From: Sulfurimicrobium lacus
Lineage (GTDB): Bacteria; Pseudomonadota; Gammaproteobacteria; Burkholderiales; Sulfuricellaceae
Reading direction: 5' to 3'
DNA: 64,000 nt
NCBI RefSeq assembly: GCF_011764585.1
Contig: NZ_AP022853.1
Span: forward strand, 479,501-543,500
In this document: positions 1 through 64,000 of the stretch, piece after piece
Numbering within the stretch: the first letter of the stretch is position 1
How the letters are laid out: every line of letters begins with the position of its first letter
Program-made: the position numbers and the translations under genes
The notes under the pieces: model-generated
What the model was told of the DNA's origin: nothing
Database searches by the model: none
The model's input: the letters and a program-made list of their open reading frames with translations, nothing else

Positions 1-2
1 TG

Positions 3-470
3 GTCCAGGACCGGGTGGAGTACCTCAAGCACGAAGTGGATGATTTTTTCATCCAGCGCCAGCAGGACCTGGCGCGCGAGCGGCGCCGCCTGATCGCCAA
101 CGTGCTGATCGCGGTGACGGCCTCTCTGGCGATGGGCGTCCTGTCGCTGATGTTCCACCGCGTCGGGCAGGGCAGCCTGGACATGCTGGGGATCTTCCGC
201 ATCGTGTTCGCCTCGCTCGGTGGCGGTTACGTGGTCTACCTGCTGATTAACATGGTCATCAAGTACCGCCGTATGTCCGAGCATCGCAAGGATTTCGTGT
301 TTCTGACCATGAAATACTGGGGCATCCTGCGGCCGGAAAGCCTGTTCAGCCACGTGTTGGTGCTGCTGTTCCTGCTGGTGTTGGGCGGGTTGCTGGTTTT
401 TCCGGAATACCTGGGACGCTGGCTGGGCAGCGAGACCTTGCTGCGCTGGGCCGCGCAGTTGAGGCACTAA
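3..470 (+). CDS. Membrane protein of unknown function, 5' end outside the window
   Basis: The reading frame is open from the first bases of the window. An in-frame GTG lies at 15, but codons before it are also open, so the true start is probably upstream. The visible 150-odd residues begin with a charged, probably helical stretch rich in Arg, Gln and Glu. Three hydrophobic segments follow, at roughly residues 25-47, 62-82 and 110-130. I do not recognise the family. The stop overlaps the stop of the convergent tsaD by 4 bp. The length and membrane segments argue for a real gene; no function can be assigned. Confidence 0.7.
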
Positions 471-1498
471 TCCGGCGCGTCGAGCTGCGCCAGATCCCAT
501 CTCGGCTTGATGGGGAAATTCATGGTGCGGCGACCTTCGCGGCGCAGTCGCATGGCGCCGGCGAAGGCGATCATCGCGCCGTTGTCGGTGCAGAATTCCA
601 GTTTGGGATAAAACACTTCGAAGCGCTTTTTCGCCGCAGCATGGCTGAGGCCCTCCCTGAGCTGTTTGTTAGCGCCTACTCCGCCTGCCACTACCAGTCT
701 TGAAAGACCGGTTTGCCTGAGCGCGGCGACGGCTTTCTTGCTCAGCACCTCCACGATGGCGTCCTGGAACGCCAGGCAGATGTCGGCGCGGGTTTGCTCG
801 TCCAGTTCCTGTGCGTCGTTCCGGTGCTGGTTGGCCAGCGTGAGCACGGCGGTCTTGAGGCCGCTGAAGCTGAAGTTCAGGTCGCCGCTGTTGAGCATCG
901 GGCGCGGCAGCTTGAAGCGTCCCGGCGTGCCCCGCAGCGCCAGCTTCGACAGCGCCGGCCCGCCCGGATAGCCGAGCCCCAGCAGTTTGGCGGTCTTGTC
1001 GAAAGCCTCGCCGGCGGCGTCGTCCAGCGTGTCGCCCAGGGTGGTGTACTGGCCGATGCCGGTCACTTCCATGAGTTGCGAATGGCCGCCCGACACCAGC
1101 AGGGCGACGAAGGGAAAAGCAGGCGGGTTGTCTTCCAGCAGCGGCGCCAGCAGGTGGCCTTCGAGGTGGTGCACACCCACGGTCGGCACCTTGAGGGCGA
1201 AGGCCAGCGCGGCGGCGATGCTTGCGCCCACCAGCAATGCCCCGGCCAGGCCCGGCCCTTCGGTGTAGGCGATGCCCTCGATGTCCTGCAGGGTGCAGCC
1301 CGCTTCCTTCAGCACCTGGCGGGTGAGCGGCAGCACGCGGCGGATGTGGTCGCGCGAGGCCAGTTCCGGCACCACGCCGCCGTACTCGGCGTGCATCGCC
1401 ACCTGGGAATGCAGGGCGTGGGCGAGCAGGCCGCGCTCGGTGTGGTAGAGCGCGACGCCGGTTTCGTCGCAGGAGGATTCGATGCCGAGAACTAGCAT
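467..1498 (-). CDS. tsaD: tRNA N6-threonylcarbamoyladenosine (t6A37) transferase TsaD
   Basis: TsaD transfers the threonylcarbamoyl group to A37 of tRNAs reading ANN codons, working in the cytoplasm with TsaB and TsaE. The 343-residue length is typical. The start [16 protein letters not shown] is the family N-terminus. The metal-binding histidines are in HHLEGH near residue 110, and VSGGHSQ and GLGYPGGP follow; all belong to the ASKHA fold. The ATG lies inside the end of bioA (7-bp overlap), so the two genes are probably co-transcribed. In many proteobacteria tsaD sits divergently next to rpsU; here about 8.5 kb separates them. Confidence 0.97.
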
Positions 1499-2799
1499 AG
1501 TTGTTCCAATACCTTGAGTGTGCCGCCGATCAGCAGGTCGATTTCTTCCTCGCTGATGATGTAGGGCGGCATGAAGTAAACCGTGTTGCCCATGGGGCGC
1601 AGCAGCAGTTCGTTTTCCAGCGCCAGCTGGTAAAAAGCGCGGGAAAAATGAGGGGTGTCGTTTTCGGCCTCGAACGCCCAGATCATGCCGGTGTGGCGGA
1701 AATTTTTAACTTTGGGGTGATCGCGCAACGGCTGTGCCGCCTGAGTCAGGTAGGCTGCCTTGGCGCGGTTGGCGGCGATGACCTGGTCCTGCTCGAAGAT
1801 GTCCAGTGTCGCCAGCGCGGCGCGGCAGGCCAGCGCGTTGCCGGTGTAGGAGTGGGAGTGCAGGAAGCCCCTGGCCGTTTCGTCGTGATAGAACGCCTGG
1901 AAAACCTCGTTCGTGGTCAGCACGGCCGAGAGCGGCAGGTAGCCGCCGCTGATGCCTTTCGACAGGCACATGAAGTCGGGCCGGATACCGGCCTGCTCGC
2001 AGGCGAACATGGTGCCGGTGCGACCGAAGCCCACCGCGATTTCGTCGGCGATCAGGTGGACCTTGAACTCGTTGCAGATGGCCCGTGCCTGGCGCAGATA
2101 TTCGGCGTCGTACATGCCCATGCCCGCCGCGCCCTGCACCAGCGGTTCGACGATCAGGGCGGCGGTTTCGGCGTGGTGCTGTTCGAGATGGGCGCGCAAT
2201 GCCGCGGCGCAGCGCAGGGCGAAATCGCGCGCCGATTCACCCGCTGCAGCGTTGCGCCAGTCGGGTGTCGGTACCTGGGTGCTCTGTCGTAGCAGGGGCG
2301 CGTAAGTATCCTTGAACAGCGCCACGTCGGTAACCGATAGCGCGCCGATGGTTTCGCCGTGATAGCTGTTTTGCAGGCTGATGAAGCGGGTCTTGTCCGG
2401 CACGCCGCTGTTGCGCCAGTAGTGGAAGCTCATCTTCAGCGCGATCTCGGTCGCCGAGGCGCCGTCGGAGCCGTAGAAGCAGTGCCCCAGGCCGGTGAGA
2501 CGCGACAGGCGCTCGGAAAGCTCGATCACCGGCTGGTGCGTGAAGCCGGCCAGGATCACGTGTTCCAGCGTGTCCAGCTGGTCCTTGATCGCCGCGTTGA
2601 TGCGCGGGTTGCAGTGGCCGAACAGGTTGACCCACCACGAGCTGATGGCGTCGAGGTAGCGCCGTTCCTCGAAATCGTACAGCCACACGCCTTTGCCGCG
2701 CGCGATCGGCACCAGCGGCAGCGTTTCGAAATGTTTCATCTGGCTGCAGGGGTGCCATACCGCGTCGCGGCTGCGCTGCAGGAAGTCTTGGTTTTTCAT
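1492..2799 (-). CDS. bioA: Adenosylmethionine-8-amino-7-oxononanoate aminotransferase
   Basis: This PLP enzyme makes 7,8-diaminopelargonic acid from KAPA in biotin synthesis, with S-adenosylmethionine as amino donor. The 435 residues carry the class-III aminotransferase landmarks: [13 protein letters not shown] near residue 50, [15 protein letters not shown] near 110, the PLP aspartate in [14 protein letters not shown], and the Schiff-base lysine in [14 protein letters not shown]. The gene is complete and overlaps tsaD by 7 bp. No other biotin genes lie in the window, so bioA is separated from the rest of its pathway. Confidence 0.96.
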
Positions 2800-2939
2800 G
2801 AGAGATAAGGACGGCGTTGGTCGATTTGCCGCGGGTTTTCAGGGAAACTGCGGCGTTCCGGTAAACGCGGAGTCTACGCTATCGGCGGACAATCGCACAA
2901 CGATGCGGCCCGCTTGTCGGCGCGGGACTCGGGAAGGAC

Positions 2940-2969
2940 GGGCAGGCCAGCCTCGCGGCGGGCCTGCCC
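2940..2969 (-). terminator. Hairpin between the Yip1-like gene and bioA
   Basis: A 9-bp GC-rich inverted repeat (2940-2948 with 2961-2969, 12-nt loop) lies just after the stop of the Yip1-like gene on the minus strand. It has no clear U-tract, so termination is uncertain. It may instead be a transcript-stabilising stem. Confidence 0.35.
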
Positions 2970-2987
2970 CAAATTGTTTGCTGGAAA

Positions 2988-3656
2988 TCAGGCGGCGAAG
3001 CCGGTGACGTAACCCCAGGTAAGGAAGGTCAGATACATCATGGCTGCCCAGCCAACCATGCCGACGGTCAGCAGCACCCAGCCCATCAGGATGCCTTCTC
3101 CTTCTTCCTCGATCTTGAGCACCGACGGCGTTGCCGAAAAAAGAATGTACAGCGACAGGATCAGGGCGAAGGCGCCCAGCGTCGCCACGATGGCGAGGTT
3201 CGGGATGAACAGGGCGAGCGACACCAGCCACAGCGGCGTCGGTGAAATTGCCGCCAGCGTGTAGGCGTCGCGGAAATCGACCTTGCGCAACTGGATGAGG
3301 ACGCCCTCGCTCGGTTGTTCCGGCGTCGGGTAATCCAGCATCTCGTAGCGCGTGTGCATGATCCGGAAAGCCGCGTTGCCCATCCCTTCGATGAACCCGG
3401 CAAGGATGAACGACATCACCAGTTCAGCGGCGTAGAACACCGAAGCGATGACGGCCATCTGTTTTTCGTTGAGCCCGCTGAACTGCATGTCGAATTGGGT
3501 TCCCGCGTAATAGAACATCAGCGGCGGAAGCGCCGAGAGCGGCACGACGTAGAACAAAAACAAGGCAGCTGTGGGCACGTGCTGTTGGCGTATCCAGCGC
3601 GCCACTTTTTCGAGATGCAGGCCGCTTGGCATGTGAGGTGGATGAGCTAATTGCAT
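2988..3656 (-). CDS. Yip1-domain integral membrane protein
   Basis: A 222-residue polytopic membrane protein with about five hydrophobic segments, beginning after an amphipathic stretch that starts MQLAHPPHMPSG. I chose the ATG at 3656 because AGGAGAAAG stands just before it; an upstream ATG at 3707 has no such site. The pattern (VARWIRQQHVP, then a helix, YAAELVMSFILAGFIEG, SPTPLWLVSLALFIPN) fits small bacterial Yip1 or DUF1282-type proteins. The biochemical role of that family in bacteria is unknown. It is separated from bioA by about 190 bp and is divergent from the FecR-like gene. Confidence 0.7.
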   Translation of the reverse strand: MQLAHPPHMPSGLHLEKVARWIRQQHVPTAALFLFYVVPLSALPPLMFYYAGTQFDMQFSGLNEKQMAVIASVFYAAELVMSFILAGFIEGMGNAAFRIMHTRYEMLDYPTPEQPSEGVLIQLRKVDFRDAYTLAAISPTPLWLVSLALFIPNLAIVATLGAFALILSLYILFSATPSVLKIEEEGEGILMGWVLLTVGMVGWAAMMYLTFLTWGYVTGFAA

Positions 3657-4018
3657 GATCTTTCTCCTGAAAGCAGATTGTGCAAATGGCCTTGTGACAA
3701 ACCGCACCGATGGCTGACGTATGAAGCTGCGCGACGGGCGCTTCGTGTAAGGCCGTTCGTCGAACTATGTGCGTTAGATGCCGTGATTTCGTCCCAAGTT
3801 CCGGAGGGACGCTGCGAGTACCTGCAACCTTGTAAACGAACTGTCTCGCCGGATTCGTTGTCAACCGTTTCTCTTGTGCCGCGTGGATAGATATACAGTG
3901 CGAGTAAGCTCAAATTAGGCATTTCTGCGCAATGACGCGAATGTGCGGTGCGCGCAATCTGCCGTTTGACATGCCGGCCACGCAGGCTGAAGTACCTGGG
4001 ATAAATTGGAGAGCAACC
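3657..4018. other. Divergent intergenic region of 362 bp
   Basis: This stretch separates the Yip1-like gene from the divergent FecR/DUF6600 gene. It holds the 5' leaders of both. The only clear signals are the AGGAGAAAG site near 3660 for the left gene and GGAGAG near 4008-4013 for the right gene. An in-frame ATG at 3932 could extend the right-hand gene but has no ribosome site. I see no RNA gene, no repeat and no convincing promoter hexamer pair. Confidence 0.5.
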
Positions 4019-6085
4019 ATGGACGCCACCAGCAACGTAATCCACGCAGGGGCAGTTTTACGTGGCGGCACGTCTGTGTTTCGTGCACTGATGTTCATCA
4101 TCGGCGCCTTCGCACTGTTGTCCAGCGCCTTGGTTCAGGCCGACCCGCCGGCGCGCGTGGCCCGTCTGGGCTATATCGGCGGCGCGGTGAGTTTTTCCCC
4201 CGCGGGTTCCGACGAGTGGGTGCAGGCTGCGCCGAACCGTCCGATTGTCAGCGGCGACCGCCTGTGGGCGGACGAAGGTGCGCGCGATGAACTGCAGATC
4301 GGCAACGCCGCGCTCCGCATGGGCGGCGATACCAGCATCACATTGCTGAATCTCGACGAACGTCTGACGCAGGTGCAGTTGACGCAGGGCACGCTGAACG
4401 TAAGGGTGTGGCAACTCGGGCCGGACGATATGTTCGAAATCGACACACCCAATCTGGCGCTGGTGCTGCGTCAGCCCGGCGATTACCGCATCGATGTCGA
4501 CCCAGACGGCGATGCGACCACGGTCTCGGTGCGCAGGGGGCTGGCTGAAGTCTATGGCGAAGATGCGTCGCGGACCATCAACGAAGGGCTGTCGTATCGC
4601 TTCGGCGGAACCGGCTTGCGCGATTACCTCTATACCGGACAACCCTCCTTTGACGATTTCGATGCCTGGAGCGCGGAACGCGACCGCCTTATCGATAACT
4701 CCATCTCCGCACGTTACGTATCGCGCGATACCATCGGCTACGAAGATCTGGACGCGAACGGTTCCTGGCATGTCGATGCGCAATACGGCAACGTGTGGAT
4801 GCCGTCTTACGTCGTGGCCGGGTGGGCGCCATACAGCTACGGGCACTGGATCTGGATCGACCCCTGGGGATGGACCTGGGTGGACGATGCGCCGTGGGGC
4901 TTCGCGGTATCGCATTACGGCCGCTGGGCGCACATCCGCGGTCGGTGGGGCTGGGTTCCGGGGCCGATCGCGCTACGGCCGGTGTATGCGCCGGCCTTGG
5001 TGGCCTTCGTCGGCGGCAGCAATTTCCGGCTGTCGCTTTCCGTCGGCAACATGGTCGCCGGCGTGGGCTGGTTTCCGCTTGCACCACGTGAAGTTTATCG
5101 GCCGTCCTATCGCGTGAGCCGCGGCTATTTCACCAGGATCAATGCCAGCAACACGCGGATCGATGCCCGGCGCATCGGCGATTATTACGACAACAAGAAT
5201 GTCGCCAATATCAATTACGCCAACCGGCATGTACCGGGCGCGGTCGTCGCCGTGTCCGCGTCCGTATTCGAGCAGTCGCGACCGGTCGGGAGAGCGGCAG
5301 TCAGGCTCTCGCCGGGCGCCATCGGGACAGCGGCGGTCATGCAATCAGCGAATGTGGTGCCAAGCCGGCTTAGCCTGACCGGTGCCGCCACGCCGCGGGC
5401 GCGGCCGTCGCGGGATGTGCTGGCGCGCCCGGTCCTGGCGAGAACACCGCCTCCGCCTGCGCCCGTCCCGTTTGTCGAGAAGAGAAGAGCGCTGGAAGCA
5501 CAGCCCGGTCGTCCGCTTGACGAGGCGACGATTGGCAGCCTGAAGCGCGAGGCGCCGGCGCATGCGCCTCAAGTCAGGTTGCTGCGCCCATCGCGAGAGG
5601 GCGTGCCGTCTGCCGCGCCGGTGCAGCAGCCCCCAGTCAGGCAGCAAGACAGGCAAAGTCTGCAGCCGGGCCGCAGCACCCCACCCGAGTCGCGCGGGCA
5701 GGAGAGGGAGAGGGCGCCCGAAGTGGTTCGCCCTGCCCCGCAACCGTCGCTCAGGACGCGGGAGCCATTGCCCCAGGCGCAACCGGAAGTGGTCGTGCCG
5801 CAGGAACGCCGCATGATCTCCGCGCCGCGCGAGCAGGAGCGAGCGCCCGAAGTGGCTCGGCCGGTGGAGCAGCCACCGGTCAGGACGCGGGAACAACTGC
5901 CGCAGACACAGCCGGCAACAGTCGTGCCGCAGGAGCGACGTAGGATATCTGAACCCCACAGACAGGATGAGCGGCCTGACGCCGTCAAACGTGAAGCGGT
6001 GCACACGGAAAAACGCGAAGCAAGCCAAAAAGAAGAGCAACCCGGGCGCGAAAACGAAGACAGGATGCGCATGCGGCAACGCTAG
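4019..6085 (+). CDS. Exported FecR/DUF6600-type protein with Pro/Gln/Arg-rich repeat tail
   Basis: A 688-residue protein. The ATG at 4019 follows GGAGAG and gives a good signal peptide: a hydrophobic run FRALMFIIGAFALLSSA with cleavage near VQA-DPP. Residues of roughly 50-200 look like a FecR-type beta domain (ARLGYIGGAVSFSP; LTQGTLNVRVWQL; DYRIDVDPDGD). A tryptophan-rich block then follows (WIWIDPWGWTWVDD, WGWVPGP), characteristic of DUF6600 proteins. The C-terminal third is low-complexity, rich in Pro, Gln, Arg and Glu, with a 43-residue tandem repeat. It is probably periplasmic or surface-associated. Function is unknown, and no FecI-like sigma factor is adjacent. Confidence 0.8.
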   Translation: MDATSNVIHAGAVLRGGTSVFRALMFIIGAFALLSSALVQADPPARVARLGYIGGAVSFSPAGSDEWVQAAPNRPIVSGDRLWADEGARDELQIGNAALRMGGDTSITLLNLDERLTQVQLTQGTLNVRVWQLGPDDMFEIDTPNLALVLRQPGDYRIDVDPDGDATTVSVRRGLAEVYGEDASRTINEGLSYRFGGTGLRDYLYTGQPSFDDFDAWSAERDRLIDNSISARYVSRDTIGYEDLDANGSWHVDAQYGNVWMPSYVVAGWAPYSYGHWIWIDPWGWTWVDDAPWGFAVSHYGRWAHIRGRWGWVPGPIALRPVYAPALVAFVGGSNFRLSLSVGNMVAGVGWFPLAPREVYRPSYRVSRGYFTRINASNTRIDARRIGDYYDNKNVANINYANRHVPGAVVAVSASVFEQSRPVGRAAVRLSPGAIGTAAVMQSANVVPSRLSLTGAATPRARPSRDVLARPVLARTPPPPAPVPFVEKRRALEAQPGRPLDEATIGSLKREAPAHAPQVRLLRPSREGVPSAAPVQQPPVRQQDRQSLQPGRSTPPESRGQERERAPEVVRPAPQPSLRTREPLPQAQPEVVVPQERRMISAPREQERAPEVARPVEQPPVRTREQLPQTQPATVVPQERRRISEPHRQDERPDAVKREAVHTEKREASQKEEQPGRENEDRMRMRQR
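5708..5965 (+). repeat. 129-bp tandem repeat, two copies, inside the DUF6600 gene
   Basis: Two adjacent 129-bp units (5708-5836 and 5837-5965) encode 43-residue repeats that share ERAPEV, RTRE, LPQ, QP and VVPQERR. The unit is a multiple of three, so gain or loss of a copy keeps the frame. The copies differ at many positions, so the duplication is not recent. Confidence 0.8.
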
Positions 6086-6201
6086 AACAACCTCGAAAAG
6101 GCGCTGCTATGGCAGTGCTTCGCCCGCCCCATCCGGCGCCCGCACAGTGCGGGGCCTCCATTATTTCGAGTCCATCAGGTTACCGATTCTGTAGCCATAA
6201 A

Positions 6202-6219
6202 ATACAGTGTTCGCTGTAT
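6202..6219. promoter_or_regulatory. Inverted repeat ATACAG-N6-CTGTAT upstream of dsrA
   Basis: A perfect 6-bp dyad with a 6-bp spacer, about 150 bp before the dsrA start. It has the symmetry of a dimeric repressor site but matches no operator I can name. It is the reverse of the LexA CTGT/ACAG order, so it is not a LexA box. Confidence 0.3.
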
Positions 6220-6304
6220 GGCACGCCCACAATCCCCACTCTATTCTTGCCTCATATTGCGGATGAGAGTTGTTTTCATTTGTCGCTCGAATCGCAGGCA
6301 GATA

Positions 6305-6320
6305 ACGCCATTCATGGCGT
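6305..6320. promoter_or_regulatory. Perfect palindrome ACGCCAT-TC-ATGGCGT upstream of dsrA
   Basis: A 7-bp perfect dyad with a 2-bp centre lies 48-63 bp before the dsrA ATG. A 2-nt loop is too small for a good RNA hairpin, so a protein-binding site is more likely. No regulator gene is adjacent. Confidence 0.35.
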
Positions 6321-6367
6321 CATGACAGTGTTGTTTCGGTCACCGGACAGACGTAAGGAGAAAGGAA

Positions 6368-7660
6368 ATGAGCGAGAAAAAATCGGATACCCCCATGCTG
6401 GATGAGCTGGAATCCGGGCCCTGGCCCAGTTTCGTCACCGGGATCAAGCGACTGGCGGAGAAAAATGCCATCGCGTCGGGGCTGCTGGGGCAGCTGGAGC
6501 ATTCCTACCAGACGAAAAAAGGCTTCTGGAAGGGCGGGACGGTCGGTGTGTTCGGCTACGGTGGCGGCGTGATCCCTCGCTTCACCGAGCTCAAGGACGA
6601 AAACGACAAACCCCTGTTCCCGGATGCGGCCGAATTCCATACGCTGCGGGTGCAGCCGCCGGCCGGAATGCATTACGACACGAAAACCTTGCGCCAGTTC
6701 GCCGATATCTGGGAGCAATACGGTTCCGGGCTGATCGCGTTCCACGGCCAGTCGGGCGACATCATGTTCCAGGGCATCACCAGCGCGAATCTCCAGCCCG
6801 CCTGGGAAGCCATCAATGCCATGGGCTTCGACCTGGGCGGAGCCGGGCCGGCCTTGCGCACGTCCATGTCGTGCGTCGGCGCCGCGCGCTGCGAGATGTC
6901 CTGTTTCGATGAGGCCAAGGCCTTGCGTACTGTCATCAACAGCAACCTGGACGACATGCATCGCCCGTCCCTGCCCTATAAATTCAAGTTCAAGTTTTCC
7001 GGTTGTCCGAACGATTGCGTGAATTCCATCCAGCGCTCGGACATGGCCACCATCGGCACCTGGCGGGACAATATCCAGGTCAATGAAGCGCTGGCACGCG
7101 ACTACCTGAACACGCATGGCATGAAGAAGCTGGTCAACGACGTCATCAGGAAGTGCCCAACCCAGGCGATCACGCTGGCCAGCAAAGAGGATATTCAGTC
7201 AGGAAGCAGCATTTCCAGCGTGGCGGTGGACGACGAGAATGTCTTGCAGATCGAGAACCACGACTGCGTGCGCTGCATGCACTGCCTCAACGTCATGCCC
7301 GGCGCATTGCTGCCGGGAAAGGACAAGGGGGTGACCATCCTGGCGGGCGGGAAGGGCGTGCTGAAGATCGGCGCGACGATGGGGACCGTGATCATCCCTT
7401 TCATGAAGCTGGAAACGGAAGAGGACTTCGAGAAGCTGCAGGAGCTTTCCCGCAACGTGCTGGATTTCTTCGCCGAAAACGCGCTGGAGCACGAGCGTAC
7501 CGGCGAGATGATCGAACGCATCGGGCTGGTGAATTTTATCGAAGGCATCGGCGTCGAGATCAGCCCGGAAATGATTGCCCACCCGAGATCGAATCCCTAT
7601 GTCCGCATGGATGAGTGGGACGAGGAAGTGGAGAAGTGGCAACAGCGCGCTTCCGCGTAA
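6368..7660 (+). CDS. dsrA: DsrA-type siroheme sulfite reductase alpha subunit, oxidative (reverse) type, without dsrB
   Basis: The 430-residue protein aligns throughout with the alpha subunit of dissimilatory sulfite reductase. The N-terminus PMLDELESGPWPSF and GYGGGVIPRF recall the sulfur-oxidiser enzyme. The siroheme/[4Fe-4S] ligands are present as C169-X5-C175 and C213-X3-C217 (FSGCPNDC). The inserted ferredoxin domain keeps C263 and C300-VRCMHC. AAGGAGAAAGG precedes the ATG. The family forms alpha2beta2 with DsrB in sulfur oxidation or sulfite reduction. Here no dsrB, dsrEFH or dsrC follows, and the next genes are groES-groEL. It is intact by sequence. It could be a diverged paralogue, or a copy separated from a dsr cluster elsewhere. 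Confidence 0.9.
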   Translation: MSEKKSDTPMLDELESGPWPSFVTGIKRLAEKNAIASGLLGQLEHSYQTKKGFWKGGTVGVFGYGGGVIPRFTELKDENDKPLFPDAAEFHTLRVQPPAGMHYDTKTLRQFADIWEQYGSGLIAFHGQSGDIMFQGITSANLQPAWEAINAMGFDLGGAGPALRTSMSCVGAARCEMSCFDEAKALRTVINSNLDDMHRPSLPYKFKFKFSGCPNDCVNSIQRSDMATIGTWRDNIQVNEALARDYLNTHGMKKLVNDVIRKCPTQAITLASKEDIQSGSSISSVAVDDENVLQIENHDCVRCMHCLNVMPGALLPGKDKGVTILAGGKGVLKIGATMGTVIIPFMKLETEEDFEKLQELSRNVLDFFAENALEHERTGEMIERIGLVNFIEGIGVEISPEMIAHPRSNPYVRMDEWDEEVEKWQQRASA

Positions 7661-7697
7661 GCTCGTTTCGACTGATTTAAAGCATATTTCCTTGATC

Positions 7698-7725
7698 GCC
7701 GGCGCCTGCAAGCCCAGGCGCCGGC
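7698..7725 (+). terminator. Hairpin after dsrA
   Basis: A perfect 11-bp GC-rich stem (7698-7708 with 7715-7725, 6-nt loop) starts 37 bp after the dsrA stop. It lacks a T-run, so it may be a weak or Rho-assisted terminator. It separates dsrA from the groES promoter. Confidence 0.5.
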
Positions 7726-7801
7726 CCCAACCTCAAGCGTGCCGGAGTAGTCGTTCCTCGTCTGCGCGCATTCGCAAGAAATAAATTTCATCCGAATTCC
7801 C

Positions 7802-7830
7802 TTGAAATCCGAAGGGGCTATCCCTATTAT
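7802..7830 (+). promoter_or_regulatory. Sigma70-like promoter of groESL
   Basis: TTGAAA (7802-7807) and TATTAT (7825-7830) are separated by exactly 17 bp. The same stretch begins CTTGAAA and contains CCCTAT with about 15 bp between them, so it also resembles a heat-shock sigma32 promoter. The CIRCE operator starts at the last base of the -10. Confidence 0.75.
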
Positions 7831-7856
7831 TAGCACTCGCTTGGATGGAGTGCTAA
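7830..7856 (+). promoter_or_regulatory. CIRCE operator (HrcA binding site)
   Basis: TTAGCACTC and GAGTGCTAA are separated by 9 bp, an exact match to the CIRCE consensus. It overlaps the -10 edge and presumed start site of the groESL promoter, as expected for HrcA repression relieved by heat. hrcA itself is not in the window. Confidence 0.95.
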
Positions 7857-7908
7857 TAACTCCACAGCTATGAGATTTCATAAGTTAAACCAACAGGAGA
7901 TTGAAATA

Positions 7909-8199
7909 ATGAAAATTCGTCCTTTGCACGACCGCGTGATCGTCAAGCGCCTGGAAGCCGAAGAAAAGACCGCTTCCGGTATCGTTCTGCCAGGCAATGC
8001 AGCCGAGAAGCCGGACATGGGTCTGGTTCAGTCCGTCGGCGAAGGCAAGGTGCTGGACAACGGTACGTTGCGCGCGCTGTCCCTGAAAGTGGGCGACAAG
8101 GTCATTTTCGGCAAATACTCCGGCCAGTCCGTCAAGGTGGACGGCGAAGAACTGCTGGTGATGCGCGAAGAAGACGTAATGGGCGTGATCGAAGGCTAA
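7909..8199 (+). CDS. groES: Co-chaperonin GroES (Hsp10)
   Basis: The 96-residue protein starts [16 protein letters not shown], the standard GroES N-terminus. It contains the mobile loop ([19 protein letters not shown]) that docks on GroEL. The ATG at 7909 follows AGGAGA at 7895-7900; an upstream in-frame ATG at 7870 would add residues foreign to the family. GroES caps the GroEL cavity in the cytoplasm. It is the first gene of the CIRCE-controlled operon, 36 bp before groEL. Confidence 0.98.
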
Positions 8200-8232
8200 T
8201 CGGATTTACCAAGAATTCTCAAGGAGATTTAA

Positions 8233-9879
<1,647 letters not shown>

Positions 9880-9904
9880 TTTCCGTTCCGTCTCAGCAGT
9901 AAGC

Positions 9905-9940
9905 GACAAGGGCTGCACATCAGTGCGGCCCTTGTCTTTT
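9905..9940 (+). terminator. Rho-independent terminator of groESL
   Basis: A 14-bp stem with one G-T pair (9905-9918 with 9923-9936) and a 4-nt ATCA loop is followed by TTTT. It starts 25 bp after the groEL stop. Confidence 0.9.
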
Positions 9941-9961
9941 GTAAAAAATTGCGAACAGGGT

Positions 9962-9990
9962 TTGGAAAAATTCATCCTCTCTGTTAAAAT
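9962..9990 (+). promoter_or_regulatory. Sigma70-like promoter of rpsU-yqeY-dnaG-rpoD
   Basis: TTGGAA (9962-9967) and TAAAAT (9985-9990) stand 17 bp apart, about 40 bp before the rpsU start and just after the groEL terminator. This is the likely main promoter of the macromolecular synthesis cluster. Confidence 0.65.
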
Positions 9991-10028
9991 CGCCCGTTTC
10001 CCATTTAATTCTTGTCGAGAAAGACGAT

Positions 10029-10241
10029 ATGCCAAGTGTCCGCGTAAAAGAAGGTGAACCGTTTGACGTTGCACTGCGCCGTTTCCGCCGTACCATCGAG
10101 CGCTCCGGTCTGCTGAACGAACTGCGTGCCCGCGAGTTCTACGAGAAGCCCACCGCCGAACGCAAGCGCAAAGGCGCTGCTGCCGTGAAGCGTCATTACA
10201 AGCGCCTGCGCAGCCAGATGCTGCCGGCCAAGCTGTACTAA
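10029..10241 (+). CDS. rpsU: 30S ribosomal protein S21
   Basis: The 70-residue basic protein [20 protein letters not shown]...LPAKLY is S21, a small-subunit protein that helps initiation pair mRNA with 16S rRNA. The length and C-terminus are typical of proteobacteria. It is the first gene of the cluster linking translation (rpsU), priming of replication (dnaG) and transcription (rpoD). Confidence 0.98.
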
Positions 10242-10254
10242 ACACCTTCGCCTC

Positions 10255-10701
10255 ATGAGTTTGAGACTACGCATCACCGAAGACATGAAATCGGCGATGC
10301 GCGCCAAGGATGCGCCCCGTCTGGGTGCGATCCGTCTGCTCCAGGCTGCTATCAAGCAGCGTGAAGTGGACGAACGCATCGAGCTGGACGATGCGCAAGT
10401 GGTGGCGGTAATCGAAAAGATGCTCAAGCAGCGGCGCGATTCGATTTCTCAGTACGAAGCGGCGAAGCGCAATGACCTGGCGGATGTCGAAAAGTTTGAA
10501 GTGACGGTGCTTCAGGCTTACATGCCGCAGGCCTTGTCGGATGCCGAAGTCGAACAACTGGTGGTGGAGGCAATTGCCACGTCCGGTGCCGCCGGCGTCA
10601 AAGACATGGGCAAGGTGATGGCGGCGGTAAAGCCGCAAGTCGCCGGGCGCGCCGACATGGGCAAGGTTTCCGCCCTGATTAAGGCAAAACTGGGCGGTTG
10701 A
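10255..10701 (+). CDS. GatB/YqeY domain protein
   Basis: The 148-residue protein is entirely a YqeY domain, the tRNA-contacting helical tail also found on GatB. Landmarks are RLGAIRLLQAAIKQREVDER, an acidic SQYEAAKRNDLADVE block, and the C-terminal DMGKVMAAVKPQVAGRADMG repeat. Freestanding YqeY is often placed between rpsU and dnaG outside the enterics. A role in tRNA-dependent amidation is suggested by the domain but not shown. Its start is 14 bp after rpsU. Confidence 0.93.
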   Translation: MSLRLRITEDMKSAMRAKDAPRLGAIRLLQAAIKQREVDERIELDDAQVVAVIEKMLKQRRDSISQYEAAKRNDLADVEKFEVTVLQAYMPQALSDAEVEQLVVEAIATSGAAGVKDMGKVMAAVKPQVAGRADMGKVSALIKAKLGG

Positions 10702-10735
10702 TGGCTGTAAGCCCGAATTGGGCATGAGTTTATTG

Positions 10736-10769
10736 CGCCAGGACGACCTGTCCTGGCGTTTCCATTTTC
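10736..10769 (+). terminator. Hairpin terminator/attenuator between yqeY and dnaG
   Basis: A perfect 9-bp stem (CGCCAGGAC, 10736-10744, with GTCCTGGCG, 10750-10758, 5-nt loop) is followed by TTTCCATTTT. It lies inside the operon, 17 bp before dnaG. The E. coli macromolecular synthesis operon also has a terminator before dnaG that keeps primase low relative to S21, and this looks like its counterpart. Confidence 0.75.
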
Positions 10770-10785
10770 GGGGGTTTCGCGCGCG

Positions 10786-12510
10786 ATGATTCCTCAGTCT
10801 TTCATTCAGGATCTGCTGAATCGCCTCGACGTCGTGGATGTGGTGGAACGCTATGTTCCGCTCAAGAAAGCCGGCGCCAATTACATGGCCTGCTGCCCCT
10901 TCCACAACGAAAAATCGCCTTCCTTTAGTGTCAGTCCCACCAAGCAGTTTTATCACTGCTTCGGTTGCGGCGCGCACGGCACCGCCATCAGCTTCGTCAT
11001 GGAGTACCAGGGGTTGGGCTTCATCGAGGCTGTTGAGGAACTGGCGCGCAGCGCGGGGATGACGGTCCCGCAGGAAGCCGGCGGGGAAAAGTCGCGTCCC
11101 TCGCAAAGCACGGAACTGGCCGAGCTCATGCTGCAGGCCACGCGCTACTACCGCGAACAGCTCAAGCGTGCACCCCAGGCGATCGAGTACCTAAAGCAGC
11201 GCGGCCTTTCGGGCGAGATCGCGGCGCGCTTCGGCGTGGGCTATGCGCCGGCTGCCTGGCAGAACCTGGTAGAGATTTTTCACGATTACACCTCGAAAAC
11301 CCTGGTTCAGGCGGGTTTGGTCATAGAGGGCGAAAACGGCAAGCGCTATGACCGCTTCCGTGATCGCATCATGTTTCCCATCCTCAACCAGCGCGGCACG
11401 GTGATCGGTTTCGGTGGTCGCGTGCTGGGGCAGGGCGAGCCCAAATATCTCAACTCGCCGGAAACTCCCCTGTTCGAAAAAGGTCAGGAACTGTATGGCC
11501 TGTACCAGGCGCGCAAGGCGATCCGCGAGGCGGGCCGGGTGCTGGTGGTGGAGGGCTACATGGACGTGGTGGCCCTGGCGCAGCACGGTATCGAATACGC
11601 GGTGGCCACGCTGGGAACGGCGACCACGCCAACCCACGTGCAGAAATTGCTGCGCCAGAGCGACAGCGTGGTGTTCTGTTTCGATGGCGACACCGCAGGG
11701 CGCAAGGCAGCCTGGCGCGCACTGGAAAACAGCCTCGGGCAGGTGGTGGACGGCAAGAACCTGAGCTTTCTTTTCTTGCCCCAGGGCGAAGACCCCGATT
11801 CCTATGTGCGCAGCGCGGGCAAGGCGGGTTTCGAGGAGCTATTGGCGGAGGCGGTGCCGTTTTCGCAGTTTTTGCTGCGCGAATTGACGGCCCAGGTGGA
11901 CATGCAGACCCAGGAAGGACGGGCGCGCCTGCTCCAGTTGGCGCGCCCGTTGCTGCAGCAAGTGGCTGCGCCCGCCCTGGGCCTGATGCTGCGCAAGCGC
12001 CTGGCGGAGCTGGCGGGTATTTCCCAGGCGGAACTGGAAGACCTGTACCAGATTCAGCCGATACGGAAGCCGGCCAAAGCGTTGCCCAGGCTCAAGCGGA
12101 ATCCACCTTCCCTGGTGCGTCAGATGCTCCAGTTTTTGCTGGTTCGGCCGCAATTGGCGCAGGGTGTGGTGTTCGAGAGCAAAGGTCGCGAAGGAGATGA
12201 ATTAACGCTTGCCGCGTTGCTTGAATTTCTTTCCGCGCACCCGCACATAAAGGATGCGGCGCCGCTCATCGAGCATTTTCGTGGTACCGCCCATGACGCC
12301 CGGATTCGCGATGCCGCGGCGGAAGTCATGCAGTGGGAAGACCGCCTTGGCACGGAAGAAATCGAACAGGAATTTGCCGGCGCCCTGGCGCAGTTGAAGT
12401 GGCAGGCGAAGCAAAAGGAAATCGATACGTTGCTCGCCCTGTCGCGCGCCCAGGGGTTGACGGCGGCGCAAAAAGAGCAGCTGCAGCAGTTGTTGTTGCG
12501 CAAGGAATGA
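10786..12510 (+). CDS. dnaG: DNA primase DnaG
   Basis: DnaG makes RNA primers for the lagging strand. The 574-residue protein has the CHC2 zinc finger (C37, H40, C58, C61 in CCPFH...CFGCG). The TOPRIM core has the catalytic glutamate in VVEGYMDVVALAQ and the acidic FDGDTAGRKA. A helicase-binding C-terminal domain follows. It lies downstream of an internal terminator, consistent with reduced expression. A GGGGG run precedes the ATG. Confidence 0.98.
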   Translation: MIPQSFIQDLLNRLDVVDVVERYVPLKKAGANYMACCPFHNEKSPSFSVSPTKQFYHCFGCGAHGTAISFVMEYQGLGFIEAVEELARSAGMTVPQEAGGEKSRPSQSTELAELMLQATRYYREQLKRAPQAIEYLKQRGLSGEIAARFGVGYAPAAWQNLVEIFHDYTSKTLVQAGLVIEGENGKRYDRFRDRIMFPILNQRGTVIGFGGRVLGQGEPKYLNSPETPLFEKGQELYGLYQARKAIREAGRVLVVEGYMDVVALAQHGIEYAVATLGTATTPTHVQKLLRQSDSVVFCFDGDTAGRKAAWRALENSLGQVVDGKNLSFLFLPQGEDPDSYVRSAGKAGFEELLAEAVPFSQFLLRELTAQVDMQTQEGRARLLQLARPLLQQVAAPALGLMLRKRLAELAGISQAELEDLYQIQPIRKPAKALPRLKRNPPSLVRQMLQFLLVRPQLAQGVVFESKGREGDELTLAALLEFLSAHPHIKDAAPLIEHFRGTAHDARIRDAAAEVMQWEDRLGTEEIEQEFAGALAQLKWQAKQKEIDTLLALSRAQGLTAAQKEQLQQLLLRKE

Positions 12511-12531
12511 AAATCCGCTATGGAAGTAGGG

Positions 12532-12537
12532 TATAAT
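12532..12537 (+). promoter_or_regulatory. Perfect TATAAT -10 element before rpoD
   Basis: TATAAT lies in the 67-bp gap between dnaG and rpoD. No good -35 hexamer stands 16-18 bp upstream, so promoter activity is uncertain. A separate rpoD promoter would match the E. coli arrangement, where rpoD has its own internal promoter. Confidence 0.4.
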
Positions 12538-12577
12538 GCTCGGTTTTGTTAAACGCTTTTTCGGGACAAGGTAAGGT

Positions 12578-14464
12578 ATGGCGACGGAAAATGGAAAGAT
12601 GGATGACCGCGTGAATGACGCAGACGCGCGGCGCATGCGCCTGAAAAATCTGATCGTGCTGGGTAAGGAGCGTGGCTACCTGACCTATGCAGAGATCAAC
12701 GACCACCTGCCGGACGATATGCTCGACGCTGAGCAGATCGAGGGCGTGATCAGCATGATCGGCGACATGGGCATCGCGGTATACGACGAGGCGCCGGATG
12801 CTGAAACCCTGCTGATGTCCGATGCGACGCCCGCCGTGGCCGACGAGGATGCGGTGGAAGAAGCCGAGGCGGCACTCTCCACGGTGGACTCCGAATTCGG
12901 ACGCACCACCGACCCGGTGCGCATGTATATGCGCGAAATGGGCACGGTCGACCTGCTCACGCGCGAAGGCGAAATCGAGATTGCCAAGCGCATCGAAGAT
13001 GGCCTGAAACACATGGTGCAGGCTATTTCCGCCTGTCCCACCACGATCGCCGAAATCCTGCGACTGGCCGAGATGATCGAGCGCGACGAGCTGCGTGTCG
13101 ACGAACTGGTCGACGGCCTGATCAACGGTCAGAGCGCGGATGAATTCAGCGAGGAAATGGCTGCCGCGGAAGAGGCGGAGCCTGAAGCCGAAATCAGCGA
13201 GGAAGAAGCCGAAGCCGCAGGCGCCGCAATCGCCGCCGCCAACCTGGCGCAACTCAAGGCCGACGCCCTGGAGCGCTTTGCCGTGATCCGCGAAGCCTTC
13301 GACAAAATGATGCAAGCGCTGCAGAAAAAAGGCCCGCGCAGCAAAGCTTACATGGAAGTTCAAGAGCAGATTTCCAACGAGTTGATGGGCATCCGCTTCT
13401 CCGTCAAGCAGGTGGAAGCGCTGTGCGACGGCCTGCGCGGCCTGGTGGAAGAAGTGCGCGGTCACGAGCGCAGCATCATGGATCTGTGCGTGACCAAGGG
13501 CGGCATGCCGCGCCCGCACTTCATTCAGGTGTTCCCCGGCAACGAAAGCAACCTTGACTGGGTGGTGGGGGAAATTGGCTCCGGCAAACCCTATAGTGAA
13601 AAACTCGGCCGCTTCCAGCATGCCGTCGTCGACCAGCAGCAGCGTCTGACGGATGTGCAGACCAAGGTCGGCATCCCGCTCAAGGATCTGAAAGAAATCA
13701 ATCGCCAGATGTCCACCGGCGAAGCCAAGGCGCGCCGCGCCAAGCGCGAGATGATCGAGGCCAACCTGCGCCTGGTGATCTCTATCGCCAAGAAATACAC
13801 CAATCGCGGCCTGCAGTTCCTCGACCTGATTCAGGAAGGCAACATCGGTCTGATGAAGGCCGTGGACAAGTTCGAATACCGCCGCGGCTACAAGTTCTCC
13901 ACCTATGCTACATGGTGGATTCGCCAGGCCATTACCCGCTCCATCGCCGATCAGGCGCGCACCATCCGCATTCCGGTGCACATGATCGAAACCATCAACA
14001 AGATGAACCGCATCTCGCGCCAGATCCTGCAGGAGACCGGGCAGGAAGCCGATCCCGCGCTGCTGGCCGAGAAGATGGAAATGCCGGAAGAGAAAATCCG
14101 CAAAATCCTCAAGATTTCCAAGGAGCCGATTTCCATGGAAACGCCGATCGGCGACGACGAGGATTCCCACTTGGGCGACTTCATCGAGGACGTTTCCACC
14201 CTGGCCCCGGCCGATGCCGCGATGTACGCCAGCCTGCGAGAAGCCACCAAGGAAGTGCTGGAGTCGCTGACGCCGCGCGAAGCCAAAGTGTTGCGCATGC
14301 GCTTCGGCATCGAGATGAACACCGATCACACCCTGGAAGAAGTCGGCAAGCAGTTCGACGTCACGCGCGAGCGTATTCGTCAGATTGAAGCCAAGGCGCT
14401 GCGCAAGTTGCGTCACCCTTCCCGTTCCGAGCGGTTGCGCAGCTTCCTGGACAACGAGGGTTAA
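12578..14464 (+). CDS. rpoD: RNA polymerase sigma factor RpoD (sigma70)
   Basis: The 628-residue housekeeping sigma factor has all expected regions. Region 1.1 is at the N-terminus and region 1.2 is [20 protein letters not shown]. An acidic non-conserved region ([18 protein letters not shown]) follows. Regions 2.1-2.4 include [18 protein letters not shown]. Region 4.2 is the helix-turn-helix [20 protein letters not shown], ending [17 protein letters not shown] precedes the ATG. It directs core polymerase to most promoters. A tRNA gene starts 8 nt after the stop. Confidence 0.99.
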
Positions 14465-14472
14465 GCTTTCAT

Positions 14473-14549
14473 GGGCCTGTAGCTCAGTTGGTTAGAGCAG
14501 AGGACTCATAATCCTTTGGTCCACGGTTCAAGTCCGTGCGGGCCCACCA
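14473..14549 (+). tRNA. tRNA with CAU anticodon, probably tRNA-Ile2 (lysidine type)
   Basis: A complete 77-nt cloverleaf with encoded CCA: 7-bp acceptor stem (GGGCCTG with CGGGCCC), anticodon loop CTCATAA and T-loop TTCAAGT. A CAU anticodon can be Met or Ile2. C4-G69, C5-G68 and the G27-U43 wobble match the E. coli tRNA-Ile2 pattern recognised by TilS, not elongator tRNA-Met. The E. coli tRNA-Ile2 gene ileX also lies beside rpoD. If Ile2, C34 is modified to lysidine to read AUA. The gene is 8 nt after rpoD and probably shares its transcript. Confidence 0.9.
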
Positions 14550-14560
14550 AATAGTAAGCA

Positions 14561-14601
14561 AAAACAAAAGGCTGGATGAATAATCCGGCCATTTGTTTTT
14601 T
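14561..14601 (+). terminator. Rho-independent terminator after rpoD-tRNA
   Basis: An 8-bp stem GGCTGGAT/ATCCGGCC (one G-T pair, 5-nt loop) is flanked by AAAACAAA on the left and TTTGTTTTTT on the right. It is therefore T-rich on both strands and ends the macromolecular synthesis transcript. Confidence 0.88.
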
Positions 14602-14618
14602 AAAAACAGGCGTTTCCA

Positions 14619-15335
14619 ATGACCATGAACGAAAATAAACTTGCTATCGACACTTTCGGCAATGTCGCTGAGGTTATGAACGCCCCGGGCGAGGGTGACA
14701 CGGTTGAACTGGAGCGCCATCTAGCGGAAAAGCGCCTGCAACTGGCTGCTCTAGAGGGCGCAGAAACGATGGCGCGTGCCCGTTTGCAATTGGACATCGC
14801 CGAACTCCTGCGCTCTCTGGAGCGCAAGGAAGAGGCCTGGAGCCTGGCACGTGAAGCCTTTGATGCCTCGCTGGAAAAGGAGTCGTGGCAGGATGCGGTC
14901 GAGGCCTGCAATGTGCTATTTCAGACCGAGCAGGCGGAATCCATTCCCGCGCTGGGCATGGGCGTCTGGCTGGCGGTCACTTTTCCGGTAGACCCGGAGC
15001 TGACTTATGCGATGCTCGACCATATCGTCGACGAGACTCCCACGGCCTCGGATGGCGCGGCACTCGCCGCGGTCACGGCGCGCTACGTGATTGACCTGCG
15101 GGCGCCTGACGACAAGCACGAAAGCCAGAGCCTTCTGGCGAACAATCTCATCGCGCGGGTTGCCGCACGCCATAGCAATGTACAGGATCAGCAAGCGCTC
15201 GATGCCTGGATGAATGAGCTGGGTTTGCGCGATCCGCAGGTGTTTCTGCCCCGCCTGGGGCAGGTGGTGAATGCGGTGGTGGGGGACGCGTGGTGGTTCG
15301 ACCGCGATGCGTTGCGTGACCGGCTGCCCGATTAA
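14619..15335 (+). CDS. Hypothetical acidic helical protein
   Basis: A 238-residue soluble acidic protein that I do not recognise. It is predicted mostly helical: Leu/Ala/Glu-rich repeats such as LAEKRLQLAALEGAETMARARLQ and DIAELLRSLERKEEAW resemble TPR or other alpha-solenoid helices. There is no signal peptide or transmembrane segment. A second ATG two codons in is an equally good start. It follows the rpoD/tRNA terminator, so it needs its own promoter. It is convergent with the next gene. Confidence 0.7.
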   Translation: MTMNENKLAIDTFGNVAEVMNAPGEGDTVELERHLAEKRLQLAALEGAETMARARLQLDIAELLRSLERKEEAWSLAREAFDASLEKESWQDAVEACNVLFQTEQAESIPALGMGVWLAVTFPVDPELTYAMLDHIVDETPTASDGAALAAVTARYVIDLRAPDDKHESQSLLANNLIARVAARHSNVQDQQALDAWMNELGLRDPQVFLPRLGQVVNAVVGDAWWFDRDALRDRLPD

Positions 15336-15353
15336 CGTTCGTTAATCAGCCGG
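15320..15353. terminator. Bidirectional hairpin across two convergent stops
   Basis: GATTAACG-TT-CGTTAATC (15330-15347) is enclosed by CCGGCT and AGCCGG with a small bulge. It covers the stop of the gene ending at 15335 and reaches within 3 bp of the stop of the convergent gene at 15356. It probably ends or stabilises both transcripts. Confidence 0.5.
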
Positions 15354-15355
15354 AC

Positions 15356-15949
15356 TCACTTGTTGGTCTGGCTGCCGTTATGCGGCCAGCGGTAATCGGC
15401 TCTGTCCCGTTCGATCTTGCGGCGTTCTTCGGCTATTTTGGCCAGGGTTTCGTCCAGTTGTTTCTGGCGCTCGCGCAATTCGTTGTCGCGCTTGTAAACG
15501 TCGGCCTTGAAAGCCAGCAATGCGTTCTGCTGATTTTTTAGGTCTTTTTCGGCGGCGGCATTTTTATCCCGGCAAGCCGTTGAGGCGGGAGCGGGCGTGG
15601 CTTTGGCTGTGCTTGGCTGGGGTTTCGCCGTCTTGCTCGCGGCTAAGGTCATGGTTTCCAGCGAGCCGCGCAGACTCTCACGTTCCTGCTCTGCCGCCGT
15701 CAGCAATTTTTTCAGGTTGGTGTTGAGCGCTTTTTCCTTGTCCAGCGCAGTCTTGGCTTTTACGGCTTCGACGCTGGATTTCTCCTGGGTTTCCTTGGCG
15801 GTTTTTAGCTCTTCCGTTATCTTCAGCAGGGCGGCCTTGTTTTCGTGGGCTGCGGAACTGGCGAAATAATAGGCTGCGCCCGTGGCGAGCAGGGTATAAA
15901 CCAGGCAGATGGTGATTACCAGCCAATGAGTTCGAAAGAAAGTCAGCAT
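15356..15949 (-). CDS. Membrane-anchored coiled-coil protein, function unknown
   Basis: A 197-residue protein with one N-terminal transmembrane helix (residues about 9-31, LVITICLVYTLLATGAAYYF). A long charged coiled coil follows (about 38-105), then an Ala/Pro/Thr/Lys linker and a second coiled coil (about 130-190) full of Glu, Lys, Gln and Arg. The topology suggests an inner-membrane anchor with a periplasmic rod. One cysteine occurs after the linker (TACRDKN). I do not recognise the family. It is transcribed away from hupB. Confidence 0.7.
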   Translation of the reverse strand: MLTFFRTHWLVITICLVYTLLATGAAYYFASSAAHENKAALLKITEELKTAKETQEKSSVEAVKAKTALDKEKALNTNLKKLLTAAEQERESLRGSLETMTLAASKTAKPQPSTAKATPAPASTACRDKNAAAEKDLKNQQNALLAFKADVYKRDNELRERQKQLDETLAKIAEERRKIERDRADYRWPHNGSQTNK

Positions 15950-16184
15950 GAAAAGAAAAATCTCCTGGACTCGGGAATAGCGGGAAGTTTAGTGCCATTT
16001 CCTGGCCAAGGCATAAATATTTCGGCATTTTCGCGGCAGTGCCATTCTCCTTGTCAGGCGCGGGCCTTGGCGAAATTACAGGATTTTAATTTTCTGCTGC
16101 GCGGATTCGTTAATTTTGCAAAAATAAGGCACAATTCAGCCTGTAATTTTTTTCCTTACTAACAACCCCAGTGGAGATGACAAC

Positions 16185-16481
16185 ATGAATAAAAGCGAAC
16201 TGATCGATTCCGTTGCAGGCAAGACCGGTGTTTCCAAAGCCAAAACCGCCGAAGTGCTGGATGCGCTGATGGCTACGGTCAAGGAAAGCATGGCCAAGAG
16301 CGAGCCAGTGCAACTGATCGGTTTCGGCACTTTCGAAGTGACCGAGCGTGCTGCGCGCGAAGGCCGCAACCCGGCGACCGGTGCAGCGATGAAGATCGCC
16401 GCCAAGAAAGTGGTTAAGTTCAAGGTCGGCAAGGCGCTGGCCGATGTTGTTGCCGCTGCGAAGCCCGCCAAGAAGAAGTAA
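16185..16481 (+). CDS. hupB: HU-family DNA-binding protein
   Basis: The 98-residue protein MNKSELIDSVAGKTGVSKAKT is a nucleoid-associated HU subunit. The DNA-binding arm has the signature GFGTFEVTERAAREGRNPATG. The lysine-rich tail AAAKPAKKK is slightly longer than in E. coli HU. It bends DNA non-specifically as a dimer. GGAGATGACAAC precedes the ATG, and a GC-rich hairpin follows. The beta versus alpha name is a guess. Confidence 0.96.
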   Translation: MNKSELIDSVAGKTGVSKAKTAEVLDALMATVKESMAKSEPVQLIGFGTFEVTERAAREGRNPATGAAMKIAAKKVVKFKVGKALADVVAAAKPAKKK

Positions 16482-16487
16482 TTATCC

Positions 16488-16515
16488 GCGGCGCGCCCTG
16501 ATCGGGGTGCGCCGC
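16488..16515 (+). terminator. GC-rich hairpin after hupB
   Basis: GCGGCGC pairs with GCGCCGC, with an inner CCC/GGG stem, starting 7 bp after the hupB stop. There is no strong U-tract, so its termination strength is unsure. Confidence 0.5.
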
Positions 16516-16595
16516 AGCCAGTCTTCGGATCCATCCCCGGATTCGTAAAAACTTTCCCGCTCGATTTCCCGTGGTTTGTCCGTAAAACCGTTCGC

Positions 16596-17627
16596 CTAAG
16601 GCGCAGGGTTCGGATAGCGTGCGTGGATCGCCTCGATTTCCCGCAGCACATCCGCACCCAGTTCTACTTCCGCACTGCCGATGTTTTCTTTGAGCTGTTC
16701 CATGGTGGTGGCGCCGATGATAGTGCTGGCCACGAACCACTTGCTGCGCACGAAGGCGAGGGCCAGGGTCGCGGGCGCCTTGCCGGCCTTGCGGGCCAGT
16801 TCGGCGTAAGCCTGCACCGCCTCGTTGACGTTGGGCTTGCCATAGCGTTGCCCGAAGCCGGGAAACAGGCTGATGCGCCCGCTGCCGGATGGGGTCAGGT
16901 ACTTGCCGGAAAGCACGCCGAAACCAAGCGGGCTGTAGGCCAGCAGCCCGACTTTCTCGCGCTGGCCGATCTCCGCCAGCCCGAACTCGTAGGTCCGGTT
17001 GATGAGGCTGTACGCGTTCTGGATCGAAATCACGCGCGGCAGGCCGGCCTGCTCCGAGGCGCGGATGAACTGGCACACGCCCCACGGGGTTTCGTTGCTC
17101 AGGCCGACGTGCCTGATCTTGCCGGCCTTGATCAGGTCGGCAAAGACGGCCAGTTGCTCGGCGATGGGCGTACTTTCCCGTTCCGCGTGCGGGTCATAGG
17201 CGGTCTGGCCGAACATCGGCACATTGCGGTCCGGCCAGTGAATCTGGTACAGGTCGATGTAGTCCGTCTGCAGCCGTTTCAGGCTGGCGTCCACGGCTTC
17301 CTCGATATGTCGCCGCGTGATTCTCGGCCCGCCCCGCATCCAGTCGTAGCCGCGGGCCGGTCCGGCCACCTTGGTGGCGAGGATCAGTTTGTCGCGCGCC
17401 ACGCCTTTCAGCCAGCGGCCGACGTACTGTTCGGTCAGCCCCTGGGTGCCGGCGCGCGGCGGCACGGGGTACATTTCCGCGGTGTCGATGAAGTTGACGC
17501 CGTGTGCGACGGCATAATCCAGCTGGCTGCGAGCGTCCTCGGCGCTGTTCTGCTCGCCGTAGGTCATCGTGCCGAGGCAGATTTCGGAGACCTGCAGGTC
17601 GCTGCTGCCCAGTTGGCGATATCTCAC
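16596..17627 (-). CDS. tas: Aldo/keto reductase, Tas-like
   Basis: The 343-residue NADP(H)-dependent aldo/keto reductase starts MRYRQLGSSDLQVSEICLGTMTYGEQN. The catalytic tetrad positions are visible: Asp and Tyr in FIDTAEMYP, Lys in LATKVAG, and His in YQIHWPDRNVP. The substrate loop and NADP-binding C-terminus (FVASTIIGATTMEQL) are complete. It is close to E. coli Tas. The physiological substrate is unknown. It lies 19 bp downstream of a methyltransferase gene on the same strand. Confidence 0.9.
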   Translation of the reverse strand: MRYRQLGSSDLQVSEICLGTMTYGEQNSAEDARSQLDYAVAHGVNFIDTAEMYPVPPRAGTQGLTEQYVGRWLKGVARDKLILATKVAGPARGYDWMRGGPRITRRHIEEAVDASLKRLQTDYIDLYQIHWPDRNVPMFGQTAYDPHAERESTPIAEQLAVFADLIKAGKIRHVGLSNETPWGVCQFIRASEQAGLPRVISIQNAYSLINRTYEFGLAEIGQREKVGLLAYSPLGFGVLSGKYLTPSGSGRISLFPGFGQRYGKPNVNEAVQAYAELARKAGKAPATLALAFVRSKWFVASTIIGATTMEQLKENIGSAEVELGADVLREIEAIHARYPNPAP

Positions 17628-17646
17628 GGCTTCCTCCTGATGTCCG

Positions 17647-18363
17647 CTACGCCTTGCGCAACAGGTCGACGCGTAGCGGCGTCTCGAAATCCGCGCCGTG
17701 CGGCGTCATGTGGCGCATGAACTGTTCGCGCACCCGCCGGTACAAGTCGGGCGAGAGTCGGTGCTCGGTGTGGGTGACCTTGAGGATTCGTTCCTCGAAC
17801 TGCTCGAAAGTTTCGAAACGGGTAGGCGTGCTGAAGAATGTCTCGCTCACCAGCTCGAATCTGCCTGCGGCCACGGCGCGTTCTACGGCTGAAAAAGCGG
17901 CCTCGCGCACCGCTTCCTCGTCGTGGAAGAGACGCAGGATTTCGTTGAACTCCCCCGCGAAGACCGGTTCAGAAATATACGCCATCCCGCCGGGCCTCAA
18001 TACCCGGCGGATTTCGGCCATGGCGCGATCCATCTGCGCTACCGGTACGTGGTGCAGGGACTTGAACATCAGCACGACGTCGAAGGATTCGTCCGCGGCG
18101 GGAATCGCTTCCGCGCCGCCAAGAGCGAAGCTCACGTTGGCAAGGTCGTTGCTGTGAAGATTCGCGGCGTGCTGGATTTCATCCACCTCCAGGGCGGTAA
18201 TCGAGCGCGCTTTCCCGCTCTGGCTGATCGCACGGGTTTTCTCCGCCTTGCCGCAGCCGAGTTCAAGGATGTCTGCGCCTTGAAGCGGGAGCAACTGCTC
18301 GTAAACGTCGCGTTCGTCGCAGACGAGGTTCGCCAGCGGATTGGAAATCATCATGTGTGTCAT
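17647..18363 (-). CDS. Class I SAM-dependent methyltransferase
   Basis: A 238-residue methyltransferase of the UbiE/type-11 class. Motif I is ILELGCGKAEKTRAI, and the acidic end of strand 2 is in ALEVDEIQ. Motif post-I is SFDVVLMFKSLHHVP, and motif III is RVLRPGGMAYISEP. The substrate cannot be deduced. The start is either the first ATG, 7 bp after the upstream gene's stop, or one of two close ATGs. Tight spacing links it to the small membrane protein upstream. Confidence 0.85.
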   Translation of the reverse strand: MTHMMISNPLANLVCDERDVYEQLLPLQGADILELGCGKAEKTRAISQSGKARSITALEVDEIQHAANLHSNDLANVSFALGGAEAIPAADESFDVVLMFKSLHHVPVAQMDRAMAEIRRVLRPGGMAYISEPVFAGEFNEILRLFHDEEAVREAAFSAVERAVAAGRFELVSETFFSTPTRFETFEQFEERILKVTHTEHRLSPDLYRRVREQFMRHMTPHGADFETPLRVDLLRKA

Positions 18364-18369
18364 CCCGGG

Positions 18370-18771
18370 TTAAACCATTACGCCGTGCTGCGTCGGTATT
18401 AGGAGCGGGTGGCCGCCCGACTGGAATATGAACAGCCCGATCAGGAAGCTGAAAATGGCGATCATGATGCTGGCGAAAAAGGCCGTCCAGAAGCCGGACA
18501 CCTTGAACCCCTCGACCAGCGCGGACACCAGCAGCAACATCAATGCATTGATCACCAGCAGGAAAAATCCGAAAGTGATGAGGGTGAGCGGAAAAGTCAG
18601 CAGAATGAATATCGGCCGTACGATCGCATTGGCGAAACCGAGCAGTAAGGCCGCGACAAAGAGCGATTGCTTGTTGGAGAACGTGATGCCGTGAAACATG
18701 AAGCTCACCAGCCACAGAGAAAGGGCAGCGATCCCCCAGTGGGCGAGAAATTCGAACAGATTGTTCAGCAT
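18370..18771 (-). CDS. Small four-helix membrane protein, 'phage holin family' type
   Basis: A 133-residue protein with four transmembrane helices separated by short loops. It matches the small proteobacterial proteins named phage holin family (4-TM superfamily IV): FANAIVRPIFILLTFPLTLITFGFFLLVINA is characteristic, quoted here only as the region at about residues 46-76. No phage genes lie near, so this is a housekeeping membrane protein and not a lysis holin. Function is unknown. Confidence 0.8.
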   Translation of the reverse strand: MLNNLFEFLAHWGIAALSLWLVSFMFHGITFSNKQSLFVAALLLGFANAIVRPIFILLTFPLTLITFGFFLLVINALMLLLVSALVEGFKVSGFWTAFFASIMIAIFSFLIGLFIFQSGGHPLLIPTQHGVMV

Positions 18772-18789
18772 GCCGCGATGCTCCCTTGT

Positions 18790-19473
18790 TTAAGTGTTGC
18801 CGCTGACCACCGACGGTTTGTCGCTGCGCTTATTCATTAGTTCCGCCGCCTCGGCCGCGCTTAATGTTTTCCACGGCAACGGCAGCAGGCCGGGGATGCG
18901 GGCCATGTAGCGGCGATAAGCCTCGCCGTGATAAACCAGCAGTTTCTTTTCTTCCAGGCGCGATCCGACCATGAAGTAAAGGGTCATCATCACGCTGGAA
19001 AGAAACAGCGAAGCGTTCATGTCGCGCGTCCAGATCAGCACCAGCCCGAAGAAGTACCAGGGGTGACGCACGAAGCGGTGGAACGGGGAAAGGTGGAAGT
19101 GCTCAAGGTCCTCTACGCGCCGGGTATGCACGTGCCACTGGCGCAGGCCGAGAAACTCCTGCATGTCGTAAAATTTCAGCGTGCGCAGGAACCCCAGCAA
19201 CGCCGCCAGCGCCAAGCCGTTTGCCAGCCATGCGGCGGCGCCGTCCCAGCGCCAAAGCATCGGGCCTGGGGTGCGATACATGAGCCAGAGGATCGGCAGC
19301 AACAGCAGCACGGCCAGCGTGTTGAATGTCAGACGGTAGACGGGCACCAGCTCGGGGCGCAGCTCGGCGACCCTGTGCTTGATCCGGAGCGAGGCAAGCG
19401 TCGAGTGCAGGGCAAAGTAGCCCAGCCAGCACAATAGCAACAGCGTCATGTTCTGCCAGGTGGAGTCCGTCAT
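18790..19473 (-). CDS. NnrU/isoprenylcysteine methyltransferase-like membrane protein
   Basis: A 227-residue protein with about six transmembrane segments. The C-terminal block resembles the membrane methyltransferase (ICMT/PEMT) superfamily: RFVRHPWYFFGLVLIW, GSRLEEKKLLVYHGEAYRRY and RIPGLLP are its cofactor-binding signature. NnrU-like proteins share this fold. The substrate is unknown. It is the first of four same-strand genes reaching down to the aldo/keto reductase. Confidence 0.8.
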   Translation of the reverse strand: MTDSTWQNMTLLLLCWLGYFALHSTLASLRIKHRVAELRPELVPVYRLTFNTLAVLLLLPILWLMYRTPGPMLWRWDGAAAWLANGLALAALLGFLRTLKFYDMQEFLGLRQWHVHTRRVEDLEHFHLSPFHRFVRHPWYFFGLVLIWTRDMNASLFLSSVMMTLYFMVGSRLEEKKLLVYHGEAYRRYMARIPGLLPLPWKTLSAAEAAELMNKRSDKPSVVSGNT

Positions 19474-19610
19474 AGCTCAATCCTCGATTCTTGGGCGGCT
19501 TGGCCGGTAGTTTGCCATGTCCTCACAATTGTCAGGGCAATTATGAAAATATCAATCGGCTGGCGTCGTGCCTGGGCGGAATATGCCAACTGGCGGCATG
19601 CTAATCAGGA

Positions 19611-19646
19611 TGCCGAAAAGAAAAGGGCTTACTTGCGTAAGCCCTT
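19611..19646 (-). terminator. Rho-independent terminator of tRNA-Val
   Basis: A 10-bp stem (AAGGGCTTAC/GTAAGCCCTT, loop of 4) lies just downstream of the tRNA 3' end. Read on the minus strand it is followed by TTTTCTTTTC. Confidence 0.9.
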
Positions 19647-19651
19647 GTGTT

Positions 19652-19726
19652 TGGTGGGCGATACTGGGTTCGAACCAGTGACCCCTGCCGTGTGAAGGCA
19701 GTGCTCTACCGCTGAGCTAACCGCCC
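19652..19726 (-). tRNA. tRNA-Val (CAC anticodon)
   Basis: A 75-nt cloverleaf with encoded CCA. The acceptor stem is GGGCGGT/ATCGCCC and the D arm contains AGCTCAGCGGTAGAGC. The anticodon arm is CTGCC-TTCACAC-GGCAG, giving CAC, which reads GUG. The T-arm is ACTGG-TTCGAAC-CCAGT. It has its own promoter and terminator, so it is a monocistronic tRNA gene. Confidence 0.95.
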
Positions 19727-19754
19727 AAACTTCGCTAAATTCAGCGAGTCGCGA

Positions 19755-19784
19755 ATTATCCTTTGAAACCGGGTCTTCCGTCAA
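19755..19784 (-). promoter_or_regulatory. Sigma70-like promoter of tRNA-Val
   Basis: Read on the minus strand: TTGACG (19784-19779), 18-bp spacer, GATAAT (19760-19755). The -10 ends about 29 bp before the mature tRNA 5' end. Confidence 0.75.
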
Positions 19785-19800
19785 CCTGACGCTGAGTGCT

Positions 19801-19971
19801 TCAGCAGCAGCGTCTCACGCCGTTCCACTTGCGTTCCTGCTCGCGTTTGAAAAACGCCTTGCGGCTCAGTTCGGGTTCGCCGGGGTGGGCTGCGCTGTGA
19901 TGTGCGCGGTAGCGCTCGTAGGCGTCGTCGCCGCTCAGGCGGCGGATGGCGCACCAAATTTTATGTAACAT
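19801..19971 (-). CDS. ybdD: YbdD/YjiX family small protein
   Basis: The 56-residue protein from MLHKIWCAIRRLSGDDAYERY to KWNGVRRCC is a YbdD-family protein. The length, the central Tyr/His region, the FFKREQERKWNG block and the terminal RCC match. In other bacteria ybdD follows cstA directly and is thought to work with it in pyruvate or peptide uptake. Here a 266-bp palindromic element lies between them, ending 3 bp before this ATG, and no ribosome site precedes it. The frame is open into the element, so an N-terminal extension from MSKLFINEPC is possible. Confidence 0.88.
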   Translation of the reverse strand: MLHKIWCAIRRLSGDDAYERYRAHHSAAHPGEPELSRKAFFKREQERKWNGVRRCC

Positions 19972-19974
19972 GCA

Positions 19975-20240
19975 GGGCTCGTTAATGAATAACTTGGACA
20001 TACGCTGGGGCCGTTTTGGGCACAGGCCAAGGCGCGAGACGCGCGGTTGTGTCATTCACAACAAGTGGCTCGCAACGCGGGCATGCGGCCAAAACGGCCC
20101 CAGCCCGAAGGGTTGTTGTGTATTCGGGCGTCTGCGGCGTTGCGAGACTTGGCAATGGAATAACCATTGCCCGCGTCTCGCGCCTTGCATCCATCCCGAA
20201 TACACAGCAACGTATGTCCAAGTTATTCATTAACGAGCCC
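19975..20240. mobile_element. 266-bp palindromic MITE/REPIN-like element between cstA and ybdD
   Basis: The ends are perfect 30-bp inverted repeats (19975-20004 and 20211-20240). Inside are two hairpins. Hairpin 1 has an outer stem 20005-20019 with 20089-20103 (15 bp) and an inner stem 20046-20051 with 20057-20062. Hairpin 2 has an outer stem 20113-20128 with 20195-20210 (one G-T) and an inner stem 20151-20158 with 20164-20171. The halves are inverted relatives: 16 identical bases (20028-20043 against 20172-20187) and 10 more (20069-20078 against 20137-20146). The outer and inner stem sequences differ between halves yet remain paired. There is no transposase and no obvious target duplication. 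It is probably non-autonomous, but mobility is inferred. Confidence 0.8.
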
Positions 20241-22313
20241 TTAGTCTCTCACCCAGTTTTCCACCAGCCGGCTCGGCTCGTGGGGGGATTCGGTCAGTGG
20301 CGGCACCGCTTTGCCGCGGAGATGGCCGGCGCACACACGCAGCATGTCGAAGATGATCACCCACAGCAAAACGACGAAGAACAGGGTGAGCCAGGCGTCC
20401 AGCTGCTGGTTGAATATCAGTTGCGGCGCAACGGCGGCTTTCTCCGGCGGCAATTTGCCCGCTGCGAGCTTGTCGGCGAGGTCGTTGGCGGCGGCGAAGA
20501 AACCGATGCGCACGTCGGGGCTGGTTACTTTTACCCAGGCCGCGGTGGTGGTGACTGTTGCCAGCCAGGCAAGGGGCGCCGCGCTGATCCAGGTGTATTT
20601 CAGCTTGCCGGACTTCACCAGGATGCCGGTGGCGACCGAGAGGGCGATCGCCGCGAGCATCTGGTTGGAGATGCCGAACAGCGGCCACAGGATGTTGACG
20701 CCGCCGTTGGGGTCGATCACGCCGATGTAGAGGAAGTAGCCCCAGGCCGCGACGATGATGGCGGAGGTGAGGATCACCGAAGGGTACCATGAGGTCTGGC
20801 CGAGGCGCGGCGAGAAGTTGCCGAGGAAGTCCTGCAGCATGAAGCGCCCGACGCGGGTGCCGGCATCCAGCGTGGTAAGAATGAACACGGCCTCGAACAT
20901 GATGGCGAAGTGGTACCACATCGCCAGCAAATTCTGGCCGAAGGCGCTGCCGAAAATGCTTGCCATGCCGACGGCCAGCGAGGGCGCCCCGCCGGTGCGG
21001 GCGAACAGGGTTTTTTCGCCCATTTCACGGGCCAGCGTTTCCATCTGCTCGACCGTGACGGGGAAGCCCCAGGAGGTGATCTTCGCCACCGCATCCGCCG
21101 CTTCCTTGCCGACTACGCCAGCCGGGCTGTTGATGGCGAAGAACACGCCGGGGTCGAGCACGCTGGCGGCGACCATGGCCATGATGGCGACGAAGGATTC
21201 GAGCAGCATGCCGCCGTAGCCGATCATGCGGATATCCTTCTCGTTGGCCAGCAGCTTGGGCGTGGTGCCGGACGCGATGAGGGAGTGAAAGCCGGACACC
21301 GCGCCGCAGGCGATGGTGATGAACACGAAGGGGAAAACGCGCCCGCCGAAAATCGGTCCGCTGCCGTCGATGAACTGGGTCACCGCGGGCATCTTGATTT
21401 CGGGCTGCATCACCACGATGGCGATGGCGAGCAACAGGATGGTACCCAGCTTCATGAAGGTGGAAAGATAGTCGCGCGGCGCGAGCAGCAGCCACACCGG
21501 CAGGATGGCGGCGGCGAAGCCGTAGGCGATCACCGCCCAGGCCAGGGTCAGGCCCTCGTGGTCGAACAGGGGACGCAGGCTCGGGTTATGGTCGATCCAG
21601 CCGCCGCCCGCCACCGCCAGCAGCAGCAGTGCCAGGCCGAGCAGAGAGCCTTCCAGCACCCGCCCGGGGCGGATGTCGCGCATGTACAGGCCGACCAGCA
21701 CGGCGATGGGGATGGTGGCGGCGATGGTCGAAGTGGCCCACGGGCTGTGCTTCATGGCGTTGACCACCACCAGTCCGAGCACGGCGATGAGGATCACCAT
21801 GATCATCAGCGTGCCGATCAGGGCGGCGATGCCGCCGATCGGGCCGAGTTCGTCGCGCGCCATCTGGCCCAGGCTCCTGCCGTTGCGCCGGGTGGAGAAA
21901 AACATGATGGTCATGTCCTGCACGCAGCCGCCGAGCACCGCGCCGATCAAAATCCATAATGTGCCCGGCAGATAGCCGAACTGCGCCGCCAGGGTCGGGC
22001 CGATCAGCGGGCCGGGGCCGGCGATGGCGGCGAAGTGGTGGCCGAACACGATCCATTTGTTGGTGGGGATGAAGTCGCGCCCGTCATTGAAACGCTCGGC
22101 AGGGGTGGCGCGGGTTTCATCCAGCACCAGCACGCGGGCGGCAATCCAGGCTGCATAAAAACGGTAGGCCAGGGCAAAAACACAGGCTGCTGCAGTGATC
22201 AGCCAGATGGCGTTGATCGACTCGCCGCGGCTGAGGGCGATGCCGCCCAGTGCCGATGCGCCGAGCACGGCGACGGCAAGCCACCATAGTGACTGCATGG
22301 GGTTTTTGAGCAT
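20241..22313 (-). CDS. cstA: Carbon starvation protein A (CstA) family transporter
   Basis: A 690-residue inner-membrane protein with about 16-18 hydrophobic segments, collinear with CstA. Family motifs include NKWIVFGHHFAAIAGPGPLIGP near residue 85 (written here as a region), GGCVQDMTIMFFSTRRNGRS and SGFHSLIASGTTPKLLANE. CstA/BtsT proteins import pyruvate or peptides under carbon limitation. The last codons and stop abut the palindromic element. Its final GGTGAGAG would have served as a ribosome site for ybdD if the element were absent. Confidence 0.97.
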   Translation of the reverse strand: MLKNPMQSLWWLAVAVLGASALGGIALSRGESINAIWLITAAACVFALAYRFYAAWIAARVLVLDETRATPAERFNDGRDFIPTNKWIVFGHHFAAIAGPGPLIGPTLAAQFGYLPGTLWILIGAVLGGCVQDMTIMFFSTRRNGRSLGQMARDELGPIGGIAALIGTLMIMVILIAVLGLVVVNAMKHSPWATSTIAATIPIAVLVGLYMRDIRPGRVLEGSLLGLALLLLAVAGGGWIDHNPSLRPLFDHEGLTLAWAVIAYGFAAAILPVWLLLAPRDYLSTFMKLGTILLLAIAIVVMQPEIKMPAVTQFIDGSGPIFGGRVFPFVFITIACGAVSGFHSLIASGTTPKLLANEKDIRMIGYGGMLLESFVAIMAMVAASVLDPGVFFAINSPAGVVGKEAADAVAKITSWGFPVTVEQMETLAREMGEKTLFARTGGAPSLAVGMASIFGSAFGQNLLAMWYHFAIMFEAVFILTTLDAGTRVGRFMLQDFLGNFSPRLGQTSWYPSVILTSAIIVAAWGYFLYIGVIDPNGGVNILWPLFGISNQMLAAIALSVATGILVKSGKLKYTWISAAPLAWLATVTTTAAWVKVTSPDVRIGFFAAANDLADKLAAGKLPPEKAAVAPQLIFNQQLDAWLTLFFVVLLWVIIFDMLRVCAGHLRGKAVPPLTESPHEPSRLVENWVRD

Positions 22314-22424
22314 GGCGAAGTTTCCGATTCAGGGGTGCTCATGATAGCAATAGCGCCATGGGCTTGGAAACGCGCAGTCGCCATATACGTTGTAGAATAA
22401 TCGCGATCTAAACGGGGAGTAAGC

Positions 22425-23261
22425 ATGTCAATTGATTTGCGGCGCTGGTTCGGCATGGGTGGGGTGGGGGCTCATGAGAATCCGCTGGCCTACATCTGGG
22501 AACGGCGCCTGCACTGGGTGATGATCGTCGTCGCGCTCATGGCGGTGCCGGCCTTCTACCTCGAAGCACTGCAACGCGAGGTGCCGCTGCAGCATATCGG
22601 CTGGGCGCTGGATCTTTTCATCTTCGTCGCATTCAGCCTGGAAACTGCGTGGATGCTGCACCTCTGCCATAACAAGACGGTCTATCTCAAATACAACTGG
22701 CTGAACGTGCTGATCATCGGAGCGTCCGCCCTGGGTCTGGTCGGGCTCCCCAGCGAGTGGCTGCCGCTGGTGCGCCTGTTGCGGGTGGCCTATGTGGCCC
22801 TGATTCTGGCGCGCATGCTGGCTTCGGTGCGCATTCTGTTTTCCACCAATGCCATTCCCTATGCTTTTACCCTCGGGCTGGTTACCCTGATTTCTGCCGG
22901 CGCGGGATTTTACTGGCTGGAACCCACAATTCACAGTTTCGGCGAAGGCTTGTGGCTGGCTTTCACGACTGGTGCCACTGTGGGGTATGGAGATTATGTG
23001 CCGACCACGCCTATTTCTCGGGCCTTTGCGGTGGTGATGGTGGTCGTCGGATTTACCGTGTTTTCCCTGGTGACGGCGAGCGTTTCCGCTTTGTTCGTCG
23101 GCGAGGATGAAAAACGTTTGCGCCGGGAAATGCATCAGAACGTCCTGGAATTGCGCCGCGAAATTGCCGAAATGCGCGCCGAATTGCAACATCAAGGCAT
23201 GATCGGTCAGGATTCGTCAGCGGACGAGGCAAAAAAATCACCCGCCAACGAGGAAATTTAG
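22425..23261 (+). CDS. Voltage-gated-type potassium channel
   Basis: A 278-residue six-helix ion channel. S1-S4 occupy residues of about 25-140, with an Arg-spaced S4-like segment LVRLLRVAYVALILARML. The pore helix and selectivity filter are TTGATVGYGDYVP near residue 185, and the last helix follows. The C-terminus is a charged coiled coil (RREMHQNVLELRREIAEMRAEL, about 225-250) likely to aid tetramer assembly. It is predicted to be K+ selective from TVGYGD. It stands alone, divergent from cstA. Confidence 0.9.
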   Translation: MSIDLRRWFGMGGVGAHENPLAYIWERRLHWVMIVVALMAVPAFYLEALQREVPLQHIGWALDLFIFVAFSLETAWMLHLCHNKTVYLKYNWLNVLIIGASALGLVGLPSEWLPLVRLLRVAYVALILARMLASVRILFSTNAIPYAFTLGLVTLISAGAGFYWLEPTIHSFGEGLWLAFTTGATVGYGDYVPTTPISRAFAVVMVVVGFTVFSLVTASVSALFVGEDEKRLRREMHQNVLELRREIAEMRAELQHQGMIGQDSSADEAKKSPANEEI

Positions 23262-23313
23262 AAGCTGCCGGAGGTTTCCGCTTGCGCGAAATTGGTTAAA
23301 CCCTTGGCTGTCA

Positions 23314-23322
23314 TGCTAAAAT
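23314..23322 (+). promoter_or_regulatory. Extended -10 promoter of glyA
   Basis: TGCTAAAAT fits a TGn-extended -10. A TTGGTT lies 19 bp upstream of TAAAAT. The glyA ATG is 32 bp downstream. No purine-type operator was identified. Confidence 0.5.
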
Positions 23323-23354
23323 TCCGCCTTTTCCAAGCCGAGTGAAAGACCACC

Positions 23355-24602
23355 ATGTTCAGCGCAAAAAATACCATTGCCAGCTTTGATCCTGAATTGT
23401 GGCAGGCGATCGAGCAAGAACGCCAGCGCCAGGAAGACCACATCGAACTCATCGCTTCCGAGAACTACACCAGCCCGGCCGTGATGGAGGCGCAGGGCTC
23501 TGTGCTGACCAACAAATACGCCGAAGGCTATCCCGGCAAGCGCTACTACGGTGGTTGCGAATACGTCGACAAGGCCGAGCAGCTCGCCATCGACCGCGTC
23601 AAGAAACTGTTCGGTGCCGACGCCGCGAACGTCCAGCCCAATTCCGGTTCGCAGGCCAACCAGGCCGTGTTCATGGCCTTTCTCAAGCCCGGCGACACCA
23701 TCATGGGCATGAGCCTGGCCGAAGGCGGTCACCTCACCCACGGCATGGCGCTCAACATGAGCGGCAAGTGGTTCAATGTCGTCGCCTATGGTCTCAACGA
23801 AAAGGAAGAGATCGACTACGACCGCATGGAAGCGCTGGCCCATGAGCACAAGCCCAAGCTGATCATCGCCGGCGCCTCTGCCTATGCGCTGAAGATCGAT
23901 TTCGAGCGCTTTGCCAAGGTGGCCAAGGCCGTCGGCGCGATTTTCATGGTGGACATGGCGCACTATGCGGGGCTGATCGCCGCGGGCGTCTACCCCAACC
24001 CGGTGCCGCATGCGGACGTGGTCACCACCACCACTCACAAGACCCTGCGCGGGCCGCGGGGCGGCGTCATCCTGATGAAAGCCGAACACGAAAAAGCCAT
24101 CAACTCGGCCATTTTCCCCGGATTGCAAGGCGGCCCGCTGATGCACGTCATCGCCGGCAAGGCGGTGGCTTTCAAGGAAGCGGCGAGCAAGGACTTCAAA
24201 CTTTACCAGGAGCAGGTGGTCGCCAACGCGCTGGTGATGAGCAAGGTGCTCACCGAGCGCGGTCTGCGCATCGTTTCCGGCCATACCGAATCCCACGTTT
24301 TCCTGGTCGACTTGCGCGCCATGAAACTGACCGGCAAGGAAGCCGAAGCCGCACTGGGCAAGGCGCACATCACGGTGAACAAGAACGCCATCCCCAACGA
24401 TCCGGAAAAGCCCTTCGTCACCAGCGGCATCCGCATCGGCACGCCGGCCATGACGACGCGCGGTTTCAAGGAAATCGAAGCCGAGCACCTGGCCAACCTG
24501 ATCGCCGACGTGCTCGCCGCACCCACCGATGAAACCGTGCTGTCGCGCGTGGCCAACGAAGCCAAGGCGATGTGCAAGAAGTATCCGGTTTACGGACAGT
24601 GA
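23355..24602 (+). CDS. glyA: Serine hydroxymethyltransferase
   Basis: GlyA interconverts serine and glycine with tetrahydrofolate and is the main source of one-carbon units. It is full length (415 residues). Features are [18 protein letters not shown], the glycine-rich [26 protein letters not shown], and the PLP lysine in [14 protein letters not shown]. It belongs to the cytoplasmic fold-type I PLP family. Its stop codon merges into a palindromic GTGAGGA-type repeat, after which nrdR begins. Confidence 0.99.
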
Positions 24603-24680
24603 GGAGTTAGGGGTGAGGAGTAAGGAGTCGGTCTTGGGGTGTTTTTGCCCCTCACTCCTCACTCCTCACCCCTCACCAAC
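24601..24680. repeat. Palindromic repeat built from GTGAGGA-like units
   Basis: The left arm repeats variants of GAGGAGTTAGGGGTGAGGAG and the right arm repeats CTCACTCCTCACTCCTCACC, with a T-run in the centre. The arms pair in several registers. The units are about 7 bp long. A related copy lies at 51628-51711. It could form a strong hairpin between glyA and nrdR. Confidence 0.75.
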
Positions 24681-24683
24681 CAA

Positions 24684-25133
24684 ATGAAATGCCCCTTTTG
24701 CGGTGCCGACGATACCCAGGTGATCGATTCCCGCGTCAGCGAGGAAGGCGACAGCGTGCGTCGCCGGCGGCGCTGCGCGGGGTGCGAAAAGCGCTTCACG
24801 ACCTATGAAACCGCCGAGTTGCGCCTGCCCCAGGTGGTGAAGCAGAACGGCAGCCGCGAAGAATTCCGCCGCGAAAAGATTCGCACCAGTTTCATGCGCG
24901 CCCTCAACAAGCGCCCGGTGTCCACCAATCTGGTGGACAGCGCCATCCAGCACATCGAGCAGAAAATGCTGAGCCTGGGCGAGCGCGAAGTGCCGTCGCG
25001 CCAGGTCGGCGAGATGGTGATGAACGAGCTGCGCAAGCTGGACAAGGTGGCCTATATCCGCTTCGCTTCGGTTTACCGCAGTTTCGAGGACGTGGAAGAC
25101 TTCCGCGACGCGATCCGCGACCTGGACAAGTAG
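24684..25133 (+). CDS. nrdR: Transcriptional regulator NrdR
   Basis: The 149-residue repressor of ribonucleotide reductase genes has the zinc ribbon [17 protein letters not shown]...[12 protein letters not shown] (four Cys) and an ATP-cone domain ([22 protein letters not shown]). It senses ATP/dATP and binds NrdR boxes. The ATG at 24684 gives the conserved N-terminus; the frame runs further upstream only through the palindromic repeat. It begins 4 bp after that repeat and is followed at once by ribD, a common arrangement. Confidence 0.97.
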
Positions 25134-25137
25134 CACC

Positions 25138-26232
25138 ATGTTTACTTCCGCCGACCACGCATTTATGGCGTCAGCCATGCAACTGGCGCAGCGCGGCCTG
25201 TACAGCACCACCCCCAATCCCCGCGTGGGCTGTGTCATCGTGCAAGCTGGAAAGGTGGTGGGCGAGGGCTGGCATGAGCGGGCCGGCGAGCCCCATGCCG
25301 AGGTTCATGCGTTGAACCAGGCGGGAGAGGCAGCGCGGGGCGCGACGGTTTATGTCACGCTCGAGCCGTGCAGCCACTACGGCCGCACCCCGCCCTGTGC
25401 CGGGGCGCTGATCAAGGCGGGCGTGGGACGCGTGGTGGTGGCGATGCGCGACCCCAATCCCATGGTGGCCGGACAGGGTATCGCCATGCTCGAACTGGCG
25501 GGTATTCCCACCACTTGCGGCGTGCTGGAAAAGGAAGCGCGCGAGCTGAATCTCGGTTTCATCTCGCGCATGGAACGGGGCCGGCCGTGGTTGCGGCTCA
25601 AGGCGGCGGCCACGCTGGACGGTAAAACGGCGCTGAACAACGGCGTCAGCCAATGGATTACCGGCCCCGACGCGCGGCGTGACGCGCACCGTTTGCGCGC
25701 ACGTTCTTGCGCCATGCTGACCGGCATCGGCACGGTGCTGGCAGACGATCCATCTTTTACGGTGCGCGATGTCGAGACGACGCGCCAGCCGCTCAAGGTG
25801 GTGGTGGACGCCAACCTGAGCATGCCGCTGGATGCGAAAATATTGCAGGGTGCCAAGCTACTGGTTGCCACCGGCTGCGACGAGGAAGAGCGTATCCGGC
25901 AACTGCAGGATGCCGGCGCCGAGGTGCTGGTGTTGCCGGCCGAGCACGGGCAGATCGACCTGGCGCGCCTGCTGCAGGAACTGGGGCGGCGCGGCATGAA
26001 CGAAATCACGGTGGAAGCCGGCAAGGTGCTCAATGGCGCCTTGTTGAGTGCCGGCGTCGTGGACGAACTGGTGTTCTACCTCGCGCCCATGCTGTTCGGC
26101 GACAAGGCGCGCGGCATGTTCGGCGTGCCGGAAATAGAGGAAATGAATCAGCGTCAGGAGTTGGAAATCAGGGATCTGCGCATGGTGGGACGCGATATGC
26201 GCATCGTGGCAACATTGAAAAGGAAAGCATAA
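25138..26232 (+). CDS. ribD: Bifunctional riboflavin deaminase/reductase RibD
   Basis: RibD performs two steps of riboflavin synthesis: deamination of the pyrimidine and reduction of its ribosyl side chain. The deaminase domain (residues about 1-145) has HAEVHALNQAG and PCSHYGRTPPC zinc ligands. The reductase domain has SQWITGPDARRDAHRLRA and a C-terminal NADPH fold. At 364 residues it is full length. It starts 4 bp after nrdR. No FMN riboswitch is visible upstream. Confidence 0.98.
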   Translation: MFTSADHAFMASAMQLAQRGLYSTTPNPRVGCVIVQAGKVVGEGWHERAGEPHAEVHALNQAGEAARGATVYVTLEPCSHYGRTPPCAGALIKAGVGRVVVAMRDPNPMVAGQGIAMLELAGIPTTCGVLEKEARELNLGFISRMERGRPWLRLKAAATLDGKTALNNGVSQWITGPDARRDAHRLRARSCAMLTGIGTVLADDPSFTVRDVETTRQPLKVVVDANLSMPLDAKILQGAKLLVATGCDEEERIRQLQDAGAEVLVLPAEHGQIDLARLLQELGRRGMNEITVEAGKVLNGALLSAGVVDELVFYLAPMLFGDKARGMFGVPEIEEMNQRQELEIRDLRMVGRDMRIVATLKRKA

Positions 26233-26832
26233 ATGTTTACCGGCATCATTCAGGCGGTGGGTAAAATTGCCGCGATCGAACCGCTGCAAGAGGGCGTGCG
26301 CTTGACTGTCAGCGCGGCGGACCTGGACATGAGCGACGTCGCGGTGGGCGACAGCATCGCCGCCAACGGCGTATGCCTGACGGTGATCGCCAAAACCGCC
26401 GACGGCTACCAGGTCGACGTGTCCCGGGAAACGCTCAACTGTACCGAGGGTCTGGGCGAACTCGGCGAGATCAACCTGGAAAAGGCCCTGCGCCTGTCCG
26501 ATCGCCTCGGCGGCCACCTGGTGAGCGGCCACGTCGACGGCGTGGGCGACGTGGTGAAGTTCGCGCCGGTCGGCGAATCGCATGAGCTGGTGATTCGCGC
26601 GCCCAAGTCCCTGGCTCGTTATATCGCTCACAAGGGGTCGATCACGGTCAACGGGGTGAGCCTGACGGTCAACTGGGTGAAGGATGAGGACTTCAGCATC
26701 AACCTGATTCCCCACACCATCGAGGCGACCAATTTCAAACATCTGTGCGCCGGCAAAAAGGTCAACCTCGAAGTCGACCTGGTCGCGCGCTATCTCGAAC
26801 GCATGCTGAGCTACGGCAAGGAAGAACAATGA
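26233..26832 (+). CDS. ribE: Riboflavin synthase alpha subunit
   Basis: The 199-residue protein dismutates two lumazine molecules to riboflavin. It consists of two repeated lumazine-binding barrels: [12 protein letters not shown] at the start and [13 protein letters not shown] at the start of the second, followed by [10 protein letters not shown]. The conserved NGVCLTVI and [10 protein letters not shown] are present. The ATG touches the ribD stop, and its own stop overlaps the next start as ATGA, so the genes are translationally coupled. It is also called ribC in some species. Confidence 0.97.
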
Positions 26833-27920
26833 ACATCAGCCCGATACAAGACATCATCGCCGACTTCAAGGCCGGCAAAATGGTCATCCTGGTGGATGAG
26901 GAAGACCGTGAGAACGAGGGCGACCTGGTGCTGGCGGCCGAGTTCGTCACGCCGGAAGCCATCAATTTCATGGCCAAGCACGGCCGCGGCCTGATCTGCC
27001 TGACTCTGACCGAAGCGCGCTGCCGCCAGCTCGACCTGCCGCTCATGGTGTCGAGCAACAAGGCCCCGCTGGGCACCAATTTCACCGTTTCGATCGAAGC
27101 GGCCGAAGGCGTGACCACCGGCATTTCCGCCGCCGACCGTGCCAAGACCGTGGTGGCTGCGGTCAGGAAGGATGCCGGCCCGCACGATATCGTCCAGCCC
27201 GGCCATATTTTCCCGCTCAAGGCGCAGAACGGCGGCGTGCTGGTGCGCGCCGGACACACCGAGGCGGGTTGCGACCTGGCTGCGCTGGCAGGCCTGGAGC
27301 CGGCAGCAGTGATCTGCGAAATTCTCAAGGAAGACGGCGAAATGGCCCGCCTGCCCGATTTGCTGGAATACGCCAAACTGCACAGCCTTAAAATCGGCAC
27401 CATCGCCGACCTGATCCACTACCGCAGCCAGACCGAGAGACTGGTCGAGCGCGTGGCGGAGAAAACGGTGCAGACCGTTTATGGTGCGTTCCAGCTGGTC
27501 ACCTATCACGACAAGACCGCCAACGAAGTGCATCTGGCGCTAGTCAAAGGCGAGATCAAGGCGGGCGAGGAAACCCTGGTGCGGGTGCACGAACCCCTGT
27601 CGGTGATGGATTTTATCGACGCCACCAGCTTCGAGCATTCCTTCAGCGTGCAGCAGGCCATGCAGGCGGTGGCCGATGCCGGCAAGGGCGTGATCGTGCT
27701 GATGCGCCGCGGCGGCGAGACGGCGGCCGACCTGCTGGAGCGCGTCAAGCGCAGCGAGCCCAAGGCTCCGGCCAAGGTGGACTTGCGCAACTACGGTATC
27801 GGTGCGCAGATCCTGCGCGATCTCAACGTCACCAAGATGCGTCTGCTGGCCGTGCCGCGCAAGATGCCGAGCATGGCGGGCTTCGATCTGGAAGTCACCG
27901 GCTACTACGAACCGAAATAG
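26829..27920 (+). CDS. ribBX: DHBP synthase with degenerate GTP cyclohydrolase II domain (RibBX type)
   Basis: The N-terminal ~200 residues are 3,4-dihydroxy-2-butanone 4-phosphate synthase, with the metal/substrate motif [12 protein letters not shown] and HTEAGCDLA. The C-terminal ~160 residues align with GTP cyclohydrolase II but lack the zinc cysteines: where RibA has a CX10CXC-type site, this protein has [20 protein letters not shown] with none. It therefore probably lacks cyclohydrolase activity. This is the proteobacterial RibBX variant. A separate ribA is expected elsewhere. The start at 26829 overlaps the ribE stop. Confidence 0.93.
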
Positions 27921-27930
27921 GAACCGAACC

Positions 27931-28398
27931 ATGGGAATCTCCAACAAACTACCCGAATACCACCCCGATCTGAACGGCAGCGGCCTGAAAATCGGCATCG
28001 CCATGAGCCGCTTTAATATCGATATCTGCGAGGGTTTGCTGGGCGCTTGCATCACCGAGTTGCTCAAGTGCGGCGTGGCCAAGGACGACATTTTCCTGGC
28101 GACCGTGCCGGGCGCGCTGGAAGTGCCGCTGGCGCTGCAGACAATGGCCAAAAGCGGCAAGTTCGATGCGCTGGTCGCGCTGGGTGCGATCATCCGCGGC
28201 GAGACCTACCATTTCGAACTGGTGGCCAACGAATCCGGCAGCGGCGTGACCCGCGTGATGCTCGACAGTGGCCTGCCTATCGCCAACGCCATTCTGACGA
28301 CTGAAGACCAGGATCAGGCCGAGGTTCGCATGGCGGAAAAAGGTGCCGACGCCGCGCGCGTGGTGATCGAGATGGTTAATCTGCTGAAGAAGATTTAA
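27931..28398 (+). CDS. ribH: 6,7-dimethyl-8-ribityllumazine synthase
   Basis: The 155-residue RibH condenses the pyrimidine with DHBP, the penultimate step of riboflavin synthesis. Motifs are [28 protein letters not shown] and [20 protein letters not shown], with the catalytic His in YHFE. The ATG at 27931 was chosen over in-frame upstream codons inside ribBX. It is followed immediately by nusB, a conserved pairing. Confidence 0.98.
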
Positions 28399-28833
28399 AT
28401 GAAAAAGAACCGCCGCAAAGCACGCGAACTCGCCCTGCAGGGCCTCTACCAGCGCCAGCTTACCGGCGATCCGGTGGATGTCATCGAGGCGCAGTTACGC
28501 GAGCATGAAGAATTCGCCAAGATCGACGACGCGCATTTCGCCGCCATGCTGCGTGGCGCGATCAAGGATGCCGCGGCGTTGGAAGCGCACATCCAGCCCT
28601 GTCTCGATCGCCCGCTGGAAGAGCTGAGCCCGGTGGAGCGCGCCATCCTGCTGCTCGCCACCTATGAATTCGTCCACCACATCGAAATTCCCTACCGCGT
28701 GGTGATCAACGAGGCCATCGAGTTGGCCAAAGGCTACGGCGGCACGGACGGCTACAAGTACGTCAACGGGGTGCTGGACAAGCTGGCCGCCAAGGTGCGG
28801 ACGGTCGAGGTGACCGGGAAAAAACCAGCCTGA
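28399..28833 (+). CDS. nusB: Transcription antitermination factor NusB
   Basis: The 144-residue all-helical protein starts KKNRRKARELALQGLYQRQL and has the signature LSPVERAILLLATYEF and IPYRVVINEAIELAKGYGGTDGYKYVNGVLDKLA (region about 95-130). With NusE it binds BoxA RNA and promotes antitermination in rRNA operons. It starts directly after the ribH stop and ends the rib operon. Confidence 0.98.
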   Translation: MKKNRRKARELALQGLYQRQLTGDPVDVIEAQLREHEEFAKIDDAHFAAMLRGAIKDAAALEAHIQPCLDRPLEELSPVERAILLLATYEFVHHIEIPYRVVINEAIELAKGYGGTDGYKYVNGVLDKLAAKVRTVEVTGKKPA

Positions 28834-28899
28834 GTCCCCGGTTACCCGAGGTCGAGGCAAACAGCGAAACACCGTTTTGCGCTCATCGGCTCAAGTCGA

Positions 28900-30342
28900 T
28901 CACATCAGGAATATGGTGGCGAGGCCGAGGAAAATGAAAAACCCTCCGCTGTCGGTCACTGCCGTGATCATCACGCTCGACCCGACGGCGGGGTCGCGTC
29001 CGAGCTTGTGCATGGCGAGCGGGATCAGAACACCCATCACCGCTGCCAGTAGCAGATTGAGCGCCATGGCCCCGGTCATCACCGCGCCCAGTGCGGCATT
29101 GCGGTACAGCAGATAGGCCAGCAGGCCGAGCATCGAACCCCAGATCAGCCCGTTCATCAGGCTCACGCCGAGTTCCTTGATGAAAAGTTTGCGCATGTTG
29201 CTGGGGTGAATTTGCCCCAGCGCCAGGCCGCGCACGATCATGGTGGTGGTCTGGTTGCCGGAGTTGCCGCCGATGCCGGCGACGATGGGCATCAGCGCGG
29301 CGAGCGCGACAATTCTCTCGATCGAGCCTTCGAACAGGCCGATTACACGTGAAGCGATAAAGGCTGTCACCAGGTTGATGGCGAGCCAGGTCCAGCGGTT
29401 CTGCATGGACTTCCATACCGTGGCGAACATGTCTTCTTCTTCGCGCAAGCCCGCCATGGCGAGCACGTCGCTTTCCGCTTCGTCGCGGATGAAGTCCATC
29501 ACTTCGTCCACCGTCAGGCGGCCGACCAGCTTGTGGTGAACATCCACGACCGGTGCCGTGACCAGGTCGTAGCGCTCGAACGCGGAAGCGGCGTCGCTCG
29601 CCTTGTCGTTGCCGTTGAAAATCACCGGGTCGTCCGACATCACCGCGGCGACCAGGGCGTCCGGGTTGTGCAGCAGCAGGCGTTTCAAAGGCAATACGCC
29701 GCGCAGTTTTGCCTTGCTGTCGACCACGAACAGCTTGTCGGTATGGCTGGGCAGTTCTCCCAGCTTGCGCAGGTCGATCAGTACCGCTTCCAGGCTGACA
29801 TCTTCGCGTATGGTGACCATGTCGAAATCCATCAGCGCGCCGACCGTTCCTTCCGGGTAGGAGAGCGCCGATTGCAGTTGCGCCTGTTCCTCCTTGTCCA
29901 GCGACTCGAACACATCCTGGATCACTTCCTGCGGCAGATCCGGCGCCAGGTCGGCGATTTCGTCGGTGTCCAACTGCTCGGCAGCAGCGCGCAACTCGTC
30001 GCTGTCCATGCTGGCAATGAGGGATTCTCGCACCGCATCGGAGACTTCCAGCAGGATTTCGCCATCCCGATCCGCCCGTGCCAATTCCCATACCAGCAGT
30101 CGCTGATCGAGCGGCAGGGCTTCGAGAATATAGGCCATGTCGGCAGGGTGCAGGGCATCCAGCGTTTTCTGCAATTCGGCCAGATTCTGCTTGTGCACCA
30201 GCTGCTGCACCAGGTCGTGGCGCGGCATGTCCTGCTTGTGCACCAGGGACTCAACCAGTTCGTGCTTGTGCAAAAGCTCGACAACGCGTGTCAGGCTTTC
30301 CTGCACGCTCTCGTGCTGTGCGGTGTCGCGGGTATCTGGCAT
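28900..30342 (-). CDS. mgtE: Magnesium transporter MgtE
   Basis: A 480-residue MgtE. A cytoplasmic helical N-domain (residues about 20-170) contains DIADLAPDLPQEVIQDVFESL-type repeats. Paired CBS domains (about 170-290) act as the Mg2+ sensor. Five C-terminal transmembrane helices carry the pore signature VAGIGGNSGNQTTTM. It forms a homodimeric Mg2+ channel. It lies 58 bp after yggS, which leaves no room for a Mg riboswitch. Confidence 0.96.
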   Translation of the reverse strand: MPDTRDTAQHESVQESLTRVVELLHKHELVESLVHKQDMPRHDLVQQLVHKQNLAELQKTLDALHPADMAYILEALPLDQRLLVWELARADRDGEILLEVSDAVRESLIASMDSDELRAAAEQLDTDEIADLAPDLPQEVIQDVFESLDKEEQAQLQSALSYPEGTVGALMDFDMVTIREDVSLEAVLIDLRKLGELPSHTDKLFVVDSKAKLRGVLPLKRLLLHNPDALVAAVMSDDPVIFNGNDKASDAASAFERYDLVTAPVVDVHHKLVGRLTVDEVMDFIRDEAESDVLAMAGLREEEDMFATVWKSMQNRWTWLAINLVTAFIASRVIGLFEGSIERIVALAALMPIVAGIGGNSGNQTTTMIVRGLALGQIHPSNMRKLFIKELGVSLMNGLIWGSMLGLLAYLLYRNAALGAVMTGAMALNLLLAAVMGVLIPLAMHKLGRDPAVGSSVMITAVTDSGGFFIFLGLATIFLM

Positions 30343-30400
30343 GGTTGGTTTGCCCTAGGTTCTGGATTGAGGCTTGGCCGGATTTTATATGGTTTGCGTC

Positions 30401-31105
30401 TTACCCGGAGGACTCTTTGGGGTAGCTTCGTGCGCCGAAAATCGCCGAGCCGACCCGGACGATGGTGGCGCCTTCGGCGATCGCCGCTTCCATGTCGTCG
30501 GACATGCCCATGGAAAGGGTATCCAGCTGAAAACCAAGACGATTCAATTGCGCCAGCAGTTCGGCCACGATGCGGAACTGGCGCCGCTGCAGGGTCACGT
30601 CGTCCGTGGGCGCGGGGATCGCCATCAGGCCGCGCAGTTGCAGCCGCGGCAAGGCTTTTACATGGGCAGCGAGTACGGCCGCTTTTTCGGGCGCTACGCC
30701 GCCTTTGCTGGCTTCGCCGCTGACGTTCACCTGCAGGCATACCTGCAGTGGCGGCAATTCCGCGGGCCGGGCGGCGGAAAGGCGCTCGGCGATTTTTGTA
30801 CGATCGATGCTGTGCACCCAGGCGAAGTTTTCCGCTACCTGGCGCGTTTTATTGCTTTGCAACGGACCGATGAAATGCCATTCCAGGGGAAGATCGCGCA
30901 ATGCGGCCATTTTGGTCAGCGCTTCCTGCACATAACTTTCGCCGAATTTCATCTGTCCGGCCAGGAATGCCTCGCGCACAGCCGCGTCTGGAAAGGTTTT
31001 GCATACCGCCAGGAGCTGGACCGACTGCGCTGCCCTGCCATTTTGTGCCGCCGCGGCGAGAATGCGATGTTTAACGGCTTGCAAGGCGCTCGTGATTGTT
31101 GTCAT
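30401..31105 (-). CDS. yggS: Pyridoxal phosphate homeostasis protein YggS/PLPBP
   Basis: A 234-residue single-domain TIM-barrel PLP protein. The PLP lysine is in LLAVCKTFPDAAV near residue 35. FGESYVQEALTK, LEWHFIGPLQSNK, LMAIPAPTDD and SMGMSDDMEAAIAEG are family signatures. It has no known enzymatic activity but buffers PLP. It is divergent from pilT, the neighbour it also has in many proteobacteria (yggS-pilT), about 47 bp away. Confidence 0.97.
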   Translation of the reverse strand: MTTITSALQAVKHRILAAAAQNGRAAQSVQLLAVCKTFPDAAVREAFLAGQMKFGESYVQEALTKMAALRDLPLEWHFIGPLQSNKTRQVAENFAWVHSIDRTKIAERLSAARPAELPPLQVCLQVNVSGEASKGGVAPEKAAVLAAHVKALPRLQLRGLMAIPAPTDDVTLQRRQFRIVAELLAQLNRLGFQLDTLSMGMSDDMEAAIAEGATIVRVGSAIFGARSYPKESSG

Positions 31106-31152
31106 AATGATCTTATATATCGGTCATCTTGACCGCAACAAGGGGATTATAA

Positions 31153-32196
31153 ATGGAAATCTCTGATCTACTCGCCTTCTCGGTCAAGAACAAGGCATCC
31201 GACCTGCACCTGTCCGCGGGTTTGCCGCCGATGATCCGCGTCAACGGCGACGTGCGCCGCATCAATGTGGACTCGCTGGACCACAAGGGCGTGCACGGCA
31301 TGGTGTACGACATCATGAACGACGGCCAGCGCAAATTCTACGAAGAAAATCTGGAGGTGGACTTTTCCTTCGAGATCCCCGGCCTGGCCCGCTTCCGCGT
31401 CAACGCATACAACCAGAACCGGGGCGCCGCAGCGGTATTCCGTACCATTCCTTCCAAGGTACTGACGCTCGAACAACTCAATTGCCCGCCCATTTTCAAG
31501 GAAATCGCCGACCAACCGCGCGGCATCGTGCTGGTGACCGGACCTACCGGATCGGGTAAATCGACCACCCTGGCGGCGATGATCAACCACATCAACGAGA
31601 ACGAATACGGCCATATTCTCACCGTGGAAGACCCGATCGAGTTCGTGCATGAAAGCAAGAAGTGCCTGATCAACCAGCGCGAAGTGGGACCGCATACGCT
31701 TTCCTTCGCCAACGCGCTGCGTTCGGCCTTGCGCGAAGACCCGGACATCATCCTGGTGGGCGAGATGCGCGACCTTGAAACCATTCGCCTGGCCCTGACC
31801 GCGGCGGAAACCGGTCACCTCGTGTTCGGTACCCTGCATACCAGTTCAGCAGCCAAGACCATCGACCGTATCATCGACGTGTTCCCAGCCGCCGAAAAGG
31901 AAATGGTCCGGTCCATGCTTTCCGAATCCCTGCGCGCGGTTATTGCGCAGACGCTGCTCAAGACCAAGGACGGCAGCGGCCGGGTCGCGGCGCACGAAAT
32001 CATGATCGGCACGCCGGCTATCCGTAACCTGATCCGGGAAAACAAGATCGCGCAAATGTATTCCGCGATCCAGACCGGCCAGAATGTCGGCATGCAGACA
32101 CTGGATCAGTGTCTTACCGACCTGGTGCGGCGCAATGTGGTTGCCCCCAACGAGGCGCGTATCAAAGCGTCGAACAAGGACAGCTTCGCCGGCTGA
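31153..32196 (+). CDS. pilT: Type IV pilus retraction ATPase PilT
   Basis: A 347-residue hexameric secretion-type ATPase that powers pilus retraction and twitching. The Walker A is GPTGSGKST at 130-138. The Walker B is DPDIILVGEMRDLET, and the His box is ETGHLVFGTLHTSSA. The C-terminal AIRNLIRE motif needed for retraction is present. The N-terminal PAS-like domain has SDLHLSAGLPPMIRVNG. It is followed by pilU. The pilin and assembly genes are not in the window. Confidence 0.98.
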   Translation: MEISDLLAFSVKNKASDLHLSAGLPPMIRVNGDVRRINVDSLDHKGVHGMVYDIMNDGQRKFYEENLEVDFSFEIPGLARFRVNAYNQNRGAAAVFRTIPSKVLTLEQLNCPPIFKEIADQPRGIVLVTGPTGSGKSTTLAAMINHINENEYGHILTVEDPIEFVHESKKCLINQREVGPHTLSFANALRSALREDPDIILVGEMRDLETIRLALTAAETGHLVFGTLHTSSAAKTIDRIIDVFPAAEKEMVRSMLSESLRAVIAQTLLKTKDGSGRVAAHEIMIGTPAIRNLIRENKIAQMYSAIQTGQNVGMQTLDQCLTDLVRRNVVAPNEARIKASNKDSFAG

Positions 32197-32332
32197 TAAC
32201 ACGAATCTCAGAGCGTTCTTCTTTCTCCCGTTCCTCACCAGGATTGCCGGTTTTGCGGTCAATCGCGGTGGGGGAACGCATTTTGCGGATGCGGGTGAAG
32301 GCAGGGTAAGTCTCTAGCGAAGAGGAAACACC

Positions 32333-33469
32333 ATGGAACGCGAACAAGCTCAGAAATTCATGCATGATCTGCTGCGGCTGATGATCAGCAAGAAAGGGTC
32401 GGACCTGTTCATTACCGCCGGCTTCCCGCCCGCCATCAAGGTGGATGGCAAGGTTACCCCGGTTTCCAATCAGACCCTTACGCCAGCCCATTCACAGGAA
32501 CTGGCGATGGCGATCATGAACAGCAAGCAGGCGTCGGAGTTCGAAGCCACCAAGGAATGCAATTTCGCCATCAGCCCGCCGGATATCGGCCGTTTCCGCG
32601 TCAATGCCTTCGTCCAGCAGTCACGCGTCGGTCTGGTGCTGCGCACCATTACCGCCAAAATTCCCAAATTCGAAGACCTGGGCCTGCCGGAGGTGCTCAA
32701 GGACGTGGCCATGACCAAGCGCGGCCTGGTGGTATTCGTCGGCGGCACCGGTTCTGGCAAATCCACCTCGCTGGCGGCGATGGTCGGTTACCGCAACGAA
32801 AACAGCTTCGGCCACATCATTACCATCGAAGACCCGGTGGAGTACGTGCACGATCACAAGAATTGCATCGTCACCCAGCGTGACGTCGGGGTGGACACGG
32901 AGAACTGGTTCGCGGCGCTGAAAAACACGCTGCGTCAGGCGCCGGACGTGATCCTGATCGGCGAGATCCGCGACCGCGAAACCATGGATTACGCCATCGC
33001 CTTTGCCGAAACCGGTCACTTGTGTCTCTCCACGCTGCATGCCAACAGCACCAACCAGGCGCTGGACAGGATCATCAACTTCTTCCCCGAGGAGCGGCGC
33101 CAGCAACTGCTCATGGACCTTTCGCTTAACCTCAAGGCTTTCGTCTCGCAGCGCCTGATTCCCATGAAGGAAGGCAAGGGGCGGGCGGCAGCGATCGAGA
33201 TCATGCTCAACTCGCCGCTGATTTCCGACCTGATCTTCAAGGGCGAGGTGCACGAGATTAAGGAAATCATATCCAAGTCGCGCGAACTGGGCATGCAGAC
33301 CTTCGACCAGTCGCTGTTCGATCTGTATGAGGCCGGCATGATCTCCTATGAGGATGCGTTGCGCAACGCCGATTCGGTCAACGATCTGCGCCTCAAGATC
33401 AAGTTGCACGGTCAGGAATCCAAGGACAAGGATCTGATGTCCGGAATCGATCACCTCGGGATCGTATAA
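32333..33469 (+). CDS. pilU: Type IV pilus ATPase PilU
   Basis: A 378-residue PilT paralogue that assists retraction. It has SDLFITAGFPPAIKVDG, Walker A GGTGSGKST, Walker B PDVILIGEIRDRETM, and LCLSTLHANSTNQALDRI. The longer C-terminus, ending SGIDHLGIV, distinguishes PilU. Family knowledge says PilU needs PilT for function. It lies 136 bp after pilT with AGAGGAAAC before the ATG, so it may be co-transcribed. The CZB gene follows 17 bp later. Confidence 0.97.
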   Translation: MEREQAQKFMHDLLRLMISKKGSDLFITAGFPPAIKVDGKVTPVSNQTLTPAHSQELAMAIMNSKQASEFEATKECNFAISPPDIGRFRVNAFVQQSRVGLVLRTITAKIPKFEDLGLPEVLKDVAMTKRGLVVFVGGTGSGKSTSLAAMVGYRNENSFGHIITIEDPVEYVHDHKNCIVTQRDVGVDTENWFAALKNTLRQAPDVILIGEIRDRETMDYAIAFAETGHLCLSTLHANSTNQALDRIINFFPEERRQQLLMDLSLNLKAFVSQRLIPMKEGKGRAAAIEIMLNSPLISDLIFKGEVHEIKEIISKSRELGMQTFDQSLFDLYEAGMISYEDALRNADSVNDLRLKIKLHGQESKDKDLMSGIDHLGIV

Positions 33470-33486
33470 ATATAGGGAGCTTTCAT

Positions 33487-33909
33487 ATGGGGCTGTTTGA
33501 TAAGTTCAAGAAACCTGTTATTCAAGAAACCGTTCCCGACGATCTTGATTTCATGTCCGCCATCGAAGCGCATATCCGCTGGAAGGTCAGGCTGGAGACT
33601 TATATCAACGGTGAAAGCAAGGAGCAACTGGATGCCGCAGTGGTGGGGCGCGACGACCAGTGCGCCCTGGGCAAGTGGATACATGGGCCGGGAGGCATGA
33701 AATACGGCGACCTGCCCTTGTTTCAGGGGCTGCGGGAAACCCACGCCGGTTTTCATCAATGCGCGGCCCAGGTGATCCAGAGCGTCGATCAGGGCGACCA
33801 GGAGAAGGCGGTCGAAATATTGACCCGCGGCTGCTACGCCAAGTACTCCAACAAGGCGAAAGCCGAGCTGGCCCGCCTTTCCATGGAAATCGGTTCGCTT
33901 CCTGAGTAA
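33487..33909 (+). CDS. Stand-alone CZB (chemoreceptor zinc-binding) domain protein
   Basis: A 140-residue soluble protein. After an N-terminal MGLFDKFKKP, it is a CZB domain with the 3His/1Cys zinc site: H29 in AHIRWK, C59 in QCALGKWIHG, and H86 and H90 in ETHAGFH. CZB domains sense zinc or oxidants through the Zn-Cys core and usually sit on chemoreceptors or diguanylate cyclases. Here it has no partner domain. It lies 17 bp after pilU with GGGAGC before the ATG, so it probably belongs to the pilTU transcript. A role in adjusting twitching is speculation. Confidence 0.87.
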   Translation: MGLFDKFKKPVIQETVPDDLDFMSAIEAHIRWKVRLETYINGESKEQLDAAVVGRDDQCALGKWIHGPGGMKYGDLPLFQGLRETHAGFHQCAAQVIQSVDQGDQEKAVEILTRGCYAKYSNKAKAELARLSMEIGSLPE

Positions 33910-33918
33910 CTCAATAAC

Positions 33919-35082
33919 TCAGATTTCCGGCGCGGGCTTCTCGCGCCGCATGCCGCCCGCCACCATCTTGTATTCGAACAGACGGCACTCCAGCGGCCCG
34001 TTGAACAGCGGGATCCGCCGCGAGGCGGAAAGCCGGATCAATTTGGCCAGGCGGAAATCGCCGGTGAAGAAGTAAGCCCGCCAGCCGCTGAATTTCTGCT
34101 TGAGCAGGTGGCCGAGTTCGGGGTAAAGCGCAGCCAGTTCCTCCTGTTCGCCGATCCGAACGCCGTAGGGCGGGTTGGTCACCAGCACGCCTTCGGTTGC
34201 GGGGGCGGGCACTTCCAGCACATTGCACTGTTTCAGCTGCACCGCTTCCAGCAGCCCGGCTGCCTCTAGGTTCTCCCGCGCCACCTTCAGCGAATCGCCG
34301 TATTTGTCGCTGCCGTAAATGTTGCAGAATTGCATGGGCTTGCGCCGTGCCGCGGCCGCTGCGCGCAGGTCTTCCCAAGTCTTGCTCTTGAAGTTGAGCA
34401 GTTTGCTGAAGGCAAACTCGCGTCCCAGGCCGGGCGGGATGTCGAGCGCCATTTGCGCGGCTTCCATGAGGAAAGTACCGCTTCCGCACATCGGGTCGAG
34501 CAGGGCTTCTCCCGGTTTCCAGCCGGAAAGGTGGAGTATTCCCGCGGCGAGGTTTTCCCGCAACGGCGCTTCCACCGTTGCCCGGCGCAGCCCGCGCTTG
34601 AACAGCGCTTCGCCCGAGGTGTCGAGGTACAGGGCGAAGGTGTCCTGCTCGAGGAAGGCGTGGATGCGGATGTCCGGCAGATGCGTGTCGACGCTGGGGC
34701 GCTCGCCGCCGAGGTTGCGGAACTTGTCGCATACCGCATCCTTGATCTTGAGCGTGATGAAATCCAGGCTTTGCAGCGGACAGCGTTTTGCGCTTACCTT
34801 GACCATGATGGTGCGGCCGACATCGAACCAGTCGAGCCACGGCAGGGCATATGCGGTCTTGTATATGTCCTCCTCGCGGCGGTAGTGGCTGCCCCCGACG
34901 CGCCACAGCACGCGGCTGGCGACGCGGTTTTCGAGGTTGATGCGGTAGCACAGTTCGAACGGTCCGCTGAAACCGACGCCGCCATCGGTCGCTTGCAATG
35001 CGCTTGCGCCGAGCGCTTGCAGTTCGGCGGCAAGTGGGACTTCCAGGCCGCGCGGGCAAGGGGCGAAAAAGTTTTCAGGCAT
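33919..35082 (-). CDS. THUMP-domain rRNA methyltransferase, RlmL-like
   Basis: A 387-residue protein with an N-terminal ferredoxin-like/THUMP region (about 1-160, GLEVPLAAELQALGA, VDTHLPDIRIHAFLEQD). The UPF0020 methyltransferase domain has LLDPMCGSGTFLMEAA for SAM binding and VLVTNPPYGVRI as the NPPY catalytic motif. It corresponds to the RlmL half (23S m2G2445) of E. coli RlmKL without the RlmK half. The exact target is inferred. It is convergent with the CZB gene, with stops about 10 bp apart. Confidence 0.88.
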   Translation of the reverse strand: MPENFFAPCPRGLEVPLAAELQALGASALQATDGGVGFSGPFELCYRINLENRVASRVLWRVGGSHYRREEDIYKTAYALPWLDWFDVGRTIMVKVSAKRCPLQSLDFITLKIKDAVCDKFRNLGGERPSVDTHLPDIRIHAFLEQDTFALYLDTSGEALFKRGLRRATVEAPLRENLAAGILHLSGWKPGEALLDPMCGSGTFLMEAAQMALDIPPGLGREFAFSKLLNFKSKTWEDLRAAAAARRKPMQFCNIYGSDKYGDSLKVARENLEAAGLLEAVQLKQCNVLEVPAPATEGVLVTNPPYGVRIGEQEELAALYPELGHLLKQKFSGWRAYFFTGDFRLAKLIRLSASRRIPLFNGPLECRLFEYKMVAGGMRREKPAPEI

Positions 35083-35130
35083 GATGCGAAAATCTGGTGA
35101 TGGGGAAGGCGGAAATATACACTACTAGTA

Positions 35131-35206
35131 GCCATCAGTTATCAGCTATCAGCTGTCAGTTAGAGCTGGATGGAAGCTGATGGCTGACACCTGACAGCTG
35201 AAAGCT
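35131..35206. repeat. Repeat of ATCAGCT-type 7-mers with inverted arm
   Basis: The left arm carries GCCATCAGTTATCAGCTATC and AGCTGTCAG. The right arm carries AGCTGATGGCT and CTGACAGCT. Units are about 7 bp and pair in alternative registers. It lies in the divergent gap between the RlmL-like gene and the acyl-CoA ligase, ending 6 bp before the latter's ATG. Confidence 0.7.
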
Positions 35207-35211
35207 ATTTC

Positions 35212-36864
35212 ATGACCAATCTCGCTCAACTGCTCGCACAACATCTTTCCGCTCCGGAGCGGGTCCTCTATAGCCAGTTCGTGGACGGCGAGTGGCGCGA
35301 TTATTCGGTACTCGATGTCGTCCGCCTAGCCGCGCGCTGGCAACAGGCCTTGCGCCGCGATGGGCTGCAGGCGGGGGAGCGGGTGGCGATCTGTCTGAGG
35401 AACAGCGTGAACTGGGTGGCGGTCGATATGGCGGCACTGGGCCTCGGTCTGGTGGTGGTGCCGCTGTATGTCGATGACAACCCGGAAAACATCGCCTGGT
35501 GCCTGCAGAATTCCGGCGCCCGGCTGGTGGTGATGGAAAATTCCCGTCAGCGCGCAGCGTTGCAGGCCGCAATGCAAGCTCCATCGTCTGCCTTGCCGCG
35601 CATCATTTGCCTGCAGGACGGGCCCGGCGCGTGCGATCTGGCAGACTGGCTGCCGGCTGACGCGGCGGCTTTCGAGGTCCGGCCGCTTGAGCCCGGCACG
35701 CTGGCTACCATCGTCTACACCTCCGGCACTTCCGGTCGCCCCAAGGGCGTGATGCTGTCCCACCGCAACATCCTCGCCAATGTGGCGGCTTCCAGCGACG
35801 TGGTGCGCTTGCGCGGCGCCGACAGCCTGCTTTCGGTGCTGCCCCTGTCGCACATGTTCGAGCGTACTTGCGGCTACTATCTGCCGCTCTCGGTCGGGAT
35901 CAAGGTGGCCTATGCGCGGGGTATCCAGCAAATCGCCGAGGATCTCGCCTTCCACCGGCCGACCGTGCTGATCGCGGTGCCGCGCGTGTTCGAACGCTTC
36001 CTCGCGCGGCTGGAAAAAACCCTGGCGCAGAATGCGTTGAAACGCGTTTTGTTTCGCCTCACCGTCCATCTTGGCTGGCGTCGCTTCAAGCGCCAGGCCA
36101 CGCTGGCGGAACGCGGGCTCTACCGGCTGCTGCAGCGCTTCGTCGCCGCGCCGATTCTCGAACGGCTGGGCGGCCGCCTGTGCCTTGCGGTGGTGGGCGG
36201 CGCCAAGGTGGAGTTGCGTATCGCCCGCACTTTCATCGGTCTTGGGCTCAACCTGATCCAGGGCTACGGACTGACCGAGGCCGCGCCGGTGGTGGCCGCG
36301 AACCGCGAGGAGGACAATGACCCTGCCACCGTCGGCGCGCCGCTCAAGGGTATCGAAACCCGCATCAACGAAGCCGGGGAGCTGCTGGTGCGCGGTCCCT
36401 CCGTGATGCTCGGGTATTGGCAGAACCCGGAGGCCAGCGCAGCGGTGATGGATACCGAAGGCTGGCTCAATACCGGCGACCTGGCCGCGTTCAGCGCGGG
36501 CAAGATTGTCATTCGGGGGCGCAGCAAGGACGTCCTGATCTTGTCCAGCGGTGAGAAAGCGCCGCCGCAGGACATCGAAATCGCGATTCTCGACGATCCC
36601 GTTTTCGAACAGGCGATGCTGCTCGGGGAGGGCAAGGCTTTTTTCTCCTTGCTGGCCGTCACCGCCGAGACTGACGACAAGATGCTGGTGCGGCGCGCCA
36701 ATGCGCAGCTCAAGTCTTTCCCGCGCTATATCCGGGTGCGCCGCGTGATTCCGTTAAGCGAGCCGTGGACGGTGGAGAACGGATTGCTTACGCCGACCCA
36801 GAAGGTCAAGCGCGAGGCTGTGCTGGAGCGTTTCGGTGCGTTGATTGAAGAGGTTTACCGTTAG
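35212..36864 (+). CDS. AMP-dependent long-chain acyl-CoA synthetase
   Basis: A 550-residue adenylate-forming enzyme. The P-loop is TIVYTSGTSGRPKGVMLSHRN, quoted here by its core TSGTSGRPKG near residue 172. The other motifs are QGYGLTEAAPVVAANR and LNTGDLAAF, with RGRSKDVLILSSGEKAPP. The middle region (RFLARLEKTL...ILERLGGRL) is typical of FAA1/FadD15-like long-chain ligases. It activates fatty acids to acyl-CoA. The ribosome site is obscured by the repeat just upstream. Its end overlaps hemJ by 4 bp, tail to tail. Confidence 0.92.
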   Translation: MTNLAQLLAQHLSAPERVLYSQFVDGEWRDYSVLDVVRLAARWQQALRRDGLQAGERVAICLRNSVNWVAVDMAALGLGLVVVPLYVDDNPENIAWCLQNSGARLVVMENSRQRAALQAAMQAPSSALPRIICLQDGPGACDLADWLPADAAAFEVRPLEPGTLATIVYTSGTSGRPKGVMLSHRNILANVAASSDVVRLRGADSLLSVLPLSHMFERTCGYYLPLSVGIKVAYARGIQQIAEDLAFHRPTVLIAVPRVFERFLARLEKTLAQNALKRVLFRLTVHLGWRRFKRQATLAERGLYRLLQRFVAAPILERLGGRLCLAVVGGAKVELRIARTFIGLGLNLIQGYGLTEAAPVVAANREEDNDPATVGAPLKGIETRINEAGELLVRGPSVMLGYWQNPEASAAVMDTEGWLNTGDLAAFSAGKIVIRGRSKDVLILSSGEKAPPQDIEIAILDDPVFEQAMLLGEGKAFFSLLAVTAETDDKMLVRRANAQLKSFPRYIRVRRVIPLSEPWTVENGLLTPTQKVKREAVLERFGALIEEVYR

Positions 36865-37271
36865 AACGGCTTGACCACCACCAGGATCACCACGGCGACC
36901 AGGATCAGCACCGGCAGTTCGTTCATCCAGCGGTAGAACACATGGCCGTGACGGTTGCGGCCGTTCCTGAAGTCCGCCACGATCCTGCCGCAGTAGAGGT
37001 GGTAGGCGGCAAGCAGGGTTACCAGTACCAGCTTGACGTGCAGCCAGCCGCCGCTGAAGCCGTAACCGAGCCACAGCCAGATGCCGAACACCAGCGCCAG
37101 CACGCCCAGCGGCGTCATGAAGCGGTACAGCTTGTGCTCCATCAGCGTGAGGCGTTCCACCGTGGCCGGGTCGTCCACCATGGCGTGGTTCACGAACAGG
37201 CGCGGCAGGTAGAACAGGCCGGCGAACCAGCTGACGACGAAGATGATGTGGAACGCTTTGATCCAGAGCAT
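36861..37271 (-). CDS. hemJ: Protoporphyrinogen oxidase HemJ family protein
   Basis: A 136-residue protein with four transmembrane helices, beginning MLWIKAFHIIFVVSWFAGLF. The conserved His in the first helix, YLPRLFVNHA, and HLYCGRIVADF are HemJ (UPF0093) signatures. HemJ oxidises protoporphyrinogen IX to protoporphyrin IX in haem synthesis in bacteria lacking HemG or HemY. I chose the ATG at 37271 because it gives the family N-terminus; an earlier ATG at 37337 adds 22 atypical residues. Confidence 0.88.
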   Translation of the reverse strand: MLWIKAFHIIFVVSWFAGLFYLPRLFVNHAMVDDPATVERLTLMEHKLYRFMTPLGVLALVFGIWLWLGYGFSGGWLHVKLVLVTLLAAYHLYCGRIVADFRNGRNRHGHVFYRWMNELPVLILVAVVILVVVKPF

Positions 37272-37360
37272 GGGTGGAAACAACCATGAGGTAAGATGGC
37301 CGAGAATTATACGCGGTACTTTTCGCCCATGATGCAATACTCTGAAAGGACTTACTGAGG

Positions 37361-37903
37361 ATGGCTTTGCCGCAGCGATTGCGCGAATGGTTTTCGTGGA
37401 AAAGGTGGCGCCCCGACGTGTGGACGCTGTTGCTTGTTGGTGCCATCGCCTATGTCTGGTTTCGCCCGCCCGCCTGGATCAGCGAGGAATGGCGGGATGC
37501 GCCCAAGCTGCAGGTAACCCTGTTCGACGGTCGCCGGGTGGATCTGGAACAGCTGCGCGGCAAGGTGGTGCTGGTGAATTTCTGGGCAACCTGGTGTCCT
37601 TATTGCAGGCATGAAATGCCGGCGATGGAGTCGTTCTACCGCGATTACCAGGGAAAGGGATTTGAAATGCTTGCCTTGAGTCAGGACGACGATATCGGCA
37701 AGGTGGCGGCGTTCATGGCCAAGGAGGCTTACCATTTTCCCGTGGCCATGGAACCGGCGGGTGTCGCGGCAGCGTTTGGCGGGGTAAGCCGGCTGCCGAC
37801 TTCATTCGTGATCGACAAGCAGGGCAGGATCAGGAAAAAGATCAGCGGCCAGGTTTACTACGCCCGTCTCAAGGACTTGGTCGAACCCTTGCTGGCGGAG
37901 TAG
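37361..37903 (+). CDS. Membrane-anchored TlpA/ResA-type thiol-disulfide protein
   Basis: A 180-residue protein. One N-terminal anchor (residues about 19-37, DVWTLLLVGAIAYVWF) is followed by a periplasmic thioredoxin fold with the active site WCPYC in NFWATWCPYCRHEMPAM and the cis-proline in SRLPTSF. Such proteins reduce cytochrome c apoprotein cysteines or other periplasmic disulfides. It is divergent from hemJ. A second TlpA-like gene lies 0.6 kb downstream on the other strand. Confidence 0.92.
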   Translation: MALPQRLREWFSWKRWRPDVWTLLLVGAIAYVWFRPPAWISEEWRDAPKLQVTLFDGRRVDLEQLRGKVVLVNFWATWCPYCRHEMPAMESFYRDYQGKGFEMLALSQDDDIGKVAAFMAKEAYHFPVAMEPAGVAAAFGGVSRLPTSFVIDKQGRIRKKISGQVYYARLKDLVEPLLAE

Positions 37904-37904
37904 T

Positions 37905-37927
37905 CCAGGGCGTGTTACACGCCCTGG
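37905..37927. terminator. Bidirectional hairpin between convergent tlpA-like and dinB-like genes
   Basis: A perfect 10-bp stem CCAGGGCGTG/CACGCCCTGG with a 3-nt loop fills the 26-bp gap between the two stop codons. There is no T-tract on either side. Confidence 0.6.
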
Positions 37928-37929
37928 TG

Positions 37930-38469
37930 CTAGTGGGCGCGCAAGTGCTCCAGGTTTTTTTCCATTTCCGCCTTGTAGAAGATGTAGTCCATTTCCGGTA
38001 CCGGCGCGCCCAGGCGCACGGCAACCGATGTGACCTGGCCGCGCAGATGGGCGGCGTGGGTCATGATGTGGGTGAGCGCATCGCGTACCCAAATCTGGCG
38101 CGGCTGGTTGTCGGTGTCGAAATAGCCGATCTGTTCGTCGAAAAACGCTTCCGGCTGGGCTTCCAGCCAGCGCTGGGCTTCGCGGAATTCCAGGCGCAGC
38201 ACGTTCTTGAGCTCCTTCCAGTCTGCCATGAACAGCTCTTCGCGCCCCACGCTCTGGTTATCCTGCTTGAGGCGCGTCATCCAGTTGCGGGTTGCTACCA
38301 GAATGTGATTCACGGTCTTGTGGATATTCTCGAAGATCATGCCCTGGTGGCTTTGCCGTGCATCCTCGTCGAGCACATCCAGCGCGGCGAACAGCGTGTC
38401 GTTGGCCCAATGCTGGTAATCTGCCTGGTAGACGAAATGTTTTTTCAGTGTCGTCATCGTGGTCGTCAT
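37930..38469 (-). CDS. DinB family protein
   Basis: A 179-residue four-helix-bundle protein. The metal histidines are in ENIHKTVNHIL near residue 48 and in HIMTHAAHLRGQ near 135-139. YQADYQHWANDTLFAALD is the usual first helix. DinB/YfiT proteins are metal-dependent transferases (for example thiol S-transferases); the substrate here is unknown. Its start overlaps the stop of the TlpA-like gene (38466), so it is probably co-translated in the amgK-murU-tlpA-dinB run. Confidence 0.9.
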   Translation of the reverse strand: MTTTMTTLKKHFVYQADYQHWANDTLFAALDVLDEDARQSHQGMIFENIHKTVNHILVATRNWMTRLKQDNQSVGREELFMADWKELKNVLRLEFREAQRWLEAQPEAFFDEQIGYFDTDNQPRQIWVRDALTHIMTHAAHLRGQVTSVAVRLGAPVPEMDYIFYKAEMEKNLEHLRAH

Positions 38470-38972
38470 GATGTGGCCCCTCCCAATTGTTGTTCCAGCA
38501 GTGTTTTCAGCTGGGCGAAATCGAGTTCGCCGATCGTCTGCTGGATGATGTGTCCCTTGCGGTCGATCACGAACGAAGTCGGCGTCAGCTTCACCTGGCT
38601 GAACGCCTCGGCCGCCTTTCCGGTCGTGTCCAGCGCGATGGTGAACGGCAGGTTACGCTGCTGGGCGTAGTTGCGCACATATTCGGGCGGGTCGTAATTC
38701 ATCGCTACCGCCACTACCTCCAAACCGCGCGGCTGATATTTGCGGTAGATGTCCGCCAGCGCCGGCATTTCACTGACACAACCCGGGCAGCTGGTGGCCC
38801 AGAAATTCACCAGCACCACCTTGCCACGCAGGCTGTCGAGAGCCATCTGCTTGCCATCCAGAGTGGTGAGATCGACATTAGGCGCAATCGGTTTTTGCGT
38901 AAGAGTGAGCGCTAACCACGACACCAGTGCCAATATGCTTATGGCAATTAAAACATGCTTTCTGGCTGGCAT
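38466..38972 (-). CDS. TlpA-family periplasmic thioredoxin
   Basis: A 168-residue protein with an N-terminal membrane anchor (HVLIAISILALVSWLALTL) and a thioredoxin fold with active site SCPGC in NFWATSCPGCVSEMPAL and cis-proline LTPTSF. The ATG at 38972 overlaps the murU stop (TGATG). It is related to the TlpA-like protein at 37361 but with a different CXXC dipeptide (PG against PY), suggesting a different redox potential. Confidence 0.92.
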   Translation of the reverse strand: MPARKHVLIAISILALVSWLALTLTQKPIAPNVDLTTLDGKQMALDSLRGKVVLVNFWATSCPGCVSEMPALADIYRKYQPRGLEVVAVAMNYDPPEYVRNYAQQRNLPFTIALDTTGKAAEAFSQVKLTPTSFVIDRKGHIIQQTIGELDFAQLKTLLEQQLGGATS

Positions 38973-39640
38973 CAATTTTCCTTTAATTTCTCGTTCAACT
39001 CGGCCAGGCGCTGCGGCGTGCCGACGTCTGCCCAATAACCGGTGTGGTGCATGCCGCCCACTGTGCCGCGATCCATCGCCGCGCGCAACAGCGGCGCGAG
39101 CGGGGCTTTGGTTCCCCGGTCGATGGCGGCAAAGAACTCCGCCCGATAGACGCCGATGCCGCTGAAAGTCAGCATGGCTGGGCCTTGTGAGCGGACGATG
39201 TCGCGATCCAGAAAAAAATCCCCCTTGGGGTGTTGGGGCGGGTTGTCCACCAGCACCAGGAAAGTGGAGTGTTTTTTTGCGGCATCGTTCAGCCGGGTGA
39301 AATCGAAGTCGCAAAATATGTCGCCGTTCACCACCACGAAAGGCTCGTCGCCGAGCAGCGGCAGGGCATTGGCGATGCCGCCGGCGGTCTCCAGCGCTTC
39401 AGCTTCGGGTGAATAGTGGATGCTTACTCCGAAACGGCTTCCGTCTCCCAGACAGGCTTCGATCTGCGCGCCGAGGTGGGCGTGGTTGATCACCAGTTCT
39501 CGTATCCCGGCATGTGCCAGATTTTCGATGTGCCACACGATCAGCGGTTTGCCGCCCACTTGAAGCAGAGGCTTGGGAACGCTATCGGTGAGCGGACGCA
39601 TGCGCTCGCCGCGCCCGGCGGCGAGGACCATGGCCTTCAA
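38972..39640 (-). CDS. murU: N-acetylmuramate-1-phosphate uridylyltransferase MurU
   Basis: A 222-residue nucleotidyltransferase with the signature KAMVLAAGRGERMRPLTD and KPLLQVGGKPLI. It makes UDP-MurNAc from MurNAc-1-P in peptidoglycan recycling that bypasses de novo synthesis, and with it fosfomycin-sensitive MurA. The best start is TTG at 39640, which overlaps the amgK stop as TTGA and gives the family N-terminus MKAMVLAAG. An internal ATG at 39631 would lose three residues. Confidence 0.92.
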   Translation of the reverse strand: MKAMVLAAGRGERMRPLTDSVPKPLLQVGGKPLIVWHIENLAHAGIRELVINHAHLGAQIEACLGDGSRFGVSIHYSPEAEALETAGGIANALPLLGDEPFVVVNGDIFCDFDFTRLNDAAKKHSTFLVLVDNPPQHPKGDFFLDRDIVRSQGPAMLTFSGIGVYRAEFFAAIDRGTKAPLAPLLRAAMDRGTVGGMHHTGYWADVGTPQRLAELNEKLKEN

Positions 39641-40629
39641 AAGCTGTATCCCGCTGCCGCCTGCCTGTTTTCCAGTTCGTCCAGCAGCCGCAACAGTGGC
39701 GTCAGAGCGATGTATCGTTCGCAGGCCTTGCGCAAGTAAGCCATCACTAACGGTATGTCCTTGAGGTAGCCGTCCTTGCCGTCTCGGTGATAGAGGCGGG
39801 CGAAAATTCCCAGCACCTTGATGTGGCGCTGCACGCCCATCCATTCGAAATCGCGGTAGAACTCGTAGAAGTCTGCATTGACCGGCAGTCCGGCTTTTCT
39901 CGCCTGTTCCCAGTAGCGGATGCACCAGTCCAGCACACGTTCCTCTTCCCAGGTGATGTAGGCGTCCTTGAACAGGGAGGCGAGATCGTAAGTGATGGGG
40001 CCGTAAACCGCGTCCTGGAAATCCAGAACGCCGGGGTTGGGCGATGCCGCCATCAGGTTGCGCGAGTGGTAATCGCGATGGACATAGACTTTCGGCTGGG
40101 ACAGGTTGTTCAGGGCAATCAGGGCGAAGGTGCGTTGCAGGGTCTCGCGCTGGGAGTCGCTCAAGGTGGCTTGTAGATGCTTGTTTATATACCAATCGGG
40201 CAGCAGGTTCATTTCGCGCTGCAGCAACGCTTCGTCATAGGGCGGCAGGGTGTCCGGACGGCTGGCAAGCTGAATCTTGATCAGGGCGTCGATCGCATCG
40301 CGGTAAAGCGCATCGGCGCTGCCTTCGTCGAGCACCTGCAGGTATGTGGTATGGCCGAGGTCGGACAGGAGCAGAAAGCCCTGCTGTAAATCCTGCGCCA
40401 CGATTTTTGGCACATGTGCGCCAGCCGCGTCGAACAGTTGTGCGACGTGGATAAATGGGCGGCAGTCCTCCTGCTCGGGCGGGGCGTCCATGACGATATG
40501 CGTGCCTTCGTCGGCTGCGACGCGGAAATAGCGGCGGAAGCTGGCATCCGCCGAAGCCGGTTCGACTGTCCATCCCCCATCGGGAAACTGCCCGTGCAGC
40601 CAGTCATGCATCAGTTCAATACGGTCCAC
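39637..40629 (-). CDS. amgK: N-acetylmuramate/N-acetylglucosamine kinase AmgK
   Basis: A 330-residue aminoglycoside-phosphotransferase-fold kinase. SADASFRRYFRV is at the N-terminus, the catalytic loop is VYVHRDYHSRNLM, and the metal site is VLDFQDAVYGPITYDLASL. AmgK phosphorylates the anomeric carbon of MurNAc, feeding MurU. It is the first gene of the minus-strand set and is divergent from lptD, the same neighbourhood as in Pseudomonas putida. Confidence 0.94.
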   Translation of the reverse strand: MDRIELMHDWLHGQFPDGGWTVEPASADASFRRYFRVAADEGTHIVMDAPPEQEDCRPFIHVAQLFDAAGAHVPKIVAQDLQQGFLLLSDLGHTTYLQVLDEGSADALYRDAIDALIKIQLASRPDTLPPYDEALLQREMNLLPDWYINKHLQATLSDSQRETLQRTFALIALNNLSQPKVYVHRDYHSRNLMAASPNPGVLDFQDAVYGPITYDLASLFKDAYITWEEERVLDWCIRYWEQARKAGLPVNADFYEFYRDFEWMGVQRHIKVLGIFARLYHRDGKDGYLKDIPLVMAYLRKACERYIALTPLLRLLDELENRQAAAGYSF

Positions 40630-40700
40630 TGCGATCGCGCCTCATTGCTTAATTCGTGAAATTGTGCGATTTTAGCATCTATATAAGCACTCCAATAACA

Positions 40701-42929
40701 ATGCGCCCGCTCCCTCTCACTCTTGCCGTCTTTGTCCTGTTAGCCCTGCCATTCGATCTCTACGCCGAAGACGACACACTGGAGTTGCGCCCGCAGACCT
40801 CGCTGATCAACGTTTTCCCCGCCGACGAGCAGACGCCGATTTTTCTCGATGCCGATCGCATGTCAGGCCATCGCAATGCTGAAATACAGGCCGATGGCGA
40901 GTGCGTGTTGCGCAAACGGGGGCAGTTAATCGACGCCGATCACCTGATCTACAACCAGCCGGAAGACGAGGTGCATGCGCTGGGAAATGTGCGCATCGAG
41001 CAGAACGGCAACGTGACGACCGGCCCGGAACTCAAGATGAAGCTCGAGACGCAGCAAGGTTTTATGCGCGAACCGGTCTATCTCTTGCAGCAGCCGGTCG
41101 CACACGGCGTCGGAGAGAACCTGGAGTTTCTCGGAAAGAACCGGCAACGCCTCACGCGTGGCACTTATACCACTTGTGCCGAGGGCAATAACGACTGGTT
41201 TCTTCGCGTAGGGGAACTGGAGCTTGACCGCACTACCCAAACCGGCACGGCTTACAATGCCAGCATCTATTTCAAGGGCGTGCCGTTTCTGTATACGCCG
41301 TGGCTTAATTTTCCGCTGACTGACGAGCGCAAATCGGGTTTCCTGACACCTTCCTTCGGTACCAGCGGCAATAGCGGTGCCGAATTTTCCCTGCCCTATT
41401 ATTGGAATATCGCTCCCGAACAGGATGCCACCATCACGCCGCGAATTCTGGCGCGGCGAGGGCTGCAGTTGAAAGGTGAATATCGCTATCTGAACCCGAT
41501 GTATTCCGGTCAAAGTCGCGCCGAATTGCTGCCCAACGATAGTCTTGCCGGCCAAAGCCGCTATGCTCTGTCGCTGCTCCACATGCAGAATTTTGGCGCG
41601 GGCTGGGCGGGCAGTCTGAATGTTCAGAAAGCATCGGACGACAATTATTTTCGTGACCTGACCACTACCCTGGCCAGCACTTCGCAAGTCAACCTGCCGC
41701 GCGATGCGATGCTGAGCTATAACGGTCACGGCTTGAGTTTTCTGGGTCGAATGCTGAGTTATCAGACGCTGCAGGATCCGCTGGCGCCGGTGGGCAAGCC
41801 CTACAGTCTGGCGCCGCAACTGCTGGTTAACGGCCTGTGGCGTAATTTTCCCGCCGTGGATCTGGGGCTGACCGGCGAGTGGGTGGACTTCCGCCACACG
41901 ACACTGGTCAATGGCAAGCGCCTGACCTTTTACCCTAATGTAAGCATGCCCCTGCAGCAAAGCTTTGCTTATATCACCCCCAAGCTGGGCATGCATATGA
42001 CCCGCTACGTGCTGGGCGACAACAATGTTGCCGTCCTGCCGGATGCGACGCGCACGCTGCCTATCTTCAGCGTCGACAGCGGACTCTTTCTCGAACGCGA
42101 TGTGCAGTTGCGCAACCACGAATTCATCCAGACGCTGGAGCCACGGCTGTATTACCTTTATGTGCCCTACCGCGATCAAAGCCGGCTCCCCATTTTCGAT
42201 ACCGGCCTGGCGGATTTCAATTATGCCCAGATGTTCAGCGAGAACCAGTTCGTCGGCGGCGACCGCATCAACGATGCGAACCAGGTTACTGCAGCCCTGA
42301 CTTCGCGCTTGCTCGACCCGGATAATGGGCAGGAATGGATACGTGCGGCCATCGGGCAGCGCTATTATTTCAAGGAGCAGCAAGTCACGCTGGACGGCAG
42401 TGCCGGCCGGACCGACAAGTCATCCGACATCCTGGCGGCTTTCAGCGGCCGGGTGGCGCCATTCTGGAACGTCGACACCGGCGTTCAGTACAACACCGGT
42501 CAGCAGCAATTCCAGAAAACCGGCGTAGGCGTTCGCTACCAGCCGGCAGTAGGCAAGGTGCTCAACCTGGGTTACCGTTTTACCCGAGATATGCTCAATC
42601 CGATCAAGCAGCTGGATATTTCCGCTCAATGGCCCCTGCGCGGACGCTGGCAAGGGGTGGGGCGGTGGAATTACTCATTACAGGACCGCATTATTCTGGA
42701 GGGGCTGGCCGGGCTTGAATATAATGGCGGTTGCTGGGCGGCGCGGGTGGTGATGCATCGCCTGGCTACAGCGACAGCACAAACCAGCAACTCGATTTTC
42801 TTCCAGCTGGAATTGTTCGGCATGGGAAAAATCGGCGCCGATCCATTGGATATCCTGAAACGGAACATTTCCGGCTATGCACCAACTCTTAAACCTTCCA
42901 CACCGGCTACAACTTATGACCAGTTCTAA
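40701..42929 (+). CDS. lptD: LPS-assembly protein LptD
   Basis: A 742-residue outer-membrane beta-barrel that inserts LPS with LptE. The ATG at 40701 gives the signal peptide MRPLPLTLAVFVLLALPFDL with cleavage near LYA-EDD. An OstA/LptA-like jellyroll (ADRMSGHRNAEIQADGECVL) is followed by the barrel. Cysteines: one at residue 68, one in the conserved YTTCAEG (159), and a single one in NGGCWAARV near the C-terminus. E. coli has a CC pair at that last position, so only one inter-domain disulfide seems possible. Confidence 0.97.
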   Translation: MRPLPLTLAVFVLLALPFDLYAEDDTLELRPQTSLINVFPADEQTPIFLDADRMSGHRNAEIQADGECVLRKRGQLIDADHLIYNQPEDEVHALGNVRIEQNGNVTTGPELKMKLETQQGFMREPVYLLQQPVAHGVGENLEFLGKNRQRLTRGTYTTCAEGNNDWFLRVGELELDRTTQTGTAYNASIYFKGVPFLYTPWLNFPLTDERKSGFLTPSFGTSGNSGAEFSLPYYWNIAPEQDATITPRILARRGLQLKGEYRYLNPMYSGQSRAELLPNDSLAGQSRYALSLLHMQNFGAGWAGSLNVQKASDDNYFRDLTTTLASTSQVNLPRDAMLSYNGHGLSFLGRMLSYQTLQDPLAPVGKPYSLAPQLLVNGLWRNFPAVDLGLTGEWVDFRHTTLVNGKRLTFYPNVSMPLQQSFAYITPKLGMHMTRYVLGDNNVAVLPDATRTLPIFSVDSGLFLERDVQLRNHEFIQTLEPRLYYLYVPYRDQSRLPIFDTGLADFNYAQMFSENQFVGGDRINDANQVTAALTSRLLDPDNGQEWIRAAIGQRYYFKEQQVTLDGSAGRTDKSSDILAAFSGRVAPFWNVDTGVQYNTGQQQFQKTGVGVRYQPAVGKVLNLGYRFTRDMLNPIKQLDISAQWPLRGRWQGVGRWNYSLQDRIILEGLAGLEYNGGCWAARVVMHRLATATAQTSNSIFFQLELFGMGKIGADPLDILKRNISGYAPTLKPSTPATTYDQF

Positions 42930-44235
42930 ATCAAAACTGCTTTCCTTTTTTCTGGCGGCTTCCCTGTTGAGCCTAACGCACCTGTCCAGCGCGGAAACAA
43001 AGCCGGCACGCGCGGTCGCACTGGACCGCATCGTTGCGGTGGTGAACAGCGATGTCATTACCCAGCTCGAACTTGACGAGCGTCTGCATACGGTGATTCA
43101 GCAGCTGCAAAAACAGGGTACGCCGATGCCTCCCCGCGATTTGCTGGAGAAACAGCTGCTGGAACGCATGATCATGGACCGCCTGCAACTGCAGTTTGCC
43201 CAGGAAACCGGCGTGAAAATTGATGAGGTTCAGCTCGACAAGACTTTGCAGCGCATCGCCCAGGAAAACAAGCTCAGCCCGGAACAGTTCCGTGCCGCAC
43301 TGGAAAAGGACGGCGTGAATTTTAGCAAGTTCCGCGAGGACATCCGCAACGAGATCATCATGGCGCGATTGCGCGAGCGGGAAGTCGACAACCGCGTGAC
43401 CGTGAGCGACGGCGAGGTGGACAACTACCTCAACACCCGTGGCGCGGTGGCGGGGGGGGGCGGAGAGTACAGCCTGGCACACATCCTGGTGCGGGTGCCG
43501 GAACAGGCGAGCCCCGAACAGTTGCAGAAATTGAAGTCGCGCGCCCTTAAAGCGCTGGAAGAAGTGCAGGCCGGCAAGGACTTTCGCCAAATTGCCGCAA
43601 GTTATTCCGATGCGCCGGACGCGCTCGAAGGCGGCGTGCTGGGATGGCGCACGGCCGGGCAATTGCCGGCGCTGTTCGTCGAGGCACTCAACAACCTCAA
43701 GCCGGGAGAGACCAGCCAGGTGCTGCGCAGCCCGAACGGCTTCCATATCCTGAAATTGCTGGACAAGCGCGGCAAGGAAACGCCATTCGTGGTGCAGCAA
43801 ACCCATGTTCGCCATATCCTGATCAAGGTGAACGAGGTGGTGTCGGAGCAGGACGCCAGGAACCGTGCCCTGCAACTCAAGGAACGGCTCGACAATGGCG
43901 CGAAATTCGAGGAGTTGGCGCGTCTGCACTCGGAGGACGGGTCCGCGAGCCGGGGAGGGGATCTGGGCTGGATATCGCCCGGCGATACGGTGCCTGAATT
44001 CGAGAAAGCCATGGATGCCCTGAAACCGGGTCAATTCTCCGATCCGGTGCGTTCCCCTTTCGGCTGGCACCTGATCGAGGTGCTTGAGCGTCGCAGCCAG
44101 GATGTGAGCAAGGAGCGCACGCGCATGCAGGCGCGCCAGGAAATTCGCGTGCGCAAGGCCGACGAGGCCTATCAGGAATGGCTGCGCCAGCTGCGCGACC
44201 GTGCTTACGTCGAGTACCGGATGGATGATAAATGA
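42916..44235 (+). CDS. surA: Periplasmic chaperone/peptidyl-prolyl isomerase SurA
   Basis: A 439-residue SurA with a signal peptide (KLLSFFLAASLLSLTHLSSA). The N-terminal chaperone domain has DRIVAVVNSDVITQLELD. Two parvulin domains follow, each with YSLAHILVRVPE- or HVRHILIKVNE-type strands, and the C-terminal helix ends AYVEYRMDD. It escorts outer-membrane proteins to the BAM complex. The ATG at 42916 overlaps lptD by 14 bp. A G9 run at 43452-43460 encodes GGGG at the edge of the first parvulin domain. Confidence 0.97.
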   Translation: MTSSKSKLLSFFLAASLLSLTHLSSAETKPARAVALDRIVAVVNSDVITQLELDERLHTVIQQLQKQGTPMPPRDLLEKQLLERMIMDRLQLQFAQETGVKIDEVQLDKTLQRIAQENKLSPEQFRAALEKDGVNFSKFREDIRNEIIMARLREREVDNRVTVSDGEVDNYLNTRGAVAGGGGEYSLAHILVRVPEQASPEQLQKLKSRALKALEEVQAGKDFRQIAASYSDAPDALEGGVLGWRTAGQLPALFVEALNNLKPGETSQVLRSPNGFHILKLLDKRGKETPFVVQQTHVRHILIKVNEVVSEQDARNRALQLKERLDNGAKFEELARLHSEDGSASRGGDLGWISPGDTVPEFEKAMDALKPGQFSDPVRSPFGWHLIEVLERRSQDVSKERTRMQARQEIRVRKADEAYQEWLRQLRDRAYVEYRMDDK

Positions 44236-44316
44236 GGGCGGGAATGACCGGATTCCAGGATGATTCTGTCTTGTAAGTTATCTCTAATTTTTTAAGTGTA
44301 TTGAGCGATCCGGACC

Positions 44317-45300
44317 TTGTCCTTGAGTATACCCATTATTGCGCTTAGCGCCGGTGAACCCGCCGGCATAGGTCCCGACCTGTGCGTGCTGCTCGCCCAG
44401 CAGGCCTACCCGGCGCGCGTGATCGTGCTGGCGGACAAAACCCTGCTGGCCGCGCGCGCCAAGGCGCTCAAGCTGCCGCTGGCAATCATGGACTATGCGC
44501 CATTGGCCGATCAGCCCGCACCACTGGGGGCGCTGGAAGTCATGCATATTCCCCTGGTAGCTCCGGTTCAGCCCGGCAAGCTAGATGTCGCCAATAGCCG
44601 CTATGTTCTCGATACCTTGCGGTGCGCGGTTGACGGTTGCCTGAACGGCACTTTCGATGCCTTGGTGACCGCACCGGTGCACAAGGGCGTGATCAACGAT
44701 GCAGGTATTCATTTTACCGGCCATACCGAATTTCTCGCCGAACAGACCGCAACGCCGCGGGTGGTGATGATGCTGGTAGGGGGCGGCATGCGCGTTGCCC
44801 TGGCGACCACCCATTTGCCGCTGAAAGACGTGCCTGCCGCCATTACCCGCGAAAGCTTGAGCGAAGTGATCCGCATTCTGCACCGCGATCTCGTTTCCCG
44901 CTTCGCCATTTCTCATCCGCGCATCCTGGTGGCAGGGCTCAATCCTCATGCCGGAGAGGGCGGCCACCTCGGGCGCGAAGAAATCGAGGTGATCTCGCCG
45001 GTGCTGGATGCTTTGCGTGCCCAGGGCATGGATTTGCGCGGACCGCTGCCTGCGGATACCCTGTTTACGCCGCGCATGCTGGCCGAATGCGACTGCGTGC
45101 TGGCCATGTATCACGATCAGGGCTTGCCGGTGCTCAAACACGCCAGTTTCGGCGGCGGGGTCAATGTGACCCTGGGCCTGCCCATCATCCGCACTTCCGT
45201 GGATCATGGCACGGCGCTCGACCTGGCGGGCGGCGGTGGCGCCGAGCCGGGCAGCCTGCTGGCGGCGCTGGACCTGGCTTGTGCCATGGTGCGGCGATGA
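44317..45300 (+). CDS. pdxA: 4-hydroxythreonine-4-phosphate dehydrogenase PdxA
   Basis: PdxA oxidises 4-phosphohydroxy-L-threonine in pyridoxal phosphate synthesis. The 327 residues contain [25 protein letters not shown] with a metal His, [14 protein letters not shown], and [12 protein letters not shown] with [14 protein letters not shown]. No ATG lies upstream in frame: the start is TTG at 44317, with an alternative TTG at 44323. The stop overlaps rsmA as ATGA. It is the third gene of the conserved lptD-surA-pdxA-rsmA operon. Confidence 0.96.
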
Positions 45301-46082
45301 GGCATATCCCGCGTAAACGGTTCGGCCAGCACTTCCTCACCAATCGTCAGGTTATCGCCGATATCGTCACGGTCATTCGTCCGCTGCCTGACGATCTGAT
45401 GGTGGAGATCGGCCCCGGCCTGGGAGCGATCACCAAACCCTTGCTCCAGACATTGCGCCACCTGCATGTGGTCGAGCTCGACCGCGATATCGTCACGCGC
45501 CTGCACCGGGAATACGATCCGGCGCGCCTTACCGTGCACGCCTGCGACGCCCTCAAATTCGATTTCGGCAGTCTGGGCAGCCCGCTACGAGTGGTCGGAA
45601 ACCTGCCCTATAATATTTCGACGCCCTTGTTATTTCACCTCGCCGGCTTTTCCCCGCTGATCGATGACATGCACTTCATGCTGCAGCTGGAAGTGGTCGA
45701 ACGCATGGTGGCGGCACCTTCTACGTCTGCCTACGGCAGGTTGTCGGTCATGCTACAATATTCCTTCATCATGGAAAATCTCTTGCACGTGCCGCCTCAG
45801 GCATTCTCGCCGCCTCCCAAGGTTGAGTCCGCAGTGGTGCGCATGCTGCCATGGCGCGAGCGCCCTTTCCGGGCGCAAGACGAAGAACTGCTGGCGAAGA
45901 TAGTGGCCGCAGCGTTCTCCATGCGTCGCAAGACCCTGCGCAATACCCTCCATGCGTATCTCAAGGATCCGGATTTCGAGCACCTCGAGATCGATCCCGG
46001 TTTGCGGGCGGAAAACATCGGCGTGGAGGATTTTGTGCGCATCGCCAATTACTGCCACGCCGCCAGCCCAGACCAGGAATAG
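45297..46082 (+). CDS. rsmA: 16S rRNA dimethyladenosine transferase RsmA (KsgA)
   Basis: A 261-residue enzyme that dimethylates A1518 and A1519 of 16S rRNA late in 30S assembly. Motifs are [27 protein letters not shown], the acidic VVELDRDI, and [13 protein letters not shown] as catalytic motif IV. It is full length. The ATG overlaps the pdxA stop. A diguanylate cyclase begins 9 bp after it, perhaps on the same transcript. Confidence 0.98.
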
Positions 46083-46090
46083 GCGCAAAC

Positions 46091-47926
46091 ATGGCCCAGG
46101 CATTGCCGGATAGTCAGGAATATCAGGCTAAGCCAAACGAGGCCTCACTCTATTCGCGTTATCTGGACGCCCTGGGCCATGCGACCAACCTGCTGCTGGA
46201 GGCCTCTGGCGAGGAAAATCGGGCCGAAGTGCTGCATCGTCTGGCGGAAGCCGCGCGGGTCAATCATTGCGCCTTGTATCTCAACGAGCAGTGCGCCGCC
46301 GGCCAGCTAAAGGCCAGACTGTGCTCGTACTGGTTCGCCAGCGAGCAACTGAGCCATCTTCCCGACTGTCTGGATTATGACGATTATCCCCTGCTCAGCG
46401 ACACGCTGCATATCGGTATGGTTTTTACCAAAAATCTGGTTGAATTGCCGCGCGCTGAATTCAGCCTTTTCAATGGGATAAGTGTTGCCAGCGTGGTGTG
46501 CATTCCCCTTTTGGTCGGCGGCGAGATGGCAGGGTTTCTGGGATTTTTCGCTCAGCGCGAAAAACACGACTGGCTGCCGATGGAAATCGACATCCTGTGC
46601 GTGGCGGCCAATAATTTCGCCGCGACCCTGGCACGGCAACGCATCGAAAACAGCCTGCGCGCCAGCGAGTCGCGCTTGCGGGTGCTGGTGGGGGCCACCG
46701 AGGATATCGTTATCGAATTCGATGCTGTCGGCACGATTCATAATGTCTGGTCCAGTCACAGCCAGTTGCCGCCCGCCAGTTCTGCCGCTCATACCGTGTC
46801 ATCGGCGTTGCCGGCGGATATGGCGCATGCGCTCATGGAAGCGGCGCCCCGCGTGCTGAGCAGCGGCAGGAGCGAGACCGTCGATTTCGCGCTGGTGGAC
46901 GACCTGGGCGACCAGTATTTTACCGGCAGGCTGCAAACGGTTCCCGCCGAAGGCGGACACGGCCTGCACCTGGTGGCGCTGATCCACGATGTAACATTGC
47001 AGATGCAGGCGGAAGCGCGACGCCAGGCCATGCTCGACACCCTGGATTTGCTGGAAGAAGCGATCATAGACATGACGCCCCAAGGCAAGCTGACTAGTGT
47101 CAGCGCCGGCTGGGGGAAGCTGCGCGGCGACCAGAAAGCGGTGCGCACTATGGCAGACCAGTCATTGTTCCAATTCGTGCACCCGGAAGACCATACCATT
47201 GTCAGCACCAGCCTGAAGCAACTGGAGTCGGGGCAGGAACGCAACACTACCTTGCGTTTCCGCCTGCAAGACGAAAGTGGAGATCATCTGTGGGTGGAAG
47301 CGCGCTTGCTGGCGTATCGCTCTCCTCAGGGGAGCGTTACCAGTATGCGCGGGATACTGCGTGACGTGACCGCAGCCTATCTGGAGCAGAAACGTATCAC
47401 CCGGCTGGCGTTGCATGATCCGCTCACCGAGTTGCCGAACCGGATTCTGCTACAGGATCACCTGCAGCAGGCCATCGTTCGCGCCCAGCGCAATGGGACC
47501 AAAGTGGCCCTGGGCTTTATCGACCTCGACCGCTTCAAGCAAATCAACGACACCCTCGGGCATCACGCAGGGGACGTCGTGCTGCGCACCTTGAGCCAGC
47601 GGCTGCTGTCCGTGATGCGCGAGACGGACACGCTCAGCCGCTGGGGCGGTGACGAGTTCGTGGCCTTGCTGCCGGACGCAGCGCATGACCGGGATATCCG
47701 CATGGTTGCCATGCGCCTGATGGAGGCCGGGCGACTGCCCATCGAAGTGGGCGGACAAGAGGTTCAGCCCACCTTGAGCATCGGCTTTGCCGTCTACCCG
47801 GACAATGCGAGCAGCGCCGAGGAGCTGATGGCCGCTGCCGACGACACCATGTTCCATGCCAAGCACAACGGCCGCAACAATGTGCAGTTCTACCAGAGCC
47901 TGAGCGTGGATTTCAACGCAATTTGA
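46091..47926 (+). CDS. GAF-PAS-GGDEF diguanylate cyclase
   Basis: A 611-residue soluble signalling protein. A GAF-like domain (about 30-185, [21 protein letters not shown]) comes first. Two PAS-like domains (about 190-310 and 315-430) end in [21 protein letters not shown] domain (about 440-605) follows, with [24 protein letters not shown] and the intact active site [15 protein letters not shown] lies five residues before GGDEF, so the product-inhibition I-site is present. It should make cyclic di-GMP. There is no EAL domain. The ligand sensed by GAF/PAS is unknown. Confidence 0.93.
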
Positions 47927-49094
47927 ATTGCTTGAGGACGCCGTCGAGTTTGGCGGACAGCTTCGCCAGTTCGCCCACGGCCTGTTCGCTGGAAATGGTG
48001 TCCAGCGAGGCTTCATGTACCATATGGCTGATTTCGTCCACATGGTGGCGTACGCCGGAAACCATCTTGTTCTGAGATTCGGCACTGGTGGCGATGCGTT
48101 CGATCATTTCAGACACCTTTTCCACGCTGCCTACGATCTCCTGCAACGCACGCCCCGCCTCGGTAGCCTTTTCCACCCCGCCGCGCACCTGCTCGGTGCC
48201 GCTTTGCATGGTGGATATCGCGTTGCGCGTTTCCTGTTGCACGCTCTGGATCATTTCGCTGATTTCCTTGGTGGCCTGCGCAGTTTTTTCCGCCAATTTG
48301 CGTACTTCGTCTGCCACCACCGCGAATCCGCGCCCCTGCTCACCGGCGCGGGCAGCCTCGATCGCCGCGTTGAGGGCGAGCAAGTTGGTCTGTTCGGCAA
48401 TGCCGTTGATGACCGCCACGATTGCGCCGATTTCGTCCGACTTGCGCCCCAGGCTATCCACCGCTGAGGAGCCCAGCGTGACCGACTCGTTGATCTGGCG
48501 CATGCCCTGGATGGTTTCCTGAACGATCCTGCCGCCCGATTTTGCCAGGTCGGATGCGTTGCGTGCCGCTTCCGATACCTGGCCGGCGCTGCCGGAAATT
48601 TGCGCCACCGTATCCGAAAGCGTCTCGGTGCTGGAGTTGATGCTGGCCACGGTCTGATGTTGCGCGTCAAAGCGGCTGCGTACCCCGCTCATCAGTTCCT
48701 GGATGGTGTTTGCATCGTGGTTTACGGAGCCGCTCATGCTGGCCACTTCGCCGATCAGGTCGCGCAGGTTGCTGGCCATCTTGTTGAAACTGACGACAAT
48801 CTCGCCGATCGTATCGTCGCTTTCCATGGCGCAGTGGTGGCTGATGTCCTTGTCGCTGATCGCTGTGGCGACCTGCGAAATGCGCCGCAGCTTGGACAGC
48901 AGCACCCAGCTTACCAGCCAGTAATTGGCCAGTCCGAGAGTGACGCCCGCTGCCAGCGCACCAGCACAGAACCACACCAGCATGCCGGGTTTCCATTCGA
49001 CGAAGATGTTGGCAAAGAGCGGAAATACCGCGCCCATCACCACGCCAAGCGCAAGGAACGACAACAGGAGATTGCGCAGAATGCTTGGTTTCAT
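47913..49094 (-). CDS. Methyl-accepting chemotaxis-type protein without a ligand domain
   Basis: A 393-residue receptor. Two N-terminal transmembrane helices (about 8-30 and 38-62) are separated by only a few residues, so there is no periplasmic sensor domain. A HAMP-like linker with [16 protein letters not shown] follows. The signalling hairpin has a classical tip [20 protein letters not shown] and [18 protein letters not shown]. It should form trimers of dimers and regulate a CheA. No che genes are near. It overlaps the convergent cyclase gene by 14 bp. Confidence 0.93.
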
Positions 49095-49107
49095 GGTTTT
49101 TCCCTTG

Positions 49108-49500
49108 TTATTGGCGCGAGCCGCGCTGAATGAATTCGATCTGGTACCCGTCCGGGTCCACGACGAAAGCGATAATGGTTGAACCGTGCTTCATCTTGCC
49201 CGCTTCCAGCGTCACCTTGCCGCCGCGTTTTTTGACTTCCGCGCAGGCATGTGCGGCGTCCTCCACCTCGATGGCGATATGGCCGAAGCCATTGCCGATA
49301 TCGTAGGATGAGGTATCCCAGTTGTGGGTCAGCTCGATCGCGGCATGCTCGCTTTCGTCGCCGTACCCCACGAAAGCCAGGGTAAAGCGCCCCTCGGGAT
49401 AGTCCTTGCGCCGCAACAAGCGCATGCCGAGGACCTCGGTATAAAAAGCGATGGATCTTTCCAGGTCCGCGACACGGATCATGGTATGCAGCAAACGCAT
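49108..49500 (-). CDS. gloA: Lactoylglutathione lyase (glyoxalase I)
   Basis: A 130-residue glyoxalase I that converts the methylglyoxal-glutathione hemithioacetal to S-lactoylglutathione. The start is [20 protein letters not shown], with metal ligand His in LLHTMIRV, Glu in [10 protein letters not shown], His in FGHIAIEV, and Glu in YQIEFIQR. I chose ATG 49500 because AAAGGGAG precedes it and it matches the family start. It detoxifies methylglyoxal with Ni or Zn. Confidence 0.97.
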
Positions 49501-49648
49501 AACGCTCCCTTTCATTCGCTCGGTAAAGTTATATTTTTACAATCACTTATTGCCGCATCATAGCGCGCTTGGCGCACGGAAAAAACCCCCGCGCGAACAA
49601 GGCGAAAATTAGGCGCACATTCGGCAGGTTTCAAAAATGGGTTCCAAG

Positions 49649-50362
49649 TCAAAAACGGTGGTAATGGGCGGCGTGTTCTCTGAGCAAAGTGCGTAGCGCG
49701 GTATAGTCCGGGCATAACTGGGCCACGATTTTCCAGAACGATGGCGAATGGTTCAGTTCGATCAGATGGGCCAGCTCGTGGACGACCACATAGTCGATTA
49801 CCGCAGGCGGGGCCTTGATCAGACGCCAGTTGAGGCGGATGTTGCCGCCGCTGGTACAGCTTCCCCAGCGCGTCCGGGCGCTGCTCAAACCGAGCCGCGA
49901 CACGCTGACGTCCAGCTGGCGCGCATAAAATTCGACCCGATGCTGAAAGAATGTCAGGGCCTCGCGGCGGTACCACTGCACGACGCGGGTTTGGAGCGCA
50001 CTGGTGTCGGTCGGATCAGGTAGTGCGACGCGCAACTGTCCGTCGCCAAGGGCAGGGCGCGCGCGGGGCGTGCCGCGCTCCACCAGCAGTTCGATCGGGC
50101 CGCCGAGGAACGGCAGCAGCTCGCCGTCGCGCCAGCTGATGTCCGGAATGCTGCGGGCACGCATTTCTTCCAGCTTGTCCAGCACCCAGCCCGATTTTTC
50201 ACGTAGTACCGTTTCCCAGGCCCGTTGCGGGGCGCGCGTGGGCACGCTTACAGTCAGCCCCGACTGGTCTATTCTGAGCCCGATGGTACGGCGGCGCGGG
50301 CTGCGCCGCAGCAGGTAGGGAACTTCCTCATCACCGAGGCGTATGCGGTGCAAGCGGCCCAC
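49649..50362 (-). CDS. M48/SprT-like metallopeptidase, YgjP family
   Basis: A 237-residue protein of the DUF45/YgjP type. The N-terminal beta region has RRSPRRRTIGLRI. The C-terminal zinc-peptidase motif is VVHELAHLIELNHSPSFWKIV, with two His and a Glu plus a downstream Glu/His. SARTRWGSCTSGGNIRLNWRL is family specific. The substrate is unknown. Its start overlaps the 3' end of plsC by 32 bp, suggesting coupling in the glyQS-gmhB-plsC transcript. Confidence 0.9.
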   Translation of the reverse strand: MGRLHRIRLGDEEVPYLLRRSPRRRTIGLRIDQSGLTVSVPTRAPQRAWETVLREKSGWVLDKLEEMRARSIPDISWRDGELLPFLGGPIELLVERGTPRARPALGDGQLRVALPDPTDTSALQTRVVQWYRREALTFFQHRVEFYARQLDVSVSRLGLSSARTRWGSCTSGGNIRLNWRLIKAPPAVIDYVVVHELAHLIELNHSPSFWKIVAQLCPDYTALRTLLREHAAHYHRF

Positions 50363-51080
50363 CTTCGTAGTCGCGCGCGATGCGCTGCATTTCTTCCTCG
50401 ATCCACACCTCTACTTCGGCGTTGAGTGCGCCCGCTTTCATGCCCGCCGTATGTATCGGCTTGCCGATGCTGAGGGTGATGGTGCCGGGATACTTGAGAA
50501 ACGCGTTCTTGCCCCAGAATTCCCCGGCATTATGCGCCACCGGCAGCACCGTCGCCCCGTTGTGTGCGGCCATGAAAGCGCCACCGATGTTGTATTTTCC
50601 CTGCGTTCCCGGCTTTACCCGCGTGCCTTCGGGGAATACCGCCACCCAGAAGCCCTGTGCCAGCCGCTCCTTGCCCTGCTCGGTGATTTGTTTCAGGGCC
50701 TCCTTGCCGGCGGCGCGGTCGATCGCGATCGGACTGGTCATGGCCAGTCCCCAGCCGAAGAACGGGATTCTCAGGAGTTCGCGCTTCATGACCCAGACCA
50801 CCGGCGGGAAGATGCACTGGAAGGCCAGTGTTTCCCATGCCGACTGGTGCTTGGCGAGGATGACAACGGGCGTGGCGGGAATGTTTTCTGTGCCGATCAC
50901 ACGGTAGCTCAGGCCGCATATCACCCTGGCCCACCACAGCATGATTTTTGCCCAGGCCGCGATGATGCGGGAGCGCGTCAGCGGGTGGAAGGGAAAGGTC
51001 AGCAGCGCGATGACCGAGAAGATTGGGGTGAGCAGCAGCATGCCCAGGGCGTACAGGAAGGAGCGCAGCCACACCATCAT
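50331..51080 (-). CDS. plsC: 1-acyl-sn-glycerol-3-phosphate acyltransferase
   Basis: A 249-residue membrane acyltransferase making phosphatidic acid. An N-terminal transmembrane helix (LYALGMLLLTPIFSVIALL) is followed by acyltransferase block I as AKHQSAWETLA. This is HX4E, where E. coli PlsC has HX4D. Block III is VFPEGTRVKPG. The start ATG at 51080 overlaps the gmhB stop (ATGA). The name follows the family; the exact acyl donor is unknown. Confidence 0.92.
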   Translation of the reverse strand: MMVWLRSFLYALGMLLLTPIFSVIALLTFPFHPLTRSRIIAAWAKIMLWWARVICGLSYRVIGTENIPATPVVILAKHQSAWETLAFQCIFPPVVWVMKRELLRIPFFGWGLAMTSPIAIDRAAGKEALKQITEQGKERLAQGFWVAVFPEGTRVKPGTQGKYNIGGAFMAAHNGATVLPVAHNAGEFWGKNAFLKYPGTITLSIGKPIHTAGMKAGALNAEVEVWIEEEMQRIARDYEGGPLAPHTPR

Positions 51081-51619
51081 GCGATAGGGGAGGTCAGGTG
51101 GCGCACCGCTTCGGCCAAATCCGCGAACACCAGGGTCCCTTCCGGCAGGCCGCCGGCTTCGAGCGTTTTTTCCCCTTTGCCGGTGCGTACCAGAACCGGC
51201 ATGGCGCCCATGGAGACCGCCGCCTGAAGGTCGCGCAGGGAATCGCCGATGGCAGGCACGCCCTTCAGGTCCATGTTGAAGCGCCGGCTGATTTCCTCGA
51301 ACATGCCGGGCTTGGGTTTGCGGCAATCGCACTTGGAGTCCGCCGCATGGGGGCAGAAAAACAGCGCGTCGATGCGTCCGCCGACCTGGGCCAGCGCCTT
51401 GTGCATCTTGTCGTGGATGGCGTTGAGCGTGGCCATGTCGAACAGGCCGCGCCCGATGCCCGACTGGTTGGTGGCAAGCACTACCCGGTAGCCCGCCTGG
51501 TTGAGCCTGGCGATGGCTTCCAGGCTGCCGGGAATGGGTTTCCACTCTTCCGGGCTCTTGATGAACTGGTCGGAATCGACGTTGATGACGCCGTCGCGGT
51601 CGAGAATGATTAGCTTCAT
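51077..51619 (-). CDS. gmhB: D-glycero-beta-D-manno-heptose 1,7-bisphosphate 7-phosphatase
   Basis: A 180-residue HAD phosphatase of the ADP-heptose (LPS core) pathway. The nucleophile motif is MKLIILDRDGVINVD. The zinc loop is CPHAADSKCDCRKPKPGM. The lysine and acidic motifs are in AIGDSLRDLQAA. ATG 51619 gives the family start; the frame upstream runs only through a palindromic repeat. It lies downstream of glyS, the usual order in betaproteobacteria. Confidence 0.96.
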   Translation of the reverse strand: MKLIILDRDGVINVDSDQFIKSPEEWKPIPGSLEAIARLNQAGYRVVLATNQSGIGRGLFDMATLNAIHDKMHKALAQVGGRIDALFFCPHAADSKCDCRKPKPGMFEEISRRFNMDLKGVPAIGDSLRDLQAAVSMGAMPVLVRTGKGEKTLEAGGLPEGTLVFADLAEAVRHLTSPIA

Positions 51620-51627
51620 GATTTTTC

Positions 51628-51711
51628 GGTGAGGCGTGAGGCGTGAGGGGTGAGGGGTAAAGCCACCGCACACCGCTTTTGCTCCTCACTCCTCACTCTT
51701 CACTCCTTACT
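51628..51711. repeat. Second GTGAGGG-type palindromic repeat
   Basis: Left arm variants of GTGAGGCGTGAGGGGTGAGG and right arm variants of CTCCTCACTCCTCACTCTTC flank a short centre. It shares the 14-mer CTCACTCCTCACTC with the repeat at 24601-24680. It fills the gap between glyS and gmhB. Confidence 0.75.
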
Positions 51712-51712
51712 G

Positions 51713-53821
51713 TCAAGCTGCAAGCTTGGATATGTCGGCCACCTGGTTCATCAGGTCGCCTAGGGATTTGAGCAATGCGAGACGGTTGTTGCGGATCAGC
51801 GGTTCGTCCGCCATCACCATCACGCCGTCGAAGAAGCTGTCCACCGCCTGGCGCGCGCCGGCCAGACGGGTCAGGGCGCCGGTGTAATCCTCGTTCTGCA
51901 GCAAAGATGTGACCTGGGGCGCGAGGCGGCTCACCACCTCGAACAGGTCGCGCTCCGCTGTTTCCTGCAGCAGCGCCGGATCGGCGTCGCCGCTCGGGGG
52001 CGCGGTTTTCTTCAGGATGTTCTGGATGCGCTTGTTGGCAGCGGCAAGCGCGGCGGCTTCCGGCAGCTTCCGGAACTCGCGCACTGCGTCCAGGCGCGGC
52101 GTGACCAGGTCGATGCGGGTGGGATTCTGGCTGACCACCGCTTCGATTTCATCGGGATCGAAGCCTTTGTCGCGCAGATAATTTTTCAGACGTTCCAGCA
52201 TGAATCCGTGCACGTCCTGCACCACGCTGTCGGCGATGATTTCCGCCGGGAACTGCCCCTTGGCCAGGTTCAGCAGGGACACCAGGTCCAGCGGCAGCTG
52301 CGCCTCGATCAGCATGCGCAGCACGCCCAGGGCGTGGCGGCGCAGGCCGAAGGGGTCCTTGTCGCCGGTGGGCACGAGGCCGATGCCGTAGATACCCACC
52401 AGGGTGTCGAGCTTGTCCGCCAGGGCGGCCGCTGCGGCGATATTGTCCTGCGGCAGCGCATCGCCGGCGAAGCGCGGCCAGTAGTGCTGCTCCACGGCGC
52501 GCGCCACGGCCTCGGGTTCGCCGTCGTGAGCGGCGTAGTAGCGGCCCATGATGCCCTGCAGCTCGGGGAATTCGCCCACCATGTCGGTGATCAGATCGGC
52601 CTTGGCGAGGTAGCCGCCGCGCTCCGCCTGAGCGGCGTCGGCCCCGAGGTGGCGCGCGATTTCACCGGCCAGCTTGGCGAGGCGCTGCGCCCGCTCCATC
52701 TGGCTGCCCAGCTTGTTGTGATACACCACGTTGGCGAGCTTGGCGACGCGGGATTCCAGCGATTTCTTGCGGTCCTGGTCGAAGAAGAACTTGGCGTCGG
52801 CGAGGCGCGGACGCACCACCCGCTCGTTGCCGCCGATGACTGCGGATGGATCGGCGGGGCGGATGTTGGACACGATCAGGAAGCGGTTGGTCAGCTTGCC
52901 CGTGTTGTCCAGCAGGGGGAAATATTTCTGGTTGGCCTTCATGGTGAGGATCAGGCATTCCTGCGGGACGTCCAGGAAGCCTTCCTCGAATTGGCCGACC
53001 AGCACGTTGGGGCGTTCCACCAGCGCGGTTACTTCGTCCAGCAGGGCGTCGTCCTCGATCGGCGTTACGCCGCCGATTTTTGCGGCGGCTTCTTGAAGCT
53101 GGCGGGCGATGTCGGCGCGGCGTTCTTCAAAGCTGGCGATGACCGCGCCTTCGCTCGCCATCTGCATGGCGTAGCTGTCGGCATCCCTGAGTGAGATGGA
53201 GGCGGTGGCGGCCTCGAAGCGGTGGCCGCGGGTTTCGCGCCCGGCGGCGAGACCGAGCGCGGACACCGGAATTACGTCCGCGCCGTGCAAGGCGATCAGG
53301 GCGTGGGCCGGGCGCACGAAATTGACGGTGCTCCAGCCATCGGCTAACTGGTAGCTCATCACCTTGGGGATGGGCAGTTTTGCCAGCGCATCTTCCAGCG
53401 CGAGTTGCAGGCCATTGACGAGCGTTGCACCCCGCACTTCGGTGTCGAAGAACAGGGCCTCTGCCTTGCCTTCGCCCTCGCGCTTGAGGCGGGGCAGGAT
53501 GGATGCGTCCAGCCCCATGGCCGCCAGGCGTTTCTGCAATGCCTGGGTGGCCTCGCCGTTGGCATCCAGCCCGATGCTCACCGGCATCAGTTTATGCGAT
53601 ACCGGCTTGTCCGCTGCCTGCGCGGCGACATGCGTGACATGTGCGGCGAGGCGGCGCGGCGAGGCGTAGGGCGTGACGACCGAGTTTTCGCCCGCCAATC
53701 CATGAGCCTTGAGGGATTCGAACAGGTTGGCGGAGAATGCCTCGCCCAGTTTCCTGAGAGCCTTGGGCGGCAGTTCCTCGACGAATAATTCAACCAGCAG
53801 ATTCTTCGTGTCCATATTCAT
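51713..53821 (-). CDS. glyS: Glycyl-tRNA synthetase beta subunit
   Basis: A 702-residue beta subunit of the alpha2beta2 enzyme. It starts [18 protein letters not shown] and contains [38 protein letters not shown] (region about 255-280), [12 protein letters not shown]-like [31 protein letters not shown] (about 460-490), and a C-terminal anticodon/DALR domain. It provides tRNA binding. Its ATG overlaps the glyQ stop by 4 bp. An alternative ATG lies two codons in. Confidence 0.98.
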
Positions 53822-54735
53822 GCCGCCTTCTTTTCAATCTGCGCCAGGACTTCGGCGGCCCAATCCTGCGGCGCCATCGGGAAGCCGAGGCGGGCGCGGC
53901 TGTCGAGGTAGCCCTGGGCGACGCTGCGCGCCAGGTTGCGGATGCGGCCGATGTAGGCGGCGCGCTCGGTGACGGAGATGGCGCCGCGCGCGTCCAGCAG
54001 GTTGAAGGAGTGGCCGGCCTTGAGCAGCTGTTCGTAGGCGGGCAGCGCCAGTTGCTGTTCCATCAGGTGTTTGGCTTGCTTCTCGTGGGCGTTGAAGGCG
54101 GTGAGCATGAACTCCACGTCGCTGTGTTCGAAATTGTAGGTCGACTGCTCCACCTCGTTCTGGTGGTAGACGTCGCGGTAAGTGAGTCCTTCCGTCCAGG
54201 TCAGGTCGAACACGTTGTCGACCCCTTGCAGGTACATGGCCAGACGCTCCAGGCCGTAGGTGATCTCGCCGGTGATGGGCTTGCAGTCGATGCCGCCGAC
54301 CTGCTGGAAGTAGGTGAACTGGGTCACTTCCATGCCGTTCAGCCACACTTCCCAGCCCAGACCCCAGGCGCCGAGGGTGGGGTTTTCCCAGTCGTCTTCG
54401 ACGAAGCGGATGTCGTTGCTCTTGAGGTCGAAACCGAGCGCTTCCAGCGATCCGAGATAGAGTTCGAGGATGTTTTCCGGGGCCGGTTTCAGGACCACCT
54501 GGTACTGGTAGTAGTGCTGCAGGCGGTTGGGGTTCTCGCCGTAGCGGCCGTCCTTGGGGCGGCGCGAGGGCTGGACGTAGGCGGCCTTCCAGGGCTCGGG
54601 GCCGATGGCGCGCAGGAAGGTGGCCGTGTGACTGGTGCCGGCGCCGACTTCCATGTCGTAGGGCTGAAGCAAGGCGCAACCGCGTTCGGCCCAGTAGCGC
54701 TGGAGCGTGAGAATAATGTCCTGGAAAGTCAGCAT
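53818..54735 (-). CDS. glyQ: Glycyl-tRNA synthetase alpha subunit
   Basis: The 305-residue catalytic subunit begins [20 protein letters not shown]. It has the class II motifs [20 protein letters not shown] and [20 protein letters not shown] (split here for length), and [19 protein letters not shown]. It adenylates glycine. It is the first gene of glyQ-glyS-gmhB-plsC, with about 80 bp separating it from the upstream DUF3365 gene. Confidence 0.99.
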
Positions 54736-54818
54736 GAAGGCAGGGAATCGCTAAAAAGCGCTGATTTTACTGCATTTCCGGGGTGCCGGGAATGGGGCGG
54801 GAGCCCGCCCCACGGGAA

Positions 54819-55394
54819 TTACAGCGGACGTTTGATGCTGAAGGCGCCGCGCAGCTGGCCCAGGGTGTAACCGTTAGCCTTGTCGTGCGGATAGCCGGCG
54901 GCCAGCGCATCCCTGACAGGCTGGGCGCGAACTTCGTCCGTGCCGTGGCATTTGAGGCAGACGTCCTGCAGCGGAATCGCCTTCATGTAGCGGAAATACT
55001 TGCCCTGCGGCTCGGTGACGATTTCCGCATAATCCATGTTGGCGGGATTTTCCTTTTCGAGGCGCTGCTCGAAATCGGCCAGCACTTTCTGCTCCCAGGC
55101 GTCCGGCGTACCCAGCAGCGGGTTGCGCACTTTCTGCGACACGCGGCTCACCTTCCAGCCGTTCTTGCGCGAGAGCTCGGAAGCGATGGTGGGTGCAGCG
55201 TCGCGGCAAACCGCGATGGCCGCGACCGGGCCGCGCGCTTCCATCTCGGTTTTCAGCACGCCGCTCAACTGGGTGGCAAATTCCTTCACCACCTTGCGGG
55301 CTTCATCCTGGTATTTGGCCATCTCGTCGCCGGCCAGGGCGGGGTGTGCGACGGAAGCGGAAAACAGTGCGGCGATCAGAAAACGCAGTTTCAT
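54819..55394 (-). CDS. Periplasmic DUF3365 (Tll0287-like) haem protein
   Basis: A 191-residue exported protein. The signal peptide [21 protein letters not shown] is cleaved near ALA-GDE. The DUF3365 domain ends with a single c-type haem site CLKCHG near residue 147, preceded by [10 protein letters not shown]. Tll0287-like domains are sensor-like PAS relatives carrying one haem. Free-standing versions may be small periplasmic haem sensors or electron carriers. It lies between the GIY-YIG gene and glyQ on the same strand. Confidence 0.88.
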
Positions 55395-55465
55395 GGGTGA
55401 TGCTCCAAAACGAATGAGGGGGAATGGCGGTCAGCCGGCGAATCGGGCGACCCGCGGCAAGGCGC

Positions 55466-55759
55466 TTATTGTATTTCCGTTTCAGGCGCAGGAAACGGCC
55501 TGCGGCAATTTGTCGCACCCTCCGCGGCCAGCGCCAGTTTGCTGGCGCGCTTGAGTTTCTTGAGCGCTGCTTCGCGCTTCGAGGCGGCGGAGCGGTCGGG
55601 ATGCGCCTCGGTGTAAACCAGCCGGACCGGCAGGCGGGCGCGCGTGTATTTCGACGCCGTCCCGTCGTTATGCGCGGCCACGCGCTTGTCGAGGTCGTTG
55701 GTGATGCCGGTGTAGAGGCTGCCGTCGGCGCATTCCAGCAGGTAGCAGTGCCAGCTCAT
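55466..55759 (-). CDS. GIY-YIG nuclease family protein
   Basis: A 97-residue stand-alone GIY-YIG domain: CYLLECADGSLYTGITND carries the YIG-equivalent (LYTGIT), and the catalytic Arg is in DKRVAAHNDG. KYTRARLPVRLVYTE is the usual continuation of the YhbQ/UPF0213 group. The C-terminus runs on with Arg/Lys-rich helices. The biological role is unclear. The ATG overlaps the lnt stop by 4 bp. Confidence 0.9.
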   Translation of the reverse strand: MSWHCYLLECADGSLYTGITNDLDKRVAAHNDGTASKYTRARLPVRLVYTEAHPDRSAASKREAALKKLKRASKLALAAEGATNCRRPFPAPETEIQ

Positions 55760-57216
55760 TGGCGGAATTTGCGCGCCATTGCCAGCAGCAGCGCAAGCAA
55801 CAGCAGGAGTGGGAGATTGCCGAAGCGGACGTAGGGCGTGGCGCCCGCGAAGCCCTGGGCGCTGCCTTCCAGCACGGTGGCGGTGAAAACCGGCGCGAGC
55901 TGCGTCACCTGCCCGCGCTGGTCGATGATCGCCGTCACGCCGGTATTGGTGGCGCGCAGCATGAAGCGCCCGGTTTCCAGCGCGCGCATCTGGGCGATCT
56001 GCAGATGCTGCCAGGGGCCCAGGGAATGGCCGAACCAGGCGTCGTTGGTGAGGTTGGCGAGGATGGTGGCGCGCGGCAACTGGCGGATGATTTCTTCGCC
56101 GAACACGTCTTCGTAGCAGATGTCCACGGCCAGATGCTGATTCGCCACCGCCATCGGCTGCTGCACCTGCGCGCCGCGCGCGAAGTCGGCGAGCGGAATG
56201 TGCAAAATAGTCAGCACCCAGTCGAGGGCGGAACGCAGCGGCAGAAATTCGCCGAAAGGCACCAGGTGGTACTTGCGGTAAACCTGGGTCGGCGCGGAAC
56301 CGTAGCTGAATGCGCTGTTGAAATACTTGCCTGCCTCTATTTCCTCGGGGATGCCTACCACTACGTCCCCGCCGCGGCTTTGCGCCAGTTGCGCCAGTTG
56401 CTCCAGGTAGGCGGGCGGCACGTCGCCGAGGAACATCGGCAGCGCGGTTTCCGGCAGCACGACCAGTTTCCCCTGGCTGGCGGCGGACAGGCGGGCGTAG
56501 GACTCAAGGGTGTGGCGCGCTTTTTCCGGGCGCCACTTCAGCTCCTGCGCGATGTTGCCCTGCACCAGGGAAACGGCGACCGGCATACCGACCGGCTGGA
56601 CCCATTGCACTTGCTTGAGGGCTAGCCCGCTGCCGGCCAGCAACGCCAGGATAACGAGGGCGTGGCGGCGCTGTCGCTGCTGCGCCAGCAATGCCAGCGC
56701 GCCAGCACCGACCGCCAGCGCCAACGAAACGCCATAGACGCCGAGAACGGGCGCGAAGCCCGCCAGCGGGCTGATGGGTACTTGCGAATAGCCCATTGCC
56801 AGCCACGGGAAACCGGTCAGCACCCAGCCGCGCAACCATTCGCTCAGCCCCCATAACGCGGGCATCAGCAGCAGCAAACGCATGGTGCGCGAAACGCGCC
56901 AGCGGCCCTGCAGGAAGCCGGCAACTGCGGGGAATATGGCCAGCACCGCGCAGAACAGGGCGGTTGCGGTCAGGGCCAGGGCCAGGGGCATGCCGCCGAA
57001 GTCGTGCAGGCTGACATAAACCCAGCTCACCCCGGCGCCGAAAAATCCCAGGCCGAAGGTGAAGCCGTCCAGTGCGGCGCGCCGCGGCGAGGCCGAGTTT
57101 GCCCACAGGTGGAACAGGCCGGCCAGCGCGAGAAGCGGCAGAGGGAAAAAATAGAACGGCGCGAAGCCGAACACTGCCAGAACGCCGAGTGACGGGGCTA
57201 TCAGGAGTTTGAGCAA
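55756..57216 (-). CDS. lnt: Apolipoprotein N-acyltransferase
   Basis: A 486-residue inner-membrane enzyme that N-acylates lipoprotein cysteines. About six transmembrane helices flank a periplasmic nitrilase domain with the catalytic triad Glu in VLPETALPMF, Lys in RKYHLVPFGEFLP, and Cys in VDICYEDVFGEE. The start is a TTG at 57216 giving MLKLLIAPSLGVLAVF; no ATG precedes it in frame. It pairs with lptM and lptD elsewhere in the window as an envelope function. Confidence 0.95.
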   Translation of the reverse strand: MLKLLIAPSLGVLAVFGFAPFYFFPLPLLALAGLFHLWANSASPRRAALDGFTFGLGFFGAGVSWVYVSLHDFGGMPLALALTATALFCAVLAIFPAVAGFLQGRWRVSRTMRLLLLMPALWGLSEWLRGWVLTGFPWLAMGYSQVPISPLAGFAPVLGVYGVSLALAVGAGALALLAQQRQRRHALVILALLAGSGLALKQVQWVQPVGMPVAVSLVQGNIAQELKWRPEKARHTLESYARLSAASQGKLVVLPETALPMFLGDVPPAYLEQLAQLAQSRGGDVVVGIPEEIEAGKYFNSAFSYGSAPTQVYRKYHLVPFGEFLPLRSALDWVLTILHIPLADFARGAQVQQPMAVANQHLAVDICYEDVFGEEIIRQLPRATILANLTNDAWFGHSLGPWQHLQIAQMRALETGRFMLRATNTGVTAIIDQRGQVTQLAPVFTATVLEGSAQGFAGATPYVRFGNLPLLLLLALLLAMARKFRQ

Positions 57217-57238
57217 ACTTGATCCTTAGAACGGCATG

Positions 57239-57312
57239 TTAACCACGGAGATCACAAAGAAAAAAAGAGTGCTACCCAAGACTTCGAATTTTTCCGTGTC
57301 CTCCGTGGTTAA
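57239..57312. repeat. Inverted repeat of the CCACGGAG type
   Basis: Perfect 12-bp arms TTAACCACGGAG and CTCCGTGGTTAA enclose an A-rich left and T-rich right centre that also pair partly. It lies in the 103-bp gap between lysA and lnt and could act as a terminator for lysA. Confidence 0.75.
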
Positions 57313-57319
57313 TCGCTTT

Positions 57320-58567
57320 TTAATCAGGGAGTTTTCGTTCCCCGGCGAACAGCGCGGCGACCTGCTCGCGTTCGCGCACCAGGTAGGTCTTGTCGCCATC
57401 CACCATGACTTCCGCGACGCGTGGGCGGGTGTTGTAATTGGAGCTCATGCTCATGCCGTAGGCGCCGGCGGACATGATGGCCAGCAAATCGCCTTCTTCC
57501 AGCGCGAGCTGGCGGTCATGGCCGAGAAAGTCGCCGCTTTCGCACACCGGGCCGACGACTTCATAGCTTTGCTGCACGCCGGCTCCGGGGCGTACCGCCT
57601 GGATGTCGTGGAAGGCGTCATAGAGGGCGGGGCGTGCCAGGTCGTTCATGGCGGCGTCGACGATGGCGAAATTCTTGCTCTCGCCGTGCTTGAGATACTC
57701 CACCTTGGTGAGCAGGAGGCCGGCATTGCCCACCAGGGCGCGGCCGGGTTCGATGATGATTTTGTGCGGGCGGGCGGCAAGCTTGTCCAGCAAGGTCCGG
57801 ACGTATTCCGCGGCGGGCGGCGGCGTTTCGTCCTGGTAGCGGATGCCGACGCCGCCGCCGAGGTCGAGGTGGTGCAGCGTGATGCCGTCGCGCTCCAGTC
57901 GGTCGACCAGTTCCAGGACCTTGTCCAGGGCGTCGGCGAAAGGCGAAAGTTCGGTGATCTGGGAACCGATATGGCAGTCGATGCCCTGGATGGAGATATG
58001 GGGCAACTCGCTGGCCAGGCGGTAGATGCGCGGGGCGTCGTCGTAGGCGACGCCGAACTTGTTGCCCTTGAGGCCGGTGGAAATGTAGGGGTGCGTCTTG
58101 GGGTCCACGTCGGGGTTGACGCGCAGGCTGACCGGCGCGCTTTTGCCCATGCTTCCGGCGACCTGGTTGAGGCGCAGCAGTTCGCCTTCCGATTCCACGT
58201 TGAAGCACAGGATGCCGGCTTCGAGCGCCTGGCGCATTTCATTCTCGCTCTTGCCCACGCCGGAAAACACCACTTTGCGCGGGTCGCCGCCGGCAGCCAG
58301 GACGCGTTGCAGTTCGCCGCCGGAAACCAGGTCGAACCCGGCGCCCAGCCGGGCGAACAGGTTGAGAATGGCGAGGTTGGGATTGGCTTTGACGGCGTAG
58401 CACACGAGATGCTCGCGCCCGGCGAAAGCAGTGTCGAAGCTGCGGTAAGCCTCGGTCAGCGCGGCGCGCGAATAAACGTAGCAGGGGGTGGCGTATTCCC
58501 GGGCGATGCGGCTGAGCGGCACGGACTCGGCGTGGAGTTCGCCGCTGATAGGTTGAAAGGTGTTCAC
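57320..58567 (-). CDS. lysA: Diaminopimelate decarboxylase
   Basis: A 415-residue PLP enzyme for the last step of lysine synthesis. The PLP lysine is in CYAVKANPNLAIL, with IDCHIGSQI, HHLDLGGGVGI and EPGRALVGNAG following. The second-subunit cysteine motif is VGPVCESGDFLG. The start is GTG at 58567, which overlaps the lptM stop (GTGA) and gives the family length. The order lptM-lysA and divergent cyaY matches enterics and pseudomonads. Confidence 0.97.
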   Translation of the reverse strand: MNTFQPISGELHAESVPLSRIAREYATPCYVYSRAALTEAYRSFDTAFAGREHLVCYAVKANPNLAILNLFARLGAGFDLVSGGELQRVLAAGGDPRKVVFSGVGKSENEMRQALEAGILCFNVESEGELLRLNQVAGSMGKSAPVSLRVNPDVDPKTHPYISTGLKGNKFGVAYDDAPRIYRLASELPHISIQGIDCHIGSQITELSPFADALDKVLELVDRLERDGITLHHLDLGGGVGIRYQDETPPPAAEYVRTLLDKLAARPHKIIIEPGRALVGNAGLLLTKVEYLKHGESKNFAIVDAAMNDLARPALYDAFHDIQAVRPGAGVQQSYEVVGPVCESGDFLGHDRQLALEEGDLLAIMSAGAYGMSMSSNYNTRPRVAEVMVDGDKTYLVREREQVAALFAGERKLPD

Positions 58568-58677
58568 TTGTGGTCCTGTTGCGAGGAGGCGGGTGGCGGC
58601 GGCAGGTAGAGCGGACCCTTGTGGCCGCAACCGGCGAGCAGCAGGGCGCACATAACTAGCATCAAAGCAGGCCGCAT
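58564..58677 (-). CDS. lptM: LPS-assembly lipoprotein LptM (YifL)
   Basis: A 37-residue lipoprotein reading MRPALMLVMCALLLAGCG, then HKGPLYLPPPP and a short hydrophilic tail ending DHK. The lipobox LLAGC puts the lipidated Cys at 17. The GPLYLP motif directly after it is characteristic of LptM, which helps LptD form its native disulfides. It overlaps the lysA start (GTGA) and is divergent from cyaY, the canonical location. It is easily missed because of its size. Confidence 0.9.
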   Translation of the reverse strand: MRPALMLVMCALLLAGCGHKGPLYLPPPPASSQQDHK

Positions 58678-58736
58678 AGTATTCTTCCCGGATAATAAAG
58701 CGTAAAGCGCGAAATCTTAACATATTGGCTGCTGTC

Positions 58737-59054
58737 ATGACCCCAACCGAATTTACGCAATTAGTCGACACCACGCTCTCGCAAATCGAGCAGGCCATCG
58801 AGGCCAGCGACGCAGACATCGACTTTGAAACCAGTGCCGGCATTCTCGAACTCGAGTTCGCGAACGGCAGCAAAATCATCATCAACCGCCAGTCTGCCAG
58901 CCAGGAATTATGGGTGGCGGCAAAGTCGGGCGGCTATCACTATGTCTGGAAAGACGATGCCTGGCGCAACACGCGCGACGGCAGCGAATTGTTCGCCTCC
59001 CTCGGCCGTTATGTGAGCGAACAGGCCGGTCAGCCGGTTGAAATGAAGAGCTAG
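58737..59054 (+). CDS. cyaY: Iron-sulfur assembly regulator CyaY (frataxin)
   Basis: A 105-residue frataxin homologue with an acidic N-terminal helix (DTTLSQIEQAIEASDADIDFE, region about 12-32) and the beta-sheet signature LELEFANGSKIIINRQ, QELWVAAKSGGYHY. It binds iron and modulates IscS. I chose ATG 58737 (MTPTEFTQLVD); the TTG four codons earlier is less likely. It is divergent from lptM-lysA. Confidence 0.96.
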   Translation: MTPTEFTQLVDTTLSQIEQAIEASDADIDFETSAGILELEFANGSKIIINRQSASQELWVAAKSGGYHYVWKDDAWRNTRDGSELFASLGRYVSEQAGQPVEMKS

Positions 59055-59060
59055 CGCAGC

Positions 59061-60710
59061 ATGGCCGCTTTCCCTGGTGCGAAAAATGTCCCGGTCGATT
59101 TCAAGGGCAAGACCTTTCTGGTGATCGACGACATCATCGGTGTGCGCTCCTCCTTGCGCATTACCATCACCACGCTGGGCGGAGTCAAGATTGACATGGC
59201 GGCGAATGCCGCGGATGCGATCAACAAAATCGAGCATCGGACTTACGACATCATTCTCTGCGACTATTTCCTGGGCGAAGGCAAGGACGGCCAGCAATTG
59301 CTGGAAGAGTTGAAGCGCAGGCGGATGATCAAGAACACCACCATATTCATGATGGTGACCGCCGAGCGCAGCTACGAAAAAGTGGTGAGCGCCGTGGAGC
59401 TGGCGCCGGACGACTACCTGATCAAGCCTTTCAGCGGCGAGGTATTGCGCCTGCGGCTCGAACGCCTGGCGAACAAGAAAACGTTTCTGGCGCCGATATT
59501 CGATCTGATGGAGCGCCAGGAATTTCGCAAGGCCGTGCAGGTGTGCGATCAGCGACTGCAGGCGGCGGGGCCTTATTTGCTGGACTTGCTGCGCCTCAAG
59601 GGCGAATTGATGCTGCTGGTCTCGGATTTTGCCGGGGCGCGCCAGGTCTACGAACACATCCTGAAAATGCGGGAAATTCCGTGGGCGCGCATGGGGCTGG
59701 CCAAGGCGCAGTTTTTCGCGGAGAACTTCCAGGCTGCGGCGGAAGGCTTCCAGCAGATCGTCGCGGACCATCCCAACTATATGTCCGCCTACGACTGGCT
59801 GGCCAAGACGCACTCCGCCCTGGGCGACGAGGCTGCCGCTCAGCGGGTGCTGATGGACGCGGTGGCCAAATCGCCGCGCATTCTGCAGCGCCAGAAGGAC
59901 TTGGGCGAAACCGCCTACCACAACGAGGACCTGGACACAGCACAGGGTGCGTTCGAAGCTGTGCTGGAGTTCGGCAAGTTCTCCTCATTCGCGGAGCCGG
60001 AAGACTACGCCAACCTGAGCCGGGTATTCCTCGACAAGGGCGAATACACCCAGGCCTTGTCAGTGATGGGCAATGCGCGCAAGGCGTTCGAGAACTCTGC
60101 CGAAGTGATGCTGCATGCGGCGGTCATGGACAGCATGATCCATGACAAGGCTGGCGATAAGGCGGCGGCGCAGCAGTCCTTCAACGAAGCGCGGGAGCTG
60201 TTCGAGGCTGCCGCCAAGAAACCCGAATCGGTGGCGCTGGACATGGTGCGCGCCTGCTATCAGCAAGGCGACCAGGCAATGGGTGAGCAGATCGCCCAGA
60301 ATCTGGTGAAGAACAATCACGAAAATGCGGCGCTGCTCAAGCGTGCCGAGCAGATGTTCGAGCGCATGGGGTTGCACGACCAGGGCAAAGAACTGATCCA
60401 CAACTCCTCGCGCGAAGTGATCGCCCTCAACAACCGTGCCGTGAAACTTGCCCAGGCGGGCGACCTGAAGGGGTCGGTTGAGCTTTTGATGCAGGCCGCG
60501 AACCAGCTCGGGAACAACAACGTGGTGGTGCTCAATGCCGTTCATGCCATCCTGACCTATATCGGTCAAAGCGGTTGGGACGAGGAATTGGCGCTCGTGG
60601 CGCGCGGATATCTGGACGCAATCAAGCAGCGTGATCCTGAACACAAGAAATATCTCATGCTTGCCACGCTTTACAAGGATCTCTCCGCCAAATTCGGGGT
60701 TAAAGAATGA
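59061..60710 (+). CDS. Response regulator with receiver and TPR-like C-terminal domain
   Basis: A 549-residue protein. The receiver domain (about 15-135) has all phosphorylation residues: D23/D24, phosphoacceptor D68 in LCDYFLG, T100 in MVTAE, and K122 in LIKPF. The rest (about 140-545) is an alpha-solenoid of TPR-like repeats such as ARMGLAKAQFFAENFQAAAEGF and YMSAYDWLAKTHSALGDEAAA. No DNA-binding or enzymatic domain is present, so output is probably protein-protein. It overlaps the next kinase gene as ATGA, which makes that its likely partner. Confidence 0.92.
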   Translation: MAAFPGAKNVPVDFKGKTFLVIDDIIGVRSSLRITITTLGGVKIDMAANAADAINKIEHRTYDIILCDYFLGEGKDGQQLLEELKRRRMIKNTTIFMMVTAERSYEKVVSAVELAPDDYLIKPFSGEVLRLRLERLANKKTFLAPIFDLMERQEFRKAVQVCDQRLQAAGPYLLDLLRLKGELMLLVSDFAGARQVYEHILKMREIPWARMGLAKAQFFAENFQAAAEGFQQIVADHPNYMSAYDWLAKTHSALGDEAAAQRVLMDAVAKSPRILQRQKDLGETAYHNEDLDTAQGAFEAVLEFGKFSSFAEPEDYANLSRVFLDKGEYTQALSVMGNARKAFENSAEVMLHAAVMDSMIHDKAGDKAAAQQSFNEARELFEAAAKKPESVALDMVRACYQQGDQAMGEQIAQNLVKNNHENAALLKRAEQMFERMGLHDQGKELIHNSSREVIALNNRAVKLAQAGDLKGSVELLMQAANQLGNNNVVVLNAVHAILTYIGQSGWDEELALVARGYLDAIKQRDPEHKKYLMLATLYKDLSAKFGVKE

Positions 60711-61414
60711 ACGAGCCGAACGATCAGGGCGCAGGCGGCGATATCGATTTCGCTACCGTTTTTGCAGCCAATATTCATGAAATCAAGAATTTGCTCTTCC
60801 TGCACTTCAACGCCATTGAAAACGCGAGCAACGAACCCTGGGCGCTGGACAATCCTGAGGCGCAAAAATCGCTGAGCCGGATAAAATACGGTAGTTCGCG
60901 GATCAACCAGCGCCTGGCGCACGTGCTGGCCCTTTACCGTATTGCTCAAGGTCGTTATGAGCTCGATATCGACTATCACGACGCATGCGAGGTTTTGCGG
61001 GAGATCGCCGTCGAAACCCACTCCCTGATGGAAGATCGCGGTATCGACATCAGCATCGGTAGTTGTGAGGGCTTATATGGTTTCTTCGACCGCGAGATGG
61101 TGCGCGGCATCCTGGTGAATGCGGTTCATAACTCGTTGCATTACGCCAAGGGCAAGGTCCTGCTGAGCGCCGCGTCTGAGGATGGTTATCTGCGCTTCCG
61201 GGTGGAGGACGACAGTCAGGGGTACCCCAGCGAAGTCCTTGAGCATGGCGGACGCCGCGCTAAACTGGATCTGTGTGGCGGGGGTACCGGGCTGGGACTG
61301 TATTTTTCTGCGACGGTCGCGGCCTTGCATCGCAATCAGGGGAAAAGCGGCTTCATCCGGCTTGGCAACGAAGGCGCCCTGCATGGCGCGGTGTTTTCTC
61401 TCTACCTGCCCTGA
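60707..61414 (+). CDS. Small cytoplasmic histidine kinase
   Basis: A 235-residue soluble kinase without transmembrane or sensor domain. The putative phospho-His is in FAANIHEIKNLLFLH near residue 24, followed by a helical dimerisation region. The HATPase domain has an N-box (GILVNAVHNSLHYAKG), a G1-like VEDDSQGYP and a G2 GGGTGLGLYFSATVAA. The overlap with the receiver-TPR gene indicates a two-component pair in one transcript. The signal input is unknown. Confidence 0.88.
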   Translation: MNEPNDQGAGGDIDFATVFAANIHEIKNLLFLHFNAIENASNEPWALDNPEAQKSLSRIKYGSSRINQRLAHVLALYRIAQGRYELDIDYHDACEVLREIAVETHSLMEDRGIDISIGSCEGLYGFFDREMVRGILVNAVHNSLHYAKGKVLLSAASEDGYLRFRVEDDSQGYPSEVLEHGGRRAKLDLCGGGTGLGLYFSATVAALHRNQGKSGFIRLGNEGALHGAVFSLYLP

Positions 61415-61515
61415 GTGGGCGCGCCTCTCCGCGGCCAGCGGGAGAGGGGGCGAACGTGAAGGGCGATTGTTCCGATCGGGGGGAGGGGGGCGCGGGCTCG
61501 CTGCGCGAGTCTTGT
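61415..61515. other. Convergent gap with hairpin and G-rich tract
   Basis: Between the kinase and the SCP2-like gene. CTCTCCGC and GCGGGAGAG (about 61431-61449) make an imperfect hairpin. A run of GGGGGGAGGGGGG lies near 61479-61491. No gene is visible. Confidence 0.45.
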
Positions 61516-61911
61516 TTATAGCAATGTGAAGAACTTTAGGAAGGGTCCGGCCAGCCGCGGTGTGCGGATCATCTTGCGGTAGTCGCCGGCGCGGAATTCA
61601 AGTTGCCGGGTCGCAACCGCGACGCCCAGTCCGGCGATGCCCATGCCTTCTTTCTTCCATTTGACCCAGTTTTCCGCACTGGCGCGCAAATCCCAGTCCG
61701 GTGTCGGGCTGCTGGCCGCAACAAATACACCGGCTTTTGCCACCTTGCCGTTTTTTACTTCGAGCACTACCGCCGGGTTGGTTTCGTCGCTGAAGCCGAA
61801 GGCAATGACCGAATTGAAATTCGCCGCGCTCAGCGGCGCCACCATGTCCATGTTGGCATTCCATTGTGCGGCGAAGCGTTCGACCCACTGGCGCGAAAAT
61901 AGCCCTTCCAC
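61516..61911 (-). CDS. SCP2-like sterol/lipid-binding fold protein
   Basis: A 131-residue soluble protein. The beginning RQWVERFAAQWNAN, the central FGFSDETNPAVVLEVKNGKVAKAG and the alternation of strands and helices suggest an SCP2 sterol-carrier-like fold. This assignment rests on pattern only. The start is directly after the argH stop, so the two are probably co-transcribed. Function is unknown. Confidence 0.65.
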   Translation of the reverse strand: MEGLFSRQWVERFAAQWNANMDMVAPLSAANFNSVIAFGFSDETNPAVVLEVKNGKVAKAGVFVAASSPTPDWDLRASAENWVKWKKEGMGIAGLGVAVATRQLEFRAGDYRKMIRTPRLAGPFLKFFTLL

Positions 61912-63303
61912 TTATTTTCCCAGAGCCTGTCTCGCCTTGTGTATGGCTTTCCTGACTTGTTCGGGCGCAGTGCCGCCAATGTGATTGCGGCTGTTGAGCG
62001 AACCTTCCAGCGTCAGGACGGCAAAAATGTCGGCTTCGATCAGGGGAGAAAACTGGCGCAACTCATCCAGCGGCAACTCGCTCAGATCGCATTTCCTGCT
62101 TTCCGCATGTCGTACTGCCCGCGCCACTGCCTCGTGCGCGTCGCGGAAAGGCAACCCTTTCTTCACCAGGTAATCAGCCAGATCCGTGGCTGTGGCATAA
62201 CCCTGGAACGCCGCCTGACGCATGGCGTCCTTGTTCACCGTGATGCCGCCGATCATGTCGGCGTAAATGCGCAGCGTGGCGTTGAGGGTGTCCACGGTGT
62301 CGAACAGCGGTTCCTTGTCTTCCTGGTTGTCCTTGTTGTAGGCCAGCGGCTGGGATTTCATCAGGGTCAGCAGCGCCACCAGGTGGCCGTTGATGCGCCC
62401 GGTCTTGCCGCGCACCAGTTCCGGTACGTCGGGGTTTTTCTTCTGCGGCATGATGGACGAGCCGGTGCAGAAGCGGTCGGCGATGTCGATGAAGCCGAAG
62501 CGCGGGCTCATCCACAGGATCAGTTCTTCAGACAGGCGCGAAAGGTGGGTCATCACCAGCGCGGCGCTGGCGGTAAACTCGATGGCAAAGTCGCGGTCGG
62601 ATACGGCGTCCAGGGAGTTCTCGCACACCCCGTCGAAGCCCAGTTCGCGCGCCACCATCTCCCGGTCGATGGGGTAGCTGGTCCCGGCCAGGGCGGCGGC
62701 GCCCAGGGGCAGGCGGTTGACGCGCTTGCGGCAATCCTGCAGGCGCTCCCCGTCGCGCTTGAGCATTTCATAGTAAGCCATGAGATGATGGCCGAAGGCG
62801 ACCGGCTGTGCCACCTGCAAGTGGGTGAAGCCGGGCATCACCGTGTCGGCATGCTGTTCGGCCAGATCGAGCAGGGCGCCTTGCAGGTTTTTGACCAGTG
62901 CGACCAGTGCGTCGATCTCGGCGCGCAGCCACAGGCGCACGTCGGTCGCAACCTGGTCGTTGCGCGAACGCGCGGTGTGCAGCCGTTTGCCGGCGTCGCC
63001 TACCAGGCTGGTGAGGCGTTTTTCGATGTTGAGGTGTACGTCTTCCGCGTCGAGCGACCAGACGAACTGGTCGTTGCGAACCTCCGCCAGGATTTGCGCC
63101 ATGCCGCGCTGGATGGCGGAGAGGTCGTCCGCGTTGAGGATGCCTACGGCATTAAGCATGAGGGCGTGGGCGAGGGAACCCTGGATGTCGCATTCGGCCA
63201 GGCGGCGGTCGAATTCCACCGAGGCGGTGTAGCGTTTGACCAGTTCGGCGACTGGTTCGTTGAAGCGGCCGGACCAAGCCTGTGCCGGATTTTGATCTTG
63301 CAT
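61912..63303 (-). CDS. argH: Argininosuccinate lyase
   Basis: A 463-residue enzyme of the fumarase superfamily that cleaves argininosuccinate to arginine and fumarate. It has [48 protein letters not shown] and the flexible signature loop [19 protein letters not shown]. It is full length. It is divergent from an AlgZ-like kinase 30 bp away, an arrangement also found in pseudomonads. Confidence 0.98.
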
Positions 63304-63333
63304 CGTGGGGGCGTCTTATTCAGAATTGGGAAC

Positions 63334-64000
63334 ATGGCAAGTATAAATCAAATTCCGCGCCCCCCGGCTGCACTACCCAATTTTTGCAATATGGGCGTCA
63401 GCCTGCGTATTCTCGTGATCGTCAATGGTATGAGTCTGGTGGCGGCGGCTGTGAAAGCGGAGACGCTCAAGGCTGCCTGGCAGGAATTGATGGCGCTGTC
63501 CGTGCTGGTGCAGCCGCTCCTGCTGTTGAGCCTGTTGTTGCTGTGCGCCGGGCGCCGCCTGTTCGCGCGCATGTCTTATTCTGGTGGCATCGCCGCCGTG
63601 GTGGGGCTGGAGTTGGTGCTGGTTACGCTGGTACACGGGCTGGTGCGCGATTTGATGGCTGCGGACGGGGCATTCCAGCTGCAGCGCAATTGGCTGTTCA
63701 CCTTGCTGGTGACCGCTGCTCTGCTGGGCTATTTCAATCTGCGAAGCCGCGCGCTGTCCCCGGCCTTGAGCGAAGCCCGCCTGCAGGCATTGCAGGCGCG
63801 CATCCGTCCGCATTTTCTCTTTAATAGCATCAACGCTGTATTAAGTCTGATTCGTAGCGACCCCCGGCGCGCCGAAACCGCACTGGAAGACATGGCTGAC
63901 CTGTTCCGCGTGTTGATGGCGGATAATCGCCAGTTGGTCCGGCTGGAGCAGGAAGTGGCCTTGTGCCGCCAGTATCTAGGTCTGGAGCAGCTGCGCCTGG
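63334..64000 (+). CDS. algZ: AlgZ/LytS-type sensor histidine kinase, 3' end outside the window
   Basis: The frame from ATG 63334 stays open to the window edge (about 222 residues). The N-terminus MASINQIPRPPAALPNFCN is typical of AlgZ. About four transmembrane helices follow (between residues about 20 and 135). The His_kinase domain of the LytS type is then seen: RIRPHFLFNSINAVLSLIRS with the conserved His, then LFRVLMADNRQLVRLEQE. The ATPase domain is cut off. A LytTR regulator (algR) is expected next, outside this window. Confidence 0.88.
   Translation, partial: MASINQIPRPPAALPNFCNMGVSLRILVIVNGMSLVAAAVKAETLKAAWQELMALSVLVQPLLLLSLLLLCAGRRLFARMSYSGGIAAVVGLELVLVTLVHGLVRDLMAADGAFQLQRNWLFTLLVTAALLGYFNLRSRALSPALSEARLQALQARIRPHFLFNSINAVLSLIRSDPRRAETALEDMADLFRVLMADNRQLVRLEQEVALCRQYLGLEQLRL

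Follow-up and report, generated by a model that had tools for sequence, protein, structure and literature searches.

The window analysed here is a stretch of 64,000 nucleotides from the genome of Sulfurimicrobium lacus (contig NZ_AP022853.1). It contains cstA and a small gene downstream of it, which we take to be ybdD/yjiX-like, and the two genes are separated by an element of 266 bp, the order being the cstA stop codon, the element, 3 nt, and the ATG of the small partner gene (Table 1). The initial annotation had described at this place a 266-bp element with a terminal repeat, an exact 16-base core and a 10-base block, all of which were found as described. It had also read the element as two inverted halves; the mirrored arrangement was confirmed, but the halves proved to be two separate mirrored arms, and this plan recurs with the same core under other terminal repeats.

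Table 1. Features of the 266-bp element and its flanking genes, in window coordinates
Feature	Coordinates	Strand	Remarks
Small gene after cstA	19801..19971	-	Pfam Sel_put PF04328, E 1e-16; ATG 3 nt beyond the element
Mobile element of family F1 (T-shaped, non-autonomous, 266 bp)	19975..20240	.	
Left terminal inverted repeat, 29 bp	19975..20003	+	fully paired with the right repeat in the window copy
Left arm	20004..20104	+	outer stem 20004-20019 / 20089-20104; inner hairpin within
Left-arm conserved core, 16 nt	20028..20043	+	
Left-arm loop TCATT	20052-20056		
Left-arm second conserved block	20069..20078	+	CTCGCAACGC; read directly from the sequence
Linker joining the arms	20105..20111	.	mini-hairpin of CCCGAAGGG type
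Right arm, mirrored	20112..20211	-	outer stem 20112-20128 / 20195-20211; inner hairpin
Right-arm second conserved block	20137..20146	-	read directly from the sequence
Right-arm loop AATAA	20159-20163		TTATT on the - strand
Right-arm conserved core, 16 nt	20172..20187	-	
Right terminal inverted repeat	20212..20240	-	
cstA	20241..22313	-	Pfam CstA, E 1e-251; stop TAA at 20243-20241, immediately next to the element
Candidate Shine-Dalgarno sequence	20246..20254	-	GGGTGAGAG; end of cstA, by eye; separated by the element from the downstream ATG

An inverted-repeat search recovered the terminal repeat over 34 nt (19974-20007 / 20208-20241, 97%), the core (16 nt, 100%), the left-arm stem (20004-20028 / 20080-20104, 88%) and the outer stem of the right arm (94%). 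When folded as RNA, the element reached -174 kcal/mol as compared with a mean of -94 for shuffled sequences (z -15.6), and none of 200 shuffles was as low. A known structured RNA was rejected, as a search of Rfam 15 up to E 1 yielded nothing that overlaps the element; the only match at five sister loci was a sub-threshold miRNA hit (L024) lying outside the element. The open reading frames contained in the element are approximately 80-86 aa long, and a coding function is unlikely because lengths other than 266 bp (264-268) occur in 9 of 37 copies and break the reading frames. The element carries no transposase gene.

The expectation that further copies exist was borne out. The S. lacus genome contains six full 266-bp copies, which are 88-100% identical, and two partial core matches, and among relatives a match was found in 28 of 61 genomes, S. 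lacus included. A search of genome contigs with the end pattern returned 23 stretches; stretches with F1 ends came from Sulfurimicrobium, Sulfuricella, other Sulfuricellaceae, a Sideroxydans MAG, a Sulfurisoma MAG, Nitrosomonas halophila, and further MAGs. From these sources, 37 distinct full copies (6 from S. lacus and 31 from other loci) were aligned, and the same set was used for the analysis of gene context. Phage records gave no match, and plasmid records searched with the F1 ends gave two 18-nt chance matches only. No description of the element or its ends was found in the literature at the level of titles and abstracts, a scope that leaves most subscription papers and supplements outside.

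The edges of the copies indicated mobility. Exact 3-bp direct repeats of the form TWA were present at the edges of 19 of the 37 copies (13 TAA and 6 TTA), and a TA-only repeat (TTA...TAA) at those of a further 7, while 11 copies, including that of the window (GCA...TTA), had no direct repeat. The flanks of the two sides were non-independent (p 0.002, in an earlier hand tally that included length variants). At the window locus, an empty site was present in the four relatives read, as GACTGAAATG, GACTGACATG and, twice, GACTGATG. Of 7 further junctions searched, 5 likewise had an empty site, whereas the MFP-RND and oligopeptide-ABC junctions gave none. Elements of other lengths that share the ends included TIR-only palindromes, one-arm copies and insert-bearing copies, and matching TAA or TTA flanks were present in six of six TIR-only palindromes read. 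Near-bare terminal-repeat palindromes of 43-57 nt lie at L105 (1519-1570), L116 (5181-5237), L119 (7322-7364), L120 (4986-5028), L201 (from 2001), and L205 (from 501). At the pstC-pstA junction of one relative (L315, G001), GGGCCC stands between the stop and start codons, possibly the scar of an excised element. In summary, the element is real, mobile and structure-conserved, and by the features examined it is MITE-like: it is short and multicopy, has terminal inverted repeats, target-site duplication and empty sites, and is devoid of a transposase gene.

The partial matches in the S. lacus genome turned out to be complete T-shaped elements with other terminal repeats, and the same was true of weak matches in Azotobacter, P. 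aeruginosa plasmids, and other genomes. A covariance model of the right arm had matches (E 1e-4) in 57 of the 398 genomes sampled from the phylum, S. lacus included, and at 45 places in S. lacus itself (E 0.01), 30 of which were roughly delimited and 15 left without delimitation. End families, named by eye, run from F1 (the window) to F7; F1 to F5 are present in S. lacus, F5 consists of a single arm, the ends of F1 and F6 resemble each other, and L023/L024 and L033 have yet other ends. At least seven clearly different terminal repeats thus enclose the two-arm plan. In 75 partly overlapping non-F1 sources, the arm model identified 114 arms, 93 of them distinct. The arm pairs within one element are mirrored, with the + strand on the left and the - strand on the right, and their usual separation is about 25 nt. 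At L115 (1609-1707, - strand), a hairpin resembling an arm has A/T-rich stems but similar core blocks and is perhaps a further arm type. At L203 (about 1666-1806), an F6 arm is interrupted by an insert that by eye resembles a CGTC-tagged REP pair, a repeat nested in a repeat.

The initial annotation had suggested looking for a transposase or RAYT gene with matching ends. A RAYT link was not supported, the right-arm model giving no match around the RAYT genes examined, and the link that emerged was of IS5 type, in a sister family only. This family, F7, occurs on a P. aeruginosa plasmid, in Azotobacter and in Halomonas, and its ends match those of IS5-family insertion sequences at 19-20 of 20 nt. 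An 862-bp insertion sequence on an Aeromonas plasmid has F7-like ends (19 of 20 nt) and carries a PF01609 / NF033580 transposase. In Azotobacter, an insertion sequence with F7 ends (20 of 20 nt) is interrupted by another transposase gene, and the same strain has an F7 T-shaped element on a different plasmid; insertion sequences of a further genome (G041) have ends similar to F7. With the F1 ends at up to 2 mismatches, no insertion sequence was found among the matches listed in 100 relatives, neither a second F1 end nor an insertion sequence was present in 20 single-end stretches drawn from those matches, and no F1 ends were seen beside PF01609 genes among the matches listed in 8 genomes. Since the F1 ends were absent from any insertion sequence found, the DDE/IS5 assignment of F1 is drawn by analogy with its sister family. 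An autonomous F1 element was sought at single ends in L098, L119, L122, and other stretches, where no second end was found, and none of the open reading frames of L119, L122, and L196 was recognisable by eye as a transposase. Two leads near IS5-type genes were set aside as weak, one being an F4-like end (E 5, second end not found) and the other a group of F5-like ends that deviate at as many as 4 of 20 positions.

Covariation was computed on a structure-blind alignment of the 37 copies with the structure of the window copy. The results showed that 96.7% of the alignment cells were paired and that both sides had changed in 40 of 107 pairs, as compared with 22.4 in shuffles, none of 500 shuffles reaching 40. 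The covariation score was 0.203 versus 0.095, and at most 0.049 when slid. For arms compared across families, both sides had changed in 8 of 18 pairs, with a score of 0.363 versus 0.139. The observation that the stems of the two halves differ in sequence and still pair extends to the copies, among which the stem differences are largely compensatory, and the proposal that the structure is maintained while only the core sequence is constrained holds both across the 37 F1 copies and across families.

Changes were next assigned by parsimony to a tree of the 37 copies, and double Watson-Crick changes were compared with single changes to G-T or A-C, changes to other mismatches being excluded from the ratios. 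The ratio of double to single changes was 35:21 in the terminal repeat, 19:19 in the left outer stem and 8:16 in the right outer stem, as against 8:30 in the left and 10:22 in the right inner hairpin; the contrast between terminal repeat plus outer stems and inner hairpins was significant (p 4e-4). The two sides of the terminal repeat, and less clearly those of the outer stems, tend to change on the same branch of the tree, and single changes in these parts showed no strand bias (27 G-T and 29 A-C). Such same-branch changes in the terminal repeat may reflect hairpin-templated correction rather than selection. After removal of three nearly constant, doubtful right-arm pairs, the inner hairpins, each read in its own orientation, showed 41 G-T against 11 A-C changes (p 4e-5); the left hairpin gave 25:5 (p 0.0003), and the right hairpin 16:6 (p 0.05), which is borderline alone. 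The 93 distinct arms of other families contained 68 G-T and 35 A-C cells, 24 of the latter at one doubtful pair without which the count was 66:11, in an alignment fitted to the model and so leaning toward G-T. A strand-dependent tolerance of wobble pairs, as selection on a folded single strand would produce, is confined to the inner hairpins, each of which seems to work in that form. The two hairpins are apparently selected on opposite strands, a demand that a single RNA could not meet for both arms, so that DNA is the favoured, though not proven, form under selection.

The genes at the junctions included, besides cstA, two BPD permeases (read as pstC-pstA), a DHH/DHHA1 protein (recJ), NAD kinase with a RecN-type protein, two oligopeptide ABC ATPases, and an outer-membrane efflux protein. 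The junction set of S. lacus comprised 17 F1-F4 elements with delimited ends, excluding F5 one-arm loci, duplicates and the odd locus L181. With genes chosen by GC3, F2-F4 edges set by hand, and observed and expected numbers counted by different procedures, a stop codon stood at the edge of 10 of these 17 elements (L001, L002, L003, L006, L178, L179, L183, L184, L186, and L188), or of 11 when any open reading frame of 100 codons was counted, and the expectation from the TWA sites of the window was 26 of 161 (p 8e-5). Among the 31 F1 copies of other genomes there were 8 edge stops (p 0.12 with one expectation and 0.04 with the other). The preference for stop codons is thus clear only in the S. 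lacus genome and elsewhere is not clearly above expectation. A start codon followed the element within 9 nt in 6 of the 17 S. lacus elements (p 4e-4; the window, L002, L003, L005, L175, and L183, several assigned by eye and L005 without homologue support) and in 11 of the 37 F1 copies (4 of 6 in S. lacus and 7 of 31 elsewhere), as compared with 13 of 205 sites (p 1e-5).

In relatives, the nadK-recN (L325, L332, and L336) and nif-like (L331) junctions hold inserts with no relation to the element, 93 nt (palindrome-like) and 220 nt long. As these are stop/start junctions at which elements lie in S. lacus, they would appear to be recurrent landing sites, or they may simply be tolerant. At the nadK-recN junction of another relative (L324, G007), a 12-nt AGGGCTCGTAAA identical to the F1 end lies where S. 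lacus has an F4 element, apparently the trace of a separate insertion there that was later deleted.

The window copy likely splits the ribosome-binding site between cstA and its small partner gene. A Shine-Dalgarno-like stretch before the element and an ATG after it were found at five loci (the window, pstC-pstA, recJ, MFP-RND, and nif-like), and without the element the spacing between the two would read 8, 12, 8, 8, and 7 nt, respectively. In genes 25 and 38 of phage T4, a structure between the Shine-Dalgarno sequence and the AUG restores their spacing; there the distances are 22 and 27 nt, and the effect was tested (PMC3014915). Here a 266-nt mobile element would take that place. A rejoining of the split site by the terminal stem is opposed by the mismatches of that stem, which in transcript orientation in 19 junction copies comprised 7 G-T, 10 A-C, and 3 others, so that RNA polarity is absent and there is no sign that the terminal stem is selected in the mRNA, and by the unrelated inserts at the nadK-recN and nif-like junctions. 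The F5 elements at L167, L168, L030, and L031 end in AGG directly before a putative ATG start (TAGG|ATG or CAGG|ATG), so placed that the repeat might provide a portion of the ribosome-binding site.

Taken together, these results make it probable that the element is a MITE-type transposon that depends on a DDE transposase acting in trans, carries a two-arm module of conserved fold and persists at gene junctions. The transposase would recognise the terminal repeats, as judged from end identity in the sister family only, and would duplicate a TWA (or TA) target. Between the ends lies the two-arm module with its conserved fold. Pairing in the element would be kept in two ways: concerted exchange between the two sides, presumably template switching within a hairpin, could maintain it in the terminal repeat and to some extent in the outer stems, and selection on the folded single strand could maintain it in the inner hairpins, each on the strand running inward from its own end. 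The use of opposite strands would favour single-stranded DNA, formed during transposition or replication, over RNA. Copies would persist at the stop and start codons of operons, where a duplicated TAA, or TTA followed by the first G of the element (TAG), could regenerate the stop codon, and at a split ribosome-binding site the terminal stem would return the two halves to near-normal spacing.

A bolder form of this proposal, which we regard as somewhat unlikely, makes the two-arm hairpin module itself the unit of selection, riding in the terminal repeats of many transposons across the Pseudomonadota, acting through mirrored single-stranded DNA hairpins in transposition, and tolerated in split ribosome-binding sites because the terminal stem topologically loops it out of the mRNA. 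At the other extreme, the element could be an ordinary MITE with ends conserved for an IS5-type transposase and a stable but functionless palindromic filler, in which covariation stems solely from hairpin-templated correction. The excess of same-branch double changes over single wobble or A-C changes in the terminal repeat, free of strand bias, is what such correction would leave, and TIR-only palindromes with matching flanks exist; this account is nevertheless unlikely, as the inner hairpins retain unpaired positions, change mostly via wobble pairs and show mirrored strand polarity, and as the same arm motif lies under so many different terminal repeats.

Two further explanations assign the arms another function. 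If the element acted in mRNA, in processing, protection or operon coupling, the arm transcribed first would be in working orientation either way, and mirrored arms would give orientation independence. Copies indeed lie inside operons directly after stop codons, and 77 of 86 arms fold better as RNA in their own orientation, a figure biased this way by the model-chosen orientation. We hold such a role to be quite unlikely, given the lack of polarity in the terminal stem, the lack of an Rfam match up to E 1, and the ten one-arm F5 loci, a small sample in which the arm ran antisense to both flanking genes at 5 loci and sense at 2, the other 3 being mixed or incomplete; the orientation of one-arm elements was accordingly rejected as evidence for RNA. 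Very improbable is the view that the arms are REP-type hairpins moved by RAYT, a Y1 transposase, with the terminal repeats secondary. The mirrored hairpin pair is as in REPINs, and RAYT genes were present in 14 of 16 element-carrying versus 5 of 11 element-free genomes (p 0.03, in hand-picked genomes). Against this weak correlation, a search of 22 RAYT loci, of which about 18 are distinct, with the right-arm model, which covers left-type arms less well, yielded nothing at E values up to 1, and mobilisation by RAYT was rejected; one genome without RAYT (G013) has three full copies, and edge direct repeats are not expected of a Y1 transposase.

Several known elements come near to the one described here. 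The bcr1 element of Bacillus cereus is likewise a mobile repeat with a conserved secondary structure, in another host group and with another structure. IS5-family MITEs are short, non-coding and multicopy, with terminal inverted repeats and target duplication, and F7 shares its ends with an insertion sequence; the present element differs in that its interior was not seen as a remnant of an insertion sequence in an unsystematic look, and in its single structured two-arm module under different terminal repeats with mirrored strand-polar hairpins. ERIC, Correia and the Coxiella QMITE are covered in PMC10969869. They are palindromic MITEs whose transcripts fold stably, some of them at gene 3' ends, whereas here one T-shaped plan with compensatory change is found in many families with different ends. 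REPs and REPINs with RAYT (GTAG and CGTC REPs) share the two inverted hairpins and the location at gene ends (PMC3733652). Their tagged hairpins measure 20-40 bp; the arms of about 100 nt, the long terminal repeats, the edge direct repeats and the absence of arms beside the RAYT genes examined set the present element apart, in agreement with the initial statement that its layout is unlike standard REPs.

With arm matches in 57 of the 398 sampled genomes, these elements provide a large natural set of DNA sequences with covariation of the kind known from structured RNA, and the strand polarity of their hairpins allows hairpin-templated correction to be separated from selection. The junction copies, in turn, are experiments set up by nature on the question whether a bacterial ribosome can initiate when 266 nt of structured sequence separate the Shine-Dalgarno sequence from the AUG.
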